DNA of 64,000 nucleotides from Acetomicrobium thermoterrenum DSM 13490 (lineage in GTDB: Bacteria > Synergistota > Synergistia > Synergistales > Acetomicrobiaceae), in the NCBI RefSeq assembly GCF_900107215.1, contig NZ_FNPD01000002.1, positions 62,001 through 126,000 on the forward strand, written 5' to 3'. The notes under the pieces were generated by a model. The model did not search any database and was not told the DNA's origin. It worked only from the letters and a program-made list of their open reading frames with translations. This document shows positions 1-64,000 of this stretch, piece by piece. Both the position numbers and the translations under genes were made by a program. Within the stretch, counting starts at the first letter, position 1, and every line of letters starts with the position of its first letter.

Positions 1-246
1 TAGCAGACTTTCGTAGGGCGTAGGCCGGGTAATATCGTTGACTACGATAACCACATTTTTCGGCTTCTTGGCTGAGACCAGGTCGGCCAAAGGACGGGTC
101 CCAACTGGGTTTTTTAAAGCCTCTTTTACGGTATTTAACGGATCTGATATGCCGGGCCTCTCATTGGGCTCTAACGTTTTGATTATCCTGTTTTGATCGA
201 CATCAAAAGCAATTTCCGATTTACCATATTTCATCTGCATCAACAT
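1..246 (-). CDS. LarA-family (DUF2088) racemase/epimerase, N-terminal part
   Basis: This is the first 82 codons of a gene that runs off the left edge. The start ATG at 246 follows a GAGGTGATC ribosome site. The protein opens with a YGKSEIAFDV strand and contains the NDITRPTP motif near residues 71-78, a hallmark of the LarA fold. LarA proteins use a nickel-pincer nucleotide to racemise or epimerise 2-hydroxy acids; homologs act on lactate, malate and other substrates. It lies 17 bp after a tctB gene in the same direction, so it is probably the last visible gene of the hydro-lyase/transporter operon. The substrate cannot be told from this fragment, and the nickel-binding residues lie outside the window. 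Confidence 0.82.
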   Translation of the reverse strand, partial: MLMQMKYGKSEIAFDVDQNRIIKTLEPNERPGISDPLNTVKEALKNPVGTRPLADLVSAKKPKNVVIVVNDITRPTPYESLL

Positions 247-263
247 ATAGGATCACCTCTTAT

Positions 264-704
264 TTAAAAAAGAAAGCCTTCGGGGAAGAAAATATATAAG
301 TACTTGGTAAAGACGTAATATATTACGAATACGCTCCCAATGGCCACTGCCAGAGATATGGCTGAAATTTTTAAATTGCGCTCACTGCTGAGAAACCACT
401 GAATTGCCCACATGGACACAACGCTGGCGACAAAAAATCCGACGTAACTTGCGGAAAGAACCCACAGGAACGACCATATCATCGTAGCAGCCATGTATTT
501 ATTTATATCTTTTAAAAAAGGTTTCACGTATTGAGGCTTTACTTTTGCTTTGACGATCATCACTACACCTAAAAATGCCAATAAAGCAATGATGACCTTT
601 GGAAACATTAACCCAAACTTCGTAAAGTCTCCCATCTGAAGCCAAAACATACCGGCAAAAGCAAGCATGATCAATCCACCGTATAAATCGGAATTTAACA
701 TCAT
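264..704 (-). CDS. tctB: Tripartite tricarboxylate transporter small membrane subunit TctB
   Basis: This 146-residue protein has about four hydrophobic segments, which is the size and layout of TctB, the small integral subunit of secondary tripartite tricarboxylate transporters. Upstream in-frame codons exist, but an AAGGAGGG site at 712-719 supports ATG at 704 (or the adjacent ATG at 701). The ATG overlaps the TGA of tctA, so translation is probably coupled. TctB sequences are poorly conserved, so the call rests largely on size, topology and position after tctA. Confidence 0.85.
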   Translation of the reverse strand: MMLNSDLYGGLIMLAFAGMFWLQMGDFTKFGLMFPKVIIALLAFLGVVMIVKAKVKPQYVKPFLKDINKYMAATMIWSFLWVLSASYVGFFVASVVSMWAIQWFLSSERNLKISAISLAVAIGSVFVIYYVFTKYLYIFFPEGFLF

Positions 705-2224
705 AAGGCAGCCCTCCTTCTCCTGCGAGCTGCATAAATCGGCCACAGAGCCGAAATTACGGATATTACTATCAAAACTATGGATATTGGCCTTGTAAAA
801 AATACGAGCCACGGTGATCCCGGGAACATACTGTTTCCCATTAAAAAACCCTGAACCAACCCCTTCTCGGCTATTGGCCCCAACACCAACCCCAATACCA
901 CTGGCCCGGGGCTAAATCCTAAATTAGAAAGGACATACCCTAGATATCCGCTGGCAAGCATGAAAATGACGTCCATATAGTTATTTCTCACTGCATAGGA
1001 ACCAACAATAGTAAGAAGGAGTATTGCCGGAACCAGCACCCTTATGGGCAACCGCATTATAATCTGATAGAACAAAACGCCGGCAAACATGCCTATTAAT
1101 ACTGTCAAAGCCATAGCAACGAAAAAGGACATCATAAATGTATATGTAATTTCAGCATGTTTAGTAAAAAGCTCCGGCCCGGGATTTAACCCTTGAATCA
1201 TCAGAGCCCCATAAACAACTGCTGCTACAGGAGATCCGGGAACTCCAAGCGTGAGAAGGGGCACGAAAGAGCCCATAATAGTAGCCTTATCGGCAGACTC
1301 GGTGGCAACTATTCCCTGGGGATTGCCCTTACCAAAACTCTCAGGATCTTTGGACGCCCTTTTTGTCTCGTTATAGGCGATTAAATTAGCTATATTGCCA
1401 CCTGCTCCAGGTAAAATTCCCACGAATAAGCCAATTATTGAAGAACGCACTAAATTAATCGCGTCTGCAAAGGCATTTTTAAACCCCTTATAGATCACTT
1501 CCCTGTATCCGCCGCCCACATGACCTATATTGGTGCTTTTCAAATAAGAACCGACAGGATCCTTTGCCATCTTGAATACCTCAGGTATGCAGAAGAAACC
1601 TATCAACACGGAAATGAGTTCCACTCCCCCTTGGAATGAAGCTATTCCGAAGGTAAACCTAACGTCTCCGCCAACGGGAGCGATGCCGATGGTGCTTATG
1701 AGCAGTCCAAGCACTCCTCCTGCGATGCCCTTCAGCAAAGAATCACCGGAAAGTCCGGCAATTATAGTTAAACCGAAAATGCTAACCCAAAAATATTCCG
1801 GCGGGCCAAACTTCAACGCAATTTTAGCTAAAGGCAGGGAAAAAGCGATCAACCCTATCGTCCCGATAAAGCCTCCCACAAGGGAAGCGAAGGCAATAGT
1901 AAACAAGGCTTCCTGCGCTCTTCCCTGCAATGTCATAGGGTAACCGTCAAAACACGTGGCAATGGATGAAGGTGTCCCCGGCGTATTTATCAAAATTGCC
2001 GGAAATGCTCCACCATATATGGCCGCGCAATATACTCCGCTCACGCATATAAGCCCCATAATGGGGTCCATGGCAAAAGTAAAGGGAACAAGTATCGCCA
2101 CAGCCATGGTGGCCGTAAACCCAGGCAGGGCTCCGGCCATCATGCCCAGCGGTATGAGCAGCGTCATAGCAATGATGTTCTTAATAGAAAGGACATTAAG
2201 AAAAGCTTCTAAAAATATATCCAT
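701..2224 (-). CDS. tctA: Tripartite tricarboxylate transporter large permease TctA
   Basis: This is a 507-residue, highly hydrophobic protein of the TctA family, the main transmembrane subunit that moves a carboxylate across the inner membrane with a cation gradient, receiving it from a TctC-type binding protein. The N-terminal half contains GALPGFTATMAVA and the middle contains GILPGAGGNIANLIAY followed by an ESADKA block, all typical of the family. An in-frame GTG at 2236 abuts the AGGGG ribosome site too closely, so ATG at 2224 is preferred. The stop overlaps tctB. A second, divergent TctA lies at 51101-52594. Confidence 0.93.
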   Translation of the reverse strand: MDIFLEAFLNVLSIKNIIAMTLLIPLGMMAGALPGFTATMAVAILVPFTFAMDPIMGLICVSGVYCAAIYGGAFPAILINTPGTPSSIATCFDGYPMTLQGRAQEALFTIAFASLVGGFIGTIGLIAFSLPLAKIALKFGPPEYFWVSIFGLTIIAGLSGDSLLKGIAGGVLGLLISTIGIAPVGGDVRFTFGIASFQGGVELISVLIGFFCIPEVFKMAKDPVGSYLKSTNIGHVGGGYREVIYKGFKNAFADAINLVRSSIIGLFVGILPGAGGNIANLIAYNETKRASKDPESFGKGNPQGIVATESADKATIMGSFVPLLTLGVPGSPVAAVVYGALMIQGLNPGPELFTKHAEITYTFMMSFFVAMALTVLIGMFAGVLFYQIIMRLPIRVLVPAILLLTIVGSYAVRNNYMDVIFMLASGYLGYVLSNLGFSPGPVVLGLVLGPIAEKGLVQGFLMGNSMFPGSPWLVFFTRPISIVLIVISVISALWPIYAARRRRRAAL

Positions 2225-2271
2225 CGTACATTTCACCCCTCCCAGATCTACAAGCCACCATCGAAGAAATA

Positions 2272-3234
2272 CTATTTCATCTCTAATTTATCCAATATGC
2301 TTTTGTAGTACTCCACACGATCTTCCACAAATTTCTCCGACTCCTCAGGCCCATAAAATACCATCTGAAATCCCATGGCTTCCATCATCTCTTTGAATTC
2401 TGGCGTTTCGTTTACTTGCTTGAAAGCATCGGCCAATTTGTTAACTATCTCATCGGGCGTCTTTGGTGGCACACAAATGCCTCTGTAAGCACCTTCGACA
2501 TAGTCATATCCAAGCTCTTTAAATGTAGGAACATCAGGGAATATTGAAACCCTTTCTTCCGTTGCTACAGCCAAGGGGCGCATCTGCTCTCTGTAATTTG
2601 CGACCATCGTAGTATAGGTCATCAGTCCGGTAACATGGCCTCCCAAAAAAGCAGGAACCGCATCTCCCGATCCGGTAAATGGTATATACGTGGTCTCTAT
2701 TCCGGCAGCCTCGTTGAATTCGACTGTCCCAAGGTGGTTTGCGCTATAGCTTCCGCTTCCTCCCAAGGTTATTTGTCCTGGGTGCTCTTTGGCGTATTTT
2801 ACGAAGTCTTCTAACGTTTTAAATTGGCTGTCCACTGGAACGACGAGTATGTTGGGCGTTGCTTGGAACCAACAAACCGTCTTTAAATCGGTGGTCTTAT
2901 AACCAGTGTCCTTGCGTTGAAGCGGCTGAAGGATTATATGAGGTATATTATGACCGACAATCGTGTAACCGTCTGGTCTCATTCGCGGCACTTCAGACCA
3001 CGCAACAGCTCCGCCTCCGCCGATCTTGTAGGTGATTATGATCTTCGTTCCGAGAACTTTCTCCAAATAGGGCTGCTGTGCTCTAGCGGTAATATCCGAC
3101 TCTCCTCCTGGATTAAAGGCTATTACATAAGTAATCGGCCTTTCCGGGTACGCGGCTTCCGCCATCATTCCAAAAACGCCAAATACCGCTACGAAAAGCA
3201 AAACAATCGCAAGACCTGCCATGAAACGCTTCAT
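2272..3234 (-). CDS. tctC: Tripartite tricarboxylate transporter substrate-binding protein TctC (Bug family)
   Basis: A 320-residue exported binding protein. Residues 1-27 form a signal peptide (basic start, long hydrophobic core, AEA before the mature YPERPI). The NPGGESDITAR segment at about 41-51 matches the carboxylate-binding loop of Bug/TctC proteins. A GGAGGAGG site precedes the ATG. It lies between the hydro-lyase genes and tctA in one operon, so the ligand is probably the acid that the LeuCD-like enzyme and LarA act on. Bug proteins bind diverse di- and tricarboxylates, and the specificity cannot be read from sequence. Confidence 0.92.
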   Translation of the reverse strand: MKRFMAGLAIVLLFVAVFGVFGMMAEAAYPERPITYVIAFNPGGESDITARAQQPYLEKVLGTKIIITYKIGGGGAVAWSEVPRMRPDGYTIVGHNIPHIILQPLQRKDTGYKTTDLKTVCWFQATPNILVVPVDSQFKTLEDFVKYAKEHPGQITLGGSGSYSANHLGTVEFNEAAGIETTYIPFTGSGDAVPAFLGGHVTGLMTYTTMVANYREQMRPLAVATEERVSIFPDVPTFKELGYDYVEGAYRGICVPPKTPDEIVNKLADAFKQVNETPEFKEMMEAMGFQMVFYGPEESEKFVEDRVEYYKSILDKLEMK

Positions 3235-3297
3235 TTCTTATCCTCCTCCTTTTTATTTGATGCAATGATATAGCTTATACAAATACGACCGGACTCA

Positions 3298-3798
3298 TCA
3301 CCTCTCCTCCGTTTTCGACTTATAAAGCGGTATGACGCCTCCCGCTTCAAAAATTTCCAAAATATGTTCAGAAAAAGGTACAAATCTGGCTTCATAACCG
3401 TTCGAAAATGCTGCCCTACCTTCTCTAACATCTACGCTCACATTGAGTCCGTCCTGTATTTTTGAAAGGTCAAGATCGGGTATCTCTACAACACAAAGCC
3501 CACGATTGATGGCATTTCTATAAAAAATCCTGGCAAAAGACTTGGCTATGACTGCTTTAACGCCTGCAGCAAGCAGGGTAATAACTGCATGTTCGCGGCT
3601 AGAGCCACAACCGAAATTTTTCCCGGCCACAATGATGTCTCCCGGCTTGACCTTCGAGGGAAAAGCTTCGTCTGCCCCTTCCATTGCGTGTTTTGCTATA
3701 TCCTGAGGTTCCGTAAGCTCCAAATACCTGCCGGGATAGATCTGATCCGTATCGATGTTGTCTCCGAAGATATGCACTACTCCTTTTATAGCGTCCAT
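3298..3798 (-). CDS. Aconitase-superfamily hydro-lyase small subunit (LeuD-like)
   Basis: A 166-residue swivelling-domain subunit of the 3-isopropylmalate dehydratase/homoaconitase type. The conserved GCGSSREHA motif at about 63-71 is present, as is the N-terminal [16 protein letters not shown] stretch. The start is set at 3798, because the ATG at 3804 sits only one base after the GGAGG. It follows the large subunit by 12 bp. The loop that sets substrate choice in this family reads YLEL here (residues 25-28), which differs from the YLRT-type loop I recall for homoaconitase. With no leucine genes nearby and a carboxylate transporter adjacent, a catabolic hydro-lyase for a small hydroxy-acid (citramalate-type) is more likely than leucine biosynthesis; this is inference. 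Confidence 0.85.
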
Positions 3799-3810
3799 AG
3801 CCATTCCTCC

Positions 3811-5067
3811 CTAAAGAATTTTGCGAGGATCGGTAATCCTGCCGCTGATCGCAGAAGCCGCTGCCGTAGCAGGAGAGGCAATGTAAATAGAAGCCTGCGT
3901 GCTTCCCATGCGTCCGGGGAAGTTTCTGCTCGAGGTAGATACGCAGACGTCTCCGGGAGCAAGGACGCCTTCGTGCGCACCAAGACAGGGACCGCATCCG
4001 GGGGTAACAAAAACAGCTCCAGCATCAATAAGGGTTTGGACGTAACCCAGCTTCAGGGCATCTTTAAACACCTTCTTGGAAGCGGGAATAACTATACAGC
4101 GAACGTTTTTAGCTACACTTTTGCCCTTCAAAATTTCCGACGCTACTTTGATGTCGTTCAACCTGCCGCCTGTACAGGTTCCTATGAACACTTGTGTTGC
4201 AGGTGTCCCCTCCACTTCCTCCACATTTGTTACGTTGTCGACACTTCCCGGTAAGGCTATCTGGGGTTTTAGGTCGCTTACGTCTATATGGTGTACTATC
4301 GAATAAGTAAAGCCTTCATCAGTGGTCAACACGTCGAAATCTTCTCTTTTTGTGCCCATTGCTTCCAAAAATCCGAACGTTATCTCATCGGGCTGTATAT
4401 AAGCTGTCTTAGCGCCCATCTCCACAGACATGTTGCAGAGCACAAACCGCTCGTCCATCTCCATGGAGGATAAAGTTGAACCTGTGAACTCTATGGCTTG
4501 ATAAATGGCAGCATCCTGTTTCAACTTCCCTAAAACATGGAGTATTACGTCCTTTGCCATGACTGGAAAAGGAGGTTTTCCATCGAGATTGATATTGACA
4601 ATTGAAGGCACTTTAAACCAGAGTCTGCCCGTCAAGAGGATAATGGCCAAATCCGTGGCTCCAACACCGGTAGCAAAGGAGCCGAGAGCTCCAAGCGTCG
4701 TGGTATGTGAATCCGTCTCTATGACCACTTTCCCGGGACCCACCAAGCCGCTTTCGGCCAAGAGTTGATGACAAACACCTTCGCCTATGTCGTAAAGCAT
4801 GTTTATTCCCATTTTTTCGCAAAATTCTCTCATCTGCTTCTGATTATCTGCTGCCTTTATGGTAGGGGGTGGGGAGTAGTGATCGAAGACAAAAGCCACC
4901 CTTTCAGGATGTGCAACTTTCTTTCCTCCCATTTCGTAAAAGGACTTTATTACTTGAAGATAAAGGTCGTTAACTTCCGCTAAATCTACTTCGGCCTCGA
5001 CAATCTCGCCCGTCTTGACGCTACTTTTACCGGACGCCTTGGCTAACAGCTTTTCAAGCGCGTGCAT
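3811..5067 (-). CDS. Aconitase-superfamily hydro-lyase large subunit (LeuC-like)
   Basis: This 418-residue subunit carries the [4Fe-4S] domain of 3-isopropylmalate dehydratase/homoaconitase-type enzymes. The three cluster cysteines are Cys298 (GTCTGG), Cys358 and Cys361 (CGPCLG). ETDSHTTTLGALG near 117-129 and SSRNFPGRMG near 380 are the usual substrate and arginine motifs. The ATG at 5067 sits nine bases after AAGGAGG and lies within the last codons of the GntR gene, a 14-bp overlap that suggests coupling. It partners the small subunit downstream. The real substrate is unknown; the neighbouring transporter and LarA point to a hydroxy-carboxylate. Confidence 0.88.
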   Translation of the reverse strand: MHALEKLLAKASGKSSVKTGEIVEAEVDLAEVNDLYLQVIKSFYEMGGKKVAHPERVAFVFDHYSPPPTIKAADNQKQMREFCEKMGINMLYDIGEGVCHQLLAESGLVGPGKVVIETDSHTTTLGALGSFATGVGATDLAIILLTGRLWFKVPSIVNINLDGKPPFPVMAKDVILHVLGKLKQDAAIYQAIEFTGSTLSSMEMDERFVLCNMSVEMGAKTAYIQPDEITFGFLEAMGTKREDFDVLTTDEGFTYSIVHHIDVSDLKPQIALPGSVDNVTNVEEVEGTPATQVFIGTCTGGRLNDIKVASEILKGKSVAKNVRCIVIPASKKVFKDALKLGYVQTLIDAGAVFVTPGCGPCLGAHEGVLAPGDVCVSTSSRNFPGRMGSTQASIYIASPATAAASAISGRITDPRKIL

Positions 5068-5824
5068 GTAGATCATCCTCCTTCGCATGACCGTTTAATG
5101 GAACAAAAAATTGCAGCCCAAGTGATTGGGTAAACCGATAAATACGCTCCTGTGATATAAGAACGTGTTCATGGGCTCTTCTTTCGGCTTCAGCTGCATT
5201 TCCCTCTTCTATGGCATCGACGATCCCTGCATGTTCCATCCAGATTTCCTTGGGCCATTTTTCAAAGGGCATGGGTGCCTTTTCTCTTGGAAAGGAAGAG
5301 ACATTGCGTTCATATAATCTAATGATCCCTTCATGTATCCTACACAAGACATCATTGTGCGAGGTTGCTACAACGATGGCATGAAAGATAGAATTCCACT
5401 TTTCGCCCAATAACGCCTTGTCAGACCTGTCTTCTTTAAAAAGCTCTTCAATTTTGAAAATGGTTTCTTTAAGCTTTTCTAAATCCGATTGTGTTCTTCT
5501 TTTCGCAGCAATTGCCGCTGCCTTGGGCTCAATTATCAATCTGGCTTCAAACACTTGGGGCAGGATATCGAGAGGCCAATCCACCAAAAAGGACAGCGGA
5601 AGCGAAATTTCGCTCCACGCCTTTTCTTTTATAAATATACCCTGTCGATCCCGAACCTCAATTATGCCGAAGGCCTCGAGCATCGCCAGGGCTTCTCTTA
5701 TCAAAGGGCGTGTGACCTGAAACATATTTGCCAGCTCGCGCTCGCTCGGCAGTTTATTATCCCTGCCCAGCTTGTTTTCTTTTATCTGATCGTAAATACT
5801 AATTGCCAATTCTTTCCTCGTCAT
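5054..5824 (-). CDS. GntR/FadR-family transcriptional regulator (FCD domain)
   Basis: A 256-residue regulator with an N-terminal winged helix (LPSERELANMFQVTRPLIREAL, about residues 25-46) and a C-terminal helical FCD ligand-binding domain. ATG at 5824 is preferred over GTG at 5830 because GAGGT lies six bases upstream. It is the promoter-proximal gene of the operon and overlaps the hydro-lyase gene, so it probably senses the operon's substrate or product and controls its own transcription. The effector is unknown. Confidence 0.9.
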   Translation of the reverse strand: MTRKELAISIYDQIKENKLGRDNKLPSERELANMFQVTRPLIREALAMLEAFGIIEVRDRQGIFIKEKAWSEISLPLSFLVDWPLDILPQVFEARLIIEPKAAAIAAKRRTQSDLEKLKETIFKIEELFKEDRSDKALLGEKWNSIFHAIVVATSHNDVLCRIHEGIIRLYERNVSSFPREKAPMPFEKWPKEIWMEHAGIVDAIEEGNAAEAERRAHEHVLISQERIYRFTQSLGLQFFVPLNGHAKEDDLHARA

Positions 5825-6002
5825 TTTCACACCTCAAAATCTGGTATTCCAAGGTAGTCCAACTGTTTTTTATATTTTGCCACGTATTTTTAGATCAGTC
5901 AAGTAATTGGAAGATATTACACCACTCTCTTTTCAGGAATTGCTAACATCTTCATATTTTCTCCCAAATAAAAGTAATCTTGAAAGTAAACACTAAAACT
6001 GC

Positions 6003-6031
6003 TTGACAATATCCCGGATAGAGGGTAAATT
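6003..6031 (+). promoter_or_regulatory. Sigma-A promoter for the iscS operon
   Basis: TTGACA at 6003-6008, 17 bases, then TAAATT at 6026-6031. The predicted transcript start lies about 35-40 bases before the iscS start. I see no Rrf2/IscR-type palindrome in the 240-bp gap shared with the divergent GntR gene. Confidence 0.65.
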
Positions 6032-6076
6032 TTTAATGAAGTTAGGCTTATCTAATAAAGAGAGGCGATGCAAACT

Positions 6077-7246
6077 ATGAGTCGTTTTGTATATCTAGAT
6101 CACTCAGCAACGACGCCTGTGGACCAAAGAGTCGTGGAGGCGATGCTGCCCTTCTTCTCCATAGACTTCGGAAATCCAAACAGCCTTCATGCCTGGGGAA
6201 GAAAGGCAAGGCAGGCGGTCGACCAAGCAAGAGACGAAGTTTCCCGGCTGATCAATGCCGAACCCTCTGAGATCATATTTACAGGCGGAGGCAGCGAAGC
6301 CGATAATATAGCCATAAAGGGCGTTGCCTTCGCGAAAAAGGACAAGGGGCGCCACATAATAACCTCGGCGATAGAACATCACGCCGTATTGGACACTTGC
6401 AAATGGCTCGAAAAAGAAGGCTTCGACATAACCATCCTTCCCGTAGACGAATACGGCACAATAAGGCCCGAGGAATTGAGAAAAGCTATTCGGCCCGACA
6501 CTATACTGGTTACTATTCACTTTGCAAACAACGAGATAGGAACGGTCCAACCAATCGAACAGTTGGGGAGCATATGCCGCGAGCAGGGCGTGCTGTTTCA
6601 TACAGACGCAGTTCAAGCAGCGGGACACATCCCCGTAGATGTCAAAAAACTTCCAATAGATTTGATGACCATGGCGGCACATAAGATGTACGGTCCGAAA
6701 GGAGTCGGGGCCTTATATATCAAAAAGGGAGTTAAAATCGTTCCTCTGATTCACGGAGGAGGCCAAGAGAGGGGATGGCGCTCGGGCACTGAAAATACGG
6801 CCGGAATAGTCGGTTTCGGCAAGGCTGCTGCTTTAGCCTCTGACAGGCTTGCCAAGGACGAGCCGGAAAAAGAAAGAAATTTGCGCGATCGGCTGATAGA
6901 CGGAATCTTGGAGAAAATTGAAGATGCAATGCTCACAGGCCACAGAAAGGAACGCTTGCCCTTCCACGCGAGCTTCTGTTTCCGTTACATTGAGGGAGAA
7001 TCCTTGCTTTTGCGTCTGGATGCCCTGGGGATCGGAGCAAGCAGCGGTTCGGCCTGCACATCGGGCAGTCTTGAGCCAAGCCATGTCTTGCTAGCCATAG
7101 GGTTGCCTCACGAGATAGCCCACGGTTCTTTGAGGCTTACCCTTGGGAAGGATACAAGCGAGGAAGACATAGATTACGTATTGGAAAATTTGCCAAAAGT
7201 AGTAGAGTCGTTAAGGGCCATGTCCCCTTACGGCAAAAGGGGGTAA
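6077..7246 (+). CDS. iscS: Cysteine desulfurase IscS/NifS family
   Basis: A 389-residue pyridoxal-phosphate enzyme that takes sulfur from cysteine for Fe-S cluster and thio-cofactor assembly. It starts with FVYLDHSATTPVD, has the HHAVL motif, the PLP lysine in MAAHKMYGPKGVG and the persulfide cysteine in SGSACTSG near residue 330. ATG at 6077 is preferred because the GAGAGG site is only two bases from the ATG at 6068; the two differ by three residues. It is followed after six bases by the scaffold gene iscU. Confidence 0.93.
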   Translation: MSRFVYLDHSATTPVDQRVVEAMLPFFSIDFGNPNSLHAWGRKARQAVDQARDEVSRLINAEPSEIIFTGGGSEADNIAIKGVAFAKKDKGRHIITSAIEHHAVLDTCKWLEKEGFDITILPVDEYGTIRPEELRKAIRPDTILVTIHFANNEIGTVQPIEQLGSICREQGVLFHTDAVQAAGHIPVDVKKLPIDLMTMAAHKMYGPKGVGALYIKKGVKIVPLIHGGGQERGWRSGTENTAGIVGFGKAAALASDRLAKDEPEKERNLRDRLIDGILEKIEDAMLTGHRKERLPFHASFCFRYIEGESLLLRLDALGIGASSGSACTSGSLEPSHVLLAIGLPHEIAHGSLRLTLGKDTSEEDIDYVLENLPKVVESLRAMSPYGKRG

Positions 7247-7252
7247 TATGTA

Positions 7253-7666
7253 ATGTATACGGAAAAGTTAATGCAACTTTTCATGGATCCTAAAAACGTC
7301 GGAAGAATTGAAGACGCCGACGGCATAGGAGAGGTGGGAAATCCCATCTGCGGAGACGTTATGAAGATCTATCTGAAGATTGAAGACGACCGCATAGTAG
7401 ACGTGAAATTTGAGACCTTCGGATGCGCGGCGGCCATTGCAACGAGCTCCATGGTTACTGAGCTTGTTAAGGGCAAAACGATAGAGGAAGCTTTGAAGGT
7501 ATCTAACAAAGATGTTGCCGAAGCGCTTGGCGGACTTCCGCCACAAAAAGTCCACTGTTCATTGCTTGCCGAAGAAGGCATTAAAGCAGCTGTAGACGAC
7601 TATCTGGCGAAAAAGGACAAAACTAAAAGGGAAGCGAGCGAAACAAGGCAATGTGCGAAGGCATAG
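7253..7666 (+). CDS. iscU: Iron-sulfur cluster scaffold protein IscU
   Basis: A 137-residue NifU-N/IscU scaffold. The three cluster cysteines are visible in NPICGD, FGCAAAIA and KVHCSLLAEEG, and the aspartate after the first cysteine is kept. There is a lysine-rich C-terminal tail. It is paired with iscS, with no hscA, hscB or ferredoxin alongside, so this is a minimal ISC operon of the kind seen in many anaerobes. Confidence 0.93.
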   Translation: MYTEKLMQLFMDPKNVGRIEDADGIGEVGNPICGDVMKIYLKIEDDRIVDVKFETFGCAAAIATSSMVTELVKGKTIEEALKVSNKDVAEALGGLPPQKVHCSLLAEEGIKAAVDDYLAKKDKTKREASETRQCAKA

Positions 7667-8091
7667 TGTGGGCGGTCTGCCTTTCAAAGAAAAAGGGCAC
7701 CGTCAAGGAAGATGTAGGCGAAGCCACTCTCGTCGAAGGAATGGGCCTTGAAGGCGATGCTCATGCCGGTTTCATGCACAGACAGGTGAGCTTACTTGCC
7801 CTTGAAGATATAGAGAAAATGCGGGAAAAGATGCCAAATTTGGGTCCGGGCAGTTTTGCGGAAAATATAACGGTGAAAGGCCTCGATATGGACAGCCTGT
7901 CAATCGGAGACAGGGTAAGCGTCGGCGATACTCTGCTCGAGGTCACGCAGATAGGAAAGGAATGCCATAGCAAATGCGAAATTTTCAAAATAACCGGAGA
8001 CTGCATAATGCCCAAAAAGGGAATCTTCTGTGCCGTCATTAAGGGCGGCCGTGTCAAGAAAGGCGATGTCGTAAAAAAGGTCAAGAAATAA
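7651..8091 (+). CDS. MOSC-domain sulfur-carrier protein
   Basis: A 146-residue stand-alone MOSC domain, related to the C-terminus of molybdenum cofactor sulfurases. The GLEGDAHAGFMHRQVSLL and GPGSFAENITVKGLD blocks and the conserved cysteine in GKECHSKCEIF are present. It overlaps iscU by 16 bp, which suggests that it receives sulfur from the adjacent desulfurase. Whether it sulfurates a molybdenum or tungsten cofactor here is inference. Confidence 0.85.
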   Translation: MCEGIVWAVCLSKKKGTVKEDVGEATLVEGMGLEGDAHAGFMHRQVSLLALEDIEKMREKMPNLGPGSFAENITVKGLDMDSLSIGDRVSVGDTLLEVTQIGKECHSKCEIFKITGDCIMPKKGIFCAVIKGGRVKKGDVVKKVKK

Positions 8092-8110
8092 CTTTAGAAA
8101 TAGCGTTATA

Positions 8111-8155
8111 AAACAAATAGCAGGCTTAGAGCGAGGCCTGCTATTTGTTTTTTTT
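8111..8155 (+). terminator. Rho-independent terminator of the isc operon
   Basis: A perfect 15-bp stem (8111-8125 with 8136-8150) around a 10-base loop, followed by TTTTTATTTT. It begins 20 bases after the MOSC stop codon. Confidence 0.92.
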
Positions 8156-8213
8156 ATTTTCCCTTGAAGGACTAAAATCATATCGACATTCAAGCCAGCC
8201 TATAAATTTATAT

Positions 8214-8723
8214 TTACTTTAAGTGTTTGTAGGAAAGGGCACATATAAATCCACCGTCTTCCCTTCCTTGTCTTTGCGCTTCCCTTTCGAGCTCCAATGC
8301 TTTTTCCCTATCCTCAAAATTAAAATCAGGCGGAATGAACAAAACCGCCTTGCCCTGAACGTTTTTCCCAGGCATGGCAGCAATAAGCTCATCCAGCGTT
8401 CGAAAGTGGGCATGTCTAAAGACGCTTTCAGGATCTTTCTTGGCCTTTTTCTCGTAATACCTGCTCCAGGCGCTTCCTCCTCCAATGAGGCCGATTACCA
8501 TGCGGCCGCCCGGTTTCAGCACACGATAAATGTCTAACAGGGTTTTCTTTAAATCAGAGGAGAATTCTAAAGCCGAAAGAGAAACAGCTGCATCGAAAGT
8601 TTCATCCTCGAAAGGCAGCTCGTTAGCGTCGGCACAGCAAAAGTTTATGCAGAGATTTTCCCTCGCTGCCTTCTCTCGCGCCTTAACAAGCATCGCCTCA
8701 GAGATATCTATGCCGGTGACCAT
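8214..8723 (-). pseudogene. Truncated SAM-dependent methyltransferase (N-terminus missing)
   Basis: The 169 codons from 8723 match the intact methyltransferase at 18311-19030 from its residue 65 onward, but the first 64 residues are absent. These include the SAM-binding motif I (ILDIGCGTGN in the intact copy). Upstream of the break the sequence is an istB-like fragment in another frame. The 3' part (8238-8529) is about 97-98% identical to the distant copy, while the middle part has diverged. Without motif I the product should not bind SAM normally, so this is a gene remnant. Confidence 0.85.
8238..8529 (-). repeat. 292-bp near-identical repeat, copy A
   Basis: This block in the truncated methyltransferase differs from 18353-18644 at about seven of 292 positions, in the same orientation and with no gaps. 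Beyond 8529 the two genes drop abruptly to ordinary paralog divergence. Such a sharp edge is typical of gene conversion. Confidence 0.9.
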
Positions 8724-8847
8724 TTAAGAACGATAGATAGGTGTAGTTTTCGCCTTGTGCCCTCTCCAAGAAGGCGTCAAGGTATTTGGCAGCGGCAGTC
8801 AGTTCTAGGCTTTCCAAGTTAGCTTTTGTCATTACAAGCTCTATCAT
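8698..8847 (-). pseudogene. istB fragment of an IS21-family element
   Basis: ATG at 8847 with a GAGGTG site opens a 49-codon frame that reads NLESLELTAAAKYLDAFLE and then YTYLSFLNG, similar to the N-terminus of the IstB helper ATPase. At about 8720 it switches into methyltransferase sequence in the wrong frame and stops at 8698. AATGGT at the junction is shared by both parents. It follows directly on the end of an istA-like frame, as in IS21 elements. The family call rests on a short stretch and on gene order. Confidence 0.6.
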
Positions 8848-8859
8848 TTTGTATTCACC

Positions 8860-8964
8860 TCAAGATAGGACGTCGTAAACTACAAGCGATCGCCTTTGGA
8901 CTTCCAAAGACGCAAGCTTCGTCGCCCTAGGTTTGGGATAGAGGCGTCCTTCTGCTTCTTTTTT
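8860..8964 (-). pseudogene. istA C-terminal remnant of an IS21-family element
   Basis: An open stretch bounded by TGA at 8965-8967 and ending at TGA 8860-8862 encodes a tail ending in SLEVQRRSLVVYDVLS. This is like the end of IS21 transposases, which often finish on an R-x-L-x-x-Y-D-x-L pattern. It stops just before the istB start. The rest of the transposase is not recognisable, so the element is dead. Confidence 0.5.
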
Positions 8965-9025
8965 TCACGCGCATCCGATACCTTAAAAGCTTTTAAGGCC
9001 GAGCGTATTGGTAATATTATTTTTT

Positions 9026-9180
9026 ATGGCCATTGGCCATAGTGGTAAGAGCCTCCTTTTTCATGGGTTTGGTTGGTTCTTACCACAATTGTATTTTCAA
9101 ATCCAAATTCCATATTAAAGAGTATAGAGCCTTGATTCGAGGGCTCTATACTCTGAAGTAAGGGCACAAAAATACTTCAG
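9026..9180. repeat. Cluster of inverted repeats in the scar region
   Basis: Within the gene-free stretch 8965-9303 there are four symmetric elements. They are ATGGCCA/TGGCCAT at 9026-9040, a 9-bp pair at 9042-9050 and 9078-9086 (GTGGTAAGA), a perfect 13-bp stem at 9119-9131 with 9142-9154, and an 8-bp pair at 9153-9160 with 9173-9180. None is followed by a clear T tract. They may be remains of mobile-element ends or a folded 3' region of the GntR transcript. Confidence 0.6.
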
Positions 9181-9303
9181 CGCATTAATGAATTTTAATA
9201 ACAAATAACTTAAGCGCATCAACAATATCTAGTATTCCATATTAACGCGATAATATATCTCGTATTATCAATTTATTTCGACGGTTCTTCTGCTATAAAG
9301 CTT

Positions 9304-9975
9304 TTAGTCTTTCTGTAGTTCCCTTATATACGCTTCCTTGGACCTTTCAATATGTTTCCTGGCCCAGTCTTGTGCCTTTTTGGAATTACGAGATATTAAG
9401 GCCTCTAAGATCTCAGCATGTTCTTTTGCGGCCTCCAATTTTCTGCCCGGAAAAGAGTAACCCACGTGAGTGTAGGCCTTTATGCATTCCCTGAGGTCCA
9501 TCAATATCTGATAAAGCTTTTTGTTTCCCGATAAACTGAACAAACGTTCGTGAAAGAGCATGTGGATTTTTTCAAGCTCTTCGTCGTCGTTTATTTCGAT
9601 ACATCTATGCATATCGTCCATCAATTTCTTGAGGTAAGAGATATCCTCGGCAGTAACGTTATCAACTGCTTTACTAGCGGCAAGCCCTTCCAGGACCTCT
9701 CTGACGTCATAGGTATCTATCACTTCCTTCGGCGTGGGCCTTGCCACGATTACGGCCTTCTTTGAAATCTGAACAGCCAGCCCCATTGACTTTAAGCGCT
9801 GTATCGCCTCTCGAACAGGCGTGCGCGAAACTCCTAGCTTTTCTGCAAGATCACGCTCTATTAGGACATCACCCGGCTTTAGCTCTCCACACAGTATTGC
9901 TTTTTTAAGTACATCAAATACCTTATCGCTGATGTTTACATCAATCAGTGGTCTGATAACACTTGAATTCTCCAT
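9304..9975 (-). CDS. GntR/FadR-family transcriptional regulator (FCD domain)
   Basis: A 223-residue regulator. The winged helix (about 15-80) contains LKPGDVLIERDLAEKLGVSR followed by TPVREAIQRLKSMGL. The C-terminal FCD domain has the HERLFSLSGNKKL and HAEILEALI segments that normally provide metal/ligand histidines. A GGGGATGA site precedes ATG 9975. It is monocistronic, with the IS21 scar downstream. The divergent side holds a short transcript unit rather than an enzyme gene, so its target is not obvious. An operator-like palindrome lies 98 bp upstream. Confidence 0.9.
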   Translation of the reverse strand: MENSSVIRPLIDVNISDKVFDVLKKAILCGELKPGDVLIERDLAEKLGVSRTPVREAIQRLKSMGLAVQISKKAVIVARPTPKEVIDTYDVREVLEGLAASKAVDNVTAEDISYLKKLMDDMHRCIEINDDEELEKIHMLFHERLFSLSGNKKLYQILMDLRECIKAYTHVGYSFPGRKLEAAKEHAEILEALISRNSKKAQDWARKHIERSKEAYIRELQKD

Positions 9976-10023
9976 TCTTCATCCCCGCTTAAAATAATAT
10001 GTCGATCTGGATTATTGTTTTTA

Positions 10024-10053
10024 AGTATACCAAATATCAAAGTCCAATTCCAA
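10024..10053 (-). promoter_or_regulatory. Likely promoter of the GntR gene at 9304-9975
   Basis: On the minus strand TTGGAA, 18 bases, TATACT. The leader would be about 40 bases before the ATG. Confidence 0.5.
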
Positions 10054-10072
10054 CTAAACCCTTGACTAATAG

Positions 10073-10089
10073 CACGAGTTTAACTCGTG
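10073..10089. promoter_or_regulatory. 17-bp perfect palindrome between divergent promoters
   Basis: CACGAGTT-T-AACTCGTG. It lies upstream of the minus-strand promoter of the GntR gene and 33 bp upstream of the plus-strand TTGACA at 10123. This position fits an operator serving both promoters. The binding protein is not known; the adjacent GntR regulator is the obvious candidate. Confidence 0.5.
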
Positions 10090-10122
10090 GTAAATCCTAA
10101 ATGTGTCTACTGAAATACTAAC

Positions 10123-10151
10123 TTGACAGCTGTTAACTTTTTGAATATTAT
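10123..10151 (+). promoter_or_regulatory. Consensus promoter of a short transcript
   Basis: TTGACA at 10123-10128, 17 bases, TATTAT at 10146-10151. There is no long open frame downstream on this strand before a terminator about 90 bases away. Confidence 0.65.
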
Positions 10152-10157
10152 GATATC

Positions 10158-10240
10158 ATAGAGCAAGGGAAGATGGGGTTTTTCAGCAAACTAAGAATAT
10201 AAAGGAAACAGGCCCTCATGCAAGAGAGGGCCTGTTTTTG
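10158..10240 (+). ncRNA. Candidate small RNA (or leader-peptide transcript)
   Basis: A near-consensus promoter ends at 10151, and a 12-bp GC-rich hairpin with a TTTTTG tail ends at about 10240, so a transcript of about 80 nt is predicted. It contains only a nine-codon frame starting at the ATG in GAAGATGGGG (MGFFSKLRI). Genes beyond the terminator are on the opposite strand, so this is not a leader for a known gene. It may act as a small RNA. The case rests only on promoter-terminator spacing. Confidence 0.4.
10206..10237. terminator. Bidirectional terminator between the small transcript and the porB operon
   Basis: A 12-bp stem, 10206-10217 with 10226-10237, and an 8-base loop. The plus side continues TTTTTG. 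The minus side gives TTTCCTTTATATT after the stem and can end the Cdc48-por operon. Confidence 0.85.
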
Positions 10241-10261
10241 TTAATCCAACTTAACTATACC

Positions 10262-12399
<2,138 letters not shown>

Positions 12400-12411
12400 G
12401 GATCTCACCTC

Positions 12412-13371
12412 CTAATCCTCAAAATCCAACTCTGGTACCATGGTTATAGCCTTCGTCGGACACACCGCCGCGCAAAGGCCGCAACCCTTACAGTATTTCA
12501 GGTTATTGAACTCCATGGCCTCGGGAGTCTTATAGGTTATGACAGCATCGGGACAGCTGACCCAACACAGCAAACAGCTGGTGCAACGTTCCTTTGACCA
12601 AACGGGCCTTTCGGATCTCCAGTTGCCTGTCATTCTCTTCTCGTTTTCCTCATCCACGGAGGGCACTGTACCGGCAAAAGGAAGATCATCCACCCCTAGC
12701 TGCTTTTTAGGTGCAGGGACAAAGGCAGGAAAAGTAGTATTTACTGTCATCAGGTGAACCTCGTTGTAGCCATACCTGCAGGCTTGCTCGTTCTTCACCG
12801 AGGAAAATACGCTTTCGGGTTTAACGAATGGTTTAGCCTTTGCGACAGCTCCGGCCAAAACCGCACCTGCGCCTACGCCTATACCCGATGCGTCCGTAGC
12901 TCCTTCTGCTCCCGAAAGCGTCTGGACATAACCGGCAACTCCCGTAGCATCGACGCATCCTATTGTTCCAAGATTGGTCGTGTCCTTCAAGAACTTCAGT
13001 ATATACTGCGGATCCCTCTTGGTGTTTACTATCAAGACACCACCCGGCTTCATCCCTGCCAATACGTCATTTCCCTTTACCAACGCCTCTTCCGTAAGGA
13101 CTACCACATCCGGATTTTCGTTCTCATATATGTACTTACTTAAAATGGGCTCTTCGCTTACTCGAGCATAAGCACGCACAGGAACGCCTACCCTGTCCGG
13201 AAGATCGACGTAATTTTCCCATGCCTGAACATACTTGCCCTCTTTGGATCCGGCGTTAGCTAACGCAAAGACAACATCCCTGGCATCCTTGTTTTGCAGG
13301 ACACCGCGGGCCCAAGTCGTGATCTGAATCAGACTAGGCTCTTCAAACAACTTCTTTGCATCAAGACTCAT
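12412..13371 (-). CDS. Pyruvate:ferredoxin oxidoreductase gamma-delta fusion subunit
   Basis: A 319-residue protein that joins two subunits often encoded separately. Residues 1 to about 190 are the gamma domain (ITTWARGVLQNKDARDVVFALANAG at the N-terminus, cf. GRGGQG). Residues 230-319 are the delta ferredoxin domain with two [4Fe-4S] motifs, cysteines 263/266/269/273 and 294/297/300/304. The delta part passes electrons from the TPP site to external ferredoxin. The gamma GRGGQG motif is degenerate (ARGVLQ). It overlaps the Cdc48-like gene by 11 bp. Confidence 0.85.
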   Translation of the reverse strand: MSLDAKKLFEEPSLIQITTWARGVLQNKDARDVVFALANAGSKEGKYVQAWENYVDLPDRVGVPVRAYARVSEEPILSKYIYENENPDVVVLTEEALVKGNDVLAGMKPGGVLIVNTKRDPQYILKFLKDTTNLGTIGCVDATGVAGYVQTLSGAEGATDASGIGVGAGAVLAGAVAKAKPFVKPESVFSSVKNEQACRYGYNEVHLMTVNTTFPAFVPAPKKQLGVDDLPFAGTVPSVDEENEKRMTGNWRSERPVWSKERCTSCLLCWVSCPDAVITYKTPEAMEFNNLKYCKGCGLCAAVCPTKAITMVPELDFED

Positions 13372-15415
13372 TAAAAAACACCTCCTGTCCTTTATTAATT
13401 TCCTGCAACGCCTCCATCATCTCTTCGTTGGTCAGGACACCACCTCCCCTTTTGAATATCATCTTATAAATCACCTTGCGGCAGGCTCTTTCCACAGAAG
13501 CTTTTAGGTCCGCTCCGGAAAGACCTTCGGTGATCTCTGCCAGATAATCCAAGGACACATTGCAGCTAGGTATCTTCTTGAAAATTATTTGAAGTATTTC
13601 CTTTCTCTCCTCCAAGGTTGGCATGTTAAAGGCAAGCATCGCCGTTAACCTGTCGGCGGATATCAAAGAGGGATCTATGTTTTCAAGGGAGTTGGCGATG
13701 GCTATTATGATGTTATTGACTTCTTTATTAGCATCGAGTTCCGCTATTAACTGATTTGTAAACCTCTTTCCCAAAGCTGCGACCATTCCGTCTATTCTGT
13801 CGAAAAGCAGTATACAGGGAGATACCCTTTTTGCCAGCTTGAACAGATCGCTTACAGCTTGCTCTATTCCCCGCTTGTTGGATAAAAGCATTGGAGGTGT
13901 GACGTGAATTAGGTTTAAGCCGGCTTCCTTTGCAATAGCATTTGCCATCAAGGATTTGCCCGTGCCGGAAGGGCCCAAAAACATGATGAAGCTGGATTTC
14001 TTTAAGCCGAATTCGTCGTAGACTTCCGAATGTTGAAGGGGTATTTTGACCAGTTCCAATAAGCTCTTTTTTATATCAGCAAGCCCGCCTACGCTTTCAA
14101 ATCCCACAGAAGGGATCTCAACGATCATCTCTCTCAATGCCGAAGGCTCTATCGCTTTAAGCGCCCTCTCGAAGTCTTCCTTTGTTACGGTTACGTCGCC
14201 CGTCTCTCGGCAATCCATGTATCGCTCCAGGGCGCGAATTCCGGCTTCCTTACAAAGCTGGGCCAAGTCAGCTCCTGTGTAACCGTGCGTGACTTCCGCT
14301 ATCTTTCTAAGGTTGACGTCAGGTGTCAGGTTCATCCCCCTGGTATGAATCTTGAGTATCTCTTCCCTTCCCTGAGTTCCTGGAACACCTATGAAAATTT
14401 CTCTGTCAAACCTCCCGGGCCTCCTTAAAGCTGGATCGAGCAATTCCGGCATGTTCGATGCCCCGATCACGATGACGTCGCCGCGAGATTTAAGTCCGTC
14501 CATGAGCGAAAGAAGCTGCGCTACAACCCTCTTTTCGACGTCGCCAACGACTTCAGATCTCTTGGGAGCTACGGCATCAAGTTCATCTATGAATATGATG
14601 GCAGGGGAGTTTTTCTTTGCTTCCTCGAAGATCTCTCTTAACCTTGCCTCACTTTCCCCATAGTATTTGTTCATGATCTCTGGGCCGTTAATGGCGATGA
14701 AGTAAGCCCTTGAATCGGAGGCAACTGCACGCGCTATAAGGGTCTTACCAGTTCCTGGAGGACCGTAAAGCAGTATTCCTTTCGGCGGTTCGATGCCCAA
14801 TTTTCTAAAAAGATCTGGACGGGTCAAGGGAAGTTCGACAAGCTCTCTTACTTTTTTTACCTCTTCCTTGAGGCCACCTATGTCCTCATAACTTACTCTA
14901 TCCTTTTTGGAATCGAGGGTTTGATCCACCAGTATTATGCTCGTATCCTTCGTGACAAGCCCTATTTCAACGGAAGGCGCCATTCCCTGGATCCTCAGGG
15001 CAATGACGCCTCCGCTATAAAGTAGGACTGACACTTTATTGGAGATGACTACAGCTCTACCCAGTAAGTGTTTTTTAAGCTCCTCGCTGGGAGGGACTTC
15101 GTCGGGGGCAAGACCACCCTTATCCAACATTACGGTCTTTAACTGAATTGGATTGACTTTCGATACCTCAACAGCATCTCCTATATGAACGCCGAGGTTA
15201 TCGCGGGCAATGCTATCTATCTGGATCAACTTTGAACCGCGAAAGGCAGTGGGGTTGGGAAAGACCTTTAAAGCCACCTGCGATTTTCCTTTGACCAGAA
15301 TAAATTCGCCGCTTTGCACCCCAAGGGACTTGATGTCCTCGGGATCCATTCTGGCTATGTCCTTCCCCTTATCCTCTGGCAAACCTTCCTCGACATAAAA
15401 ATACTGTCTATCCAC
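13361..15415 (-). CDS. Cdc48/VAT-like double AAA+ ATPase with degenerate second ring
   Basis: A 684-residue protein with the full archaeal VAT/Cdc48 layout: an N-terminal double-psi barrel plus CDC48_2-like domain (1-175), then AAA domains D1 (about 175-435) and D2 (about 435-680). D1 is intact: Walker A GPPGTGKT (218-225), Walker B IIFIDELD, and RRPGRFDR arginine fingers (331-338). D2 keeps Walker A GPSGTGKS (481-488), but its Walker B reads LLFDRID, with arginine for the catalytic glutamate. The arginine-finger stretch is [10 protein letters not shown] instead of DPALxRPGR. D2 therefore probably binds but does not hydrolyse ATP. GTG 15415 with AGAGGG and a proper leader is preferred over TTG 15454. 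It is co-transcribed with the pyruvate oxidoreductase genes, so it may remodel or protect that oxygen-sensitive complex (inference). Confidence 0.88.
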
Positions 15416-15465
15416 ATTTATCCCTCTTATATTATTTGGTATATGGTATGCCAATCTTTTGTTTA

Positions 15466-15494
15466 AAAATAACCTTACCTTTGGTTAACGTCAA
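15466..15494 (-). promoter_or_regulatory. Promoter of the Cdc48-por operon
   Basis: Minus-strand TTGACG (15489-15494), 17 bases, TATTTT (15466-15471). The predicted start is about 45 bases before the GTG at 15415 but only a few bases before the TTG at 15454, which supports the GTG start. Confidence 0.6.
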
Positions 15495-15517
15495 GTCAAC
15501 AAATAAGCTTGTCGAAA

Positions 15518-15688
15518 TCAACCTTTAATAATGGGAATCAACATTGAAATGATAAGCACTAAATACCCAACTGCCTCCAAGGCAACATTTTGATGTGTAG
15601 TCCCAGGGTATAACAAAAGAGGTGGCGCTATTAACATCCCGAGGAGCGATAAACCCAAAAAGGTTTGATTATTTCCCTTCTTTGCCAC
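15518..15688 (-). CDS. Small two-helix membrane protein
   Basis: A 56-residue frame from GTG 15688, with GGGGG eight bases upstream, to TGA 15518. It has a short basic start (MAKKGNNQ), a hydrophobic helix at about 10-27 (LGLSLLGMLIAPPLLLYP), a short polar turn, and a second helix at about 37-54. It starts 19 bp after the lactate permease stop on the same strand, so it may be co-transcribed and act as an accessory subunit. I do not recognise a family. The promoter of the next operon overlaps its downstream side. Confidence 0.55.
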   Translation of the reverse strand: MAKKGNNQTFLGLSLLGMLIAPPLLLYPGTTHQNVALEAVGYLVLIISMLIPIIKG

Positions 15689-15707
15689 TTTGAACGCCCC
15701 CTTCTTC

Positions 15708-17333
15708 TTAATAAATGTGCTTATACAGTATGAAAAGCATGCACCATGCTATGACGCCCAAAATGAGCGCCAAGGTGACGCAATATTTCAATGTCTTACC
15801 TATGACCTCTCCCTCACGTCCGGTTAGGCCAACGGTCGAAGTGCCAACTATTACCTTTGACGGCGCCAGCATGCTTCCTATGGAGCCACCTGCAGTTTGA
15901 GCGGCAGCGCTTATCAATGTGCTTATGCCGAGTATCTTGGCTATTTGAACCTGGAAAGCCCCAAACATGACGTTAGAGTTGGTGTTGCTGCCGGTCATAA
16001 AGGCCCCAAGCACTCCTACGAGGGGGATAAAAATTGGATATATCGATCCGAAGGCATTGGCCACACCCTTTGCCAGGGTATAGGTCATGCCGGATTCGAC
16101 CATCATGAAAGCCATCAAAACCATGGATGTGGTGGCGATGCTGGAGCTAACTCCTCCTTTTACTACCTTAGACAAAACCGTCTTAAACATTCCGGGCTTC
16201 CATACTCCCTTTGCGCGATAGATCAACATACCCACAATTGAAGCATACACGAGGAATGCACCGGCATGAGAAAAGATGCCCACGCTGGTAGATGACCCAG
16301 CAGGAGTGACCCATCCCAGGCCCGTTGAGTATTCGCCAAACTTGAGCTTAAGCACAAGTAACCCCTTTAACCAATCCTCAACGCCTGGTATGAACTTTAC
16401 CAACAAAACTATGACTATCAAAGAGTAATAGGGAGCGAAGGCCAAATTAAAGGGTAGTTTTTTAGTAACGACCTTACCCTTTGTTTCAGGGTTTGAGCTT
16501 GGAGAGTTAGATGAAACAGTAGACGAGAATGACGCACTTATAGCCTCATCAGTATTGAAGACCTTTGCCCTAGCCAAAAGAGCTGTTACAAGCATTCCAA
16601 CGATTCCCGACAAGAACGTGGCTAAAGTCGGTTCCCATTGGGCAATAAAGAGCAGAGCAATCGACATGCTAAAAGAAACTACAAGGGTCGGCACAAGCCC
16701 TTGGCGTAAGGCCTTCATGCCTCCGTAAGCATGTACCGCAAACATTCCGCAAAAGATGCCAGCAAGGGCTATAAAAAATCCACACCAAGGCGCAAGATCA
16801 GCTGCCAGCAACCCTGTAGCTTGCTGTAGGCTTGCAAAGGATGCTGCCATATCGCCGAAAGTAACCGCCCAGGCATGCCCGATGAGAGCAATTGCCACAG
16901 CGCTTACGGGGTCAAACCCCATACCTATGAGTAGTGGTGCCCCAACAGCTACCGGGACGCCAAAGCCGGCTACGCCCTGCAGAAAAGTGACGAAGGCAAA
17001 ACCTATCATGAGAAGCTGCAGAATTTTGTTTTGCGTCATCTCTATGAAGGTGGCGCCTATGCTTTCGATCCCACCAGTCGCATCGACGACGTTATATAGC
17101 AACAAAGCACCCCATACGATATAAAGCACGTAAAAAGCCATGACAAAACCTTTGGCATTCGAATTGGCCAACAAATGGAAGTCGGCCTTAAACACCACCA
17201 AAGCACCAATCAGGGCCACGAAAAAACCAATAGGCCCCGCCTTTGAGGCGCTCCACCTAAACCCTATCATCAAGACGAGAATGGCTAGAATCGGAAGAGA
17301 AGCACAAATCCACCTAAAAACGTTAACTTCCAT
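15708..17333 (-). CDS. lctP: L-lactate permease, LctP/LldP family
   Basis: A 541-residue protein with 12 or more hydrophobic segments and family motifs such as GFAFVTFLQGVAGFGVPVAVG, GHAWAVTFGDMAASF and the C-terminal GSNTNSNVMFGAFQ. LctP proteins import lactate or glycolate with protons. The start has GGGAGGGG upstream. A long leader (about 160 nt) separates it from a consensus promoter at 17504-17532. The small membrane protein follows it. Its substrate would feed the pyruvate oxidoreductase encoded next door, once oxidised. Confidence 0.9.
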   Translation of the reverse strand: MEVNVFRWICASLPILAILVLMIGFRWSASKAGPIGFFVALIGALVVFKADFHLLANSNAKGFVMAFYVLYIVWGALLLYNVVDATGGIESIGATFIEMTQNKILQLLMIGFAFVTFLQGVAGFGVPVAVGAPLLIGMGFDPVSAVAIALIGHAWAVTFGDMAASFASLQQATGLLAADLAPWCGFFIALAGIFCGMFAVHAYGGMKALRQGLVPTLVVSFSMSIALLFIAQWEPTLATFLSGIVGMLVTALLARAKVFNTDEAISASFSSTVSSNSPSSNPETKGKVVTKKLPFNLAFAPYYSLIVIVLLVKFIPGVEDWLKGLLVLKLKFGEYSTGLGWVTPAGSSTSVGIFSHAGAFLVYASIVGMLIYRAKGVWKPGMFKTVLSKVVKGGVSSSIATTSMVLMAFMMVESGMTYTLAKGVANAFGSIYPIFIPLVGVLGAFMTGSNTNSNVMFGAFQVQIAKILGISTLISAAAQTAGGSIGSMLAPSKVIVGTSTVGLTGREGEVIGKTLKYCVTLALILGVIAWCMLFILYKHIY

Positions 17334-17503
17334 ACGATACCCCTCCCATCTTATGCTAAAGGCTTTAATAGGGTATCATCGTGAAGTCAAATGAAGGGGC
17401 AATCAATCGAACTTTCCCAAATATGGACCATAAAAGTTGAGGAATAAAGTCATTTTTAAATGCGATCTTTGGCATACCGAATACTGCGTTCCACTTGTGT
17501 ATA
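17334..17503 (-). other. Long leader of the lactate permease gene
   Basis: About 160 nt lie between the predicted transcription start (near 17497) and ATG 17333. It contains no recognised riboswitch. A short frame that reads through part of it shows no recognisable domain. The remaining stretch up to 17691 holds the promoter and a terminator listed separately. Confidence 0.4.
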
Positions 17504-17532
17504 ACAGTATCATCATCATTTTCTTGTGTCAA
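17504..17532 (-). promoter_or_regulatory. Promoter of the lactate permease gene
   Basis: Minus-strand TTGACA (17527-17532), 17 bases, TACTGT (17504-17509). Confidence 0.6.
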
Positions 17533-17586
17533 GAGGATGATTGGACTTTTTATTATAAGAATATTCCACAATCTATACAAAATAAT

Positions 17587-17637
17587 CCAAAATAAAAAGG
17601 GCACACCGAACTTTAACTAGTCTTTCGGCATGCCCTT
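17587..17637 (-). terminator. Terminator of the hydrolase-methyltransferase operon
   Basis: The stem pairs 17597-17610 with 17624-17637, with a two-base internal mismatch. On the minus strand it is followed by TTTTTATTTT. It lies 55 bp after the hydrolase stop. Confidence 0.85.
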
Positions 17638-17691
17638 GAAATGGCCAAAGAACTACAAATTACTTTTTTCTTCTCCTGATTTCTTCTACTT

Positions 17692-18318
17692 TTATTTCTT
17701 CTCCTCCAAATATTTCCTGATCCTTTCCATAAATCCGTCTTTCGGCGGATTGGGCAGGCTTTTAACAAATTCATCCACGGTCATCAACTTAACGCCGATG
17801 TTTTTCATATCGGTTAAGTTAGCTTCGTGGACTTCTGTTGTATTGGCCCCCGTTCCGTCAACGAGCACGATTACCTCATAGTCAAGCGAGTTGGCATCCC
17901 AAACCGTACCTCTTATGCAGTTGGGCGTTTGAACGCCCGTTACCACCACCTGATCCACGCCAAGCCGCTTAAGCAAGTTGTCCAGTTCTGTCTGAAAGAA
18001 AGCGCTCCACCGCCTCTTGCAAACTAAATATTCGCCTGCCAAGGGCTTGAGTTCTTCGACGATCTCTCCCCCCTTTGTACCTTCAATTAAAGCGCCGCCT
18101 ACCTGCATAAATTTATCGTATCTCGTAATCTCAACATCGCTTCCGTCCGGCCTGTAGTAACGAAACACGTGCACTACAGGCAGTTTGTGCTGACGACAGG
18201 CCTCCAAAGCCCTTCGTATGTTACTTGCCACCCCCATGGCTCCTTTCACCTCGAAGGGCGCCCCGGGCAGACAAAAATCGTTTTGCATGTCGACGATCAA
18301 AAAGGCCGTTTTACTCAT
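17692..18318 (-). CDS. Isochorismatase-family cysteine hydrolase
   Basis: A 208-residue hydrolase with the family triad Asp10 (FLIVDMQNDF), Lys101 (VCKRRWSAF) and Cys134 (TPNCIRGT). The family cleaves amides (nicotinamide, ureas, carbamoyl compounds) or vinyl ethers. Extra lysines and arginines around Lys101 do not settle the substrate. ATG 18318 lies within the last codons of the methyltransferase gene (8-bp overlap), so the two are co-translated. Confidence 0.88.
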   Translation of the reverse strand: MSKTAFLIVDMQNDFCLPGAPFEVKGAMGVASNIRRALEACRQHKLPVVHVFRYYRPDGSDVEITRYDKFMQVGGALIEGTKGGEIVEELKPLAGEYLVCKRRWSAFFQTELDNLLKRLGVDQVVVTGVQTPNCIRGTVWDANSLDYEVIVLVDGTGANTTEVHEANLTDMKNIGVKLMTVDEFVKSLPNPPKDGFMERIRKYLEEKK

Positions 18319-19030
18319 TTTCACTCAACTCCTTTTTAGGCTTAAAAGATACGGCACATATAAATCCACCGTCCTTCCTTCCTTGTCTTTGAGCTTCCCT
18401 TTCGAGCTCCAATGCTTTTTCTCTATCCTCAAAATTAAAATCAGGCGGAATGAACAAAACCGCCTTGCCCTGAACGTTTTTCCCAGGCATGGCAGCAATA
18501 AGCTCATCCAGCGTTCGAAAGTGGGCATGTCTAAAGACGCTTTCAGGATCTTTTTTGGCCTTTTTCTCGTAATACCTGCTCCAGGCGCTTCCTCCTCCAA
18601 TGAGGCCGATTACCATGCGGCCGCCCGGTTTCAGTACGCGATAAGCTTCTTTAAGGGCTTCGCTTAAATCGGACACAAACTCCAAGGCAGACAAAGATAC
18701 AACCGCATCAAAGGTCTCGTCATCGAAGGGCAAATTATGGACGTCAGCCTTATAAAATTTAACATCGAGCTTTTCTCGCAATGCCTTTTGGCGCGCTTCG
18801 GCAAGCATGGGCTCGGATATATCTACACCTGTAACCATTGCCCCAAGCCTTGCAAGCTCGAGCGAAAGGTTCCCGGTCCCGCATCCTATATCCAGTATTT
18901 CCATATCAGGCTGTGGCTTTAAAAACTTGTACATCACCTCTTTTTCGATCTTGTCTACCAGTCTACCCTTTGGCGTTTTATACCAAAAGTCGTACTCATT
19001 TGCTATTTGATCGTCGAAGATATCGGGCAA
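18311..19030 (-). CDS. SAM-dependent class I methyltransferase (intact copy)
   Basis: A 239-residue methyltransferase. Motif I ILDIGCGTGNLS lies at 45-56, the acidic strand end GVDISE at about 68-73, the post-I DETFDAVVSLSALEF near 105-119, and the RVLKPGGRMVIGLIGG block after that. TTG 19030 follows AAGGAGG. A truncated relative lies at 8214-8723. The acceptor substrate is unknown. It is the first gene of a two-gene operon with the hydrolase. Confidence 0.85.
   Translation of the reverse strand: MPDIFDDQIANEYDFWYKTPKGRLVDKIEKEVMYKFLKPQPDMEILDIGCGTGNLSLELARLGAMVTGVDISEPMLAEARQKALREKLDVKFYKADVHNLPFDDETFDAVVSLSALEFVSDLSEALKEAYRVLKPGGRMVIGLIGGGSAWSRYYEKKAKKDPESVFRHAHFRTLDELIAAMPGKNVQGKAVLFIPPDFNFEDREKALELEREAQRQGRKDGGFICAVSFKPKKELSENE
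18353..18644 (-). repeat. 292-bp near-identical repeat, copy B
   Basis: This is the counterpart of 8238-8529 and covers roughly the C-terminal 97 codons of the intact methyltransferase. About seven base differences separate the copies, 10 kb apart in direct orientation. Confidence 0.9.
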
Positions 19031-19176
19031 TTCGCGTCTCCTCCTTAGATTAGCTGATGAATGTGATTAATTTGCGTTGAATGTTTGCTTTATTATACAA
19101 TACTTGGTAATATACGCAGCATGATATACCATATGTAACACACCATTATTTTTTTACCTAAAGGAGGTATTGGGTT

Positions 19177-20376
19177 TTGGTCCAATCTATGTTTTTCCTG
19201 TTTATTTGCTTAATCATTTTCACCATAGGCGATGTCTTGGGAGTTGCAACAAAGGCTAAGCTGTCATCGGTTTTTGTGGCTCTGATGATCTTTTTGGTGG
19301 GTTTTTTGACGGGCGTGCTCCCCAAGGACATCATCAATCAGGCCATGTTGTCCGATATAGCCCGTTGGAGTTCTGGTTTTATCGTGTTTCATATGGGCAC
19401 AATGATTAACATGCGCGAATTGGCCCGCGAATGGAGGACGGTTGTGATGTCCTTAACTGCAATGGCCATTGCAAGTTTATCTATCGTTGTCATAATCCCG
19501 TTCATAGGAAAACAGGCAGCTATCGTCAGCATACCCATAATCAACGGCGGAATAGTGGCAACACAAATAATGACCACTACTGCACTGGATAAGGGGTTGG
19601 GCTTGGCAGCAGCTTTAGGGGCCATTATCTACGCTGTCCAAAAATTCGTCGGGACGCCCCCGGCTTCGCTCTTTGGCCTAAGAGAGGCCAAATTGATATT
19701 GAAGGAGTATCGCGAAAAAGGAATGTCCGAATCGAGCAAAGTGTCAAAGGACGATCCTGAAGAAGCCCAAAAACCATTGTTATATGAGAGATTGGGTTTG
19801 GGCAAATACTTCACTCCATTCACATGTCTCGGAGTGACGGCCTTTTTCGCTTGGCTTTCTTACTACCTCCAGTGGGCATCAAAGACAATGGGTGTCGAGA
19901 TAAATTACTCCATATGGGCTCTAATCTTGGGCGCCGTCATAGGGCAAATCGGGATAGTTCCGCCAAAGATACTTGAAAAGGGCAATTCAGCCGGATTGCT
20001 CAATATGGCAATCTTTGCTGGGATCATACCTTCACTTGCCATGATAGAGGTAGGCGATCTGATGACATTGCTTTTTCAGACGGTCGCCATCTTTGCAGCT
20101 GTTCTAATCGGGACCTTCTTATTGGTATATTTTCTTCCTCTTTGGAAGATTGTCGGCTCAAGGAACCTGGCCGTTGGAATATCAATGGCACAACTTTTGG
20201 GATTTCCCGCCACATATCTGATTTCAAATGAAATTGCCACGGCTGTTGCAGAAAATGAGGAAGAAAGAGAGATAATTTTAAAGAGAATAATGCCTGCATA
20301 TGTAATAGCGGGTTTTGCATCGGTCACAACGCTATCTATCGTAATAGCAGGTATATGTACCAACTTTTTGAACTAA
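19177..20376 (+). CDS. Multi-pass membrane transporter of unidentified family
   Basis: A 399-residue protein with about 10-11 hydrophobic segments and a charged cytoplasmic loop near residues 165-205. Two halves share a pattern (VGTPPASLFG in the first, LGFPATYLISNE in the second), which suggests an internal inverted duplication as in sodium-coupled amino-acid symporters. I could not assign a family by eye; a GltS-like carrier is one possibility. TTG 19177 follows AAAGGAGGT. It precedes the gamma-glutamyltransferase gene by 45 bp, so it may carry glutamate, gamma-glutamyl peptides or a released amino acid. Confidence 0.7.
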   Translation: MVQSMFFLFICLIIFTIGDVLGVATKAKLSSVFVALMIFLVGFLTGVLPKDIINQAMLSDIARWSSGFIVFHMGTMINMRELAREWRTVVMSLTAMAIASLSIVVIIPFIGKQAAIVSIPIINGGIVATQIMTTTALDKGLGLAAALGAIIYAVQKFVGTPPASLFGLREAKLILKEYREKGMSESSKVSKDDPEEAQKPLLYERLGLGKYFTPFTCLGVTAFFAWLSYYLQWASKTMGVEINYSIWALILGAVIGQIGIVPPKILEKGNSAGLLNMAIFAGIIPSLAMIEVGDLMTLLFQTVAIFAAVLIGTFLLVYFLPLWKIVGSRNLAVGISMAQLLGFPATYLISNEIATAVAENEEEREIILKRIMPAYVIAGFASVTTLSIVIAGICTNFLN

Positions 20377-20421
20377 CTGTATGTTTGAGCTACTACAAAA
20401 ATTCTAAAGAGGTGAATATTA

Positions 20422-22029
20422 ATGACTTTTAACACCTACTCCCATCGCTACCCCTCGAGGAGAAATTTGGTCTTCGCCAAAAAAGGAGTTGTAGCAACAG
20501 GACAACCTTTAGCTGCAGAGGCAGGACTTGAAATTTTAAAGAAAGGCGGCAACGCCATTGATGCGGCTGTGGCCACTGCTGCATGTTTGACCGTCGTTGA
20601 GCCTGCCTCTAACGGCATAGGAGGAGATGCTTTCTGCATCGCCTACGTTAAGGGAAAATTATACGGCCTAAATTCCAGCGGGCCTGCACCTCAAAACATC
20701 TCTATCGAGGCGCTGAAAGACAAAGGATATAAAGAGATTCCTCCTGTTGGTTGGCCGCCCGTGACTGTACCCGGCATTCCAGCGGCATGGGCATCCCTGA
20801 TAAGGCGTTTCGGCAAATTGCCTTTGAGTGAAGTGTTAAAGCCTGCCATTCAATATGCCTCCGAAGGTTACCCCATATCTCCTGAGCTTGCGGAAAACTG
20901 GGGAAGGCGTTTTGAGTGGTACAAGAGGGTCGCCAAAGACGAAATATTCAAGTATTGGTTCGATACGTTTGCTCCAAAGGGACGCGCCCCAATCCCTGGA
21001 GAGCTTTGGAAGTGCGAGGCGATGGCCGACACCTTACGGGAAATTGGACAGACTCAGGCAGAATCGTTCTATAGGGGTAAGCTTGCTGAAAAAATTCTGG
21101 AATTTTCGAAATCTACAGGCGGATATTTCGAAGCGGAAGACTTCGAGTCCTTCGAACCGGAATGGGTAGATCCGCTGAACATCAATTACAAAGGTTTCGA
21201 CGTCTGGGAACTGCCTCCTAACGGACAGGGACTGGTCGCACTAGTGGCGCTTAACATCCTCAAAGGCTTCGATCTAACAGATAAAGAGGACCCGAGGTCA
21301 TATCACCTTCAGATTGAGGCCACGAAACAAGCTTTCGCCGATGGTCTGTCCCTGCTTGGAGATCCAAGGCACATCGAAATTCCCCTATTAAAGCTACTTT
21401 CCGAAGACTATGCCCGTCAGAGAAGGAGCGAAATAGGAGAGACCGCAAAGATCTACACATCAGGTATCGCCCCTCACAGCAACACGGTTTACCTGGCTAC
21501 GGCAGATGAAGAGGGCAACATGGTATCCTATATCCAGAGCAACTACATGGGCTTCGGATCGGGGCTGGTAGTACCGGGAACGGGAATCGCTTTGCATAAC
21601 AGGGGCCATTGTTTCGTGCTCGATCCAAAACACCCCAATTGCATAGCCCCGGGGAAACGCCCCTATCACACGATAATTCCCGGATTTTTGACAAAGGACG
21701 GCTCGCCCGTGGGGCCTTTCGGAATTATGGGGGGCTACATGCAACCCCAGGCTCACGTACAAGTATTAGCGAACTTGCTTGACTTTCATTTAAATCCCCA
21801 GGAGGCGCTGGACGCACCGCGCTGGCAGTGGATCAAGGATAACATGGTATCTATAGAATACGGGATGCCGGAAAACGTCGCAGCAGCCTTATCCCGAATG
21901 GGACACGACGTGAAAATAGAGTTGGAACATCACCCCTTCGGAAGAGGGCAAATCATTTGGAAGACGGAACATGGCACCTACTGCTGTGCCACAGAACCTC
22001 GAACTGACGGACATATTGCTGTCTGGTAA
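20422..22029 (+). CDS. Gamma-glutamyltransferase family protein (cytoplasmic YwrD-like)
   Basis: A 535-residue Ntn-hydrolase precursor. It begins without a signal peptide and has GNAIDAAVATAACLTVVEP and NGIGGDAFCI at the N-terminal end. The predicted nucleophile is Thr355 in HSNTVYLAT, where autocleavage would create the small subunit. The GGYMQPQAHVQ and DAPRWQW blocks complete the small chain. It cleaves gamma-glutamyl bonds of glutathione-like or gamma-glutamyl substrates. Lack of a signal peptide points to cytoplasmic use of imported substrates, consistent with the transporter just upstream. Confidence 0.88.
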   Translation: MTFNTYSHRYPSRRNLVFAKKGVVATGQPLAAEAGLEILKKGGNAIDAAVATAACLTVVEPASNGIGGDAFCIAYVKGKLYGLNSSGPAPQNISIEALKDKGYKEIPPVGWPPVTVPGIPAAWASLIRRFGKLPLSEVLKPAIQYASEGYPISPELAENWGRRFEWYKRVAKDEIFKYWFDTFAPKGRAPIPGELWKCEAMADTLREIGQTQAESFYRGKLAEKILEFSKSTGGYFEAEDFESFEPEWVDPLNINYKGFDVWELPPNGQGLVALVALNILKGFDLTDKEDPRSYHLQIEATKQAFADGLSLLGDPRHIEIPLLKLLSEDYARQRRSEIGETAKIYTSGIAPHSNTVYLATADEEGNMVSYIQSNYMGFGSGLVVPGTGIALHNRGHCFVLDPKHPNCIAPGKRPYHTIIPGFLTKDGSPVGPFGIMGGYMQPQAHVQVLANLLDFHLNPQEALDAPRWQWIKDNMVSIEYGMPENVAAALSRMGHDVKIELEHHPFGRGQIIWKTEHGTYCCATEPRTDGHIAVW

Positions 22030-22043
22030 AAAGGAGAACCGCC

Positions 22044-22508
22044 ATGAGGAGAAAGGACCGCGAAATAACGGACCAAAAATGGATAGGGTAAGTTTTAGAA
22101 GAAGGGAAAGTTTGTTTTTTGTCGCTTTGTAGGAATAATGAACCGTACGTCGTGCCGATGCATTATGCATGGAAAGACGGTTTTCTTTACCTTCACTCAG
22201 CCTTAGAAGGCAAAAAGGTAGATATTGCCAGAGAAAACCCTAGAGTTTCATTTTGCGTAGTTCCTGAATGGAAAATTATCGAGGGATCAAGGCCATGTGA
22301 TTGGACAACACATTATCGCAGCGTGATAGGCTCAGGGATCGTTTCATTCGTCGAAGACGAAACCGAAAAAAGAAAGGCGCTGACTATCTTCGTTGAACAC
22401 TTCACCCACGGGGCCTTCGAGCTTCCAAGGCCCATGTTAGACCGTGTGGTAGTATGGAAAATCAAGGTAGATAACATTACCGGAAAGCAAAATCCCAGCC
22501 CTCGGTAA
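22044..22508 (+). pseudogene. Pyridoxamine-5'-phosphate-oxidase-like flavin protein interrupted by a stop
   Basis: A well-placed ATG at 22044 (AAAGGAG, 14 bp after ggt) begins MRRKDREITDQKWIG. It then meets TAA at 22089-22091, and the same frame continues VLEEGKVCFLSL, EPYVVPMHYAWKD and LHSALEGKKVDIAREN to 22508. Without the stop, 154 residues would form a NimA/PNPOx-type split barrel. A C-to-T change (CAA to TAA) would explain it. Restart at TTG 22119 would give a protein lacking the first strand. It is either a recent pseudogene or a sequencing error. Confidence 0.75.
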
Positions 22509-22514
22509 AACATC

Positions 22515-22560
22515 AAAAAAGTTGCAAGGCTAAAAGCAATTGCTTTTGGCCTTGCAACTT
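22515..22560 (-). terminator. Terminator of the long rtcB operon
   Basis: A 12-bp stem (22519-22530 with 22549-22560) extended by an AAAAGCAATTGCTTTT palindrome. The minus strand continues TTTTTTGATG. It begins 4 bp after the rtcB stop and may also stop plus-strand transcripts from the ggt side. Confidence 0.88.
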
Positions 22561-22563
22561 AGC

Positions 22564-23991
22564 TTACCCCTTGATGACGGCCAGCGGACGCAAACGTGCG
22601 ACTTTTCTGCTAATTCCTGCTTTCTCTACGACATCGACTACGCGAGAAACGTCCTTGTAGGCTTCGGGTATTTCTTCCCTTACAGTTCCTATCGTCTCGG
22701 CCATGACTTTTATGCCTCTGTCTTCCAACCGTTTCAAAATAGTGTCCGCCTTCTCGGACTTCATGGCAGCCTTTCTGCTCAAAACCCTTCCGGCGCCATG
22801 GCACGTCGAGGCAAAACACTCTTCCATCCCCCGTTTGGTCCCGACAAGGATGTAGCTTTCCGTGCCCATACTGCCGGGAATTATCACTGGCTGACCGACC
22901 TGTATATATCTTTCGGGCAATGAAGGATGACCGGGAGGAAATGCCCTTGTTGCTCCCTTCCTGTGGACACACACATCGACCTGCTTTCCCTCCACACCGT
23001 GTTTTTCGATATGGGCCATGTTATGGCTTACGTCGTACAGAAGTTTCAAATCGGACTTAGGGAAAAAGTCGCCAAATACTTCCCTTACCAGTTGCCCTAT
23101 TATCTCCCTGTTGGCCAAAGCGTAGTTTGCGGCAGCCTGCATCGCTCCCAGGTATTGTTTCGCTTCCTCCGATTTCAAGGGGGCACAACACAGCTGTCTG
23201 TCTGGAACGCTTATGCCGTATTTATTCATGGCTCTAAGCATCACTTTTATGTAGTCATCGCAAACTTGGTGCCCCAATCCGCGGCTTCCGCAATGGATCA
23301 TCACGGTTACTTGTCCCGGGTTTAAGCCAAATTGCCTGGCTACGTTTTCATCGTAAATTTCATCTATAACCTGTATTTCCAGAAAGTGGTTCCCGCTTCC
23401 CAAAGTGCCAAGCTGAGGCTTGCCCCTTTCAATGGCCTTTTTGGAGACTGCATCTGGGTTTGCATGGGGCAAGGTGCCTCTTTCTTCAATGCATTCGAGG
23501 TCTTCGCTCCTTCCGTAGCCCTTCTTAACTGCCCAAAGTGCGCCTTTGGCAAGCACCGAAAGAAGCTCTGTTTCGCTGATCTTCAAAGCCCCTTTTGATC
23601 CCACTCCGCTGGGTACCCTGGAAAACAGTGCAGCCGTTAACTCATCTATGCAGGATGCCACTTCTTTCTCCTCGATAAATGTCAACATAACCCTCACGCC
23701 GCAGGATATGTCGTAGCCAACTCCCCCGGGAGATATGATTCCTTCATTCAATGAAAAGGCAGCAACTCCACCGATGGGAAAGCCATATCCCCAGTGAACG
23801 TCGGGCATAGCGAAGCTGTGCTTTAAAATGCCGGGTAGACATGCGACATTGGCTATTTGAGTCAGAGCGCCCTCCTTTTCAAGGTTTTGAATTATGTAGG
23901 AATCTCCATATATCAAACCGGTTACCTTCATTCCGATCTTGAAGTCCCTTTCCAACACCCACCTGACAGGATCTATTTGCTTTAACGCCAC
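22564..23991 (-). CDS. rtcB: RNA-splicing ligase RtcB
   Basis: A 475-residue tRNA/RNA ligase that joins 2',3'-cyclic phosphate or 3'-phosphate ends to 5'-OH ends using GTP and manganese. Visible motifs are FAMPDVHWGYGFPIGG, PGGVGYDISCGVR, GSGNHFLEIQ, HCGSRGLGHQV and the guanylation site TCHGAGR, with His398. GTG 23991 follows GGAGGTGAATTCCC. The activator archease is encoded 15 bp upstream. No RtcA or RtcR is present. The role could be RNA repair rather than intron splicing. Confidence 0.95.
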   Translation of the reverse strand: MALKQIDPVRWVLERDFKIGMKVTGLIYGDSYIIQNLEKEGALTQIANVACLPGILKHSFAMPDVHWGYGFPIGGVAAFSLNEGIISPGGVGYDISCGVRVMLTFIEEKEVASCIDELTAALFSRVPSGVGSKGALKISETELLSVLAKGALWAVKKGYGRSEDLECIEERGTLPHANPDAVSKKAIERGKPQLGTLGSGNHFLEIQVIDEIYDENVARQFGLNPGQVTVMIHCGSRGLGHQVCDDYIKVMLRAMNKYGISVPDRQLCCAPLKSEEAKQYLGAMQAAANYALANREIIGQLVREVFGDFFPKSDLKLLYDVSHNMAHIEKHGVEGKQVDVCVHRKGATRAFPPGHPSLPERYIQVGQPVIIPGSMGTESYILVGTKRGMEECFASTCHGAGRVLSRKAAMKSEKADTILKRLEDRGIKVMAETIGTVREEIPEAYKDVSRVVDVVEKAGISRKVARLRPLAVIKG

Positions 23992-24006
23992 GGGAATTCA
24001 CCTCCT

Positions 24007-24411
24007 TTACAGGTCAATATATACCCTTAACCTCCATGGCGGGCCTTCCGAAATTTCCGCACCGCCGTAAGTCACAGCCTTGACAGCTCTTGCGGGGCTT
24101 GGCGCGATATGCAGGTTACCTTTTGCGAGCAGGCGGGCTCTTTTTGGGTCAACTTCGATTGTTTCGGGAGAAAACACCTTCTCCTTTGTATCATAAATAT
24201 ACAAAAGCTCGTTTAACCAGGAAACGAAAAGCTCCAGCAAATCCATACATTCCAATTCAACGGTGTGTTCTTCAACAGACCTCACTAAAGAAACCTCGCC
24301 AAACATGAATGCATAAAACGCCCGTGCCGCTTCTGTGACCAGGTCTTCAACGGAAGAGGCGGTTATTTCCAGACCGGCGTCTGCCGTATGAGGCAGCTCC
24401 ACCCAAGGCAC
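24007..24411 (-). CDS. Archease, RtcB activator
   Basis: A 134-residue archease. ELPHTADAGLEI near the N-terminus carries the conserved histidine and aspartate, and the C-terminus ends in LRVYIDL with the metal-binding aspartate. It helps RtcB guanylation turn over. GTG 24411 begins one base after the surE stop codon, so it is translationally coupled. The order surE-archease-rtcB makes function with RtcB very likely. Confidence 0.92.
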   Translation of the reverse strand: MPWVELPHTADAGLEITASSVEDLVTEAARAFYAFMFGEVSLVRSVEEHTVELECMDLLELFVSWLNELLYIYDTKEKVFSPETIEVDPKRARLLAKGNLHIAPSPARAVKAVTYGGAEISEGPPWRLRVYIDL

Positions 24412-24412
24412 T

Positions 24413-25192
24413 TTATAATGAAACCTCCTCGAGTCCGTCGCTTTTCAATTTCATGAGGGAAGGATAGTGCGTCATATCCAAATGAACGGGCGTTACGGAG
24501 ACGTAGCCGTTGGCTACGGCCCAAACGTCAGTTCCTTCTATCAGCTGATCCGTTGGTTTGCCCGCTATCCAATAGTATATCCTGCCGTGGGGATCTCGCA
24601 GTTTACTTACCTTTCCTTCGTATATCCTCAAACCCTTTTTTGTGACTTTTATGCCGGAGATATGATTTATTTCCACGTCCGGTATGTTTACGTTTAAAAG
24701 CAACCCTTTATCAAGGGGATGATTCTTAAGCCATCCCATTATCTTAGCTGCGATGATGCCCGCAGTGTTAAAATGAGCACCCGCTTCATCATCGCAATCC
24801 AGCGAAAAAGCGACCGAAGGACGCCCCAGCACAACACCCTCCATTGCCGCCGATACTGTTCCGGAATAGGTCAGGTCATCGCCGAGGTTGGGGCCAATAT
24901 TTATCCCTGAACACACAATCTCAACCGAAGGGTCGAGCTCTTCAAGCCCCAATACTACGCTGTCCGATGGAGTCCCGTTGCAGGCGTAAACCGCGACTCC
25001 CTCTGGATAGGGACCGTTGCCTATCTGCCATAGCCTTAAAGGACGATGCAAAGTTATAGCGTGACCTACACTGCTGTGTTGTCTTTCAGGGGCGACCACG
25101 ATGACTTCATGACCCGCACCTTTTAAATGTGTTGCCAGGGCAATTATCCCGGGCGACAGAACTCCGTCATCGTTTGTGACTAATATTCTCAT
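24413..25192 (-). CDS. surE: 5'-nucleotidase SurE
   Basis: A 259-residue metal-dependent phosphatase. The ILVTNDDGVLSPGI motif supplies Asp8 and Asp9, followed by VVAPERQHSSVGHAIT and VCSGINIGPNLGDDLTYSGTV. SurE dephosphorylates nucleoside monophosphates and some short polyphosphates. It overlaps none of its neighbours but is tightly spaced with archease. Its link to RNA-end repair is suggestive only. Confidence 0.94.
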   Translation of the reverse strand: MRILVTNDDGVLSPGIIALATHLKGAGHEVIVVAPERQHSSVGHAITLHRPLRLWQIGNGPYPEGVAVYACNGTPSDSVVLGLEELDPSVEIVCSGINIGPNLGDDLTYSGTVSAAMEGVVLGRPSVAFSLDCDDEAGAHFNTAGIIAAKIMGWLKNHPLDKGLLLNVNIPDVEINHISGIKVTKKGLRIYEGKVSKLRDPHGRIYYWIAGKPTDQLIEGTDVWAVANGYVSVTPVHLDMTHYPSLMKLKSDGLEEVSL

Positions 25193-25226
25193 ATTTGACC
25201 TCTCTGCAGATTATTTTTTGCCTTCA

Positions 25227-25829
25227 TCACAGCATTATTCTAAATATCGCCATGGTCACAGGCGCCATTACTGCCTGGACAACTCCAAGCATCACAAGAA
25301 TCAGAATCAAAAAAATACCATATCGCTCAAGGTAGAAATATACGTTCATAGCCTTTGGAGGCAAAAGGACATAAAGTATCCTCGAGCCATCGAGAGGGGG
25401 AATTGGAAGCAAATTGAACACCGCCAAACCCACATTTATCATAATCATAAGCAGTATGAACCTCGAAAGGGCGATATTTGATAAAAATATAGCGGGAAAT
25501 ATCCTTACCAAAAGCGCACAAACCACAGCCGTGATCAAATTGCCGACAGCACCCGCAAGCGATACTAGAACCAAATCCCTCCTGGGATTACTGAAGTTTC
25601 TCGTGCTTATAGGTACAGGCTTCGCCCATCCGAAACGAAATATGAGCAGCATCAAAGCCCCTATGGGGTCCAGATGCGCCATGGGGTTTAACGTAAGACG
25701 CCCCGATCGCAAGGCAGTGTCATCCCCCAATCTATAGGCCACATAACCATGACAATATTCATGAAAAGTAATAGCCCACAAAACTGCAGGCAAACTCAAA
25801 ATAAGATCTACCCAATTTGGAAAACCCAT
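25227..25829 (-). CDS. Site-2-protease-like M50 membrane metallopeptidase
   Basis: A 200-residue membrane protein with the zinc motif HEYCH (about 23-27) and the distal NLLPIPPLDGSRIL motif that gives the third ligand. About five hydrophobic segments are present and there is no PDZ domain, as in the short rhomboid-like M50 family. ATG 25829 is chosen over GTG 25832. It lies seven bases after the nucleotidyltransferase gene. The substrate is unknown. Confidence 0.88.
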   Translation of the reverse strand: MGFPNWVDLILSLPAVLWAITFHEYCHGYVAYRLGDDTALRSGRLTLNPMAHLDPIGALMLLIFRFGWAKPVPISTRNFSNPRRDLVLVSLAGAVGNLITAVVCALLVRIFPAIFLSNIALSRFILLMIMINVGLAVFNLLPIPPLDGSRILYVLLPPKAMNVYFYLERYGIFLILILVMLGVVQAVMAPVTMAIFRIML

Positions 25830-25836
25830 CACATCC

Positions 25837-28467
25837 CTATCCTTTCTTTAAAACGTACAAAGGGTAATGCTTTTTAATCCATCTTATTTCATCTTCTCTG
25901 GTTTCTACCTCGCCACGAAGACGGGCCCTCAAAAGTTCGTCTAAAATCTTTCCAATTAAGGCCCCTTTCGGGTAACCTAACTCTATCAAATCTCTTCCCA
26001 TAAGTATAGGGTGTATCCGATGAAGTCTAGTCAAAAAGAGCAATATCCTTCTCCTGACTCGCCACCGCTCCGTCGCGGCAGCCCAAAACAACGCCGTAAC
26101 GTATGGAACGTCCTCCAGGAAAAAGTAAATTTCCTCATGGCTTCTTATACCCCGCCCTCCCACAGCATTTTCGGCAGTTCCTAGATCGTTTAAAGCCCTT
26201 TCGACGGCCTCTCTGTCTGGTTTGGACAGGTGCAGTTTATCGAGCGTAGCTTCCTGTACCCATTCCGCAGAGGAAAAAAGCACCGCCGCCAAAAATGCCA
26301 ACCACACCTTATCGCCCATGTCGGGCAAATCGTAGTGGATTCGCCTCAAAAAGAAGGATAACCTTCGAATAACCCGCAGACAATTGCGATCGATCTTAAT
26401 TCCAGGAAATAATGCTTCAAAGATCCCAAGATGGACCATCTCAAGGACGATGGGATATGCTCTTTCTTCCAGAAAAATCAACTTTAGCTCGTTTTTAACC
26501 CTTGTTCCGGAAAGGAGAGCCAATAAACCTCCTTTAATGGCGCTTCTGATCAGCCTGACGGTGTTGTCTTCAAATTCGAAACCCAGCCTGTGCTTCAATC
26601 TCAAACCCCTTAAAACACGCGTTGGGTCTTCCACAAAACTTAAATTATGCAATACGCGCAACTGTCTTTTTTGAAGATCGCGTCTTCCTCCGAAATAGTC
26701 TATAAGAGTCCCCCATGATGTTCCGTTGATGGATATTGCCATTGAATTGACAGTAAAATCCCTCCTGTACAGGTCGTGTTTCAAGCTATCGCCGACGACC
26801 TTGGGCAAAGCAACGGGATATTCGTAAAACTCCCTGCGAGCAGTGGCTACATCTATCTTTCTGCCTCCGGGAAACACTATTGTGCCTGTTCTGTATCGCT
26901 CATGCACCGCCACTCTGCATCCGTCTGCTTCCCATGACTTGATAAAAGAAAGGGCGTCCCCTTCTATAACTATGTCCAAATCTTGGTTTTCCTTGCCAAG
27001 CAGCAAATCCCTCACGAAGCCACCTACGATATATGCTTTGAGCGACATTTCCTCGGCTCGCCGACCCAACCTTCGCAAAGTCTGAGTGATCCATGGCGAA
27101 AGCCTCTGAGCCATCAACTCCGAAACGTCCTCTGTCCAGGGCAATGCCGACCCTAAAGACTTTTCTTCGGCGGGAACGGAAACGGGATAAAGTGCTCGGA
27201 GCATATCCGTCCTCGTTACGATACCAACGAGCGATCCGTTTTCTTTTACGGGCAAACGTCCTATATTATGAAAGACCATCAATCTGTGGGCTTCAGAAAT
27301 GGATGCTCCCGGATGAACGGTAATGACACCTTCGGTCATGAATTCTCTCACTTCGACGGTCCCAAATCCGTGAAGGTGAGCTTTGTCCAGGTCTTTTCGC
27401 GTTATTATTCCAACAAGATTTCCATCTCGAACGATGGGCATTCCCGAATGACCATAACGAATCATGAGCTTATAGGCTTCGTCAACTTGAAGGTCTGGGT
27501 TGATAGCCATTACCGGACTGGTCATCACCTTAGCCACAGTTAACAGGGGCCTTATCTCGTCGGCCAACCGCCTTTCGATTTCCTCGACGAGGACAAAGGG
27601 ATCTCTGCACGTGAGCGTCACCGACGCAGCTTGAGGATGTCCTCCTCCTCCCCATCTCACCAAAAAGTCGGCCACGTTTAATACTTCTTCTCTGCTTCGT
27701 GCTACTATATATGTTCTTTGACCCATTGAAACTACAGCTATGGCCACATCGGCATCGAAATAGTCGCGCAGTCGATGAACGAACAAAGAAAGCCCTTCAA
27801 CATATTGAGATGAATTTAAAGCAGATAAGACCACTTTTGCCCCGTTTATATATCTTTCCCAAGAATTGTCTATGAGTTCGCTCAATAAATGTTTTTCTGC
27901 AGAGTTTAAGGACTGCTCCACGAATATGGGAATTTGCGTCATGTCGGCTCCCAGTTCGCGAAGGGTGGCGATGATCTCGAAATCCTTTCTGCATGTACCT
28001 CCGAAGGTAAGCGCCCCTGAATCTTCATATATCCCCATAGCATAAAGTGTAGCCTCTTGAGGAAGTATGGTAATGCCGCGCTCTAAAAGGATCTCCACGA
28101 GCAAAGTTGTACAGGCGCCAAGAGTTTCCGTCCTGGCAAAGGAAGCTGGAAGCTCATCCAACACATCACCAGGGTGATGATCGTAGACGTGAATGATAAC
28201 ATCCTTTTTTCCTACGAGAGAGGCAAAGGGTCCTATGCGGGACACCGAGCGTGTGTCTACGACGATCAACGTCGTTACTTCGTCCATATTGACCTTTCTG
28301 GGAGTTAAGACTTTGTATCTGCTTTGATAGCGTTTCAAAAAATCTCTTACGTTCCTCGACGCAGAACCTGAAAAGCAGGGAACCGCACCGGGATACAGCT
28401 TCGTAGCAGCTATCATGCTGGCTAGAGAATCGAAGTCCGCTCCGATGTGAGTGGTGATTACCTTCAA
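25837..28467 (-). CDS. DHH-CBS-poly(A)polymerase-type tRNA nucleotidyltransferase (A-adding type)
   Basis: An 876-residue multidomain protein. Residues 1-300 are a DHH/DHHA1 phosphoesterase-like domain (HVYDHHPGDVL; GGGGHPQAASV). About 310-430 are two CBS domains (VMTSPV and FMTEGVITV). From about 460 it is a class II nucleotidyltransferase (YIVGGFVRDLLLGKENQDLD with the catalytic DxD, then RRDFTVNSMAI). This architecture is known from deep-branching bacteria as the A-adding half of split CCA enzymes. The start overlaps the coaE-cutA stop by four bases. All four tRNA genes in this window encode CCA, so a repair role is likely. Confidence 0.88.
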   Translation of the reverse strand: MKVITTHIGADFDSLASMIAATKLYPGAVPCFSGSASRNVRDFLKRYQSRYKVLTPRKVNMDEVTTLIVVDTRSVSRIGPFASLVGKKDVIIHVYDHHPGDVLDELPASFARTETLGACTTLLVEILLERGITILPQEATLYAMGIYEDSGALTFGGTCRKDFEIIATLRELGADMTQIPIFVEQSLNSAEKHLLSELIDNSWERYINGAKVVLSALNSSQYVEGLSLFVHRLRDYFDADVAIAVVSMGQRTYIVARSREEVLNVADFLVRWGGGGHPQAASVTLTCRDPFVLVEEIERRLADEIRPLLTVAKVMTSPVMAINPDLQVDEAYKLMIRYGHSGMPIVRDGNLVGIITRKDLDKAHLHGFGTVEVREFMTEGVITVHPGASISEAHRLMVFHNIGRLPVKENGSLVGIVTRTDMLRALYPVSVPAEEKSLGSALPWTEDVSELMAQRLSPWITQTLRRLGRRAEEMSLKAYIVGGFVRDLLLGKENQDLDIVIEGDALSFIKSWEADGCRVAVHERYRTGTIVFPGGRKIDVATARREFYEYPVALPKVVGDSLKHDLYRRDFTVNSMAISINGTSWGTLIDYFGGRRDLQKRQLRVLHNLSFVEDPTRVLRGLRLKHRLGFEFEDNTVRLIRSAIKGGLLALLSGTRVKNELKLIFLEERAYPIVLEMVHLGIFEALFPGIKIDRNCLRVIRRLSFFLRRIHYDLPDMGDKVWLAFLAAVLFSSAEWVQEATLDKLHLSKPDREAVERALNDLGTAENAVGGRGIRSHEEIYFFLEDVPYVTALFWAAATERWRVRRRILLFLTRLHRIHPILMGRDLIELGYPKGALIGKILDELLRARLRGEVETREDEIRWIKKHYPLYVLKKG

Positions 28468-29354
28468 ATATCCAAAACCTCCCTAAGCCATAGTAAAGCC
28501 GTGCCGTTCATCCACTTCAAAGGATGAACTAATATTACGGGAGTCTCGTAGCTATGTTTTTCGAGGATAGTATTTTTCAGGGCATGTAATTTGCATTGTA
28601 GGGATTTAAACTTCAACTCCCATTCGCCCTCCTGCTCCAACTTTCCCTGCCACACATAGATGCTCTTTACGGGGCAGATGTTGACGCAAGCAGCAAGCTT
28701 CCTGTCGATACACGCCCTTGCGATCTCTTCGGCCTCGCTTTCGCTTCCGCACGTAAGGGAAACCAGAATGGGATAAGCGAGGTTCAAAAGAAGCTCTCCC
28801 AAGTCTTCGACCTTTGCCCTCAATGTTTTGAGATCTCCTTCGTTTTCTATTACCCAATCTGATCTCTTCTTCTTTTCATCGGCGGGCAAAAGCCACCTCT
28901 CCCTCAGGGCTAGGGTCTCTTCGTCCAAACCTCTCGCGGCGTTTCTTCTAGCGCGCAACTCCTTGGGCGCCGTAACGTATATGACGAAATCGATCCAGTC
29001 GGGCCTACCGACTTCAAATAACAGAGGTATCTCAAAAACCTTGAGTCCCTCGCCACCTACGAGCTCCCTTTCCATTTCAGCCATGACCAGAGGATGAATG
29101 AGGTCGCAAAGCCACTTGTACTCACTGTCGTTCAAGAAGGCCTTGGATGCAATGACATTGGGTAAAACGCGACCCTCCTCATCCAATATTTCCTTTCCCC
29201 AGCGATTGCATGCTTGCTCTATAATTTCTGGCTTTGTCCATATCTGTCTTACAATTCGATCAGCCTCCACTATCTCAGCTCCCATTCTCTGAAGGAGGCT
29301 GCAAACTGTGCTTTTACCAGCCCCAATGTCTCCTGTTAGACCTACGACCAACAT
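28464..29354 (-). CDS. coaE: Fusion of dephospho-CoA kinase (CoaE) and CutA1
   Basis: A 296-residue protein. Residues 1 to about 195 are dephospho-CoA kinase, the last step of CoA synthesis (P-loop GDIGAGKST, EADRIVRQIW, HPLVMAEME, FEIPLLFE). Residues about 196-296 match CutA1, the trimeric divalent-cation-tolerance protein (LVSLTCGSESEAEEIAR, LAACVNI, SIYVWQGKLE, KHSYETPVILV). No stop or ribosome site separates them, so one polypeptide is made. The ATG lies 41 bp inside the end of the helicase gene, with GAGGTG in front. Confidence 0.88.
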   Translation of the reverse strand: MLVVGLTGDIGAGKSTVCSLLQRMGAEIVEADRIVRQIWTKPEIIEQACNRWGKEILDEEGRVLPNVIASKAFLNDSEYKWLCDLIHPLVMAEMERELVGGEGLKVFEIPLLFEVGRPDWIDFVIYVTAPKELRARRNAARGLDEETLALRERWLLPADEKKKRSDWVIENEGDLKTLRAKVEDLGELLLNLAYPILVSLTCGSESEAEEIARACIDRKLAACVNICPVKSIYVWQGKLEQEGEWELKFKSLQCKLHALKNTILEKHSYETPVILVHPLKWMNGTALLWLREVLDI

Positions 29355-31302
29355 TTATCGGCACCTCTTCTTCTTCTAAAGTCAAATCGTAAACCACCTT
29401 GTTTCTATCCGGTATTTCCTCCAAGAACCTCGAGAAGGCATTGTACTGCAAGTTTCCGAACAACATCCTCCTTTGCGCACCAGTCAGATAAAGTTTTTCC
29501 ATGGCGCGAGTCATTCCAACGTAACACAATCTCCTCTCCTCTTCGAGCTCAGAATCGCTCATCTTCGCCCTGGAGTGGGGGAAAATATTTTCTTCCATTC
29601 CGACAAGAAAGACGACGGGAAACTCCAAGCCCTTTGCAGCATGTAGAGTGAGGAGATTGACCCTGCTTCCGGAAGTCTCGTCGACGTCTGCATCGGAATA
29701 AAGGGCGATAATTGAAAGAAATTTGGCCAGATCGCCTCCTTCGACGTTTACCGATAGCAACTCGTAAATATTTTCTGACCTGGACTCCCAATCTTCAGGA
29801 TATTGCTCTCTCAAAAAGAGCCCGTACCCCATTTCCTCCATGATATAGCTGATAACGTCTGCTACGTCACCCGAACGGGACAAAATTTGGATCATGTGTC
29901 CGGCCAGCTCTCTGGCGCCGGCTTTTGCCTTGCCCTTTAGGGGCAAAACATCGGAACTGTGAACTTCCTCCCACAAAGGGAGGGGATCCTCATGGCCTGA
30001 AGAGATGCTTGCTATCGATTTCTCGAAAGCCTCTAAACTCTTTGCTCCAAGCCCTCTGGAGGGGACGTTTCCGATCCTGTGCAGCGCTGCCGCGTCCCAG
30101 GGATTAACCGCAAGCCTCATGAAAGACAATACATCCTTTACTTCTTTTCTTTCATAGAAAGATACTCCCTTAACTATTTTATAGGGAATTCCTCTATTCA
30201 TAAGATCCTGCTCGTAGCTTCTGCTCATTGCATTGATTCTATAAAGAACGGCGATGTCGTCAAAAGAATAGCCGGAACGACATAGCTTTCTTATTTCGTC
30301 GGCAATGAATTGAGCCTCCATGCGATCGGTATTTGCCAGGTATACTGTTATGGGTGTTCCCTGTTGATTGGCCGTCCAAAGGTCCTTCGGCCTTCTTTCG
30401 ATATTGTTTTTTATTACGGCGTTTGCGGCGTCCAAAATCATGCCCGTCGAGCGGTAGTTCTGATCGAGGGTGATGACTTTGGCCCCTGGGAAATCACGTT
30501 CAAAATTCATTATTATGGACATATCGGCTCCTCGCCATCCGTAAATGGACTGGTCCGGATCCCCTACGACCATGATGTTGCCCGATTTGGCCAGTAGTTC
30601 GATAAGTTTATACTGTGGCGTATTTACGTCTTGATATTCATCGACCAGCACCCATTTAAATCTGGCACGTTCTTTTAGTAGAACGTTTTTGTTAGTAGTA
30701 AGCAAGTGAAGAGGAAGAAGAAGTAAGTCATCGAAATCGAGCGCTCCCTGCCTTTTGAGCTCTTTGTTATAGGCATCGTAAAATTCACGCCATCTTGCCT
30801 CCAGTGTCGCATTGGGCGAAAGAGTCTTGGGATCGGCGCTTGCCTTCGCTTTGGAGATCATGTTCATCAAAAAAGATGCGTCAAAGCGTTTTTTATCGAT
30901 GTTAAAATCCTTCATAAGCCTTTCCACGAGCTTTTGCGAGTCTCCTCTGTCGAATACGCTAAAGGGAACCCTTATACCCGCTTCCCCGACTTCTTTTGTA
31001 TATCTGTAGAGGAACTCAACACCATAGGAATGAAAAGTCGAAATGTGCAAATTATTAATATCCGACCCCAACAGAGCCCATACCCTTTCTTTCATTTCCC
31101 TTGCCGCCTTGTTGGTAAAGGTAACGGCAAGGATCTGCCAAGGTTGAGCCAGGCCGCTGGCGACCAGATAGGCGAATTTATAGGTCAACACTCTGGTCTT
31201 TCCACTTCCGGCGCCAGCTAAAACCAAAAGAGGGCCTTTCGTATATAAAACAGCCTCCCTCTGTCTTGGGTTCAATTGGGAAAGAAGTTGTTCAGTCTGC
31301 AA
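29314..31302 (-). CDS. UvrD/PcrA/Rep-family DNA helicase
   Basis: A 662-residue superfamily 1A 3'-5' helicase. Visible motifs are the Q-motif LNPRQREAV, Walker A LAGAGSGKTRV, Ia VTFTNKAAREM, Walker B VLVDEYQDVN, III GDPDQSIYGWRGA, IV LDQNYRS, V LLTLHAAKGLEFPVVF and VI YVGMTRA. It is slightly shorter than typical PcrA at the C-terminus. It unwinds DNA in repair and replication-fork restart. The 5' end is one base from hypB, and the 3' end overlaps coaE. Confidence 0.93.
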   Translation of the reverse strand: MQTEQLLSQLNPRQREAVLYTKGPLLVLAGAGSGKTRVLTYKFAYLVASGLAQPWQILAVTFTNKAAREMKERVWALLGSDINNLHISTFHSYGVEFLYRYTKEVGEAGIRVPFSVFDRGDSQKLVERLMKDFNIDKKRFDASFLMNMISKAKASADPKTLSPNATLEARWREFYDAYNKELKRQGALDFDDLLLLPLHLLTTNKNVLLKERARFKWVLVDEYQDVNTPQYKLIELLAKSGNIMVVGDPDQSIYGWRGADMSIIMNFERDFPGAKVITLDQNYRSTGMILDAANAVIKNNIERRPKDLWTANQQGTPITVYLANTDRMEAQFIADEIRKLCRSGYSFDDIAVLYRINAMSRSYEQDLMNRGIPYKIVKGVSFYERKEVKDVLSFMRLAVNPWDAAALHRIGNVPSRGLGAKSLEAFEKSIASISSGHEDPLPLWEEVHSSDVLPLKGKAKAGARELAGHMIQILSRSGDVADVISYIMEEMGYGLFLREQYPEDWESRSENIYELLSVNVEGGDLAKFLSIIALYSDADVDETSGSRVNLLTLHAAKGLEFPVVFLVGMEENIFPHSRAKMSDSELEEERRLCYVGMTRAMEKLYLTGAQRRMLFGNLQYNAFSRFLEEIPDRNKVVYDLTLEEEEVPINVGRRSNRRHWGW

Positions 31303-31303
31303 C

Positions 31304-31963
31304 TTAATTTCCCCTTATATCTTTTAACCAATCCTCGATAGATCCGATCAAATCGTCCAATCCTTTCCCCTCAATGACCGCAAGCTCGAATTTATCGGCA
31401 CTGGGGTTCAACTTTTGCACGTCCCGCCAAAAGGCAGACCGGTCGAATTTTATGTAGGGCAATACATCCACCTTTGTCAGAAGCACTGCCCTAGCCTGAT
31501 GAAAAAGCGAGGGATATTTAAGTGGTTTATCGTCACCCTCAGGGACGCTTGAAATGGCCATCTTGAAGGTCTCTCCGAGATCGAACTCCGCAGGACAAAC
31601 CAGATTGCCAACGTTCTCCACAAAGAGTACGTCAATGTCATCTATGGGAATATCCCGCAGGGCCTTTCTTACCAAATTGGCTTCCAGATGACATCCTCCC
31701 TGTGTGTTTATCTGCACGACCGGCGTTCCGGTGACCGCTATGCGCTCAGCATCCCTGGAAGTAGCGACATCGCCTTCGATAACTGCGCATCTCAAATTCA
31801 GTTTGGGCAATAACTTCTCTAGCAACGTCGTCTTGCCCGACCCGGGTGAGCCTATCATATTAATCATCAATACGCCCTTCTGTTTCATCATGCTTCTTAT
31901 ATAAGAAGCATGCTCCTCGTCAGCTGCCATGACGGATTTCTTAACGTTAACAAGTCTTGGCAT
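31304..31963 (-). CDS. hypB: Hydrogenase nickel incorporation GTPase HypB
   Basis: A 219-residue G3E GTPase that delivers nickel to [NiFe]-hydrogenase precursors. It has the P-loop GSPGSGKTT (about 38-46), the QINTQGGCHLEA metal-binding switch and LLTKVD guanine specificity. It lacks the N-terminal histidine-rich or CxxCGC extension seen in some homologs. It overlaps hypA by 17 bp. No hydrogenase structural or hypCDEF gene is in this window. Confidence 0.94.
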   Translation of the reverse strand: MPRLVNVKKSVMAADEEHASYIRSMMKQKGVLMINMIGSPGSGKTTLLEKLLPKLNLRCAVIEGDVATSRDAERIAVTGTPVVQINTQGGCHLEANLVRKALRDIPIDDIDVLFVENVGNLVCPAEFDLGETFKMAISSVPEGDDKPLKYPSLFHQARAVLLTKVDVLPYIKFDRSAFWRDVQKLNPSADKFELAVIEGKGLDDLIGSIEDWLKDIRGN

Positions 31964-32309
31964 GTTTCATTTCCACCTCCAGGTTCGTCAATTCCAGCTC
32001 CATTCCATTTAAAAGGTTAACATTTATGGAGGAGCATTTTGGACACATGCCCAAAAATTCTCTATCGCTCCAAAGATAACCGCATTCGTCGCATTTGATC
32101 AGCAAAGGTATTTCATCAATTTCCAAAAGGGCATTTTCCATTATGGTGCCCTTTGACGCCACATCGAAGCAAAACTTCAGTATATCCGGCACAATCTGGC
32201 GCATAGCTCCGACTTTAAGGCGTATTCGTGTGACGGCCTCCCAATCCTCATCTTGCGACATCTTGATTATCTGCTCCATCAACGCCTCTACAATCGACAT
32301 TTCATGCAT
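31947..32309 (-). CDS. hypA: Hydrogenase nickel metallochaperone HypA
   Basis: A 120-residue protein that starts MHEMSIVEAL (His2 binds nickel) and has a zinc ribbon formed by CDEC and CPKC. It works with HypB. It opens the long minus-strand run that ends at rtcB, after an hpf terminator. Confidence 0.94.
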   Translation of the reverse strand: MHEMSIVEALMEQIIKMSQDEDWEAVTRIRLKVGAMRQIVPDILKFCFDVASKGTIMENALLEIDEIPLLIKCDECGYLWSDREFLGMCPKCSSINVNLLNGMELELTNLEVEMKHAKTC

Positions 32310-32346
32310 ATGACAACACCTACAGATCTGATTTTATACCAAAATT

Positions 32347-32367
32347 AAAGGGGCTGATCGCCCCTTT
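32347..32367 (-). terminator. Terminator of hpf
   Basis: An AAAGGGGC/GCCCCTTT stem with a five-base loop. The minus strand continues TTTAATTTTGG. It lies between hpf and hypA. Confidence 0.75.
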
Positions 32368-32402
32368 TGGTCTAAACTCGAAGGGTGTGTTTCAACTTCA
32401 TT

Positions 32403-32939
32403 TTAAGCTTCGGGCTCGATCAAGCCATAGCCTCCATTTTTCCTTTTGTAAACAACGTTGATTAATCCCGTATCGGCGTTCTTAAAGACGAAAAAGTCGT
32501 GTCCGAGCAAATTCATCTGCAATGTCGCCTCTTCAGGGGTCATCGCCTTAACGGGAACTCTCTTCCTTCTTTCGAAGAGTATCTTCTCTTCATCTTCGGC
32601 ATACGTTTCGAGAGATTCTATCCCAAAAGAGATGTCATGGGTTTTCATCTGCACCCTGTCTTGAAGGTAAGATTTGTGGCGTTTAATCTGTCGCTCGATG
32701 TTCTTCAAAGCCTTATCAAAGGCTTTGCGCATATCGGGAGCATGCTCTTCTCCTCTCATTATAACGCCATTGACGTTAGAGGTGATCTCAACGACATGCA
32801 TTCCTCTGGTATAGCTAACGACGACTTGAGTATCGAGTATACGATCGAAGAACTTTTCCAGCTTTGACAGTTTCGACTCCATATACTCTTTTGACGTGTC
32901 CGAAATCTGAACATTACGCGTGACGAACCTTATATCCAT
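32403..32939 (-). CDS. hpf: Ribosome hibernation promoting factor, long form
   Basis: A 178-residue long-type HPF/RaiA. The N-terminal S30AE domain (about 1-100) begins MDIRFVTRNVQIS. The C-terminal dimerisation domain holds MTPEEATLQMNLLGHDFFVFKNADTG. It pairs 70S ribosomes into inactive 100S dimers in slow growth. ATG 32939 is nine bases after GGGAGG. Confidence 0.94.
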   Translation of the reverse strand: MDIRFVTRNVQISDTSKEYMESKLSKLEKFFDRILDTQVVVSYTRGMHVVEITSNVNGVIMRGEEHAPDMRKAFDKALKNIERQIKRHKSYLQDRVQMKTHDISFGIESLETYAEDEEKILFERRKRVPVKAMTPEEATLQMNLLGHDFFVFKNADTGLINVVYKRKNGGYGLIEPEA

Positions 32940-33108
32940 CAATATCGCCTCCCGTCATTTCCGGTACATTGGTAAACCTATTCTACCATGCCTGAGTCTT
33001 TTCCTCGAGCTTTAAAAGGGATATTATCTTAATTATAATTTGATTTTTATTCCTTTTAATGCATTATAATATATCATAAAAGCACGCATTTTCAGGAGGG
33101 ATGCTTCA

Positions 33109-34302
33109 ATGAAGTTTTCGACACGGGCTAAGAACATGGAGGCTTCTGCCACACTGGCTATAAGCGGAAAGGCAAAGGCGATGAAGCGCGAGGGAAAACC
33201 TGTCATATCATTCGGTGCCGGTGAACCGGACTTCACTTCACCAAAAGCAGCCTTAGACGCAGCCAAGGATGCTATAGACAGGGGAGAAACTCACTACACT
33301 CCGGCTACGGGAATACCCGAACTGAAAGAAGAAGTCGCCAAATATTACGAAAGGCGTTTCGGGCTCAAGTATAAATTCAACAAAGAAGTGATCATTGGCT
33401 CAGGGGCAAAACCGCTCATTTACGAGACTTTGGGGTGCCTTGTCGATCCGGGAGACGAGGTTTTGGTCTTTGCCCCTGCTTGGGTAAGTTATGTGGAACA
33501 AATAAAGTTATGCGACGGCAAACCTGTGATCATAGACACAACAAAGTCAGGCTTCCTGCCGGATCCGTCGGCCATAGAGGCAAGCATAACGCCAAATACG
33601 AAGGGCATGTTGATCAATACTCCCTCCAATCCGGTGGGCGTCGTCTATCCCGAGGATGGGCTTTCGAAAATCGCCGATATCGCCATAAAACATGATCTAT
33701 GGATAATTTACGACGAAATTTACGAGAGGTTGGTATACGACGGCCAGGAACACATAAACATCGTTTCCCTAAGACCTGAACTCCGCGATCGTACGATTTT
33801 AATAAACGGAGCAAGCAAAGCCTTCGCCATGACGGGCTGGAGGATCGGCTATGCCCTGGGTCCGGAGGAGGCGATGGGAAAAATAGGAGATTTTCAGGGA
33901 CATCTCACCTCAAATCCATCATCTATTGCCCAGTGGGCTGCAGTTGGAGCGTTGAGGGGAGCAGACGAGGACGTCAAGAGGATGCACGGAGCCTTCGACG
34001 AAAGAAGAAGAAAAATGATTTCACTGCTGAAGGAAATACCCGGCATATCCTTTGTAGAGCCAAAGGGGGCCTTCTATGTTTTTGTAGATATAAGGAATTG
34101 CCTGGGCAAGACCTACGAGGGCAAGATGATTGACAGTGATATAAAGTTTTGCGAGCTGGCTTTGGAAAACAAATACATAGCTATAGTTCCAGGAAGCGCC
34201 TTTTTAACTTCCGGTTTCGTCAGGTTTTCCTACGCCAACTCCATGGAGGAAATAGAGGAAGGCATCAAGCGCTTCAAGGAAATGGTTGAGGCCCTAAAGT
34301 AG
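33109..34302 (+). CDS. aspC: Aspartate aminotransferase (class I/II fold, PLP)
   Basis: A 397-residue aminotransferase of the thermophile/Bacillus AspC type (subgroup Ib). It has ISFGAGEPDFTSPK at the N-terminus, the NTPSNPVGVVY and YDEIYERLVYD motifs, the PLP lysine in INGASKAFAMTGWR, and RFSYANS with the substrate-carboxylate arginine. It converts aspartate and 2-oxoglutarate to oxaloacetate and glutamate. AGGAGGG lies upstream. It is monocistronic, with its own terminator. Confidence 0.9.
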   Translation: MKFSTRAKNMEASATLAISGKAKAMKREGKPVISFGAGEPDFTSPKAALDAAKDAIDRGETHYTPATGIPELKEEVAKYYERRFGLKYKFNKEVIIGSGAKPLIYETLGCLVDPGDEVLVFAPAWVSYVEQIKLCDGKPVIIDTTKSGFLPDPSAIEASITPNTKGMLINTPSNPVGVVYPEDGLSKIADIAIKHDLWIIYDEIYERLVYDGQEHINIVSLRPELRDRTILINGASKAFAMTGWRIGYALGPEEAMGKIGDFQGHLTSNPSSIAQWAAVGALRGADEDVKRMHGAFDERRRKMISLLKEIPGISFVEPKGAFYVFVDIRNCLGKTYEGKMIDSDIKFCELALENKYIAIVPGSAFLTSGFVRFSYANSMEEIEEGIKRFKEMVEALK

Positions 34303-34327
34303 ACAAGGCTTTTTATCGATAGTCCCA

Positions 34328-34372
34328 TATATAAATAAAGGCAGGGATAAAAACCCTGCCTTTATTTATATA
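34328..34372. terminator. Bidirectional terminator between aspC and arcC
   Basis: A perfect 19-bp stem (34328-34346 with 34354-34372) around a 7-base loop. The inner GC block GGCAGGG is flanked by A/T arms that provide U tracts in both directions. Confidence 0.92.
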
Positions 34373-34387
34373 TTAAAGTTATTTATT

Positions 34388-35356
34388 TTACCGGCAGCAT
34401 ATTTTTTCCTTGACGGGAACCACCTGCGTACCCGTCTTGCCCTCAAGGGCTTCCAGAGCAGAATCGAGCTTTGCGATGATCGCTCTCTTGCCGCCGTTTT
34501 CTACGAATCGGAGGGCAGCCTTAACCTTCGGCCCCATACTTCCCGCCTTAAAGTGCCCCTCTGCCTCGTATGCCCTAAGCTCCTCGGGAGTTACAACGTC
34601 AAGCCACTTCTCATCGGGCTTCTTGTAATTTATGGCAACTTTGGGAACATCGGTGAGTATCATGAATATGTCAGCTCCGACCTCCTGGGCAAGCCTTTCT
34701 CCGGCAAGGTCCTTGTCGATGACTGCCTCTACGCCGCGGTAAGTGCCGTCTTCGTCTTTAATTACGGGAATGCCGCCGCCACCGCATGCTATCACTAAAT
34801 ATCTCTCATCGGAGAGATGTTTAATGACCTCTCCTTCGACAATTTTCTTAGGATCCGGGGAAGGGACTACGCGCCTCCATCCTCTTCCGGAATCTTCTAT
34901 CCATATTTCGTTTTTTCCGCTCATTCTCTTTTTGGCCTCTTCGGCTGTGTAGAAGGGTCCTACCGGCTTCGTGGGTTTAGCAAAGGCAGGATCGTTGGGA
35001 TCAACTTCCACCTGCGTCACCATACAACATGGTTGCCAATCATTCAGGCTCTTCCCGAGCATGCAATTCCTTAGGGCCTGGCACAACATATAGCCAATCA
35101 TACCTTGGCTTTCGGCTCCACAGACATCCATTGGCATTGACGGTACCAAACTGCTTCCTAATTCATTCTGTATCAGGATCGCCCCCACTTGTGGCCCGTT
35201 CCCGTGGGTGACAACGACTTCATATCCAGCTTCCAGCATCCTCACTATCTGCCTTGCCGTTGCCATGACGTTTTCCATCTGTTCTTCAAAGGTGCCTTTT
35301 TGCCCGCTCTGGAGAATTGCGTTTCCCCCTAAGGCGACTACCACTTTTTCTGCCAT
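34388..35356 (-). CDS. arcC: Carbamate kinase
   Basis: A 322-residue amino-acid kinase. It begins [15 protein letters not shown] and has the [18 protein letters not shown] motif and [11 protein letters not shown]. It makes ATP from carbamoyl phosphate and ADP in arginine or citrulline fermentation. ATG 35356 is seven bases after GGAGG; ATG 35359 is also possible. Arginine deiminase and ornithine transcarbamylase are not in the window. It has its own promoter and shares the downstream terminator. Confidence 0.93.
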
Positions 35357-35410
35357 CATGAACCCTCCATTGCCCAATGGTTTTAAATATTGTCAAGATA
35401 GGATGCAAAC

Positions 35411-35438
35411 ATTATACTCCCTCTGGGGTTTTTGTCCA
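35411..35438 (-). promoter_or_regulatory. Promoter of arcC
   Basis: Minus-strand TGGACA (35433-35438), 16 bases, perfect TATAAT (35411-35416). Confidence 0.65.
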
Positions 35439-35450
35439 TCGGTCATTTAA

Positions 35451-35501
35451 AAAAAAATAAACTAATATGAGCGATAGGGTTATATCCGCTCATATTAGTT
35501 T
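35451..35501 (-). terminator. Terminator of the rpsB-tsf-pyrH-frr operon
   Basis: A 15-bp stem (35459-35473 with 35487-35501). The minus strand continues TTATTTTTTTTTAAA. It lies about 40 bp after the frr stop. Confidence 0.9.
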
Positions 35502-35539
35502 TTTAGCAGTTTGCACATTGGGAATGACAAATAATGTGA

Positions 35540-36106
35540 TTAGCCCTCTAAAATTTCCTTTTCTTTCTCTTCCAATGCCTTATTTACCATTTCGATGTAC
35601 TCATTTGTGATTTCCTGTATCTCATCCTGCAATCGCCTTAATTCGTCTTCGCTGATTTCGCTGTCCTTTTCCTGCTTTTTTAATTCATCCAGCACGTCGC
35701 GTCTTATGTTTCTTATGGCTACCCTGGCATCTTCTGCATATTTTTTGACCAATCGCGACAGTTCGACTCTTCTTTCTTTAGTCAGTTCCGGCAGAGTGAT
35801 TCGTATATTTTCGCCGTCGACCTGGGGCATGACGCCCAATTGCGAAGCCTGAATAGCCTTTTCGACGGCTTTGATGGCAGTTTTATCCCAAAGGGAAATT
35901 AAAATCTGGCGCGGTTCAGGGATAGAGATCGTTCCCATCTGTTTTATCGGCGTTTGAGCTCCGTAGTAATCGACTTTGATATTTTCTACCAGCGCCGGAT
36001 GGGCTCTCCCCGCCCTGATGCCCGTCATCTCTGCCTTAAAATGCTCTACGGCTTTTTTCATAGATTCCCTCATATCTTTTAAAATTGCCTTTTTATCCAC
36101 AACCAT
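35540..36106 (-). CDS. frr: Ribosome recycling factor
   Basis: A 188-residue two-domain factor with the family motifs [23 protein letters not shown] and [20 protein letters not shown]. With EF-G it splits post-termination ribosomes. It overlaps the pyrH end by 14 bp, as usual for this operon. Confidence 0.96.
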
Positions 36107-36848
36107 AACCGCTACTCCCCCTTTTTGTCGATACTAAAGTCCCTATTGGCTCTCCGTCTATCAATAGCCTTTTTAGGTTTCTCTCTTGAAGTATATCAAA
36201 AACTATTATGGGGATTGAATTTTCCATGCAAAGCGAAAAGGCCGTAGCGTCCATGACCTTCAGCTGTTTGCTCAATGCCTCAAGGTATGTGACAAAGTTG
36301 AGTTTTTTCGCATCTTCGAATTTCATAGGATCTTTATCGTATATTCCGTCGACCTTTGTAGCTTTTAGCAGACAATCTGCTCCTATCTCCGCCGCTCGAA
36401 GGGAGGCGGCTGTGTCGGTGGAAAAATAGGGGGATCCCGTCCCGGCAGCGAAAATCACAACTCGCCCCTTCTCCAGGTGTCTTAATGCCCGTCTTCGAAT
36501 GAAAGGCTCTGCAATCTCCTGCATTACAACAGCAGTTTGAACCCTCGTGGGCAAGCCCAGACGCTCCAAATTGTCCTGAAGTGCAAGGGCATTTATAACT
36601 GTAGCTAACATGCCCATATAGTCGGCCTGCGGCCTGTCCATCCCCATTGCGACAGCCTGAGTGCCGCGGAGTATGTTTCCGCCGCCCACCACCATCGCAA
36701 TTTGAACCCCCTGTTGAGCAACTTCCAGTATTTCTTTGCAAATTTTAGAGACGGCATCAAAATCGATACCAAAGGGCTTATCCCCGGCCAACACTTCGCC
36801 GGATAACTTTAGCAATACGCGCTTGTATCTAAAATTACCGTCTTCCAA
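36093..36848 (-). CDS. pyrH: UMP kinase
   Basis: A 251-residue hexameric UMP kinase ([54 protein letters not shown]). It phosphorylates UMP for pyrimidine nucleotide synthesis. TTG 36857 is only one base from GGAGG, so TTG 36848 (ten bases away) is preferred. It lies between tsf and frr, the conserved bacterial order. Confidence 0.94.
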
Positions 36849-36885
36849 GCTAATCAATCCTCCAGCGTTCGAACTTCATTTTTTA

Positions 36886-36918
36886 AATTAAAGAGGGGTC
36901 AGGAAATCCCAACCCCTC
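36886..36918 (-). terminator. Possible attenuating terminator between tsf and pyrH
   Basis: A GAGGGGT (36893-36899)/ACCCCTC (36912-36918) stem extended by inner GG/CC pairs. The minus strand continues TTTAATTTAAAAAATG. It could reduce pyrH-frr transcription relative to rpsB-tsf. Confidence 0.55.
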
Positions 36919-36933
36919 ACTATACTCGCCTAA

Positions 36934-37527
36934 CTAATCTTTTATCGCGAATCGGGCGAACCTTCTTACAACAATATTTTCACCCAATTTCGCTATTGCT
37001 TCCGTAATGATATCCTTTATCTTTTTATCGGGATCCCTGATCCAAGCCTGTTCGAGCAGACAGGCAGTCTCGTAAAATTTCTGAACGCGCCCCTCGGCTA
37101 TCTTTTCTACTATGTGCTGAGGCTTACCCTCTTCCAGGGCCTGTTTACGGTAGATCTCCTTTTCTCGCTCCAAATCCTCGGCAGGGACATCCTCGGGCGA
37201 GACATACGAAGGCGCCGCAGCAGCTATATGCATCGCTATCTCTTTGCCCAAGGTCTGAAATTCATCGGTCCTGGCGACGAAGTCGGTCTCGCAATTCAGC
37301 TCAAGCAAGGTACCAATTTTACCGGTCATGTGTATGTAGCTGAATATAAGCCCCTCGGTGGCAGCCCTTCCCGCTTTTTTCGCTGCCTTGGCAATTCCCT
37401 TCTCGCGCAAATAATCTATAGCCTTCTCTACATCTCCATTGCATTCTTCCAGGGCTTTTTTACAATCAAGGACGCCGGCACCTGTGCGCTCCCTTAGCTC
37501 TTTGACAAGTGTTGTATCAACAGCCAT
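36934..37527 (-). CDS. tsf: Elongation factor Ts
   Basis: A 197-residue short-form EF-Ts. The N-terminal UBA domain has LVKELRERTGAGVLDCKKAL, and the core has NCETDFVARTDEF, the EF-Tu exchange motif. It is shorter than the E. coli protein, with a reduced C-terminal dimerisation part, as in Thermus-type EF-Ts. It follows rpsB by three bases. Confidence 0.95.
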   Translation of the reverse strand: MAVDTTLVKELRERTGAGVLDCKKALEECNGDVEKAIDYLREKGIAKAAKKAGRAATEGLIFSYIHMTGKIGTLLELNCETDFVARTDEFQTLGKEIAMHIAAAAPSYVSPEDVPAEDLEREKEIYRKQALEEGKPQHIVEKIAEGRVQKFYETACLLEQAWIRDPDKKIKDIITEAIAKLGENIVVRRFARFAIKD

Positions 37528-37530
37528 TTC

Positions 37531-38379
37531 TTATTCCTCCTTCCAACCTTTTCGCTCTTCGAGCTCCTCTTCGACCAATTCTTCTTCAAATTCTCCGTAT
37601 ACTTCGTGCAACTTTTCCCTGACCTCGATCTCATCCGACGACTCGCCCTCTTCGGAGCCCTCCAGTTCCGCTTCCTTTTGTCCACCCATGCTATCTACGC
37701 CCTGACGTCCCTCTATCACAGCATCGGCCATCAATGAAGTAATCAATCTGATAGCACGGATGGCATCGTCATTTCCCGGTATGGGAAAATCGATCAGGGT
37801 AGGATCGCAGTTTGTGTCTACTACGGATATTATGGGAATGTAGAGTTTCCTCGCTTCGGCTACGGCAATATATTCCCTACGAGGGTCGATCACGAATAAA
37901 GCGTCCGGCAAATCCCTCATATTCCTAATTCCGCCCAGATATTTTTCAAGGCGCTCCTTTTCCTTGCGAAGTTTAATAACTTCTTTCTTAGGATATTTTT
38001 GGAATTCTCCCTTTTCTTCCATCTCCTGAAGTTCGATCATGCGCCTTACTCGTTTGGATAAGGTAGAGAAATTGGTCAGAAGTCCACCCAGCCATCTTTG
38101 ATTGATGTAGAACTGGCCGCAACGTTCCGCTTCCTCTTTAATTGTATCCTGTGCCTGACGTTTGGTGCCCACAAAAAGCACCGTGCCTCCGCCTTTGGAG
38201 ACCTCTCTGAGAAAATCGTAGGCTCTTTCAATAGCCCTAACGGTCTTTTGCAGATCTATAATGTATATGCCGTTGCGCTCTGCAAAGATGTAGGGCTTCA
38301 TCTTCGGATCCCATCTTCGAGTCTGATGCCCGAAGTGAACTCCGCATTCCAAAAGTTGCTTCATTGAAACTACTGACAA
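37531..38379 (-). CDS. rpsB: 30S ribosomal protein S2
   Basis: A 282-residue S2. It starts [22 protein letters not shown] from TTG 38379, eight bases after GGGAGG. It has the family blocks [18 protein letters not shown] and [11 protein letters not shown]. The last 55 residues form an acidic Glu-rich tail not found in most S2 proteins. It is promoter-proximal in the rpsB-tsf-pyrH-frr operon. Confidence 0.95.
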
Positions 38380-38483
38380 GCTAATCCCTCCCATGGTTTT
38401 GATCTTCCATAGCCTTCGACCGAGCCGGAACCAAAATGGCACCACCGACGTCGTCCAGCTATGTGCTTTATAAGCCACAGGCG

Positions 38484-38513
38484 AGTATAGCATATAAGGC
38501 ATTTGGCCTTCAA
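38484..38513 (-). promoter_or_regulatory. Promoter of the rpsB operon
   Basis: Minus-strand TTGAAG (38508-38513), 18 bases, TATACT (38484-38489). The leader to TTG 38379 is about 100 bases. The -35 box overlaps the divergent csoR promoter. Confidence 0.6.
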
Positions 38514-38531
38514 GCGCCAGATATGTTAAAA
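38503..38531 (+). promoter_or_regulatory. Promoter of the CsoR-family gene
   Basis: TTGGCC (38503-38508), 17 bases, TTAAAA (38526-38531). It overlaps the divergent rpsB -35 box, so the two promoters probably exclude each other. Confidence 0.5.
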
Positions 38532-38583
38532 TACGTACAAGAGGGTATTTTTACGAATGTAGCACAGCAAAGGAGGATTTGTC

Positions 38584-38892
38584 ATGGCAAAAAAGCTAAC
38601 CGAACACATCGACGACCTTCCGGAGGAACGCAAGGCAATTATAAACAGGCTCCGGAGAATAGAAGGACAGTTACGGGAAATCCAGCGAATGATCATCGAA
38701 GAAAAACCGTGCGTGGAGGTATTGACACAATTATCTGCTGCGAGAAACGCGATGCAGCAGGCTTGCGTCGAGATTATAAAGAAGAATATGTACAAGTGTA
38801 TTAGAGAAAGCGCGAACACAGATAAAAATATCGAGGAATTAGAAAAGCTTGTCAGCGCACTCATAAACTTGGCCCCGTCAACCAATTCCTAA
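38584..38892 (+). CDS. CsoR/FrmR-family metal- or sulfide-sensing repressor
   Basis: A 102-residue all-helical DUF156 regulator (NRLRRIEGQLREIQRMI, then KPCVEVLTQLSAARNAM). The two cysteines that correspond to Cys36 and Cys65 of CsoR are present (KPCVEV and MYKCIRE). The histidine between them is replaced by asparagine (KKNMYKC where copper sensors have DHxxHC). That pattern argues against copper sensing and would fit a thiol/persulfide sensor of the CstR type. No target gene lies directly downstream. GGAGG is placed properly before the ATG. Confidence 0.85.
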   Translation: MAKKLTEHIDDLPEERKAIINRLRRIEGQLREIQRMIIEEKPCVEVLTQLSAARNAMQQACVEIIKKNMYKCIRESANTDKNIEELEKLVSALINLAPSTNS

Positions 38893-38906
38893 CCAGTCAA
38901 AGACAA

Positions 38907-39032
38907 GCGGCCCTCCTACAAAACCCAGCTTATCCATGGCGCCCGATGTTCACTGCTTACCGTTGCTCCCTTCCGGGCCTGGCGGGGTTCGCAGGACACC
39001 GCCGCATGGAACTGAATTTTGCGGAGGACCGC
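38907..39032 (-). ncRNA. ffs: Signal recognition particle RNA (4.5S, small type)
   Basis: The minus strand carries the conserved SRP domain IV core around GCCAGGCCCGGAAGGGAGCA, with a GGAA tetraloop. The outer arms pair: GCGGTCCTCC near 39032 with GGAGGGCCGC near 38907, then GCAAAATTCAG with CTGGGTTTTGT. This forms one long hairpin of about 126 nt with no Alu domain. Exact ends are set by the pairing and may be off by a few bases. Confidence 0.9.
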
Positions 39033-39051
39033 AACCTTCCCTGACAAATTA

Positions 39052-39144
39052 TGGCGGAGAGGGTGGGATTTGAACCCACGAAGCGGTTTTTTGCCGCTTA
39101 CTCGCTCTCCAGGCGAGCGCCTTCGACCCCTCGGCCACCTCTCC
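39052..39144 (-). tRNA. tRNA-Ser (anticodon GGA)
   Basis: A 93-nt class II tRNA with acceptor GGAGAGG/CCTCTCC, anticodon stem CTCGC/GCGAG, loop CTGGAGA and a long variable arm. The 3' CCA is encoded. It reads UCU/UCC. Confidence 0.95.
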
Positions 39145-39197
39145 ACTCGATTCGGACATCGCGATTATATCACATATTCCGTGAACTGTTTATAAAA

Positions 39198-39290
39198 TGG
39201 CGGAGAGAGTGGGATTTGAACCCACGAGGCGGCTCATCACCGCCTAGTCGATTTCGAGTCGACCGCCTTCGACCGCTCGGCCATCTCTCC
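39198..39290 (-). tRNA. tRNA-Ser (anticodon CGA)
   Basis: A 93-nt class II tRNA with acceptor GGAGAGA/TCTCTCC, anticodon loop CTCGAAA and a variable arm with GGCGG/CCGCC. CCA is encoded. It reads UCG. Its 5' half overlaps the last 47 bp of the tadA frame on the same strand. Confidence 0.95.
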
Positions 39291-39753
39291 TCCTGTTTCG
39301 CAACATCAAGAAAAAATTATCTAATATTTTCTTGCAATCGGCTGCAAGTATGCCGCCTTCTACCTCGCACCGCCACGGGAGCCTTTTGTCTTCAAGTACT
39401 CTATACAGCGATCTACAGGCTCCGGCTCTTGGATCTCTAGCGCCAAAAAAGACCTTCTTTATTCTGGCCTGTAAAGCTGCGCCTGCACACATCAAGCATG
39501 GCTCCAGGGTCACATATAAATTGCATTTGCTCAAATCTCCCTTGGACAAAATGCCGGCCGCTTCTTTAATAGCCACGATCTCCGCGTGCGCTGTAGGATC
39601 ACCATCGCGTTCCCTGGTATTATGGCCCCTTGCAACTATTGCGCCATCCAGCTCTATCAAAGCCCCTACGGGAACCTCTCCCTCGTCGAAAGCTCTTTTG
39701 GCCTCCTGGAGGGCAATCCTCATAAACTTCTCTTGAATCGATCGATCCCGCAT
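39244..39753 (-). CDS. tadA: tRNA-specific adenosine deaminase TadA
   Basis: A 169-residue zinc deaminase that converts A34 to inosine in tRNA-Arg(ACG). The zinc/catalytic motifs are AHAEIVAIKEAA and EPCLMCAGA. The frame passes the usual family end and runs into the following tRNA-Ser(CGA) gene; its last 15 codons are tRNA sequence, and the stop lies in the anticodon-stem region. A matching tRNA-Arg(ACG) lies at 46148-46224. Confidence 0.93.
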   Translation of the reverse strand: MRDRSIQEKFMRIALQEAKRAFDEGEVPVGALIELDGAIVARGHNTRERDGDPTAHAEIVAIKEAAGILSKGDLSKCNLYVTLEPCLMCAGAALQARIKKVFFGARDPRAGACRSLYRVLEDKRLPWRCEVEGGILAADCKKILDNFFLMLRNRRRDGRAVEGGRLEID

Positions 39754-39890
39754 TTGTCAGCCACACTTCCTAACACGAGCATAGCGGCGACGCTATAGAA
39801 AGATACCACGACCTTTTTGAATCGTCAACTTCGACGAAAGCGGTCCGGCTGCATATTTGGATTTTAAGGCACGTTGAAAGGGACAGTTCT

Positions 39891-41192
39891 TTAATCGCAA
39901 AACCAATCTCCATATTGCGATGAAACTACATCCCAGAGGTTCAGTTTTTCCAGGATCTGCCGCGGGACAAGCATAGATACCTGAACGACTCCCGGAAGCC
40001 GTCCAATCTCGACTTGACCTGTAATGGTACATCTGTTCTTGATCTCCGGTAAGGAAAGGCCGGTTAAAGAGGACATCCTCTCAAGGCCGTTATCGCAAGC
40101 TTCGTTCAGGTTCTTGCCGGTACCCACTATCATAATAGGCAACGCTTCGCTTTCCAGTTCAAAGCCATACAAGCTTGCGATCTGTTTTGCTTTGCATAAA
40201 ACCCTCTCGCTTCGCTTCGAAACGATCGCCGGGAGATCGCATGCTCTAGGCAAAACAATAGGACCCTCCAAGGAAAGTCCCTTTATCACCTTGACTTCCA
40301 ATACCACTTCAGCCGTTACATCAGTAGTATGGCCAGCAATCTCGCCATCCCCCATCATGGCATGAACATCCCCAACGTATACACCTCCTCCCTTCACCTT
40401 AACGGGAGCTATTACGACCGAACCTTCCACAACTTCGTTAATATCCATGTGACCATCGGTGCGCATATTAAGCTGCTCCTCAGTAAGGGCGTACTCGTGT
40501 GGAGCACCGACAAGAAAGCTTCCAAAGTCGCCAGCGTTGTGAGATGAAGGCATTGCCACAGCAGGGCATGTGCCAAGATTTCCGACCATTGGACGGAGGG
40601 GTGCTATTAGCCCGGGCAGATCGCCCCTTGCCATAATATTTGCAGAATATTGCCTCGACTCGGGTGGCAGGGCGCTGAAATGAGCCGCATCGCAGGCAAT
40701 TTCTTTTGCCACTTCAGGAGGAACGGTAACCGCAACCTCCCTTTCATCATCCATAAGTATGGTGTATGTATTGCCATAAAGGAAGGGGTGAATAGGAGCT
40801 TTACACTTCTTACAGCGTATGGCATCCTCGCCAATTCCCTCTACGTATGTCTCAGGATTTACTGTACCGCAGGAGGGACATTTCTTAGCCACAAAAGGAT
40901 CGCCAACGAAGTGCCCTTCCTGCGGAACGTCAGTACCCGATGTTGTGGCCAGAGAAAGCACGTTGATCTTTCTCACTTTAATTATTATGGCATCACCGAC
41001 TTCGGCTCCCTCAACTTCAATGGGACGCGTAACCTCGTGTCCGCTCGGATAATCCGGCGTTATCATAGCACCCCAACAACCAGGGCTAACCCTGGCCACA
41101 ATTATGCCGCCATCTTTAACAGGTCCTGCAAAGGGTTTGCTAGGATCTAACACCCAAACCATTTCTTTAGTATTAACAATAGCATTCGCCAT
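39891..41192 (-). CDS. Acetamidase/formamidase family protein with a zinc-ribbon insert
   Basis: A 433-residue amidase of the FmdA family (GHEVTRPIEVEGAEVGDAI, PSSHNAGDFGSF, VGDVHAMMGDGE). These enzymes release ammonia from formamide or acetamide. Residues about 105-140 hold an insertion with CPSC and CKKC pairs, likely a structural zinc ribbon. The ATG has GGAGGTCGGGACAA upstream. The gene stands alone, and the substrate is unproven. Confidence 0.88.
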   Translation of the reverse strand: MANAIVNTKEMVWVLDPSKPFAGPVKDGGIIVARVSPGCWGAMITPDYPSGHEVTRPIEVEGAEVGDAIIIKVRKINVLSLATTSGTDVPQEGHFVGDPFVAKKCPSCGTVNPETYVEGIGEDAIRCKKCKAPIHPFLYGNTYTILMDDEREVAVTVPPEVAKEIACDAAHFSALPPESRQYSANIMARGDLPGLIAPLRPMVGNLGTCPAVAMPSSHNAGDFGSFLVGAPHEYALTEEQLNMRTDGHMDINEVVEGSVVIAPVKVKGGGVYVGDVHAMMGDGEIAGHTTDVTAEVVLEVKVIKGLSLEGPIVLPRACDLPAIVSKRSERVLCKAKQIASLYGFELESEALPIMIVGTGKNLNEACDNGLERMSSLTGLSLPEIKNRCTITGQVEIGRLPGVVQVSMLVPRQILEKLNLWDVVSSQYGDWFCD

Positions 41193-41262
41193 TTGTCCCG
41201 ACCTCCTCCTTATTTTTTAATTATTTTATCATCCGAACCTAGTTACAGACAAGCAATAATTT

Positions 41263-41357
41263 TAGGAATACCTAATCTTTATTCCTCCCTTAACCGCACT
41301 CTCGCAAACCTGACAGGCTTCATCGGCAAGAAGGGGGCGAGGGCCCAAAGTACCAAG
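41263..41357 (-). pseudogene. Unidentified C-terminal gene fragment
   Basis: In the frame ending at TAA 41263-41265 the sequence reads LGTLGPRPLLADEACQVCES and a short basic tail. This looks like a genuine protein C-terminus with a CxxC pair, but it has no start and is fused out of frame to the truncated iron-sulfur gene. I do not recognise the parent. Confidence 0.4.
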
Positions 41358-41706
41358 GATTTTCGCTGAGCAGCGACTTGACAGCCATTATCATTCCGGG
41401 AGTACAGAAACCACATTGAACTGCATCGTTTTCAATAAATGCCTGCTGGATGACATCTAACTCTCCGTTTGTTTGCAAACCTTCGACAGTCGTAACCTCG
41501 TGCCCGTCGACTTGAAAGGCCAAAACGGTACAGGAAGTTACTGCCTTTCCGTCCAACAAAACCGTACAAGTGCCACATTCTCCTTCGCTGCAACCTTCTT
41601 TTACGCTCGTCAGTCCTAAATTTCTCAAAAGGTCGATCAATCGCATCCTTGGGTTTACATCAATGCACTTAATCTTTCCGTTAATCTTGATTTCGATATT
41701 CACCAT
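41320..41706 (-). pseudogene. Truncated [2Fe-2S] subunit of a xanthine dehydrogenase/CO dehydrogenase-type hydroxylase
   Basis: The first 117 residues match the small iron-sulfur subunit of molybdenum hydroxylases. They include the plant-type cluster motif CSEGECGTCTVLLDG and the start of the second cluster domain CGFCTPGMIMA. After LLSENP the sequence changes, and the essential GNxCRCTGY motif is absent; the frame ends 11 codons later. No molybdopterin or FAD subunit is adjacent. A deletion seems to have joined it to the fragment at 41263-41357. It is probably not functional. Confidence 0.8.
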
Positions 41707-41766
41707 GTACTTCCCCCAAACTCATGTGCATTTTCATTAACTTAGCACGACCGCGTCAATAAAACG

Positions 41767-42417
41767 TCAAAACTCCTTCTTGGGTTTTCCTATTATCCAT
41801 ACGACCTTTCCGATCACTTTCACCAAACCTGAGATCAAATCTTCTTTATCAAAAAATATGGGGCTGTAAGAAGGATTGGCTGGCCTTAATTCTAAAGAAC
41901 CGTCGGCCTTGGTGTATATGTATTTCACCGTCCACTCGTTGCCGATCGACACGAGGGCCACATCTCCCTGACCAACTTCGGCATTGGGATTGATGACGAC
42001 TATAGAGTTATCTGTTATTCCTGCCCCAATCATGCTTTCGCCGGAGATTCTGACGGCAAAGGGGGGGATATCGCCAACAGGTCCCAGGGCATCTTCGGGA
42101 ACATAAATCATCTCTTCCACGACGGGATATATCCCCGTCTGATCCAGGGCCTTTCCCGCAGCGGTCACCGAGGCCTGATCCAACAATGCCACTTCAGTCA
42201 CATCTAAAGCCTTTTTTGAAAAACCCTCAAGCCCTGTCAGATAATCTATGCTGGTCTGCAACTCCTTCGCGATTTTAACCAACAAGTTAAGGCTTGGAGT
42301 CTTCTCTCCTCTTTCTATTTCGCTGATATGAGACGGGCTGGTCTTTACTCGCCTCGCCAATTCAGTGGCGGTCATTCTCATCTTCTTCCTCAAAGTCCTT
42401 ATGCGTTCGCCCAACAT
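41767..42417 (-). CDS. LexA/CI-like repressor: Xre helix-turn-helix plus S24 self-cleavage domain
   Basis: A 216-residue repressor. Residues 5-60 form an Xre-type helix-turn-helix (MTATELARRVKTSPSHISEIERG). The C-terminal S24 domain has Ser128 (SGESM) and Lys165 (WTVKY), 37 apart as in LexA. An Ala87-Gly88 bond in the linker is a candidate cleavage site. It diverges from umuC with repeated operator-like sites between them, so it probably represses the mutasome operon and itself until DNA damage. Confidence 0.88.
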   Translation of the reverse strand: MLGERIRTLRKKMRMTATELARRVKTSPSHISEIERGEKTPSLNLLVKIAKELQTSIDYLTGLEGFSKKALDVTEVALLDQASVTAAGKALDQTGIYPVVEEMIYVPEDALGPVGDIPPFAVRISGESMIGAGITDNSIVVINPNAEVGQGDVALVSIGNEWTVKYIYTKADGSLELRPANPSYSPIFFDKEDLISGLVKVIGKVVWIIGKPKKEF

Positions 42418-42449
42418 CTTTCTTTCACCCCCATCCTACATAATACACC

Positions 42450-42530
42450 TTGTGCGAAAATATATTCTCTTTGAGCGAAAATAGTTCTTAAGACTCATTG
42501 ATATTTTACCAGTAGCGAATATATTTGTTA
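42450..42530. promoter_or_regulatory. Three operator-like repeats between the repressor and umuC
   Basis: Two direct repeats 21 bp apart, TTGTGCGAAAATATATTCT (42450-42468) and TTGAGCGAAAATAGTTCTT (42471-42489), plus a third related site, AGCGAATATATTTG (within 42512-42530). The first two face the repressor gene. The third covers the -10 of umuC. Confidence 0.6.
42498..42525 (+). promoter_or_regulatory. Promoter of umuC-umuD
   Basis: TTGATA (42498-42503), 16 bases, TATATT (42520-42525), overlapping the third operator-like site. Confidence 0.5.
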
Positions 42531-42561
42531 ATAACTGCCGAATTTGCGGGAGGTCTTCGAG

Positions 42562-43821
42562 ATGATAGCGCTAGTGGATTGCGATAGTTTTTACGCCTCA
42601 TGCGAAAGGATATTTCGGCCGGACTTAGAGGGCAAACCGGTGGTCGTCCTGTCCAATAACGACGGATGTGTAATAGCCAGATCGCGAGAAGCCAAAGCCT
42701 TAGGGATACCCATGGGCGTGCCGTACTTTAAAGTCAGAGAAACGATCTCAAAAAACGACGTGGCGGTCTTTAGCTCAAACTATGCCCTTTACCAAGACAT
42801 TTCAAGCAGAGTCCTGGAGACGATACGGCATTTTTGTCCCGAAGCAGAGCCCTACTCCATCGACGAAAGTTTCTTAGTGCTCGACTCTTTAAAATCGAGC
42901 GATGAGATCGCCTTTGCCAAAAGGCTGCGCCGCTCGATAAAAAGATTTGTAGGAATACCCGTATCCATTGGCATCGGCCAGACAAAGACATTAGCGAAAA
43001 TCGCCACCATGTTGGCGAAAGAGGCCAAGGAAGGCGTATATGATATCGCCGCACAAAAAGACCCCGACTCGGTTTTGGCAGGCATAGATGTGAAAGACGT
43101 ATGGGGAATAGGGGGTCGCCAGTCCAAAAAGCTGCGGGCGATTCGTATACGCACAGCCTGCGACCTGAAATACGCCGAAGAAGGATGGATAAAAAAGCAC
43201 CTATCCATCGTTGGCTTAAAAACGGTATATGAGCTCCGCGGGTTGAGATGTTTCGGTTTTCGGGAAGTTCCGGACAACAGAAAGAGTATCTGCGTTTCAA
43301 GGTCGCTGGGGGTCTATTTGACAAGTTACGACGAACTCAGTCAGGCCGTGGCCTTTTATGCATCCTTGGCCTCGGAAAAACTGAGAGCGCAAAGGTCGCT
43401 AACCGATACCGTCACAACCTACATAGCCACGAGCTTTCATACCGACGACTTCTATTGGGGCACCAGGACAATACGCCTTGAGACTCCAAAAAACGACACT
43501 CCATCGCTTGTCAAGACAGCCTTAGAAGGGCTTAAACTAGCTTATATAGAGGGAAAGAAATACAAAAGGGTGGGTGTTCTGTTTACCGAGATTACTCCTT
43601 ACGAGGTGCAACAGAGGGGACTTTTTTGTGACACAGGTCAGTCCGTCAAATTAAACGCCTTAATGCATATCATCGACAAAATAAATTTTGAAGCCAACAA
43701 ACCCATGATCTGGCTCGCCGCCGGAGGCAAGCCGAACAGCCAAAAGTGGGTAGCCAGCGCTTCCATGCGCTCACCTCGCTACACATCTTACTGGGACGAA
43801 ATCCCCTTGGTAAAGGTATGA
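42562..43821 (+). CDS. umuC: Y-family translesion polymerase UmuC
   Basis: A 419-residue error-prone polymerase. The catalytic motifs are [16 protein letters not shown] and [11 protein letters not shown] (acidic pair SIDE). [17 protein letters not shown] and the UmuC-type C-terminal little finger and tail (MIWLAAGG) set it apart from DinB. ATG 42562 follows GGGAGGTCTTCGAG; an earlier in-frame TTG is ignored. It is paired with a umuD-like gene 13 bp downstream, the reverse of the E. coli umuDC order. Confidence 0.93.
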
Positions 43822-43834
43822 CGGAGGTATCTAA

Positions 43835-44191
43835 ATGCGACGTTTCAATACCACCACGGGCTTTCCCACGCCCGCCGCAGAAAAGGCCCACTCCTTGGAT
43901 TTAAACGAATTGGTCATACACAACCGCCCATCAACATATTTCTTACGCGCTTCGGGCGACCGCCCCGAATTGGGCATAGCAAAAGGCGACGTGTTAATTG
44001 TAGATCGTTCCTTAAACCCCAGGGAGGGGGATATCGCCATAGTCGTAGAGGATAACGAACTTCATCTGAAGGAAGTTACCCCTCTAGCCATACGATCGTG
44101 GACTAATGCAAACCTACAAGACACTCCGACGCTAGAAGAGTTTTTCGGCATTGTAACGTGGATAATGCACGAAACCAGAAGCAAAAGATAG
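43835..44191 (+). CDS. umuD: UmuD'-like S24 protein with the catalytic serine lost
   Basis: A 118-residue S24-fold protein that aligns with UmuD from its GFPSPA segment on (here TGFPTPAAE, residues 8-16). Only eight residues precede the Gly that starts mature UmuD', and the Cys-Gly cleavage bond is absent. The catalytic SGDSM motif reads SGDRPE, with Arg43 for serine and one residue fewer; Lys79 is kept. The protein therefore cannot self-cleave and looks like a directly encoded UmuD'. With UmuC it should form a pol V-like enzyme. Confidence 0.88.
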   Translation: MRRFNTTTGFPTPAAEKAHSLDLNELVIHNRPSTYFLRASGDRPELGIAKGDVLIVDRSLNPREGDIAIVVEDNELHLKEVTPLAIRSWTNANLQDTPTLEEFFGIVTWIMHETRSKR

Positions 44192-44197
44192 AGTTTC

Positions 44198-45907
44198 CTA
44201 TCGTACGACGAGCGTCCTCAGCCTATTGATGGCAGCGCAAATTTCTTCGGGCCTTGGCCTTGCGTAGTCCGCCGACGGCCTTGCGAAGGGTGATGCGACT
44301 TCCAACCCCTCGGCGTCAATGCGTTCTTCCAAGGCTTTAACAATTTCATGTACAGAACGTTTCCCGTCGATAATGCCATTTCTTACTGCATAAAGAAGTA
44401 AGCCGCCTATAGCCCTGGTTTGGCTTTCCTCGGCAATTTGTTCGACGTAAGTTAAATCGATGGTAGTCCTGCCGAATTGTATGCGATCTTTTCCTCTGGA
44501 GCGAACCGTCACTTTCTTGCCGATCATGGGATTAAAGCTTTCGGGCAGAGGTATGCGAGCGTTGGATAATTTTGGAAGCTCGGACTCCGCGGGAACCCTT
44601 TGGCTTGGCAATTCGCCGGCAATCTCACGCGCCTTTGAAGTGACGTCTTGAGGCCGGTAGTGATCCATCAAAACGACGCGGTCCGCGATGTCGAAATAAT
44701 CTCCCGATCCTCCCATTACCAAAACCGTCGAAACCCCGAGAATCTCGAAAAGCTGACGAGCCCGATCGATGAAGGGCGTGATCGGCTCTCTGTTTGCTGC
44801 GACCAGCCGTTGCATTCTGGCATCGCGTATCATGAAATTAGTAGCCGATGTATCTTCGTCGAGCAGCAGAAGCTTCGCCCCTGCCTCGATGGCCTCGATT
44901 ATATTGGCGGCCTGCGACGTACTGCCGCTGGCATTGTCGGTCCTGAAGCGAAGAGTATCCTTACCAAAGGGCAAATTACTTATAAAGGGAGGAATGTCAA
45001 CGCATTCTACCCTGCGCCCGTCCTCCGCCCTTATTTTGACAGCTGAACGCAATGTTACGACATACTCCCTTCCGTCGTCGGGAATATGGTCGTAGACGGA
45101 ACGCTCAATGGCCGAAAGAAGGGTGGACTTGCCGTGAAAACCACCGCCCACAATTAAAGTTATACCTCTAGGTATTCCCATTCCCCTTATTTTGCCGGCG
45201 TTAGGGGCGTTAAGTTCCACTTCCATAGAGGGAGGACTTTCAAAAAGCACAGCCTCGTCTTTTTTCAGAGGTCTTTGATCGACTCCGCTTCGCCTCGGAA
45301 GCAAAGAGCCATTAGCTATAAAGGCGACGAGACCTCTTTCTTCCAGCTGCGACCTTAGCGCATTCTGATCTTCCACTACACAAACATGTCGCCAGATATC
45401 GCTTTTCGAAAGCACCTCGATAAAAAGAGATGACTCGGCAATCTCAGGAAGATCCTCAAAAAACATCTCCATTGCTTCATCTCCGGCTATTCGTCTTCCC
45501 CTTGCCGGAAGACCGATAAACAACCTGGCTTCAATGCGGTCCTGAAAGATCCGCATACAAGTCCTTTCGATGACCTCCTGTTTAGGAACATCTATGGCTA
45601 TCAAGCCGCTCTTACCCGATCCGCGACGCTTGCCATTAGCTTTTTCAATGGCTTTGTCAACTGAACGGGCTAAAAAGTCCTCAAGGGCTATACGTCTGAT
45701 CTTATTCGAAAACAACTCCTCTCGGAAACCTGCCGATTTTAAAGGTATGGACAAAGCAACCTGCGACGGCGGAGCAAAGGGATCTCCCTGTATGTACTGA
45801 AAGCAGAGCGAATAACGAGGGAAACGAAAGGTCTTACCCTGAAGCTCCTTGTATGCTTTATAACCTCTGCCATCTATTTGAGATAAAATGCGCTTTAACT
45901 TTTCCAT
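44198..45907 (-). CDS. Predicted ATPase of the ABC class (PF09818/COG3044 type)
   Basis: A 569-residue soluble P-loop protein. It has Walker A VGGGFHGKSTLL, a SGSTSQAANIIEAIEAGAK signature-like segment, and Walker B LLLLDEDTSATNFMIRD followed by VMGGSGDYFDIADRV. The N-terminal 230 residues are the family-specific domain. ATG 45907 (GCGGA just upstream) is preferred over earlier in-frame starts. The molecular role of this family is not established. It converges on umuD with a 6-bp gap. Confidence 0.82.
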   Translation of the reverse strand: MEKLKRILSQIDGRGYKAYKELQGKTFRFPRYSLCFQYIQGDPFAPPSQVALSIPLKSAGFREELFSNKIRRIALEDFLARSVDKAIEKANGKRRGSGKSGLIAIDVPKQEVIERTCMRIFQDRIEARLFIGLPARGRRIAGDEAMEMFFEDLPEIAESSLFIEVLSKSDIWRHVCVVEDQNALRSQLEERGLVAFIANGSLLPRRSGVDQRPLKKDEAVLFESPPSMEVELNAPNAGKIRGMGIPRGITLIVGGGFHGKSTLLSAIERSVYDHIPDDGREYVVTLRSAVKIRAEDGRRVECVDIPPFISNLPFGKDTLRFRTDNASGSTSQAANIIEAIEAGAKLLLLDEDTSATNFMIRDARMQRLVAANREPITPFIDRARQLFEILGVSTVLVMGGSGDYFDIADRVVLMDHYRPQDVTSKAREIAGELPSQRVPAESELPKLSNARIPLPESFNPMIGKKVTVRSRGKDRIQFGRTTIDLTYVEQIAEESQTRAIGGLLLYAVRNGIIDGKRSVHEIVKALEERIDAEGLEVASPFARPSADYARPRPEEICAAINRLRTLVVR

Positions 45908-46080
45908 TCCGCAAACACTCCAATACAGACAAGACTGATTTTTCAAGGCGTTTACCAGAATAGCAAAAAAGGATGGAAAATGGCAATTGTGACGCAATCA
46001 TCCTATATCGCAATGAATAATTGATATTGCACTAGACTTACGAAGGGTGCGACTTTGTATTTCGATATACCAACAAATTT

Positions 46081-46106
46081 GCCCCCAAGCCATTTGTCTT
46101 GGGGGC
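46081..46106 (-). terminator. Hairpin after tRNA-Arg
   Basis: A perfect 9-bp stem GCCCCCAAG/CTTGGGGGC with an 8-base loop. The minus strand continues AAATTTGTTGG, so the U tract is weak. It probably ends the tRNA-Ser/tRNA-Arg transcript. Confidence 0.6.
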
Positions 46107-46147
46107 ATCTATAATTAAAGATTGCGCCACGTGTCAAAATTAATATT

Positions 46148-46224
46148 TGGCGCGCCGGAGAGGATTTGAACCCCCAACCTTCGGATCCGTAGTCCGATGC
46201 TCTATCCAGTTGAGCTACCGGCGC
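46148..46224 (-). tRNA. tRNA-Arg (anticodon ACG)
   Basis: A 77-nt tRNA with acceptor GCGCCGG/CCGGCGC, anticodon loop CTACGGA and encoded CCA. A34 is the substrate of the TadA encoded at 39244-39753. It reads CGU/CGC/CGA after deamination. Confidence 0.95.
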
Positions 46225-46239
46225 ACCGCAGAAAAACTA

Positions 46240-46333
46240 TGGCGGTGGGAGAGGGATTCGAACCCTCGAGGGCGGTTTTAGCCACCCTACTCGCTTAGCA
46301 GGCGAGTGCCTTCAGCCACTCGGCCATCCCACC
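46240..46333 (-). tRNA. tRNA-Ser (anticodon GCT)
   Basis: A 94-nt class II tRNA with acceptor GGTGGGA/TCCCACC, anticodon loop CTGCTAA and encoded CCA. It reads AGU/AGC and is transcribed ahead of tRNA-Arg, 15 bp apart. Confidence 0.95.
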
Positions 46334-46343
46334 CTGCATAGAC

Positions 46344-46372
46344 ATTCTAGAAATTAACCAGCTTTATGTCAA
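46344..46372 (-). promoter_or_regulatory. Promoter of the tRNA-Ser/tRNA-Arg pair
   Basis: Minus-strand TTGACA (46367-46372), 17 bases, TAGAAT (46344-46349), just upstream of the tRNA 5' end. Confidence 0.75.
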
Positions 46373-46458
46373 TCCCGATCTTCCTCAAAAATTGACAAAG
46401 AAGGCAACCATCCTGACAATCTCTTTTGAAGAGATTCCTTTTGTGATTTAGGTTTCAA

Positions 46459-47523
46459 TTAATCCAAGAATATAGAAAACAATATTGGCAAAATTACGAG
46501 AATGCTCACCAATCGTACTGTATGCATGAGACTCACTATCAATGGATCTGCTCCCATCTCTTCCGCTATCGCTCCCATTTGCGTGAGGCCTGCAGGTGCA
46601 GCGGATAACAAACAAGTCACCAGGTTCCAGTTTGTGAACTTCTTCAGTAAAAAACCTAAAACCAATGCACTTACTATCATGGCCGAACTTAGTAATAAAA
46701 TAGGAAAGAACATAGAAAAAAACTGATAAAAAGTATCCCTTGTGAAATACATACCAATTGTAATTCCTACACCGATCTGAGCAATGGATCGAATGAATTT
46801 CGGAGGATGCCACATGGAGACTCCAAAGGCGCAAAAAAGGCCAACAAAGACCATGGAACCTAGAAGCGCACCAGCAGGTAAATTGCTAATCGTGCCTATC
46901 CACCCCCCTAATATAGCAAGGCCAATAAAAATAAAATATTCTCTTTGTTTAGACTTATTTAAAATCTCACTATCAATTGACTTCTCTTCACCTGAAAACG
47001 ATCGACATGGCTGAGAGCTCTGGTCAGAATATTTTGAGCTCAATAGAGGTATGACAAACATAGAAGCGACTAGCCGAAAAACTTGCAATATAGTGACGTT
47101 TGCAACATCCATATTAAGTGAGAGAGCAAAGAGTGCCATCTCTGCAACACCTCCAGTGGTGGAGCCTAAAAGTGCTGTTGAAAGAGGAAGATCGGTTAAA
47201 GTATAAAGGAGAAATGCACATACCAAAGATGTGCTCAACATCCAAAAAGATTGAAGGATAGATGGCCAGGCTAAATTACCCAGCAATTTAGCGCAATTTC
47301 TATCGAACCGAAGTCCTATAAAAGATCCAATTGTTATCTTGCTTAAAAATGAAACGACATTGGTAGGAAAGGAAATATTTACATCAAGCGACCATAACAA
47401 AGCGGTGCTTAAGAGAGGTCCCAATACGAAAGGAGCTGGTAAGCGAAACTGTGATGCACACCACGCCACACATCCGCCAGTTCCAAAGAGAAAAAACAAC
47501 CCAAACAGGTGAGATAACAACAT
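46459..47523 (-). CDS. AbrB-family (COG3180) membrane protein
   Basis: A 354-residue protein of about 10 hydrophobic segments in two repeats, with the family marks LLGSTTGGVAEMALFA and LLSAAPAGLTQMGAIA at equivalent points in each half. Older annotations call these putative ammonia monooxygenases, but they are more likely transporters or membrane regulators. The name does not mean the AbrB DNA-binding protein. ATG 47523 follows AAAGAGGTG. It is on the strand of the citrate operon but separated by 340 bp with a large hairpin, so it may be independent. Confidence 0.82.
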   Translation of the reverse strand: MLLSHLFGLFFLFGTGGCVAWCASQFRLPAPFVLGPLLSTALLWSLDVNISFPTNVVSFLSKITIGSFIGLRFDRNCAKLLGNLAWPSILQSFWMLSTSLVCAFLLYTLTDLPLSTALLGSTTGGVAEMALFALSLNMDVANVTILQVFRLVASMFVIPLLSSKYSDQSSQPCRSFSGEEKSIDSEILNKSKQREYFIFIGLAILGGWIGTISNLPAGALLGSMVFVGLFCAFGVSMWHPPKFIRSIAQIGVGITIGMYFTRDTFYQFFSMFFPILLLSSAMIVSALVLGFLLKKFTNWNLVTCLLSAAPAGLTQMGAIAEEMGADPLIVSLMHTVRLVSILVILPILFSIFLD

Positions 47524-47865
47524 AACTACACCTCTTTTTGGTCGGGAATTATATCGTAGAGGCAATGTAAGCAACGATATCCCATCTTTTAGATAGCGGG
47601 GAAATTATCGATATTTAATGATAATTTTCCCGCTATCCATGAACTGTGGTTCGTCAAAAGAATAAAAAATAAAAATTACAAAATCGTATATATTATATTA
47701 TCAACAAGAAATGTTTCTAAATAAGATATATCGTAGCCAGTTTTTTATACACATCAATCTTTAACAATAAACAATCCTATAAACAGACTTGAGTGCTTTT
47801 TAGGCAATCCCTTGCACTTTTTGGACTGTTTTATTGATCAAAGCAATATCAATCATGTGCGTTTA
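47524..47865. other. AT-rich intergenic region with a large inverted repeat
   Basis: A 342-bp stretch with no plausible gene. It contains an 18-bp stem (47592-47609 with 47620-47637, one G-T mismatch) around a 10-base loop. No U tract follows on either strand, so it is not a classic terminator. The rest is AT-rich and could hold the promoter of the AbrB-family gene; I cannot choose a clear one. Confidence 0.6.
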
Positions 47866-49128
47866 CTACATATTTTCACACACAGTTTCGGCAAATTTAG
47901 AGCACGAGACCTCAGAAGCTCCTTTCATTAACCTTGCCAGATCGTATGTAACAGTTTTAGATTGTATTGTCCTTTCTATGCCCCTAACTATAAAAGCAGC
48001 TGCTTCCCCCCACCCTATGTGCTCAAGCATCATGACAGAGGAAAGAATTAATGAAGTCGGGTTTACTTTATCCATGCCTGCATATTTTGGAGCTGTACCG
48101 TGAGTGGCTTCAAACACAGCCGCCTCGTCGCCAACATTAGCTCCCGGCGCCATGCCTAAACCCCCAACCGTAGCAGCAATCGCATCCGAGAGATAGTCTC
48201 CATTTAAATTTGGAGTAACTACTACATCGTATTCTTCCGGCCTGAGCAATATTTGCTGGAACATGGCATCGGCTATTCTGTCTTTTACAATCACCTTTTT
48301 GCTAGAAGAAAACCCTGTTCCCTTGCTGGTTAAATCTTCTTCTGTAATAGTTTGATCAAAAAATTCTTCTTTTGCCACCTCGTAACAACAAGCTCTAAAT
48401 AGCCCTTCAGTGTATTTCATGATGTTTCCCTTATGAACTATCGTTACGCTCGATCTGCCTCGTTCGATGGCATACTGCAACGCTTTTCTCATAATGCGCT
48501 TAGACCCAAAAACTGATATTGGCTTAAGGCCAAGACCTACATCTTCTCGCAGTGAAATGCCAAATTCATTCGTTAAAAAGTTTCTGATCTTGGCGCACTC
48601 TACGCTTCCAGCCTGCCATTCAATACCGGCATAGACATCTTCCATATTTTCTCTGAATACTACCATGTTGATTTTCCAGGGTTCTTTTAAAGGTGACGGC
48701 ACTCCGTCGAAATAACGAACCGGCCGAATGCAAGCATACAACTCGAGTGCTTGCCTAAGCCTTACATTGATGCTTCGAATACCACCGCCGACAGGTGTCA
48801 TCAAAGGTCCTTTTATCGCAACTTTGAAGTATTTAATAGCCTCAAGGGTATCGTCAATAAGCCAGTTGCCAAACAATCGATTGCATTTCTCGCCTGCATA
48901 TATCTCCCAAAAGTGAAGCTTTTTATTGCTTCCATATGCCTTGTAAACGGCATTTTCCGCAACAATTTTCATTGCCCGTGTTATATCGGGGCCAATTCCA
49001 TCGCCTTCTATAAAGGGAATTACAGGATCATTCGGTACGATTAGTTTACCTTCATCTGTCATCGTAATGGGGGAACCAAGAGAAGGCGCATCTATATTTG
49101 TAAGTTTAAGCCCGGGAAAATTTGACAT
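47866..49128 (-). CDS. icd: Isocitrate dehydrogenase (NADP-type)
   Basis: A 420-residue decarboxylating dehydrogenase that makes 2-oxoglutarate from isocitrate. GDGIGPDI is near the N-terminus. The substrate loop SINVRLRQALELYACIRPVRYF has the serine that is phosphorylated in E. coli. NLNGDYLSDA gives the metal aspartates, and EATHGTAPKYAG is the NADP adenine-binding part. It is the last gene of the transporter-aconitase operon, 12 bp after acn. Confidence 0.94.
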   Translation of the reverse strand: MSNFPGLKLTNIDAPSLGSPITMTDEGKLIVPNDPVIPFIEGDGIGPDITRAMKIVAENAVYKAYGSNKKLHFWEIYAGEKCNRLFGNWLIDDTLEAIKYFKVAIKGPLMTPVGGGIRSINVRLRQALELYACIRPVRYFDGVPSPLKEPWKINMVVFRENMEDVYAGIEWQAGSVECAKIRNFLTNEFGISLREDVGLGLKPISVFGSKRIMRKALQYAIERGRSSVTIVHKGNIMKYTEGLFRACCYEVAKEEFFDQTITEEDLTSKGTGFSSSKKVIVKDRIADAMFQQILLRPEEYDVVVTPNLNGDYLSDAIAATVGGLGMAPGANVGDEAAVFEATHGTAPKYAGMDKVNPTSLILSSVMMLEHIGWGEAAAFIVRGIERTIQSKTVTYDLARLMKGASEVSCSKFAETVCENM

Positions 49129-49140
49129 TTAAGTTACCTC

Positions 49141-51072
49141 CTAATTAGTAGAAGTGTTCAATTTAATCCAATTAAGCTTACCACCTGCTTTAACGACATC
49201 TAAATCATCGCCACTTAAAGGACATTTAACAGGAATTTCCATGTTTTTCGTTAGATTCCTCAAAACCGCCTGAGATTCGACATTAAGTTGACTGATATCG
49301 AAGACAAGTCGATCATCCCGATCTATCTTCTCGTAGTCCTCTATATTGGCAAAAATCAATGGCAATATACCGAAGTTAACAAGATTTGCCAAATGGATAC
49401 GAGCAAAGCTTTTGGCTATAACGGCCTTAACACCTAAATACCTTGGCGCTAAAGCGGCATGCTCCCTGCTTGATCCTTGACCATAATTCATCCCTGCTAC
49501 GATGAATCCGCCTTTAAGCTCCTTGGCCCTTTTTGAAAAATCTGGATCCACTACTTCAAAGACATGCTCTGCAATGGCGGGAATATTAGAACGCAACGGC
49601 AAAAATTTGGCTCCTGCAGGCATTATGTGGTCCGTTGTAATGTCGTCTCCTACCTTTATCAAGACCTGGCCATCAAGCTTATTGGACATGGGTTCCATTT
49701 CAGGCAACGGCTTTATATTGGGCCCTCTTCGAACAGTAACTCTCTCCGGTTCAGGCGATGGAGCTATGAACATTCCTTCATCGATTATGAGATTTGAGGG
49801 CATTTCAAAATGATATGGCTCTATGCAAATTCCCCTCGGGTCAGTAATTACTCCTGTAATACAAGCTGCTGCTGCGACTTCGGGACTGGCAAGATATACC
49901 TTTCCGCTCGCATGCCCGCATCTTCCGTAAAAGTTACGATTTATTGTTCTCACAGAAACGCCGTCTGTAGGAGGCGCAAACCCCATGCCTACACATGCTC
50001 CGCAACTTGCTTCCAAAATCCTCACGCCCGCTGCAATTAGGTCCTCGATAGCTCCTTCAGCACCCGCCTGCAACAAAATCTGTTTGCTTCCCGGAGAAAG
50101 CCCAACATCGACATTGGGATGTATCCTCCTGCCTTTAAGCATATGCGCTATGGTTAAAATATCGCGCAGTGAGGAGTTTGTACATGAACCGAACATTACC
50201 TGATCTACGCGAGTGCCTGCAACCTCCTTAACTGACACTACATTATCAGGTAAAAAGGGTTTTGCAACCATCGGTTCTAATGAAGACAAGTCTATATCAA
50301 TTTCTTCATCATAGACAGCATCATCATCTGGATACAAAGGTACCCAATATCGCTCTCTGCCTTGAGCTCTTAGCCATTCCCGTGTTATGTCATCACTTTG
50401 AAATATAGAGGTAGTAGCACCTGTTTCGGCTCCCATATTAGTTATAGTTGCTCTTTCGCTCACGCTTAAGGATTTAACGCCAGGACCACAGTATTCGAGG
50501 ACTTTTCCCACTCCGCCCTTAACCGAAATACGCCGCAATACCTCTAATATCACATCCTTTGCCGAAACGAAAGGAGAAAGTTTGCCCGTAAGATGTACTT
50601 TGACGATCTTAGGCATTATCAGGGTAAAAGGCATGCCGGCCATAGCCAATGCTACATCTAAACCTCCGGCACCAATGGCAAGCATCCCAATACCACCCGC
50701 TGTAGGGGTATGAGAGTCACTGCCAAGGAGCGTCTTTCCAGGAACTGCAAAACGCTCAAGATGAACATGGTGGCATATCCCATTTCCAGGCCTTGAAAAC
50801 ACCAGCCCGTATTTAGCGGCCATATCCTGCAAAAACCTATGGTCATCAGGATTTTTAAAATCCTCTTGAATCATGTTATGATCAACATAAGCTACGGACA
50901 GCTCCGTTTTAACACTTCTAACTCCTGTGGCTTCAAGTTCTAACATGGCCATAGTGCCTGTGGCGTCCTGAATCAACGTCTGATCTATCTTAATGGCCAC
51001 AGAAGCTCCCTTCGTCATATTTCCTTTAATCAAATGATTCTTTATTATTTTTTCTGTTAATGTTAAACCCAT
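49141..51072 (-). CDS. acn: Aconitate hydratase (monomeric, about 640-residue type)
   Basis: A 643-residue aconitase. The [4Fe-4S] cysteines lie in GSCTNSS and SCGACVGMG. GSDSHTPTAGGIGMLAIG is the substrate/hinge motif, and the fused swivelling domain holds YGQGSSREHAA. This length class is common in clostridia and Synergistota. It isomerises citrate to isocitrate. Its place between tctA and icd makes citrate (or a close analogue) the likely imported acid. Confidence 0.94.
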   Translation of the reverse strand: MGLTLTEKIIKNHLIKGNMTKGASVAIKIDQTLIQDATGTMAMLELEATGVRSVKTELSVAYVDHNMIQEDFKNPDDHRFLQDMAAKYGLVFSRPGNGICHHVHLERFAVPGKTLLGSDSHTPTAGGIGMLAIGAGGLDVALAMAGMPFTLIMPKIVKVHLTGKLSPFVSAKDVILEVLRRISVKGGVGKVLEYCGPGVKSLSVSERATITNMGAETGATTSIFQSDDITREWLRAQGRERYWVPLYPDDDAVYDEEIDIDLSSLEPMVAKPFLPDNVVSVKEVAGTRVDQVMFGSCTNSSLRDILTIAHMLKGRRIHPNVDVGLSPGSKQILLQAGAEGAIEDLIAAGVRILEASCGACVGMGFAPPTDGVSVRTINRNFYGRCGHASGKVYLASPEVAAAACITGVITDPRGICIEPYHFEMPSNLIIDEGMFIAPSPEPERVTVRRGPNIKPLPEMEPMSNKLDGQVLIKVGDDITTDHIMPAGAKFLPLRSNIPAIAEHVFEVVDPDFSKRAKELKGGFIVAGMNYGQGSSREHAALAPRYLGVKAVIAKSFARIHLANLVNFGILPLIFANIEDYEKIDRDDRLVFDISQLNVESQAVLRNLTKNMEIPVKCPLSGDDLDVVKAGGKLNWIKLNTSTN

Positions 51073-51100
51073 AATATAATAATACCTCCTAAGTTTTTAG

Positions 51101-52594
51101 TTATCCTCTATTTGCTAACCTGATTTTTTTAACAAAGGGCCAAATGACCGAAAGAACAGTCAATGTAATTAAGACGATGCATATTGATGATCTGAAAAAG
51201 ATACCGAGACTGCCATCAGAAAGCATTAACGATTGACGAAAGGAATTTTCCATTGAAGAACCCAATACTACGGCAAGAATCATTGGCGCAAGTGGAACTT
51301 TATATCTCCTCATAAAATACCCGACGAAACCAAAAATGAGCAAAAGATAAAAATCTACCACTGAAAAATTTATGGTGTACACTCCAAAAAATGCAATAGC
51401 GACGATTAGAGGATAAAGTAAACGTCCTGGAATAGACAGTACTCTGACTAGCAATCCTGCCAGGGGCAAATTTATAATGATGCAAATGATATCACCGATA
51501 AATAAACTAGCGATTACACCCCAGGCAATTTCGGGATGCTGTTCAAAGAGTAGCGGTCCTGGCTGCAGCCCATAGATCATAAGAGCCCCCAGCATTACTG
51601 CCGTTGTTCCTGACCCCGGGACCCCTAAAGTCAGCATTGGAATCATGGCTCCGATGGAAGCAGCATTATTGGCCGCTTCTGGCGCTGCTAGACCTTCGGG
51701 AATACCCGTTCCGAAACTGTCAGGATCTTTAGAAAGGCGTTTTTCGTTGCTATAGGCCATCATAGCAGCGATCGTGCCACCCGCTCCAGGAAGAACCCCT
51801 ATGACAAATCCGATGGGAGATTCACGAAGAATTGGCATTAAACACCTTCGCCACTCCTCCATTGTGATCCATATTCGACCAAATGCCTTTTTTAGGGCAA
51901 AAACACCAGTTTCCCTTATTGTTTCGAAATTTTTGAATACCTCTCCAATTCCATATAACCCCACTATAACCACAACGAAATCGATACCGGTTTGAAGTTC
52001 AGCTACACCAAATGTAAAACGCAATACGCCTGATTGTAGATCTATACCAACGGTCGTTACCATTAGACCAAACAGAAGGGACATAAACCCCTTTATGGGG
52101 CTCTCTTGCGAAAGAGAAGCTGTTGCAGCCAGTGCAAACACCATCAACGTAAAGTACTCGGGAGGACCAAAACGTAAGGCAAATCTGGCAACAGGCATTG
52201 CCAATACCAGGAAGATAACTGCTGCAATGAGTCCCCCAATAAAAGATGCAATAGCAGAAATTGCCAAAGCTGACTCTGCCTTTCCCTTAAGCGTCATTGG
52301 GTATCCATCAAAACAAGAAGCTACTGCAGCACCATCGCCAGGAACGTTTAAAAGTATTGCACTCCTGGAACCACCAAACATTGCTCCATAATATATAGCG
52401 GCCATTGTTATCAATGCAGTTTCGGGCCTCATAGTAAACGTAAGAGGAAGCAAGAGCGCCACGCCCGTTGCTGGACCTACTCCAGGCATCATTCCTAGTA
52501 TTGTTCCCAGGACACATCCTACTGTCATAAATATTATGTTTATAGGCTGAATAACAATCGTTAATCCGTATATTAAATTACTTAATGTTTCCAT
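51101..52594 (-). CDS. tctA: Tripartite tricarboxylate transporter large permease TctA
   Basis: A 497-residue TctA with 10-12 hydrophobic segments and motifs TILGMMPGVGPATGVALLLP and GVLPGAGGTIAAMMAYSNEK, then APEAANNAASIGAM. It forms a transporter with the tctB and tctC genes just upstream. It is clearly a different paralog from 701-2224. Its neighbours suggest citrate transport. Confidence 0.93.
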   Translation of the reverse strand: METLSNLIYGLTIVIQPINIIFMTVGCVLGTILGMMPGVGPATGVALLLPLTFTMRPETALITMAAIYYGAMFGGSRSAILLNVPGDGAAVASCFDGYPMTLKGKAESALAISAIASFIGGLIAAVIFLVLAMPVARFALRFGPPEYFTLMVFALAATASLSQESPIKGFMSLLFGLMVTTVGIDLQSGVLRFTFGVAELQTGIDFVVVIVGLYGIGEVFKNFETIRETGVFALKKAFGRIWITMEEWRRCLMPILRESPIGFVIGVLPGAGGTIAAMMAYSNEKRLSKDPDSFGTGIPEGLAAPEAANNAASIGAMIPMLTLGVPGSGTTAVMLGALMIYGLQPGPLLFEQHPEIAWGVIASLFIGDIICIIINLPLAGLLVRVLSIPGRLLYPLIVAIAFFGVYTINFSVVDFYLLLIFGFVGYFMRRYKVPLAPMILAVVLGSSMENSFRQSLMLSDGSLGIFFRSSICIVLITLTVLSVIWPFVKKIRLANRG

Positions 52595-52610
52595 TTATCC
52601 TCAACTCCTA

Positions 52611-53045
52611 TCACGGCAACGATATATATAGTATTTTCTCGAAACAATACCATATTCCTAAAGTTAAACCAATTGTAATTATAATATTTGTTATTAAACC
52701 CTTTTTTCCATTAATGATAATTAATAATGCTCCTATAAAGAAAATAGTAGAGGGAATGAAGCCTATCTTGTTGAATATAAAAGCATAAATAAACCCTATA
52801 GCCATAGTTCCTAAAACATAAAACCATGGAACTGAAGTTAATATTTTTTCTTCTCGTCTTTTTTTCCTAATACCTGTATATAGAAGAATTGCACTGCATA
52901 AAATCATCAAAATTCCCAAAGATATCGGGAAATATATTGGAGCCCAAGGATTTCCTATAAAAGCCTTGGGAAGAGCCAAGCTTTGAACAAAATAGGAAAT
53001 GCCCAAGGCTAGTCCTGCAATTCCAACAATTACGTCAGACTTCAT
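52611..53045 (-). CDS. tctB: Tripartite tricarboxylate transporter small membrane subunit TctB
   Basis: A 144-residue protein with four hydrophobic segments, the first starting at the N-terminus (DVIVGIAGLALGISYFVQSL) and the last ones forming a hairpin near the C-terminus. It sits between tctC and tctA. The ribosome site is GGGGGG with seven bases to the ATG. Confidence 0.87.
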   Translation of the reverse strand: MKSDVIVGIAGLALGISYFVQSLALPKAFIGNPWAPIYFPISLGILMILCSAILLYTGIRKKRREEKILTSVPWFYVLGTMAIGFIYAFIFNKIGFIPSTIFFIGALLIIINGKKGLITNIIITIGLTLGIWYCFEKILYISLP

Positions 53046-53065
53046 ATAAATACCCCCCTATATGT

Positions 53066-53098
53066 AAGAGGTAGCCCAAATAATATAGGCTACCTCTT
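53066..53098. promoter_or_regulatory. Hairpin between tctC and tctB
   Basis: A perfect 11-bp stem (AAGAGGTAGCC, 53066-53076, with 53088-53098) and an 11-base loop. On the transcribed minus strand no U tract follows (CTTACATA), so it is more likely an mRNA-stabilising or partial-attenuation hairpin. Such hairpins keep the binding-protein message more abundant than the permease message. Confidence 0.6.
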
Positions 53099-53108
53099 TT
53101 TTAGATAT

Positions 53109-54101
53109 TTATTCCCCTTTGTAAAATCCTATCGCTTGCAATACTTCCTTGTACTGCTCGTTTGTATGATCAAGGAACATCCTAAATTGATCGGAGGGCA
53201 AAAAGCTCTTATCCCATCCATTTGTTCTACATATTTCGTCCCACAACTGTGTTTTCTCCATTTGAGACAGCTTATCCTCAAGGTACTTAACGGCATATTC
53301 CGGCATATCGGGAGGGCCAAACAAACCACGCCAGTTGATAAACTCTGCATCTATTCCGGACTGACGTAAGGTGGGCACATTGGCAAAGGGCCCATCTTTA
53401 TAAGGTTCAGGTCTTGTTACGGCAAGGACTTTAATATCTCCTGACATCATAGGACCTTGAGTTTCTGCCAACCCGGTACTTAGTAAATCAATATGACCCC
53501 CAAGCAACGCCGCTAAATGTTGCCCCTCTTGAAAAGCAATGTACGGGATATCCGCCAAATTGCTTATACCTGCAGCTTTGGCAGCTATAAGAAACTGCAC
53601 ATGATCCATAGATCCAGGAGAAGATAGACCTCCAATTTTAACGCTCTTCGGATCTTTTTTTAAGGCTTCCATTACCTCCGATATCGAATTGTATTTGGAA
53701 TTTTTCGGAACGGCAAAAGCACCATAGTCACTTATTAGCCTCGCAATTGGGGCAGTATTTTTATATGAAAGTTTTGTTTGCCCTGTCAGATTAATTAACA
53801 ACAGCGGCGGAGAATATACTGCTACTGTATGCGGGTCACTTTTGCGTTGTTGCAAATATGCGAGGGCTACCCCTCCGCCTCCGCCTGGCTTATTAACCAC
53901 GGGCATGGGGACAGATACAAGCCCTTCTTCTTGCAACACCCTTGCCACCATCCTTATTGTCGTGTCCCAACCTCCACCAGGACCTGCCGGTGCGATGAAC
54001 TCAAAAGGCTTGGAAGGATAATTATCCTGAGCTACAGCCATACCTCCAAACAGAAAAAGCAAAACCAAAAAACCCGCTATTAGACCACCTCTTACCTTCA
54101 T
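53109..54101 (-). CDS. tctC: Tripartite tricarboxylate transporter substrate-binding protein TctC
   Basis: A 330-residue exported Bug-family protein. The signal peptide ends near residue 24 (MAVA before QDNYPS). APAGPGGGWDTTIR at about 37-50 is the ligand loop, with Asp for carboxylate coordination through water. It captures the tricarboxylate in the periplasm for TctAB. It precedes a hairpin that may favour its expression. Confidence 0.92.
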   Translation of the reverse strand: MKVRGGLIAGFLVLLFLFGGMAVAQDNYPSKPFEFIAPAGPGGGWDTTIRMVARVLQEEGLVSVPMPVVNKPGGGGGVALAYLQQRKSDPHTVAVYSPPLLLINLTGQTKLSYKNTAPIARLISDYGAFAVPKNSKYNSISEVMEALKKDPKSVKIGGLSSPGSMDHVQFLIAAKAAGISNLADIPYIAFQEGQHLAALLGGHIDLLSTGLAETQGPMMSGDIKVLAVTRPEPYKDGPFANVPTLRQSGIDAEFINWRGLFGPPDMPEYAVKYLEDKLSQMEKTQLWDEICRTNGWDKSFLPSDQFRMFLDHTNEQYKEVLQAIGFYKGE

Positions 54102-54163
54102 TTTCCTTACCTCCCCTTATATTGAATAATTATTTGGATTGCCTTACATGGCAAACATTTATT

Positions 54164-54490
54164 TTATAAGGGTATTTCTATATCAAATAAGGGTACATAT
54201 TGTTGCGCACCATGCATATCAATCTCGCCGACAGATCCTTGCGGACGCATGCGTGGTATCGTAAATTTGAATGCGTTTGCAGCATCGAAAAAAACAAAAT
54301 TCAATATTTTTTCCGGCTCTATTCCATATAGCTTTGCAACCAACTCACGATTTATTGCGCCGCAGGATTTTACCTTTTCGTAGTCTTCCTTGGTTTTAAA
54401 TATGACATCAAAGGTAAGCTCAAAAGGGCCAGCATTTTTGCTTCTTATAACTTTCGCTATATCCTTTAGTTTTACCATTTTTTTATCCAT
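54164..54490 (-). CDS. DUF4387-family protein
   Basis: A 108-residue protein (KLKDIAKVIRSKNAGPFELT; DIMHGAQQY-like end reading EIDMHGAQQYVPLFD). It matches the small family usually found next to AtuA-like genes. ATG 54490 follows GGAGGTG and lies two bases after the AtuA-like stop. The biochemical role is unknown; a subunit of the AtuA-like protein is plausible. Confidence 0.8.
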   Translation of the reverse strand: MDKKMVKLKDIAKVIRSKNAGPFELTFDVIFKTKEDYEKVKSCGAINRELVAKLYGIEPEKILNFVFFDAANAFKFTIPRMRPQGSVGEIDMHGAQQYVPLFDIEIPL

Positions 54491-54492
54491 AA

Positions 54493-55854
54493 CTACACCT
54501 CCATTATATTAACAGGGAAAAGATTTACAGGATCATCAATCTCCATAAGATGATAAACGTTAAATGCACACACTTCTCCTAAGGGAATCTCAAGAGGCGT
54601 GAATGGAAGTGCTATGTTACCCGCCGTACCTATGCGTCCTTCATAAGGACAATGCAAAAGTTCCGTCCGAGCACGTGAGCAAATCGCAGTTGCTAGCTCT
54701 TGCGTTGATGCTGCAACCTCAAGAATTATGCACAATTCGAGGGGCATAAAATTTTTAATAGGTTCAAGTTCTGCCATAACCCCATTTTTGCCATATACAT
54801 GGTATATCATTTGATATTGATCCTCGGGTATATCTTTGAAGTAATCCTTAACATCCTCCGTCACTCGAGCCAACACATCATCGATATGATCTATAAAAAT
54901 AGGGTCTCTTGCACCTGCTATAAATATAGAGCGGAACCCTACCTTCTTTGCTCCTTCAAGTTTTACAGTGTACTTATCCGAAGGATTGAATTTACTGCCA
55001 GAAATTTTAACCCTTCTGTCATCAATTTGTTCAAAACTGGTATTAGATAAATCCAAGATACCACCAGGACCAGGTAATAAGTAAGGGTGAGATTTTTCGT
55101 ATAATGTATGCGCTGCTACCGACCATGTGGTACAACGTTCATCGAGGCTTCCAGGCTCAAGAATAAAGTGATCATCCCTTATGGTACCGAACATCACTTT
55201 TCCTGCGGGTTCTGCACAGAGAGCCCCGCACTCCATTATCTTACCCATATGCCAGGCAAGTCCTGGATCAAAACCCTCCTTTATTGGTAGCGCCGCTATG
55301 GTAACAGGATCATAAGACCTTCCGGCTATTACAATATCTATATCATTCTCTTTTAAGACCTTAACAATTGGCTCGACGCCCATTTGAGCAACTATGGTAG
55401 TGGCTAAATCCACTTCTTTTTCAGATAGATGTTCGACAGGTCCACAGGGTGCTATCTGCCCTTTTTTCAACTTTTCTTTAATTATGGACTTATCAATCTC
55501 GCTATATATTGTTGCAATCTTAAAATGATATCCCTTCTCTCTAGATATTTTTTTTATAATATTTATAAAAGTGTCGACTTGAGCGTTGGTCCCAGCCCCA
55601 CCTGCAGAACTAATTAATAGGGGGATCTTTTTCTCTGCGATAGCTTCTAGTAATAACGATATATCTTTCGTGTAAGCCTCTTTGGAACATGTCATAACAC
55701 CCATAGCCAGTTTATGTGGACCACTATCAGTAGAACCAGAATCGACAGCTATTACGTGAGGGTCCATTGATAATGCTCGTTTGAACCACTTAATTGGAAA
55801 ACCATAACCCAACATTCCGTTTGGCGTAAGAATGCGAAGCTCTTTCACTGTCAC
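54493..55854 (-). CDS. AtuA-like (DUF1446/PF07287) protein
   Basis: A 453-residue protein with the AtuA-family features VIAVDSGSTDSGPHKLA near residue 35, LLISSAGGAGTNAQVD near 80, and GRSYDPVTIAALPIKEG near 190. AtuA is named for acyclic terpene utilisation, but most relatives sit with carboxylate transporters and have no proven reaction. Here it is co-encoded with a tricarboxylate transporter, aconitase and isocitrate dehydrogenase, so it may process the imported acid or its CoA ester. That is inference. Confidence 0.82.
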   Translation of the reverse strand: MTVKELRILTPNGMLGYGFPIKWFKRALSMDPHVIAVDSGSTDSGPHKLAMGVMTCSKEAYTKDISLLLEAIAEKKIPLLISSAGGAGTNAQVDTFINIIKKISREKGYHFKIATIYSEIDKSIIKEKLKKGQIAPCGPVEHLSEKEVDLATTIVAQMGVEPIVKVLKENDIDIVIAGRSYDPVTIAALPIKEGFDPGLAWHMGKIMECGALCAEPAGKVMFGTIRDDHFILEPGSLDERCTTWSVAAHTLYEKSHPYLLPGPGGILDLSNTSFEQIDDRRVKISGSKFNPSDKYTVKLEGAKKVGFRSIFIAGARDPIFIDHIDDVLARVTEDVKDYFKDIPEDQYQMIYHVYGKNGVMAELEPIKNFMPLELCIILEVAASTQELATAICSRARTELLHCPYEGRIGTAGNIALPFTPLEIPLGEVCAFNVYHLMEIDDPVNLFPVNIMEV

Positions 55855-55862
55855 TTCACCAC

Positions 55863-56567
55863 CTATTTATTGATTTCTGATTTATCGCAAAGACCTTCTT
55901 CTCTTAAAAATGCCTCTAGGGCACCTGTTAAGTGTTTTTTGACTGCCATTTCGGCACGTATTGGATCACGTTCAATAACCGCTTGTAATATTTCTTCATG
56001 GTCATTGAGAGCAACTATTTGCCTTTCTCGCTTTGCCATGGATATAGTTCTAAATTGTTCCAAATATTCCATATAAACTCTGACAAGTTTAATTAATCTG
56101 GGCATCCTACAAGATCTGACCAATATATCGTTAAACTCCTGACAAACAGAGAATAATTTATCAGCTTGCGATGATTCAGTATAATTTCTCATTAGATCTA
56201 CTAACTGTTTTAATCGATTAATTTCGGCAGGGGCAATTTTCTCTACTGCTTTAGAAACGGCTAGAGATTCGAGTGAGATTCGAATAGCGTAAATTTCCTC
56301 CACATCTTCTTTGGTTATTCCTTTTACAAACAAACCCTTCCGCGGCACTCTTTTTAAAAGTCCTTCTGCTTCAAGAACTCGCAATGCCTCGCGAACCGGA
56401 GTACGACTCACATTAAGCATTTGAGCAAGATCCGACTCTACTATACGATCACCAGACACTAGGGTTCTGTTTAAAATTGCCTCTCTGAGACGCTCAAGCA
56501 CTAGATCTCTAGCAGGTCTGAAGTCATCATAAGGTATGGGTTCAATCAATTTTTGTTCGCTCATCAT
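55863..56567 (-). CDS. GntR/FadR-family transcriptional regulator (FCD domain)
   Basis: A 234-residue regulator with winged helix (RIVESDLAQMLNVSRTPVRE, VLEAEGLLKRVPRKGLFV) and a C-terminal FCD domain. ATG 56567 has GGAGGCAGAGT upstream and is preferred over ATG 56615, which lacks a ribosome site. It heads the AtuA-transporter-aconitase operon and lies across from iorA, with inverted repeats in the promoter region that may be its sites. Confidence 0.9.
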   Translation of the reverse strand: MMSEQKLIEPIPYDDFRPARDLVLERLREAILNRTLVSGDRIVESDLAQMLNVSRTPVREALRVLEAEGLLKRVPRKGLFVKGITKEDVEEIYAIRISLESLAVSKAVEKIAPAEINRLKQLVDLMRNYTESSQADKLFSVCQEFNDILVRSCRMPRLIKLVRVYMEYLEQFRTISMAKRERQIVALNDHEEILQAVIERDPIRAEMAVKKHLTGALEAFLREEGLCDKSEINK

Positions 56568-56625
56568 ACTCTGCCTCCGTATGAAATCAATTACATCATT
56601 TTTGGATACTCGCATCCTGAATACA

Positions 56626-56653
56626 AGGATACAATTTATATGCTATTTGTCAA
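56626..56653 (-). promoter_or_regulatory. Promoter of the GntR-tct-acn-icd operon
   Basis: Minus-strand TTGACA (56648-56653), 16 bases, TATCCT (56626-56631). Confidence 0.55.
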
Positions 56654-56670
56654 GTATCTATTTTGATACT
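56653..56670. promoter_or_regulatory. Operator-like inverted repeat
   Basis: AGTATC-N6-GATACT at the -35 edge of the minus promoter. GATACTCG occurs again at about 56605-56612 as a direct repeat (TTGGATACTCG and TTTGATACTCG). These are candidate sites for the adjacent GntR protein. Confidence 0.5.
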
Positions 56671-56736
56671 CGAATAATTTCTTATAAGTGTTAAAATAAA
56701 TTTAATTCATTTTATCTGATAAGCGAGGTGGCAATC

Positions 56737-58611
56737 TTGAAGAGCTTAGGAGAGATGCTTATAAGAAAGGAACCTTTCAGCGAGATTGTCATGGGAGATA
56801 CTGCAATTGTAAGGGCTATGATAGAGGCAGGGGTAAGGGTTGCAACGTCCTATCCGGGTTCTCCCACTCCTGAAATCGCCGAGGCAATAGCCTCCATACC
56901 CTTTGATCAGCGCCCTTTCTACTTCGAATTTTCGACGAACGAAAAGGTAGCGCTTGAGGTAGCCTTCGGAGCCAGTATAAACGGTCATTTATCATGTCCA
57001 TTCTTTAAGAGTGTGGGCCTAAACGTCGCAGCCGACTCCTTCGTTCAGCTTTCCATGATGGATCTTTTGGGCGGCATGGTGATAGTGCTGGGAGATGACC
57101 CCGGAGCCAACTCTTCTCAAAACGAGCAGGACAACAGACATCTTGCTCGCCTGGCTTATGTCCCCGTCTTTGAGCCCGCCACCCCAAAGGAAGCATATGA
57201 AATGTTCTTGGAGGCAGCCGATCTGGCTAAGAAACACCACATGCCGATTATCGTAAGGCTTACTACTCACGTCTGCCACGCAAAGGAAAAAGTTGGTTTT
57301 GGCCACTGGGAGCCCCGGCCTTTGGACAAAACGTCACGTTTCGATCCTAAAACTAGCTGTTATATTCCCCTGACCGCGGCGACTGTATACCCCATGAAGC
57401 GAAGAGCTCTCCAAAACATAGATGCCGTCAAAAAATATGCCGAAGACTCGCCCTTCAACACTACCGTAGATAACAGCAATAAAGAAAGGGGTATTATAAC
57501 GATAGGCCTGCCCTTTTTATCGCTAATGGACACACTTCAGTTTGCCGATAGCAAACCAGATGTTTTAAAACTTGGCATAGTATATCCTCTGCCGGAAAAA
57601 ACCATTGTCGATTTCATGTCCTCCCATGAGGAAGTAAAAATACTTGAAGAACTGGATAATTTCATAGAACTTGAGATCAAAAGCCTTGCCTTCGATCATG
57701 GACTGAAGACGAAAATTTTAGGCAAAAAGGACGCAGAAGATTGGATCGGTGAATATGTACCCGAAAAGGTCTATCAGGTAATGAAAAAAACATGGAATGA
57801 CCTGCTTCCGGAGACGGACTTTTCTCCCAAAGGCGTTTTGCCTTCGCCGAGGCCTCCTCAGCTTTGCCCCGGATGCGGACACAGATCCGCCTTTTACGCG
57901 GTAAAACGGGCTTTAAAGGGCACCGACATAACTGTTGCCGACATAGGTTGTCACACTTTGGGTTACCTTGAGCCTCACGAAATGGGGCAAGTCCTCTTGT
58001 GTATGGGACATTCTACGGGCACGGGATCGGGCCTTTCTTTGTTCAACGACGAACGGAAGGTAGTGGCTTTTATAGGCGACTCAACCCTTTTTCATGCCGG
58101 ATTACCAGGCATTATCAACGCAGTCTTCAACCGCCACAATCTGACGCTCGTAATAATGGAAAACGGCACGACGGCAATGACGGGTCATCAGGATCATCCC
58201 GGATCGGGAAAGAACTTCAACGGCCCAACAGACGCAATATCTATAAAGAAAATGCTTGAAGGACTTGGCGTCAACTCCGTCAGAGTTGTCAATGCTTACT
58301 CGCAGGAAAAACTCACCGAAGCCATCAAGGAAGCAGTTAACGAAGAGGGCTTTTCCGTCGTCATAGCTACCCATCCTTGCATGCTTAAATTTACCAGAGA
58401 ACAACGCAGGAAGGGCAAAGGTGTGGAAAGACAGGTATCGGTTGACAAGGAAAAATGCGAACACATATATGAGTGCCTTAAGGTCTTTGCCTGCCCTACT
58501 TTTCAGCTCATGGACGACGGATCCGTAATAACTTCCAAAGAGCTGTGTATAGGAGACGGCTCTTGTATTCAAACCTGCCCTGTCTGGGCAATAGGTTATC
58601 AGGATAAATAA
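56737..58611 (+). CDS. iorA: Indolepyruvate ferredoxin oxidoreductase alpha subunit
   Basis: A 624-residue TPP enzyme that oxidises aryl pyruvates from aromatic amino acids to aryl-acetyl-CoA. The N-terminal domain begins with VATSYPGSPTPEIAEAI. The TPP domain has LCPGCGHRSAFYAVKRAL, FIGDSTLFHAGLPGI and NGTTAMTGHQDHPG. The C-terminus is a ferredoxin-like domain with cysteines in CEHIYECLKVFACP and CIGDGSCIQTCP. TTG 56737 follows GCGAGG with a good spacing; GTG 56728 is too close. The first cluster motif is less regular than usual. Confidence 0.93.
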   Translation: MKSLGEMLIRKEPFSEIVMGDTAIVRAMIEAGVRVATSYPGSPTPEIAEAIASIPFDQRPFYFEFSTNEKVALEVAFGASINGHLSCPFFKSVGLNVAADSFVQLSMMDLLGGMVIVLGDDPGANSSQNEQDNRHLARLAYVPVFEPATPKEAYEMFLEAADLAKKHHMPIIVRLTTHVCHAKEKVGFGHWEPRPLDKTSRFDPKTSCYIPLTAATVYPMKRRALQNIDAVKKYAEDSPFNTTVDNSNKERGIITIGLPFLSLMDTLQFADSKPDVLKLGIVYPLPEKTIVDFMSSHEEVKILEELDNFIELEIKSLAFDHGLKTKILGKKDAEDWIGEYVPEKVYQVMKKTWNDLLPETDFSPKGVLPSPRPPQLCPGCGHRSAFYAVKRALKGTDITVADIGCHTLGYLEPHEMGQVLLCMGHSTGTGSGLSLFNDERKVVAFIGDSTLFHAGLPGIINAVFNRHNLTLVIMENGTTAMTGHQDHPGSGKNFNGPTDAISIKKMLEGLGVNSVRVVNAYSQEKLTEAIKEAVNEEGFSVVIATHPCMLKFTREQRRKGKGVERQVSVDKEKCEHIYECLKVFACPTFQLMDDGSVITSKELCIGDGSCIQTCPVWAIGYQDK

Positions 58612-58639
58612 GGCTTCCCGAAGGAACGGAGGGGTTAAG

Positions 58640-59212
58640 ATGAAGCTAGATATTTTCGTGATCGGCGTTGGCGGCCAGGGAATAGGATTGCTTAGCGAAA
58701 CCATTATACGCGCCGCAGATCATGCTGGCCTGACCGTAAAAGGAGTCGACACTCACGGATTAGCCCAACGCGGCGGAATGGTAACTTCTCACATTAGAAT
58801 AGGAGAGGATGCATTTTCTCCTTTGATAATGCCGGGGCTAGCCGATATGGTCTTGGCCCTTGAAATTCACGAAGCCTTAAGAGGGCTGAACACATATCTC
58901 AGAGATAAAGGTACCTTAGTTTATTACAGCGTATCACTGCAACCTCTGAACGTACGGCTTGGCAAAGAAAAATCCGTTACTATTGACGATATAAGCAGGG
59001 AATGCAAGATGCGATCTGTCAAAGAATACGCCGTTTCAAGGGAAGTGCCCGACCCTCGAATGCAAAACATAGCTATACTCGGAACCTTGGCAAGGGAAAG
59101 GCTGATAGATTCGGTCGAACCAAGACACTACGAAATGGCCTTAGAGGACCTGTTGTCCGGGAAGGTTCTCGAATTGAACTTAAACCTTTTTCGTTCAATT
59201 TTAGCAGATTAA
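58640..59212 (+). CDS. iorB: Indolepyruvate ferredoxin oxidoreductase beta subunit
   Basis: A 190-residue gamma-type subunit with VIGVGGQGIGLLSETI at the N-terminus and THGLAQRGGMVTSHIRIG. It pairs with IorA, 28 bp upstream. A terminator follows. Confidence 0.93.
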   Translation: MKLDIFVIGVGGQGIGLLSETIIRAADHAGLTVKGVDTHGLAQRGGMVTSHIRIGEDAFSPLIMPGLADMVLALEIHEALRGLNTYLRDKGTLVYYSVSLQPLNVRLGKEKSVTIDDISRECKMRSVKEYAVSREVPDPRMQNIAILGTLARERLIDSVEPRHYEMALEDLLSGKVLELNLNLFRSILAD

Positions 59213-59248
59213 TTCTTCTTATCATTTAACTAACTAACTTCCTATAAT

Positions 59249-59295
59249 AATAGCAGAGAGGACAACCTTTATTAAAGAAAGTCCTCTCTGCTATT
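59249..59295. terminator. Terminator between iorB and the parvulin-like gene
   Basis: A perfect 15-bp stem (59249-59263 with 59281-59295) around a 17-base loop. The plus strand continues TTTTC and the minus strand ATTATTATAGG, so termination is probably modest in either direction. Confidence 0.7.
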
Positions 59296-59330
59296 TTCAA
59301 AAAGATCAGTTTCAGTTTTCAAAGATTATA

Positions 59331-60497
59331 TTATTGCTGCTGAGCCTCTTCCTTGGCATCGGTCTCTGTCTGCTCCGCCGTTTGACTTGTTGCCTGATTT
59401 TCGGATTGGCCTTCTTCAACGACCTCTACTCCAACATCGCTGCCTTGGCCACCCTCTTCTTCCGCCGAAGGTTGTGCAGGTTCTTCGACCTTTGGCGCCT
59501 CAAATACGGAAGAGTCGACTATTTCAACGTTAGCCCTATCTACCAAACCCTGCAAATACTCCTGACGTTGCGCTTGGGCTTTCTGTTGGCTTAAAGCAAG
59601 TTTAATATTTTCTTTAACCTCATCATATGGGATCTTTTCCTGTTTTTGGTATCCTTTGACCAAATAGATACCAAACTGCTCCTCATCAAGCTGGATTGGT
59701 TGGCTAAGCTCGCCTTCTTTTAGCTCCTTCAGGGGTAGCAACTCTTCCTGGGCTTCCAAAGTCGTCATTGGCAACAGTAAAGGCTTATCGTAGGAAGTGC
59801 TGTGCAAAGCTTTATCGCCATACTGACTCATTACATCATCCCATGTCTGTCCACTCGCAAGGGCATCCCTGACTTCTTGAGCTGTTTTTTCGTCAGAAAA
59901 AACAGCAAAGTTCACCCACAGTCCTTCGGGGCGCACGAAGTAGTCGTTGCCTCTAGCCTCATAAAACTCCTGCATTTCTTCCTCGGTAACCGTATCGTCC
60001 GTTTTCACCGCCGTCTGCAATAGCTTCTGCTGAGCCAGCTGCCTTCTTAGTTCTTTTTTAAGATCTTCCTCTTTGATGTTATATGCGCTTAAATAATCCT
60101 GGTAGGCTTCCTTTGTCGGGAACTGGGAAATTATCCTATCCATGGCCACGTTTATCTCATCATCTGTGACTTCGATCTTGTTATCCTTGACTTCCTTATC
60201 CAACTCCATATCTAAGACTATTTGGTCCAAAACGTGTTTTCTCAAAATATAATACTGACTCTGAGGTAAGTTGCTTATCCCCATCTGGTCCATTAATTGC
60301 CTGACACCCATATCTATCTGAGAAAGCATGATGTTGGTTCCATTGGCTTTGGCCACCACTTTATCCTTCTCCGTAGTGGCGGAAGAACCTTCTCTTCTGG
60401 AGTAAATGCCATACCCTGCAAATATGGAAATAACGAATGCTACTGCGACTGCGATCATGATTACCTTAGTTCTCGTTCGAAGCGCCTTTAAAATCAT
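59331..60497 (-). CDS. SurA/PrsA-like peptidyl-prolyl isomerase, membrane-anchored
   Basis: A 388-residue protein. Residues 13-33 are one membrane segment (signal anchor), followed by a SurA-type helical chaperone domain (about 50-185) and a degenerate parvulin region (about 190-305). A low-complexity Glu/Gln/Ser tail (about 330-388) ends it. It probably folds exported proteins outside the cytoplasmic membrane. The parvulin active-site residues are not clear, so the chaperone role is more certain than isomerase activity. Confidence 0.8.
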   Translation of the reverse strand: MILKALRTRTKVIMIAVAVAFVISIFAGYGIYSRREGSSATTEKDKVVAKANGTNIMLSQIDMGVRQLMDQMGISNLPQSQYYILRKHVLDQIVLDMELDKEVKDNKIEVTDDEINVAMDRIISQFPTKEAYQDYLSAYNIKEEDLKKELRRQLAQQKLLQTAVKTDDTVTEEEMQEFYEARGNDYFVRPEGLWVNFAVFSDEKTAQEVRDALASGQTWDDVMSQYGDKALHSTSYDKPLLLPMTTLEAQEELLPLKELKEGELSQPIQLDEEQFGIYLVKGYQKQEKIPYDEVKENIKLALSQQKAQAQRQEYLQGLVDRANVEIVDSSVFEAPKVEEPAQPSAEEEGGQGSDVGVEVVEEGQSENQATSQTAEQTETDAKEEAQQQ

Positions 60498-60648
60498 TAC
60501 AACCTTCCCCTTTCATTATGGTTCCCGAAAATCATTCACATATTTTCTATACACATAACAGCACATAGTATATATCACAACAGTTATTTTAACAAAATCA
60601 GTATATCTCCGTATATAATAGAGGCAACGGGCAAAGGGGTGATACTTT

Positions 60649-62133
60649 TTGAGCATTTTAACGAGAGGTAGCGAGCTGACGCTAAATGCGATACCGCTAT
60701 TCATCAAGCTTCGCAGGCTCAGTTTAAGGAGTTATAAAACCATACCTGAGGACGAGGTCTCCGATATAAAAAACAGATTTGAACATCTGGGGCCTTCGTT
60801 CATCAAGCTCGGCCAAATGTTGAGCTGTCATTACGACGTGCTGCCGCCCATTATAGCAGAAGCTTTATCCCATCTGTTGGACGAGTTACCTCCCTCTCCT
60901 CCGCCAAAGGTGTTTAAGCTTATCCAGGACGAGCTGGGAGACAAGTTGGACGAGATATCCTTTTGGGATCCCCAGCCCATTGGTGCTGCCAGCTTGGCAC
61001 AGGTTCATAAATGCGATCTCAAAGACGGGCGGGTTGCCGCGATGAAGATCTTAAGACCAGATGTCGAGCAGCGCATCGAAGAAGATATAAAAATAATGCG
61101 CTTTTTGGTCAAGAGACTCCCCGACTCTCAATCATTCCCCATCGATCTGAAGGATACAGTTGATGAATTCTCCAGCAACATCATCAAGGAACTGGACCTT
61201 CTCAGGGAACTGGCATGCATGAGAAAATACGGCGAAGGATTGCCTGCCGAATGGGAAGTAAAAGTCCCAAAGGGATACGCCGGGTTATGCACCAAAAATA
61301 TACTCACCATGTCGTTTCACAACGGCCAGAGGCTCGATAGGGCCGTGCCTCATTTGTCACGTTTCAGGCGTCACCATATGGCTCTTTCTCTGGCAAAGAC
61401 CTATTTATATAAATTTCTAAAAGAGGGGCTCGTTCATACGGATCCTCATTTTGGAAACATATTGGTGGACGAAGACGAGCATCTGGTGCTTTTGGATTAC
61501 GGCGCCACTACCTTTTTATCAGAGAAGATAAGACATAAATCCATGTTGCTCTTTTGGGGATTGCTGCGCAGGGATATCAGCCTCGTCTACAGCAGCCTCG
61601 CGTCCCTGGGAGTAATTCAGGGTCAATCGGATCCTTTGGCCATTGAAAACGAAATATACGACTTTCTCGAGGACTATCTGCACAGGCCCTTAGGACAGCT
61701 TTCCTTGCCCGACATGCTAAAAGACATGATAGCCCAAAGCCCTATCTGGGGCATAAAGATACCGAAGCCCTTATTATATCAGGTCAAGGCCCTATCGATG
61801 CTCGAGGGCACTCTCCACACGCTGGATCCCGAAATTGGCTTTGAGGAGCTTTTAAACGAAAGTTTCCAGGAAGTTACCTCTATTCTTCACCTTCAGCCAA
61901 TCCTCTTCATGGAACTTGGAAAGGAAAAAGTAAAACAAGCCCTATTCGACATTTCCATGACAACAACATCGACGAGCAGAAAACAGCAGGAGAAAAAAGG
62001 CGATACATCAGCTTTGGGCATGGCCTTCTTGCTGTCGATTTTCGGCATCGGCTTCATGGCTTTGCCACAGGGCGCTCACCCATATTGGTTTGCCCTGTGG
62101 CTGTTTGCCTCTCTTATTCTCGTCAGAAGGTAG
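60649..62133 (+). CDS. UbiB/ABC1/AarF-family atypical kinase
   Basis: A 494-residue protein with the family-specific LGPSFIKLGQMLSCHYDVLP (KxGQ) motif, the A-rich loop GAASLAQVH, the catalytic HTDPHFGNILVDEDEHLVLLDYG segment, and two C-terminal membrane helices. UbiB proteins are ATPases that help extract isoprenoid lipids such as quinone precursors. Anaerobic, menaquinone-poor bacteria often keep one of unknown purpose. TTG 60649 follows AAAGGGGTG. Confidence 0.9.
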   Translation: MSILTRGSELTLNAIPLFIKLRRLSLRSYKTIPEDEVSDIKNRFEHLGPSFIKLGQMLSCHYDVLPPIIAEALSHLLDELPPSPPPKVFKLIQDELGDKLDEISFWDPQPIGAASLAQVHKCDLKDGRVAAMKILRPDVEQRIEEDIKIMRFLVKRLPDSQSFPIDLKDTVDEFSSNIIKELDLLRELACMRKYGEGLPAEWEVKVPKGYAGLCTKNILTMSFHNGQRLDRAVPHLSRFRRHHMALSLAKTYLYKFLKEGLVHTDPHFGNILVDEDEHLVLLDYGATTFLSEKIRHKSMLLFWGLLRRDISLVYSSLASLGVIQGQSDPLAIENEIYDFLEDYLHRPLGQLSLPDMLKDMIAQSPIWGIKIPKPLLYQVKALSMLEGTLHTLDPEIGFEELLNESFQEVTSILHLQPILFMELGKEKVKQALFDISMTTTSTSRKQQEKKGDTSALGMAFLLSIFGIGFMALPQGAHPYWFALWLFASLILVRR

Positions 62134-62143
62134 CGGCTGCGCT

Positions 62144-64000
62144 TCACACTTCGGCCAAAGTGCGGCCGCTCTTTAGGTTAACCTCCAGAGGCACCGAAAG
62201 CTCTACGGCGCTTTCCATGCTCTCTTTTAGGATCCCGGAAACGACCTCCTCGTCCTTTGCGGAACATTCACAAATGAGTGAGTCATGAATTTGCAATATT
62301 AGCGCAGCATCAATATTTTCTCTTTGTAGGGCTTCGTCCAAGCGTATCATGGCGATCTTTGTTATGTCGGCGGCCGTGCTTTGAATTGGGGTATTAATAG
62401 CGACCCTTTTCAAAGCTGCCGTGCTGTTTCCCACTACTGTAGTAACCTCGTTCAGTGGTCTTCTTCTCCCAAAAAGCGAGAGGGTATAACCTCTCTTTCT
62501 TGCCTCCTCATAGCTTTTTTCAATGTAATCTCCCACTTTAGGAAAGGCAGAAAAGTACCTATCTATAATTGTTTTGGCCTCTTCTCTGCCTATATTTAAC
62601 CTCGATGCAAGGCCATAGGGAGTCATTCCGTACAGTAATCCGAAGTTTATCATTTTCGCCATTCTCCTAAGTTCTGGGGAAACCTTTTCCGTATCCACAC
62701 CAAATATCCATGCTGCCGTCTCTGCATGAATATCTCTACCCTTCTCAAAGGCTTCGCATAGCTTTTTGTCTCCTGAAATGTGCGCCAGAACGCGTAACTC
62801 TATCTGTGAATAATCGGCAGCGATAAATATGCCGTCCCTTCGATCCGGGATAAACGCCTCCTTTAGTTTCGTTGCCCAGTCACCGTAGGCAGGGAGGTTT
62901 TGAAGGTTTGGATCTCGGCTGCTCAACCGCCCGGTACCGGTGCTCGTATGCTCAAATGTTGTATGCACCTTTCCGGTCTTGGGATCGATGGCGTCGATCA
63001 AGGGCTGTACAAATCCGGTAAGCATCTTAGTAAGCTCCCTGTGATCCAGGAGAAGTTTTGCCACCAATGCCTCGGGCCTATCCAATCGACTTAACTCCTC
63101 AAGAACGGTAACATCGGTCGAATATCCCGTTTTAGTCTTCTTTATGACAGGTAATCCCAGGTGATCGAAAAGCAGCCAACCAACCTGCTTGGGCGAGTTT
63201 AGGTTTACCTTGGAACCGGCCGCCATGTCTATGGAGGCCTTTACGTCATCGAGTGTTCTCTCCAGCTCATGCTTTACCTTCCAAAGATGGTCCAGGTCGA
63301 GGCGTATTCCCTTTCTTTCCATCTTTGAAAGGACAACCGACAAAGGTATATCGATTCGATACATGAGGCCATGCAATGCTTCGTCCATCTCTGAAGATAT
63401 CTTCCCGTACAGGTCAAAAAGGGACAAAGCCTCTTTATCGAGGCCTTCTTCGCTTTTCAGCATCCTTTTTATTTCGGCCAAACCTTCTTTGGATGACGAT
63501 TTGTCGGGATGAAGCAAATAATAAGCTATTTTGCCGTCCCATACCTTGTCCTTTTCAAAGGGTGCTTTCTTTATTGCAGTTGTAAACTCCTTGAACCCCC
63601 AGATCAGGATTTCTTTTTCCCTTAATTTTTCGACCAAAGCATCGTAATCGTCATCGCCTTTAGGCTCTAACAGATAAAAAGACCCTTCCCTTTCGGCTAA
63701 GACGCATCGTGAAAGGGCAAAGGACTGAGGATAACGGCCCCTGCCTTCAAAGGCTAAGGCTACGATTTTACTCCAATCTTGGCTTTTCTCAGTGTTTGGC
63801 GTCTTTTCACCCTCTCCCGCTTTAGAGCGAGTTTCCCTTGAATCGACATCCTTTACGCTCAGGCCAAGCCTTTCGGGTATCTGCTTAAAGCCAAGCCTTT
63901 GAAATATATCAATCAGTGCTTCTTTATCTCTTTCTCCCCCGCCTTTAAATTCATCGGGGTTTATACACAAGGTATCACGCAGGCGAATGAGCTCTCTCCA
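62144..64000 (-). CDS. polA: DNA polymerase I, C-terminal part (5' end beyond window)
   Basis: The frame is open to the right edge: 618 codons plus stop are visible. The first about 70 residues are the end of the 5' nuclease domain. The 3'-5' exonuclease region (about 75-185) lacks the DxE-type catalytic acids and looks vestigial. The polymerase domain has motif A DYSQIELRVLAHIS, the O-helix RRMAKMINFGLLYG and motif C LQIHDSLI. It functions in Okazaki fragment and repair synthesis. It converges on the UbiB-family gene with a 10-bp gap. Confidence 0.94.
   Translation of the reverse strand, partial: WRELIRLRDTLCINPDEFKGGGERDKEALIDIFQRLGFKQIPERLGLSVKDVDSRETRSKAGEGEKTPNTEKSQDWSKIVALAFEGRGRYPQSFALSRCVLAEREGSFYLLEPKGDDDYDALVEKLREKEILIWGFKEFTTAIKKAPFEKDKVWDGKIAYYLLHPDKSSSKEGLAEIKRMLKSEEGLDKEALSLFDLYGKISSEMDEALHGLMYRIDIPLSVVLSKMERKGIRLDLDHLWKVKHELERTLDDVKASIDMAAGSKVNLNSPKQVGWLLFDHLGLPVIKKTKTGYSTDVTVLEELSRLDRPEALVAKLLLDHRELTKMLTGFVQPLIDAIDPKTGKVHTTFEHTSTGTGRLSSRDPNLQNLPAYGDWATKLKEAFIPDRRDGIFIAADYSQIELRVLAHISGDKKLCEAFEKGRDIHAETAAWIFGVDTEKVSPELRRMAKMINFGLLYGMTPYGLASRLNIGREEAKTIIDRYFSAFPKVGDYIEKSYEEARKRGYTLSLFGRRRPLNEVTTVVGNSTAALKRVAINTPIQSTAADITKIAMIRLDEALQRENIDAALILQIHDSLICECSAKDEEVVSGILKESMESAVELSVPLEVNLKSGRTLAEV

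Follow-up and report, generated by a model that had tools for sequence, protein, structure and literature searches.

In Escherichia coli, self-cleavage of UmuD serves as a post-translational timer, or safety delay, on SOS mutagenesis. Removal of the UmuD arm precedes formation of UmuD'2C, after which a RecA subunit and ATP are still needed (PMC6511836, PMC6375631), and in the published model of Pol V the extreme C-terminus of UmuC binds UmuD' (PMC11791011). Phage P1 offers a known exception, a UmuD that is 'already activated', according to a passage of PMC7092418 citing McLenigan 1999. This protein, HumD, is encoded directly as UmuD', as are phiKO2 gp23 and the D6 protein (NCBIfam NF051876), with translation starting at GFPSPA and an altered active-site loop; the HumD loop reads ADSHHR, so that the assignment of its serine depends on gap placement. 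The locus described here shares this born-trimmed form, but members of the HumD group are borne by phages or plasmids, lack a umuC of their own, are LexA-boxed and have Met immediately before GFP.

The window, the whole 64,000-nucleotide stretch of DNA that was analysed, comes from an Acetomicrobium (Synergistota) genome of ~1.97 Mb and contains a divergently transcribed repressor gene, a umuC and a umuD'-like gene with the following features:

41767-42417, minus strand: divergent HTH_3-S24 repressor (216 aa); serine in SGESM, lysine in TVKYI, probable Ala-Gly cleavage site VTAA|GK
42418-42561, no strand assigned: shared promoter/operator region with three GCGAAwATA-type repeats at 42454, 42475 and 42515 (weak candidate operators)
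42562-43821, plus strand: umuC, 419 aa, with IMS, IMS_C and DUF4113 domains, intact catalytic D/D/E and a clamp-binding-like QxxLF
43823-43827, plus strand: GGAGG, a good ribosome-binding site of umuD' by sequence
43835-44191, plus strand: umuD'-like gene, 118 aa, N-terminal arm and catalytic Ser absent
43961-43963, plus strand: CGC codon (Arg43) where the nucleophile serine of S24 proteins would stand, from sequence and alignments
44069-44071, plus strand: codon of Lys79, which aligns with Lys97 of E. coli UmuD; kept in the window protein, replaced in many relatives (by R, E or W)

Directly downstream of umuD' and convergent with it lies a gene for a large ABC_ATPase (PF09818; 44198-45997, minus strand) with ABC_N and MRB1590_C domains. 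The interpretation that we favour, with a probability of about 0.8, is that umuD' encodes a hard-wired, protease-dead UmuD' that acts as structural accessory subunit to the upstream UmuC in a Pol V-like translesion polymerase, gated by transcription and RecA and not by UmuD cleavage.

By direct reading, the product of the plus-strand ORF 43835-44191 starts MRRFNTTTGFPTPAAEKAHSLDLNELVIHNRPSTYFLRASGDRPELGIAKGDVLIVDRSLNPREGDIAIVVEDNELHLKEVTP. It belongs to the S24 family (Pfam PF00717, 4.9e-10) and matches the UmuD' structure 1umu in the PDB by sequence (2.5e-13). It combines homology to UmuD and the S24/UmuD' fold with an adjacent umuC, from which its gene is separated by 13 nt. An AlphaFold2 model of a protein of this type (class A, below) reached pLDDT 75 and has 1umu as its top PDB match (2e-5), with a low-confidence N-arm in line with a free arm. 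The arm of a UmuD has ~24 residues and ends in Cys/Ala-Gly; this protein has eight residues ahead of Gly9, and the bond there is Thr8-Gly9. An alternative upstream start, which would add an arm, is excluded because an in-frame TAA (43832-43834) directly abuts the ATG. The active-site loop reads ASGDRPELGI against ASGDSMIDGGI in E. coli, CCC (Pro) coming straight after the CGC codon, and Lys79 is present without the serine that would complete the Ser-Lys dyad. The sequence-only reading had pointed to the eight residues before Gly, the missing Cys-Gly bond, Arg43 (CGC) followed by Pro and the retained lysine, all of which were confirmed by direct reading and alignment; its proposal that the protein is born as UmuD' is borne out by the stop abutting the ATG together with the missing arm. 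Its description of serine as changed to arginine can be refined: E. coli has one residue more in this loop, and whether the serine went by substitution or by deletion depends on how the two loops are aligned. As judged from its sequence, this UmuD' is made directly in its trimmed form and would be incapable of self-cleavage, and no cleavable UmuD was found elsewhere in the window's genome.

The same state is fixed in the genus. The catalytic serine is absent in all four other intact Acetomicrobium copies, three of which have Arg (SGDR) and one Cys; the latter (SGDCPELGI) is the most distant copy, 68% identical overall, yet its residues 1-19 are identical to those of the window protein. The alignment of orthologues that the sequence-only reading had suggested, in search of SGDSM, returned SGDR or SGDC instead, and more distant orthologues have no equivalent Ser. 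A recent inactivating mutation or a sequencing error was rejected, as several genomes agree. Estimates of dN/dS (Nei-Gojobori) were 0.14–0.41 in close umuD' pairs, with few changes behind these values, and ~0.08 against the distant copy, for which dS is saturated; on these codon comparisons, Acetomicrobium umuD' is under purifying selection.

We surveyed 188 Synergistota genomes, of which 66 contain UmuC relatives at a total of 70 places, and searched the flanks of all 70. A UmuD-derived partner is present at 43 loci (12 class A, window-like, and 31 class B), the 27 without a partner including a remnant in one Acetomicrobium congener (G011). The GxSM catalytic serine motif is absent from all 43 partners in the 188 genomes, the Ser-less UmuD' state is present in three families, and the lysine is also lost in several class A lineages (R, E, W). 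All class A proteins have Thr/Ser-Gly ahead of FP, with arms of 4–8 residues that vary between families, and umuD' sits next to umuC wherever the locus is intact. When the 188 genomes were searched with a profile built from long, cleavable UmuDs, only class A proteins and HTH-S24 repressors matched, so that no cleavable UmuD was found in the phylum; two odd matches (G157:C131 and G029:C1) turned out to be one HTH-S24 repressor and one ORF of repressor-like type.

Class B proteins, which we term mini-UmuD', are about 85–105 residues long, and Pfam recognises none of 29, with sub-threshold matches to the UmuD and HumD models in 24 and 23 of the 29, respectively. The class B profile found 31 strong places adjoining umuC and two weaker orphan matches without a nearby umuC across the 188 genomes. 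Profile-profile comparison links class B to class A (99.4%, 2.9e-21), and the five best PDB matches of a class B AlphaFold2 model (pLDDT 82) are UmuD' and UmuD structures; against 1umu the TM score is 0.67 with probability 1.00, at modest E-values (3e-3). Together, the profile and modelled-structure comparisons place class B with UmuD'. At two class B loci (L030 and L032), an S24 repressor gene, mini-umuD' and umuC are co-directional, the first two overlapping, and the repressor gene is not divergent.

The window UmuC scores 388 bits with NCBIfam PRK03609, below the 431-bit cut-off, although this is still its best model match. The equivalents of D6, D101 and E102 are intact in all class A, class B and partnerless UmuCs that cover them. 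Class A UmuCs share an SPxYT tail with the E. coli protein, the tail being shorter or altered in most class B UmuCs. In a quick unrooted UmuC tree, class A sequences lie close to UmuCs of the E. coli type, and those of class B group with the partnerless ones from Synergistota; class A may have a single origin. Partnerless UmuC-like proteins (L061, L065, L066, L069, L072, L074 and others) have two distinctive conserved C-terminal tails, of RFQNHSEDF and PxRRVxF type, which perhaps bind some other partner.

Loss of the cleavage site and of the catalytic motif also go together more widely. UmuD-like proteins of phages, viral contigs, plasmids and Synergistota were grouped into 35 clusters. Of the 23 clusters that have an Ala/Cys-Gly site, 21 retain Ser and Lys, whereas none of the 12 that lack it retains the GxSM motif (Fisher 1e-7, relatedness ignored). 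The two exceptions are viral UmuDs (L121, 1423-1935, and L124) with arm and Ala-Gly site intact but Ser replaced by Ala and Lys by Arg, which from these replacements are apparently uncleavable full-length UmuDs; in L121, a SRAP-like ORF (1832-2431) overlaps the end of the UmuD gene. Two IMG/VR contigs (L118 and L119) contain a UvrC-like ORF, a umuC and a UmuD' of 112 aa that includes TTGFPSPA but lacks the catalytic Ser, the dead UmuD' ahead of a umuC in L118 being an apparently separate, independent-looking case.

The divergent repressor has what is expected of a LexA/CI-like S24 repressor, namely an HTH and an S24 domain with Ser, Lys and an Ala-Gly site, from which its cleavage is predicted. 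The site was assigned by eye against other S24 repressors of the survey; Thr-Gly (LDQT|GIY) was dropped as a candidate because relatives have CAG or CCG at the matching place, favouring VTAA|GK. It departs from LexA in that HTH_3 replaces the winged helix, with 60 of 111 bits to TIGR00498, and no canonical LexA (PF01726) was found above cut-off genome-wide; besides UmuD', the repressor alone passes the S24 cut-off in this genome, which also contains a recA gene. Across the phylum, 12 umuC loci have an HTH-S24 repressor alongside. The repeats of the intergenic region are conserved in four genomes, and matches to the GCGAAwATA-type motif across the window are not above chance. A wider SOS regulon built on these repeats found no support, palindrome matches being fewer than in the control; neither a second operator nor a good recA site was found for the motif, whose two other exact matches fall inside coding sequence.

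These observations suggest a two-step gate. A protein that is already trimmed skips RecA-dependent self-cleavage, and the catalytic Ser, no longer used, has been lost, as has the Lys in many relatives. Damage would most likely be sensed by the adjacent S24 repressor, whose self-cleavage apparatus is complete; its RecA-triggered cleavage would release transcription of umuC-umuD', and a second RecA-dependent activation would follow at polymerase assembly, where UmuD' would join UmuC in a mutagenic complex. The sequence-only reading had assigned control entirely to this repressor, a view favoured by its retained Ser, Lys and probable Ala-Gly site; 'entirely' is an overstatement, because E. coli Pol V also requires a RecA subunit and ATP after UmuD' has formed.

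Several other explanations were weighed. The absence of both serine and arm would also fit a decaying pseudogene of an ordinary umuD, and in G011 the repressor, umuC and umuD' are indeed all remnants at one locus (L095, 2320-2985), which looks as if the three genes were lost as one unit, standing or falling together. In the window, however, the frame is open over its full length and has a ribosome-binding site, and the dN/dS values below 1, the conserved arm and the occurrence of the same state in three families make decay very improbable. Alternatively, the protein might still be processed in trans, the neighbouring repressor or another protease cutting Thr8-Gly9 to leave a G-F-P N-terminus exactly as in E. 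coli UmuD'. The Thr/Ser-Gly ahead of FP throughout class A and a repressor that is by its residues an intact S24 protease are in keeping with such a cut, which we nevertheless consider unlikely given that class A arms are merely 4–8 residues long and unlike between families, and that Thr at P1 differs from the Ala/Cys of cleavable UmuDs.

It is also highly unlikely that the gene is an acquired phage-type HumD serving any UmuC instead of a dedicated operon subunit: the born-trimmed architecture is the same, translation starts near GFPSPA without an arm, and the NCBIfam HumD model gives a match (2.7e-14) that at 53.2 bits stays below the equivalog cut-off of 120, but identity to HumD is just 28%, and HumD and phiKO2 gp23 come without umuC where the window gene is umuC-linked in every intact relative. 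A role in restraining UmuC or RecA, as a checkpoint or inhibitor with no part in polymerisation, has a precedent in the further roles of the E. coli umuDC products, UmuD'C inhibiting RecA-mediated recombination (PMC5342242); conservation here of both regions that make contact in the Pol V model (PMC11791011), the C-tail of UmuC and the GFPxPA arm, makes it very unlikely.

For the phylum as a whole, we consider it reasonably probable that Synergistota have abandoned UmuD autoproteolysis. In this view the subunit would survive as a dead UmuD', most lineages that possess a subunit having the mini-UmuD' version, which is ~90 residues long, escapes Pfam and has acquired new N-terminal arms. Sensing would have passed to a separate S24 repressor, and the whole would form a natural series leading from UmuD towards a YolD-like, purely structural subunit. 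The sequence-only reading had missed both the P1 HumD precedent and this phylum-wide state with its more reduced family. Literature searches returned nothing on this for Synergistota, and main-text passages of recent surveys of Y-family complexes (PMC6511836, PMC12926913) do not mention the phylum or such a subunit; a chromosomal, phylum-wide UmuD' born as such, and its mini form, thus appear to be undescribed so far. With no cleavage timer at any of its UmuD-linked UmuC loci, the phylum is a natural experiment on the need for that timer, shows which part of UmuD the polymerase requires (arm and fold, not protease) and brings to light a family of small subunits, so far without annotation, next to Y-family polymerases.

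Compared with described systems, the window protein has the S24 fold, GFPxPAA arm, UmuC partner and Lys97 counterpart of E. coli UmuD/UmuD', but no 24-residue arm, Cys-Gly bond or Ser60, and its gene comes after umuC, not before it. YqjX/YolD, the small subunit of the Gram-positive YqjW/UvrX polymerases, is likewise described, in passages of PMC6511836 and PMC12926913, as small, SH3-like and non-proteolytic, and as the partner of a neighbouring Y-family polymerase; the YolD model PF08863 matches no class A or B protein, both classes being UmuD-derived and not homologous to YolD by sequence. UmuDAb of Acinetobacter is also a UmuD relative at the umuDC locus of LexA-less bacteria, but it is self-cleaving and its added N-terminus binds DNA (PMC8565304, PMC4807011), whereas at the window locus sensing and effector functions would be split over two genes. 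In architecture, the window repressor resembles the non-canonical HTH_3-S24 LexA of Bacteroidetes, which also combines a phage-type HTH with an intact S24 domain and controls error-prone polymerase genes (PMC8565304); unlike that LexA, for the window repressor a wider regulon was not found, and it adjoins the umuC operon that it is proposed to control.
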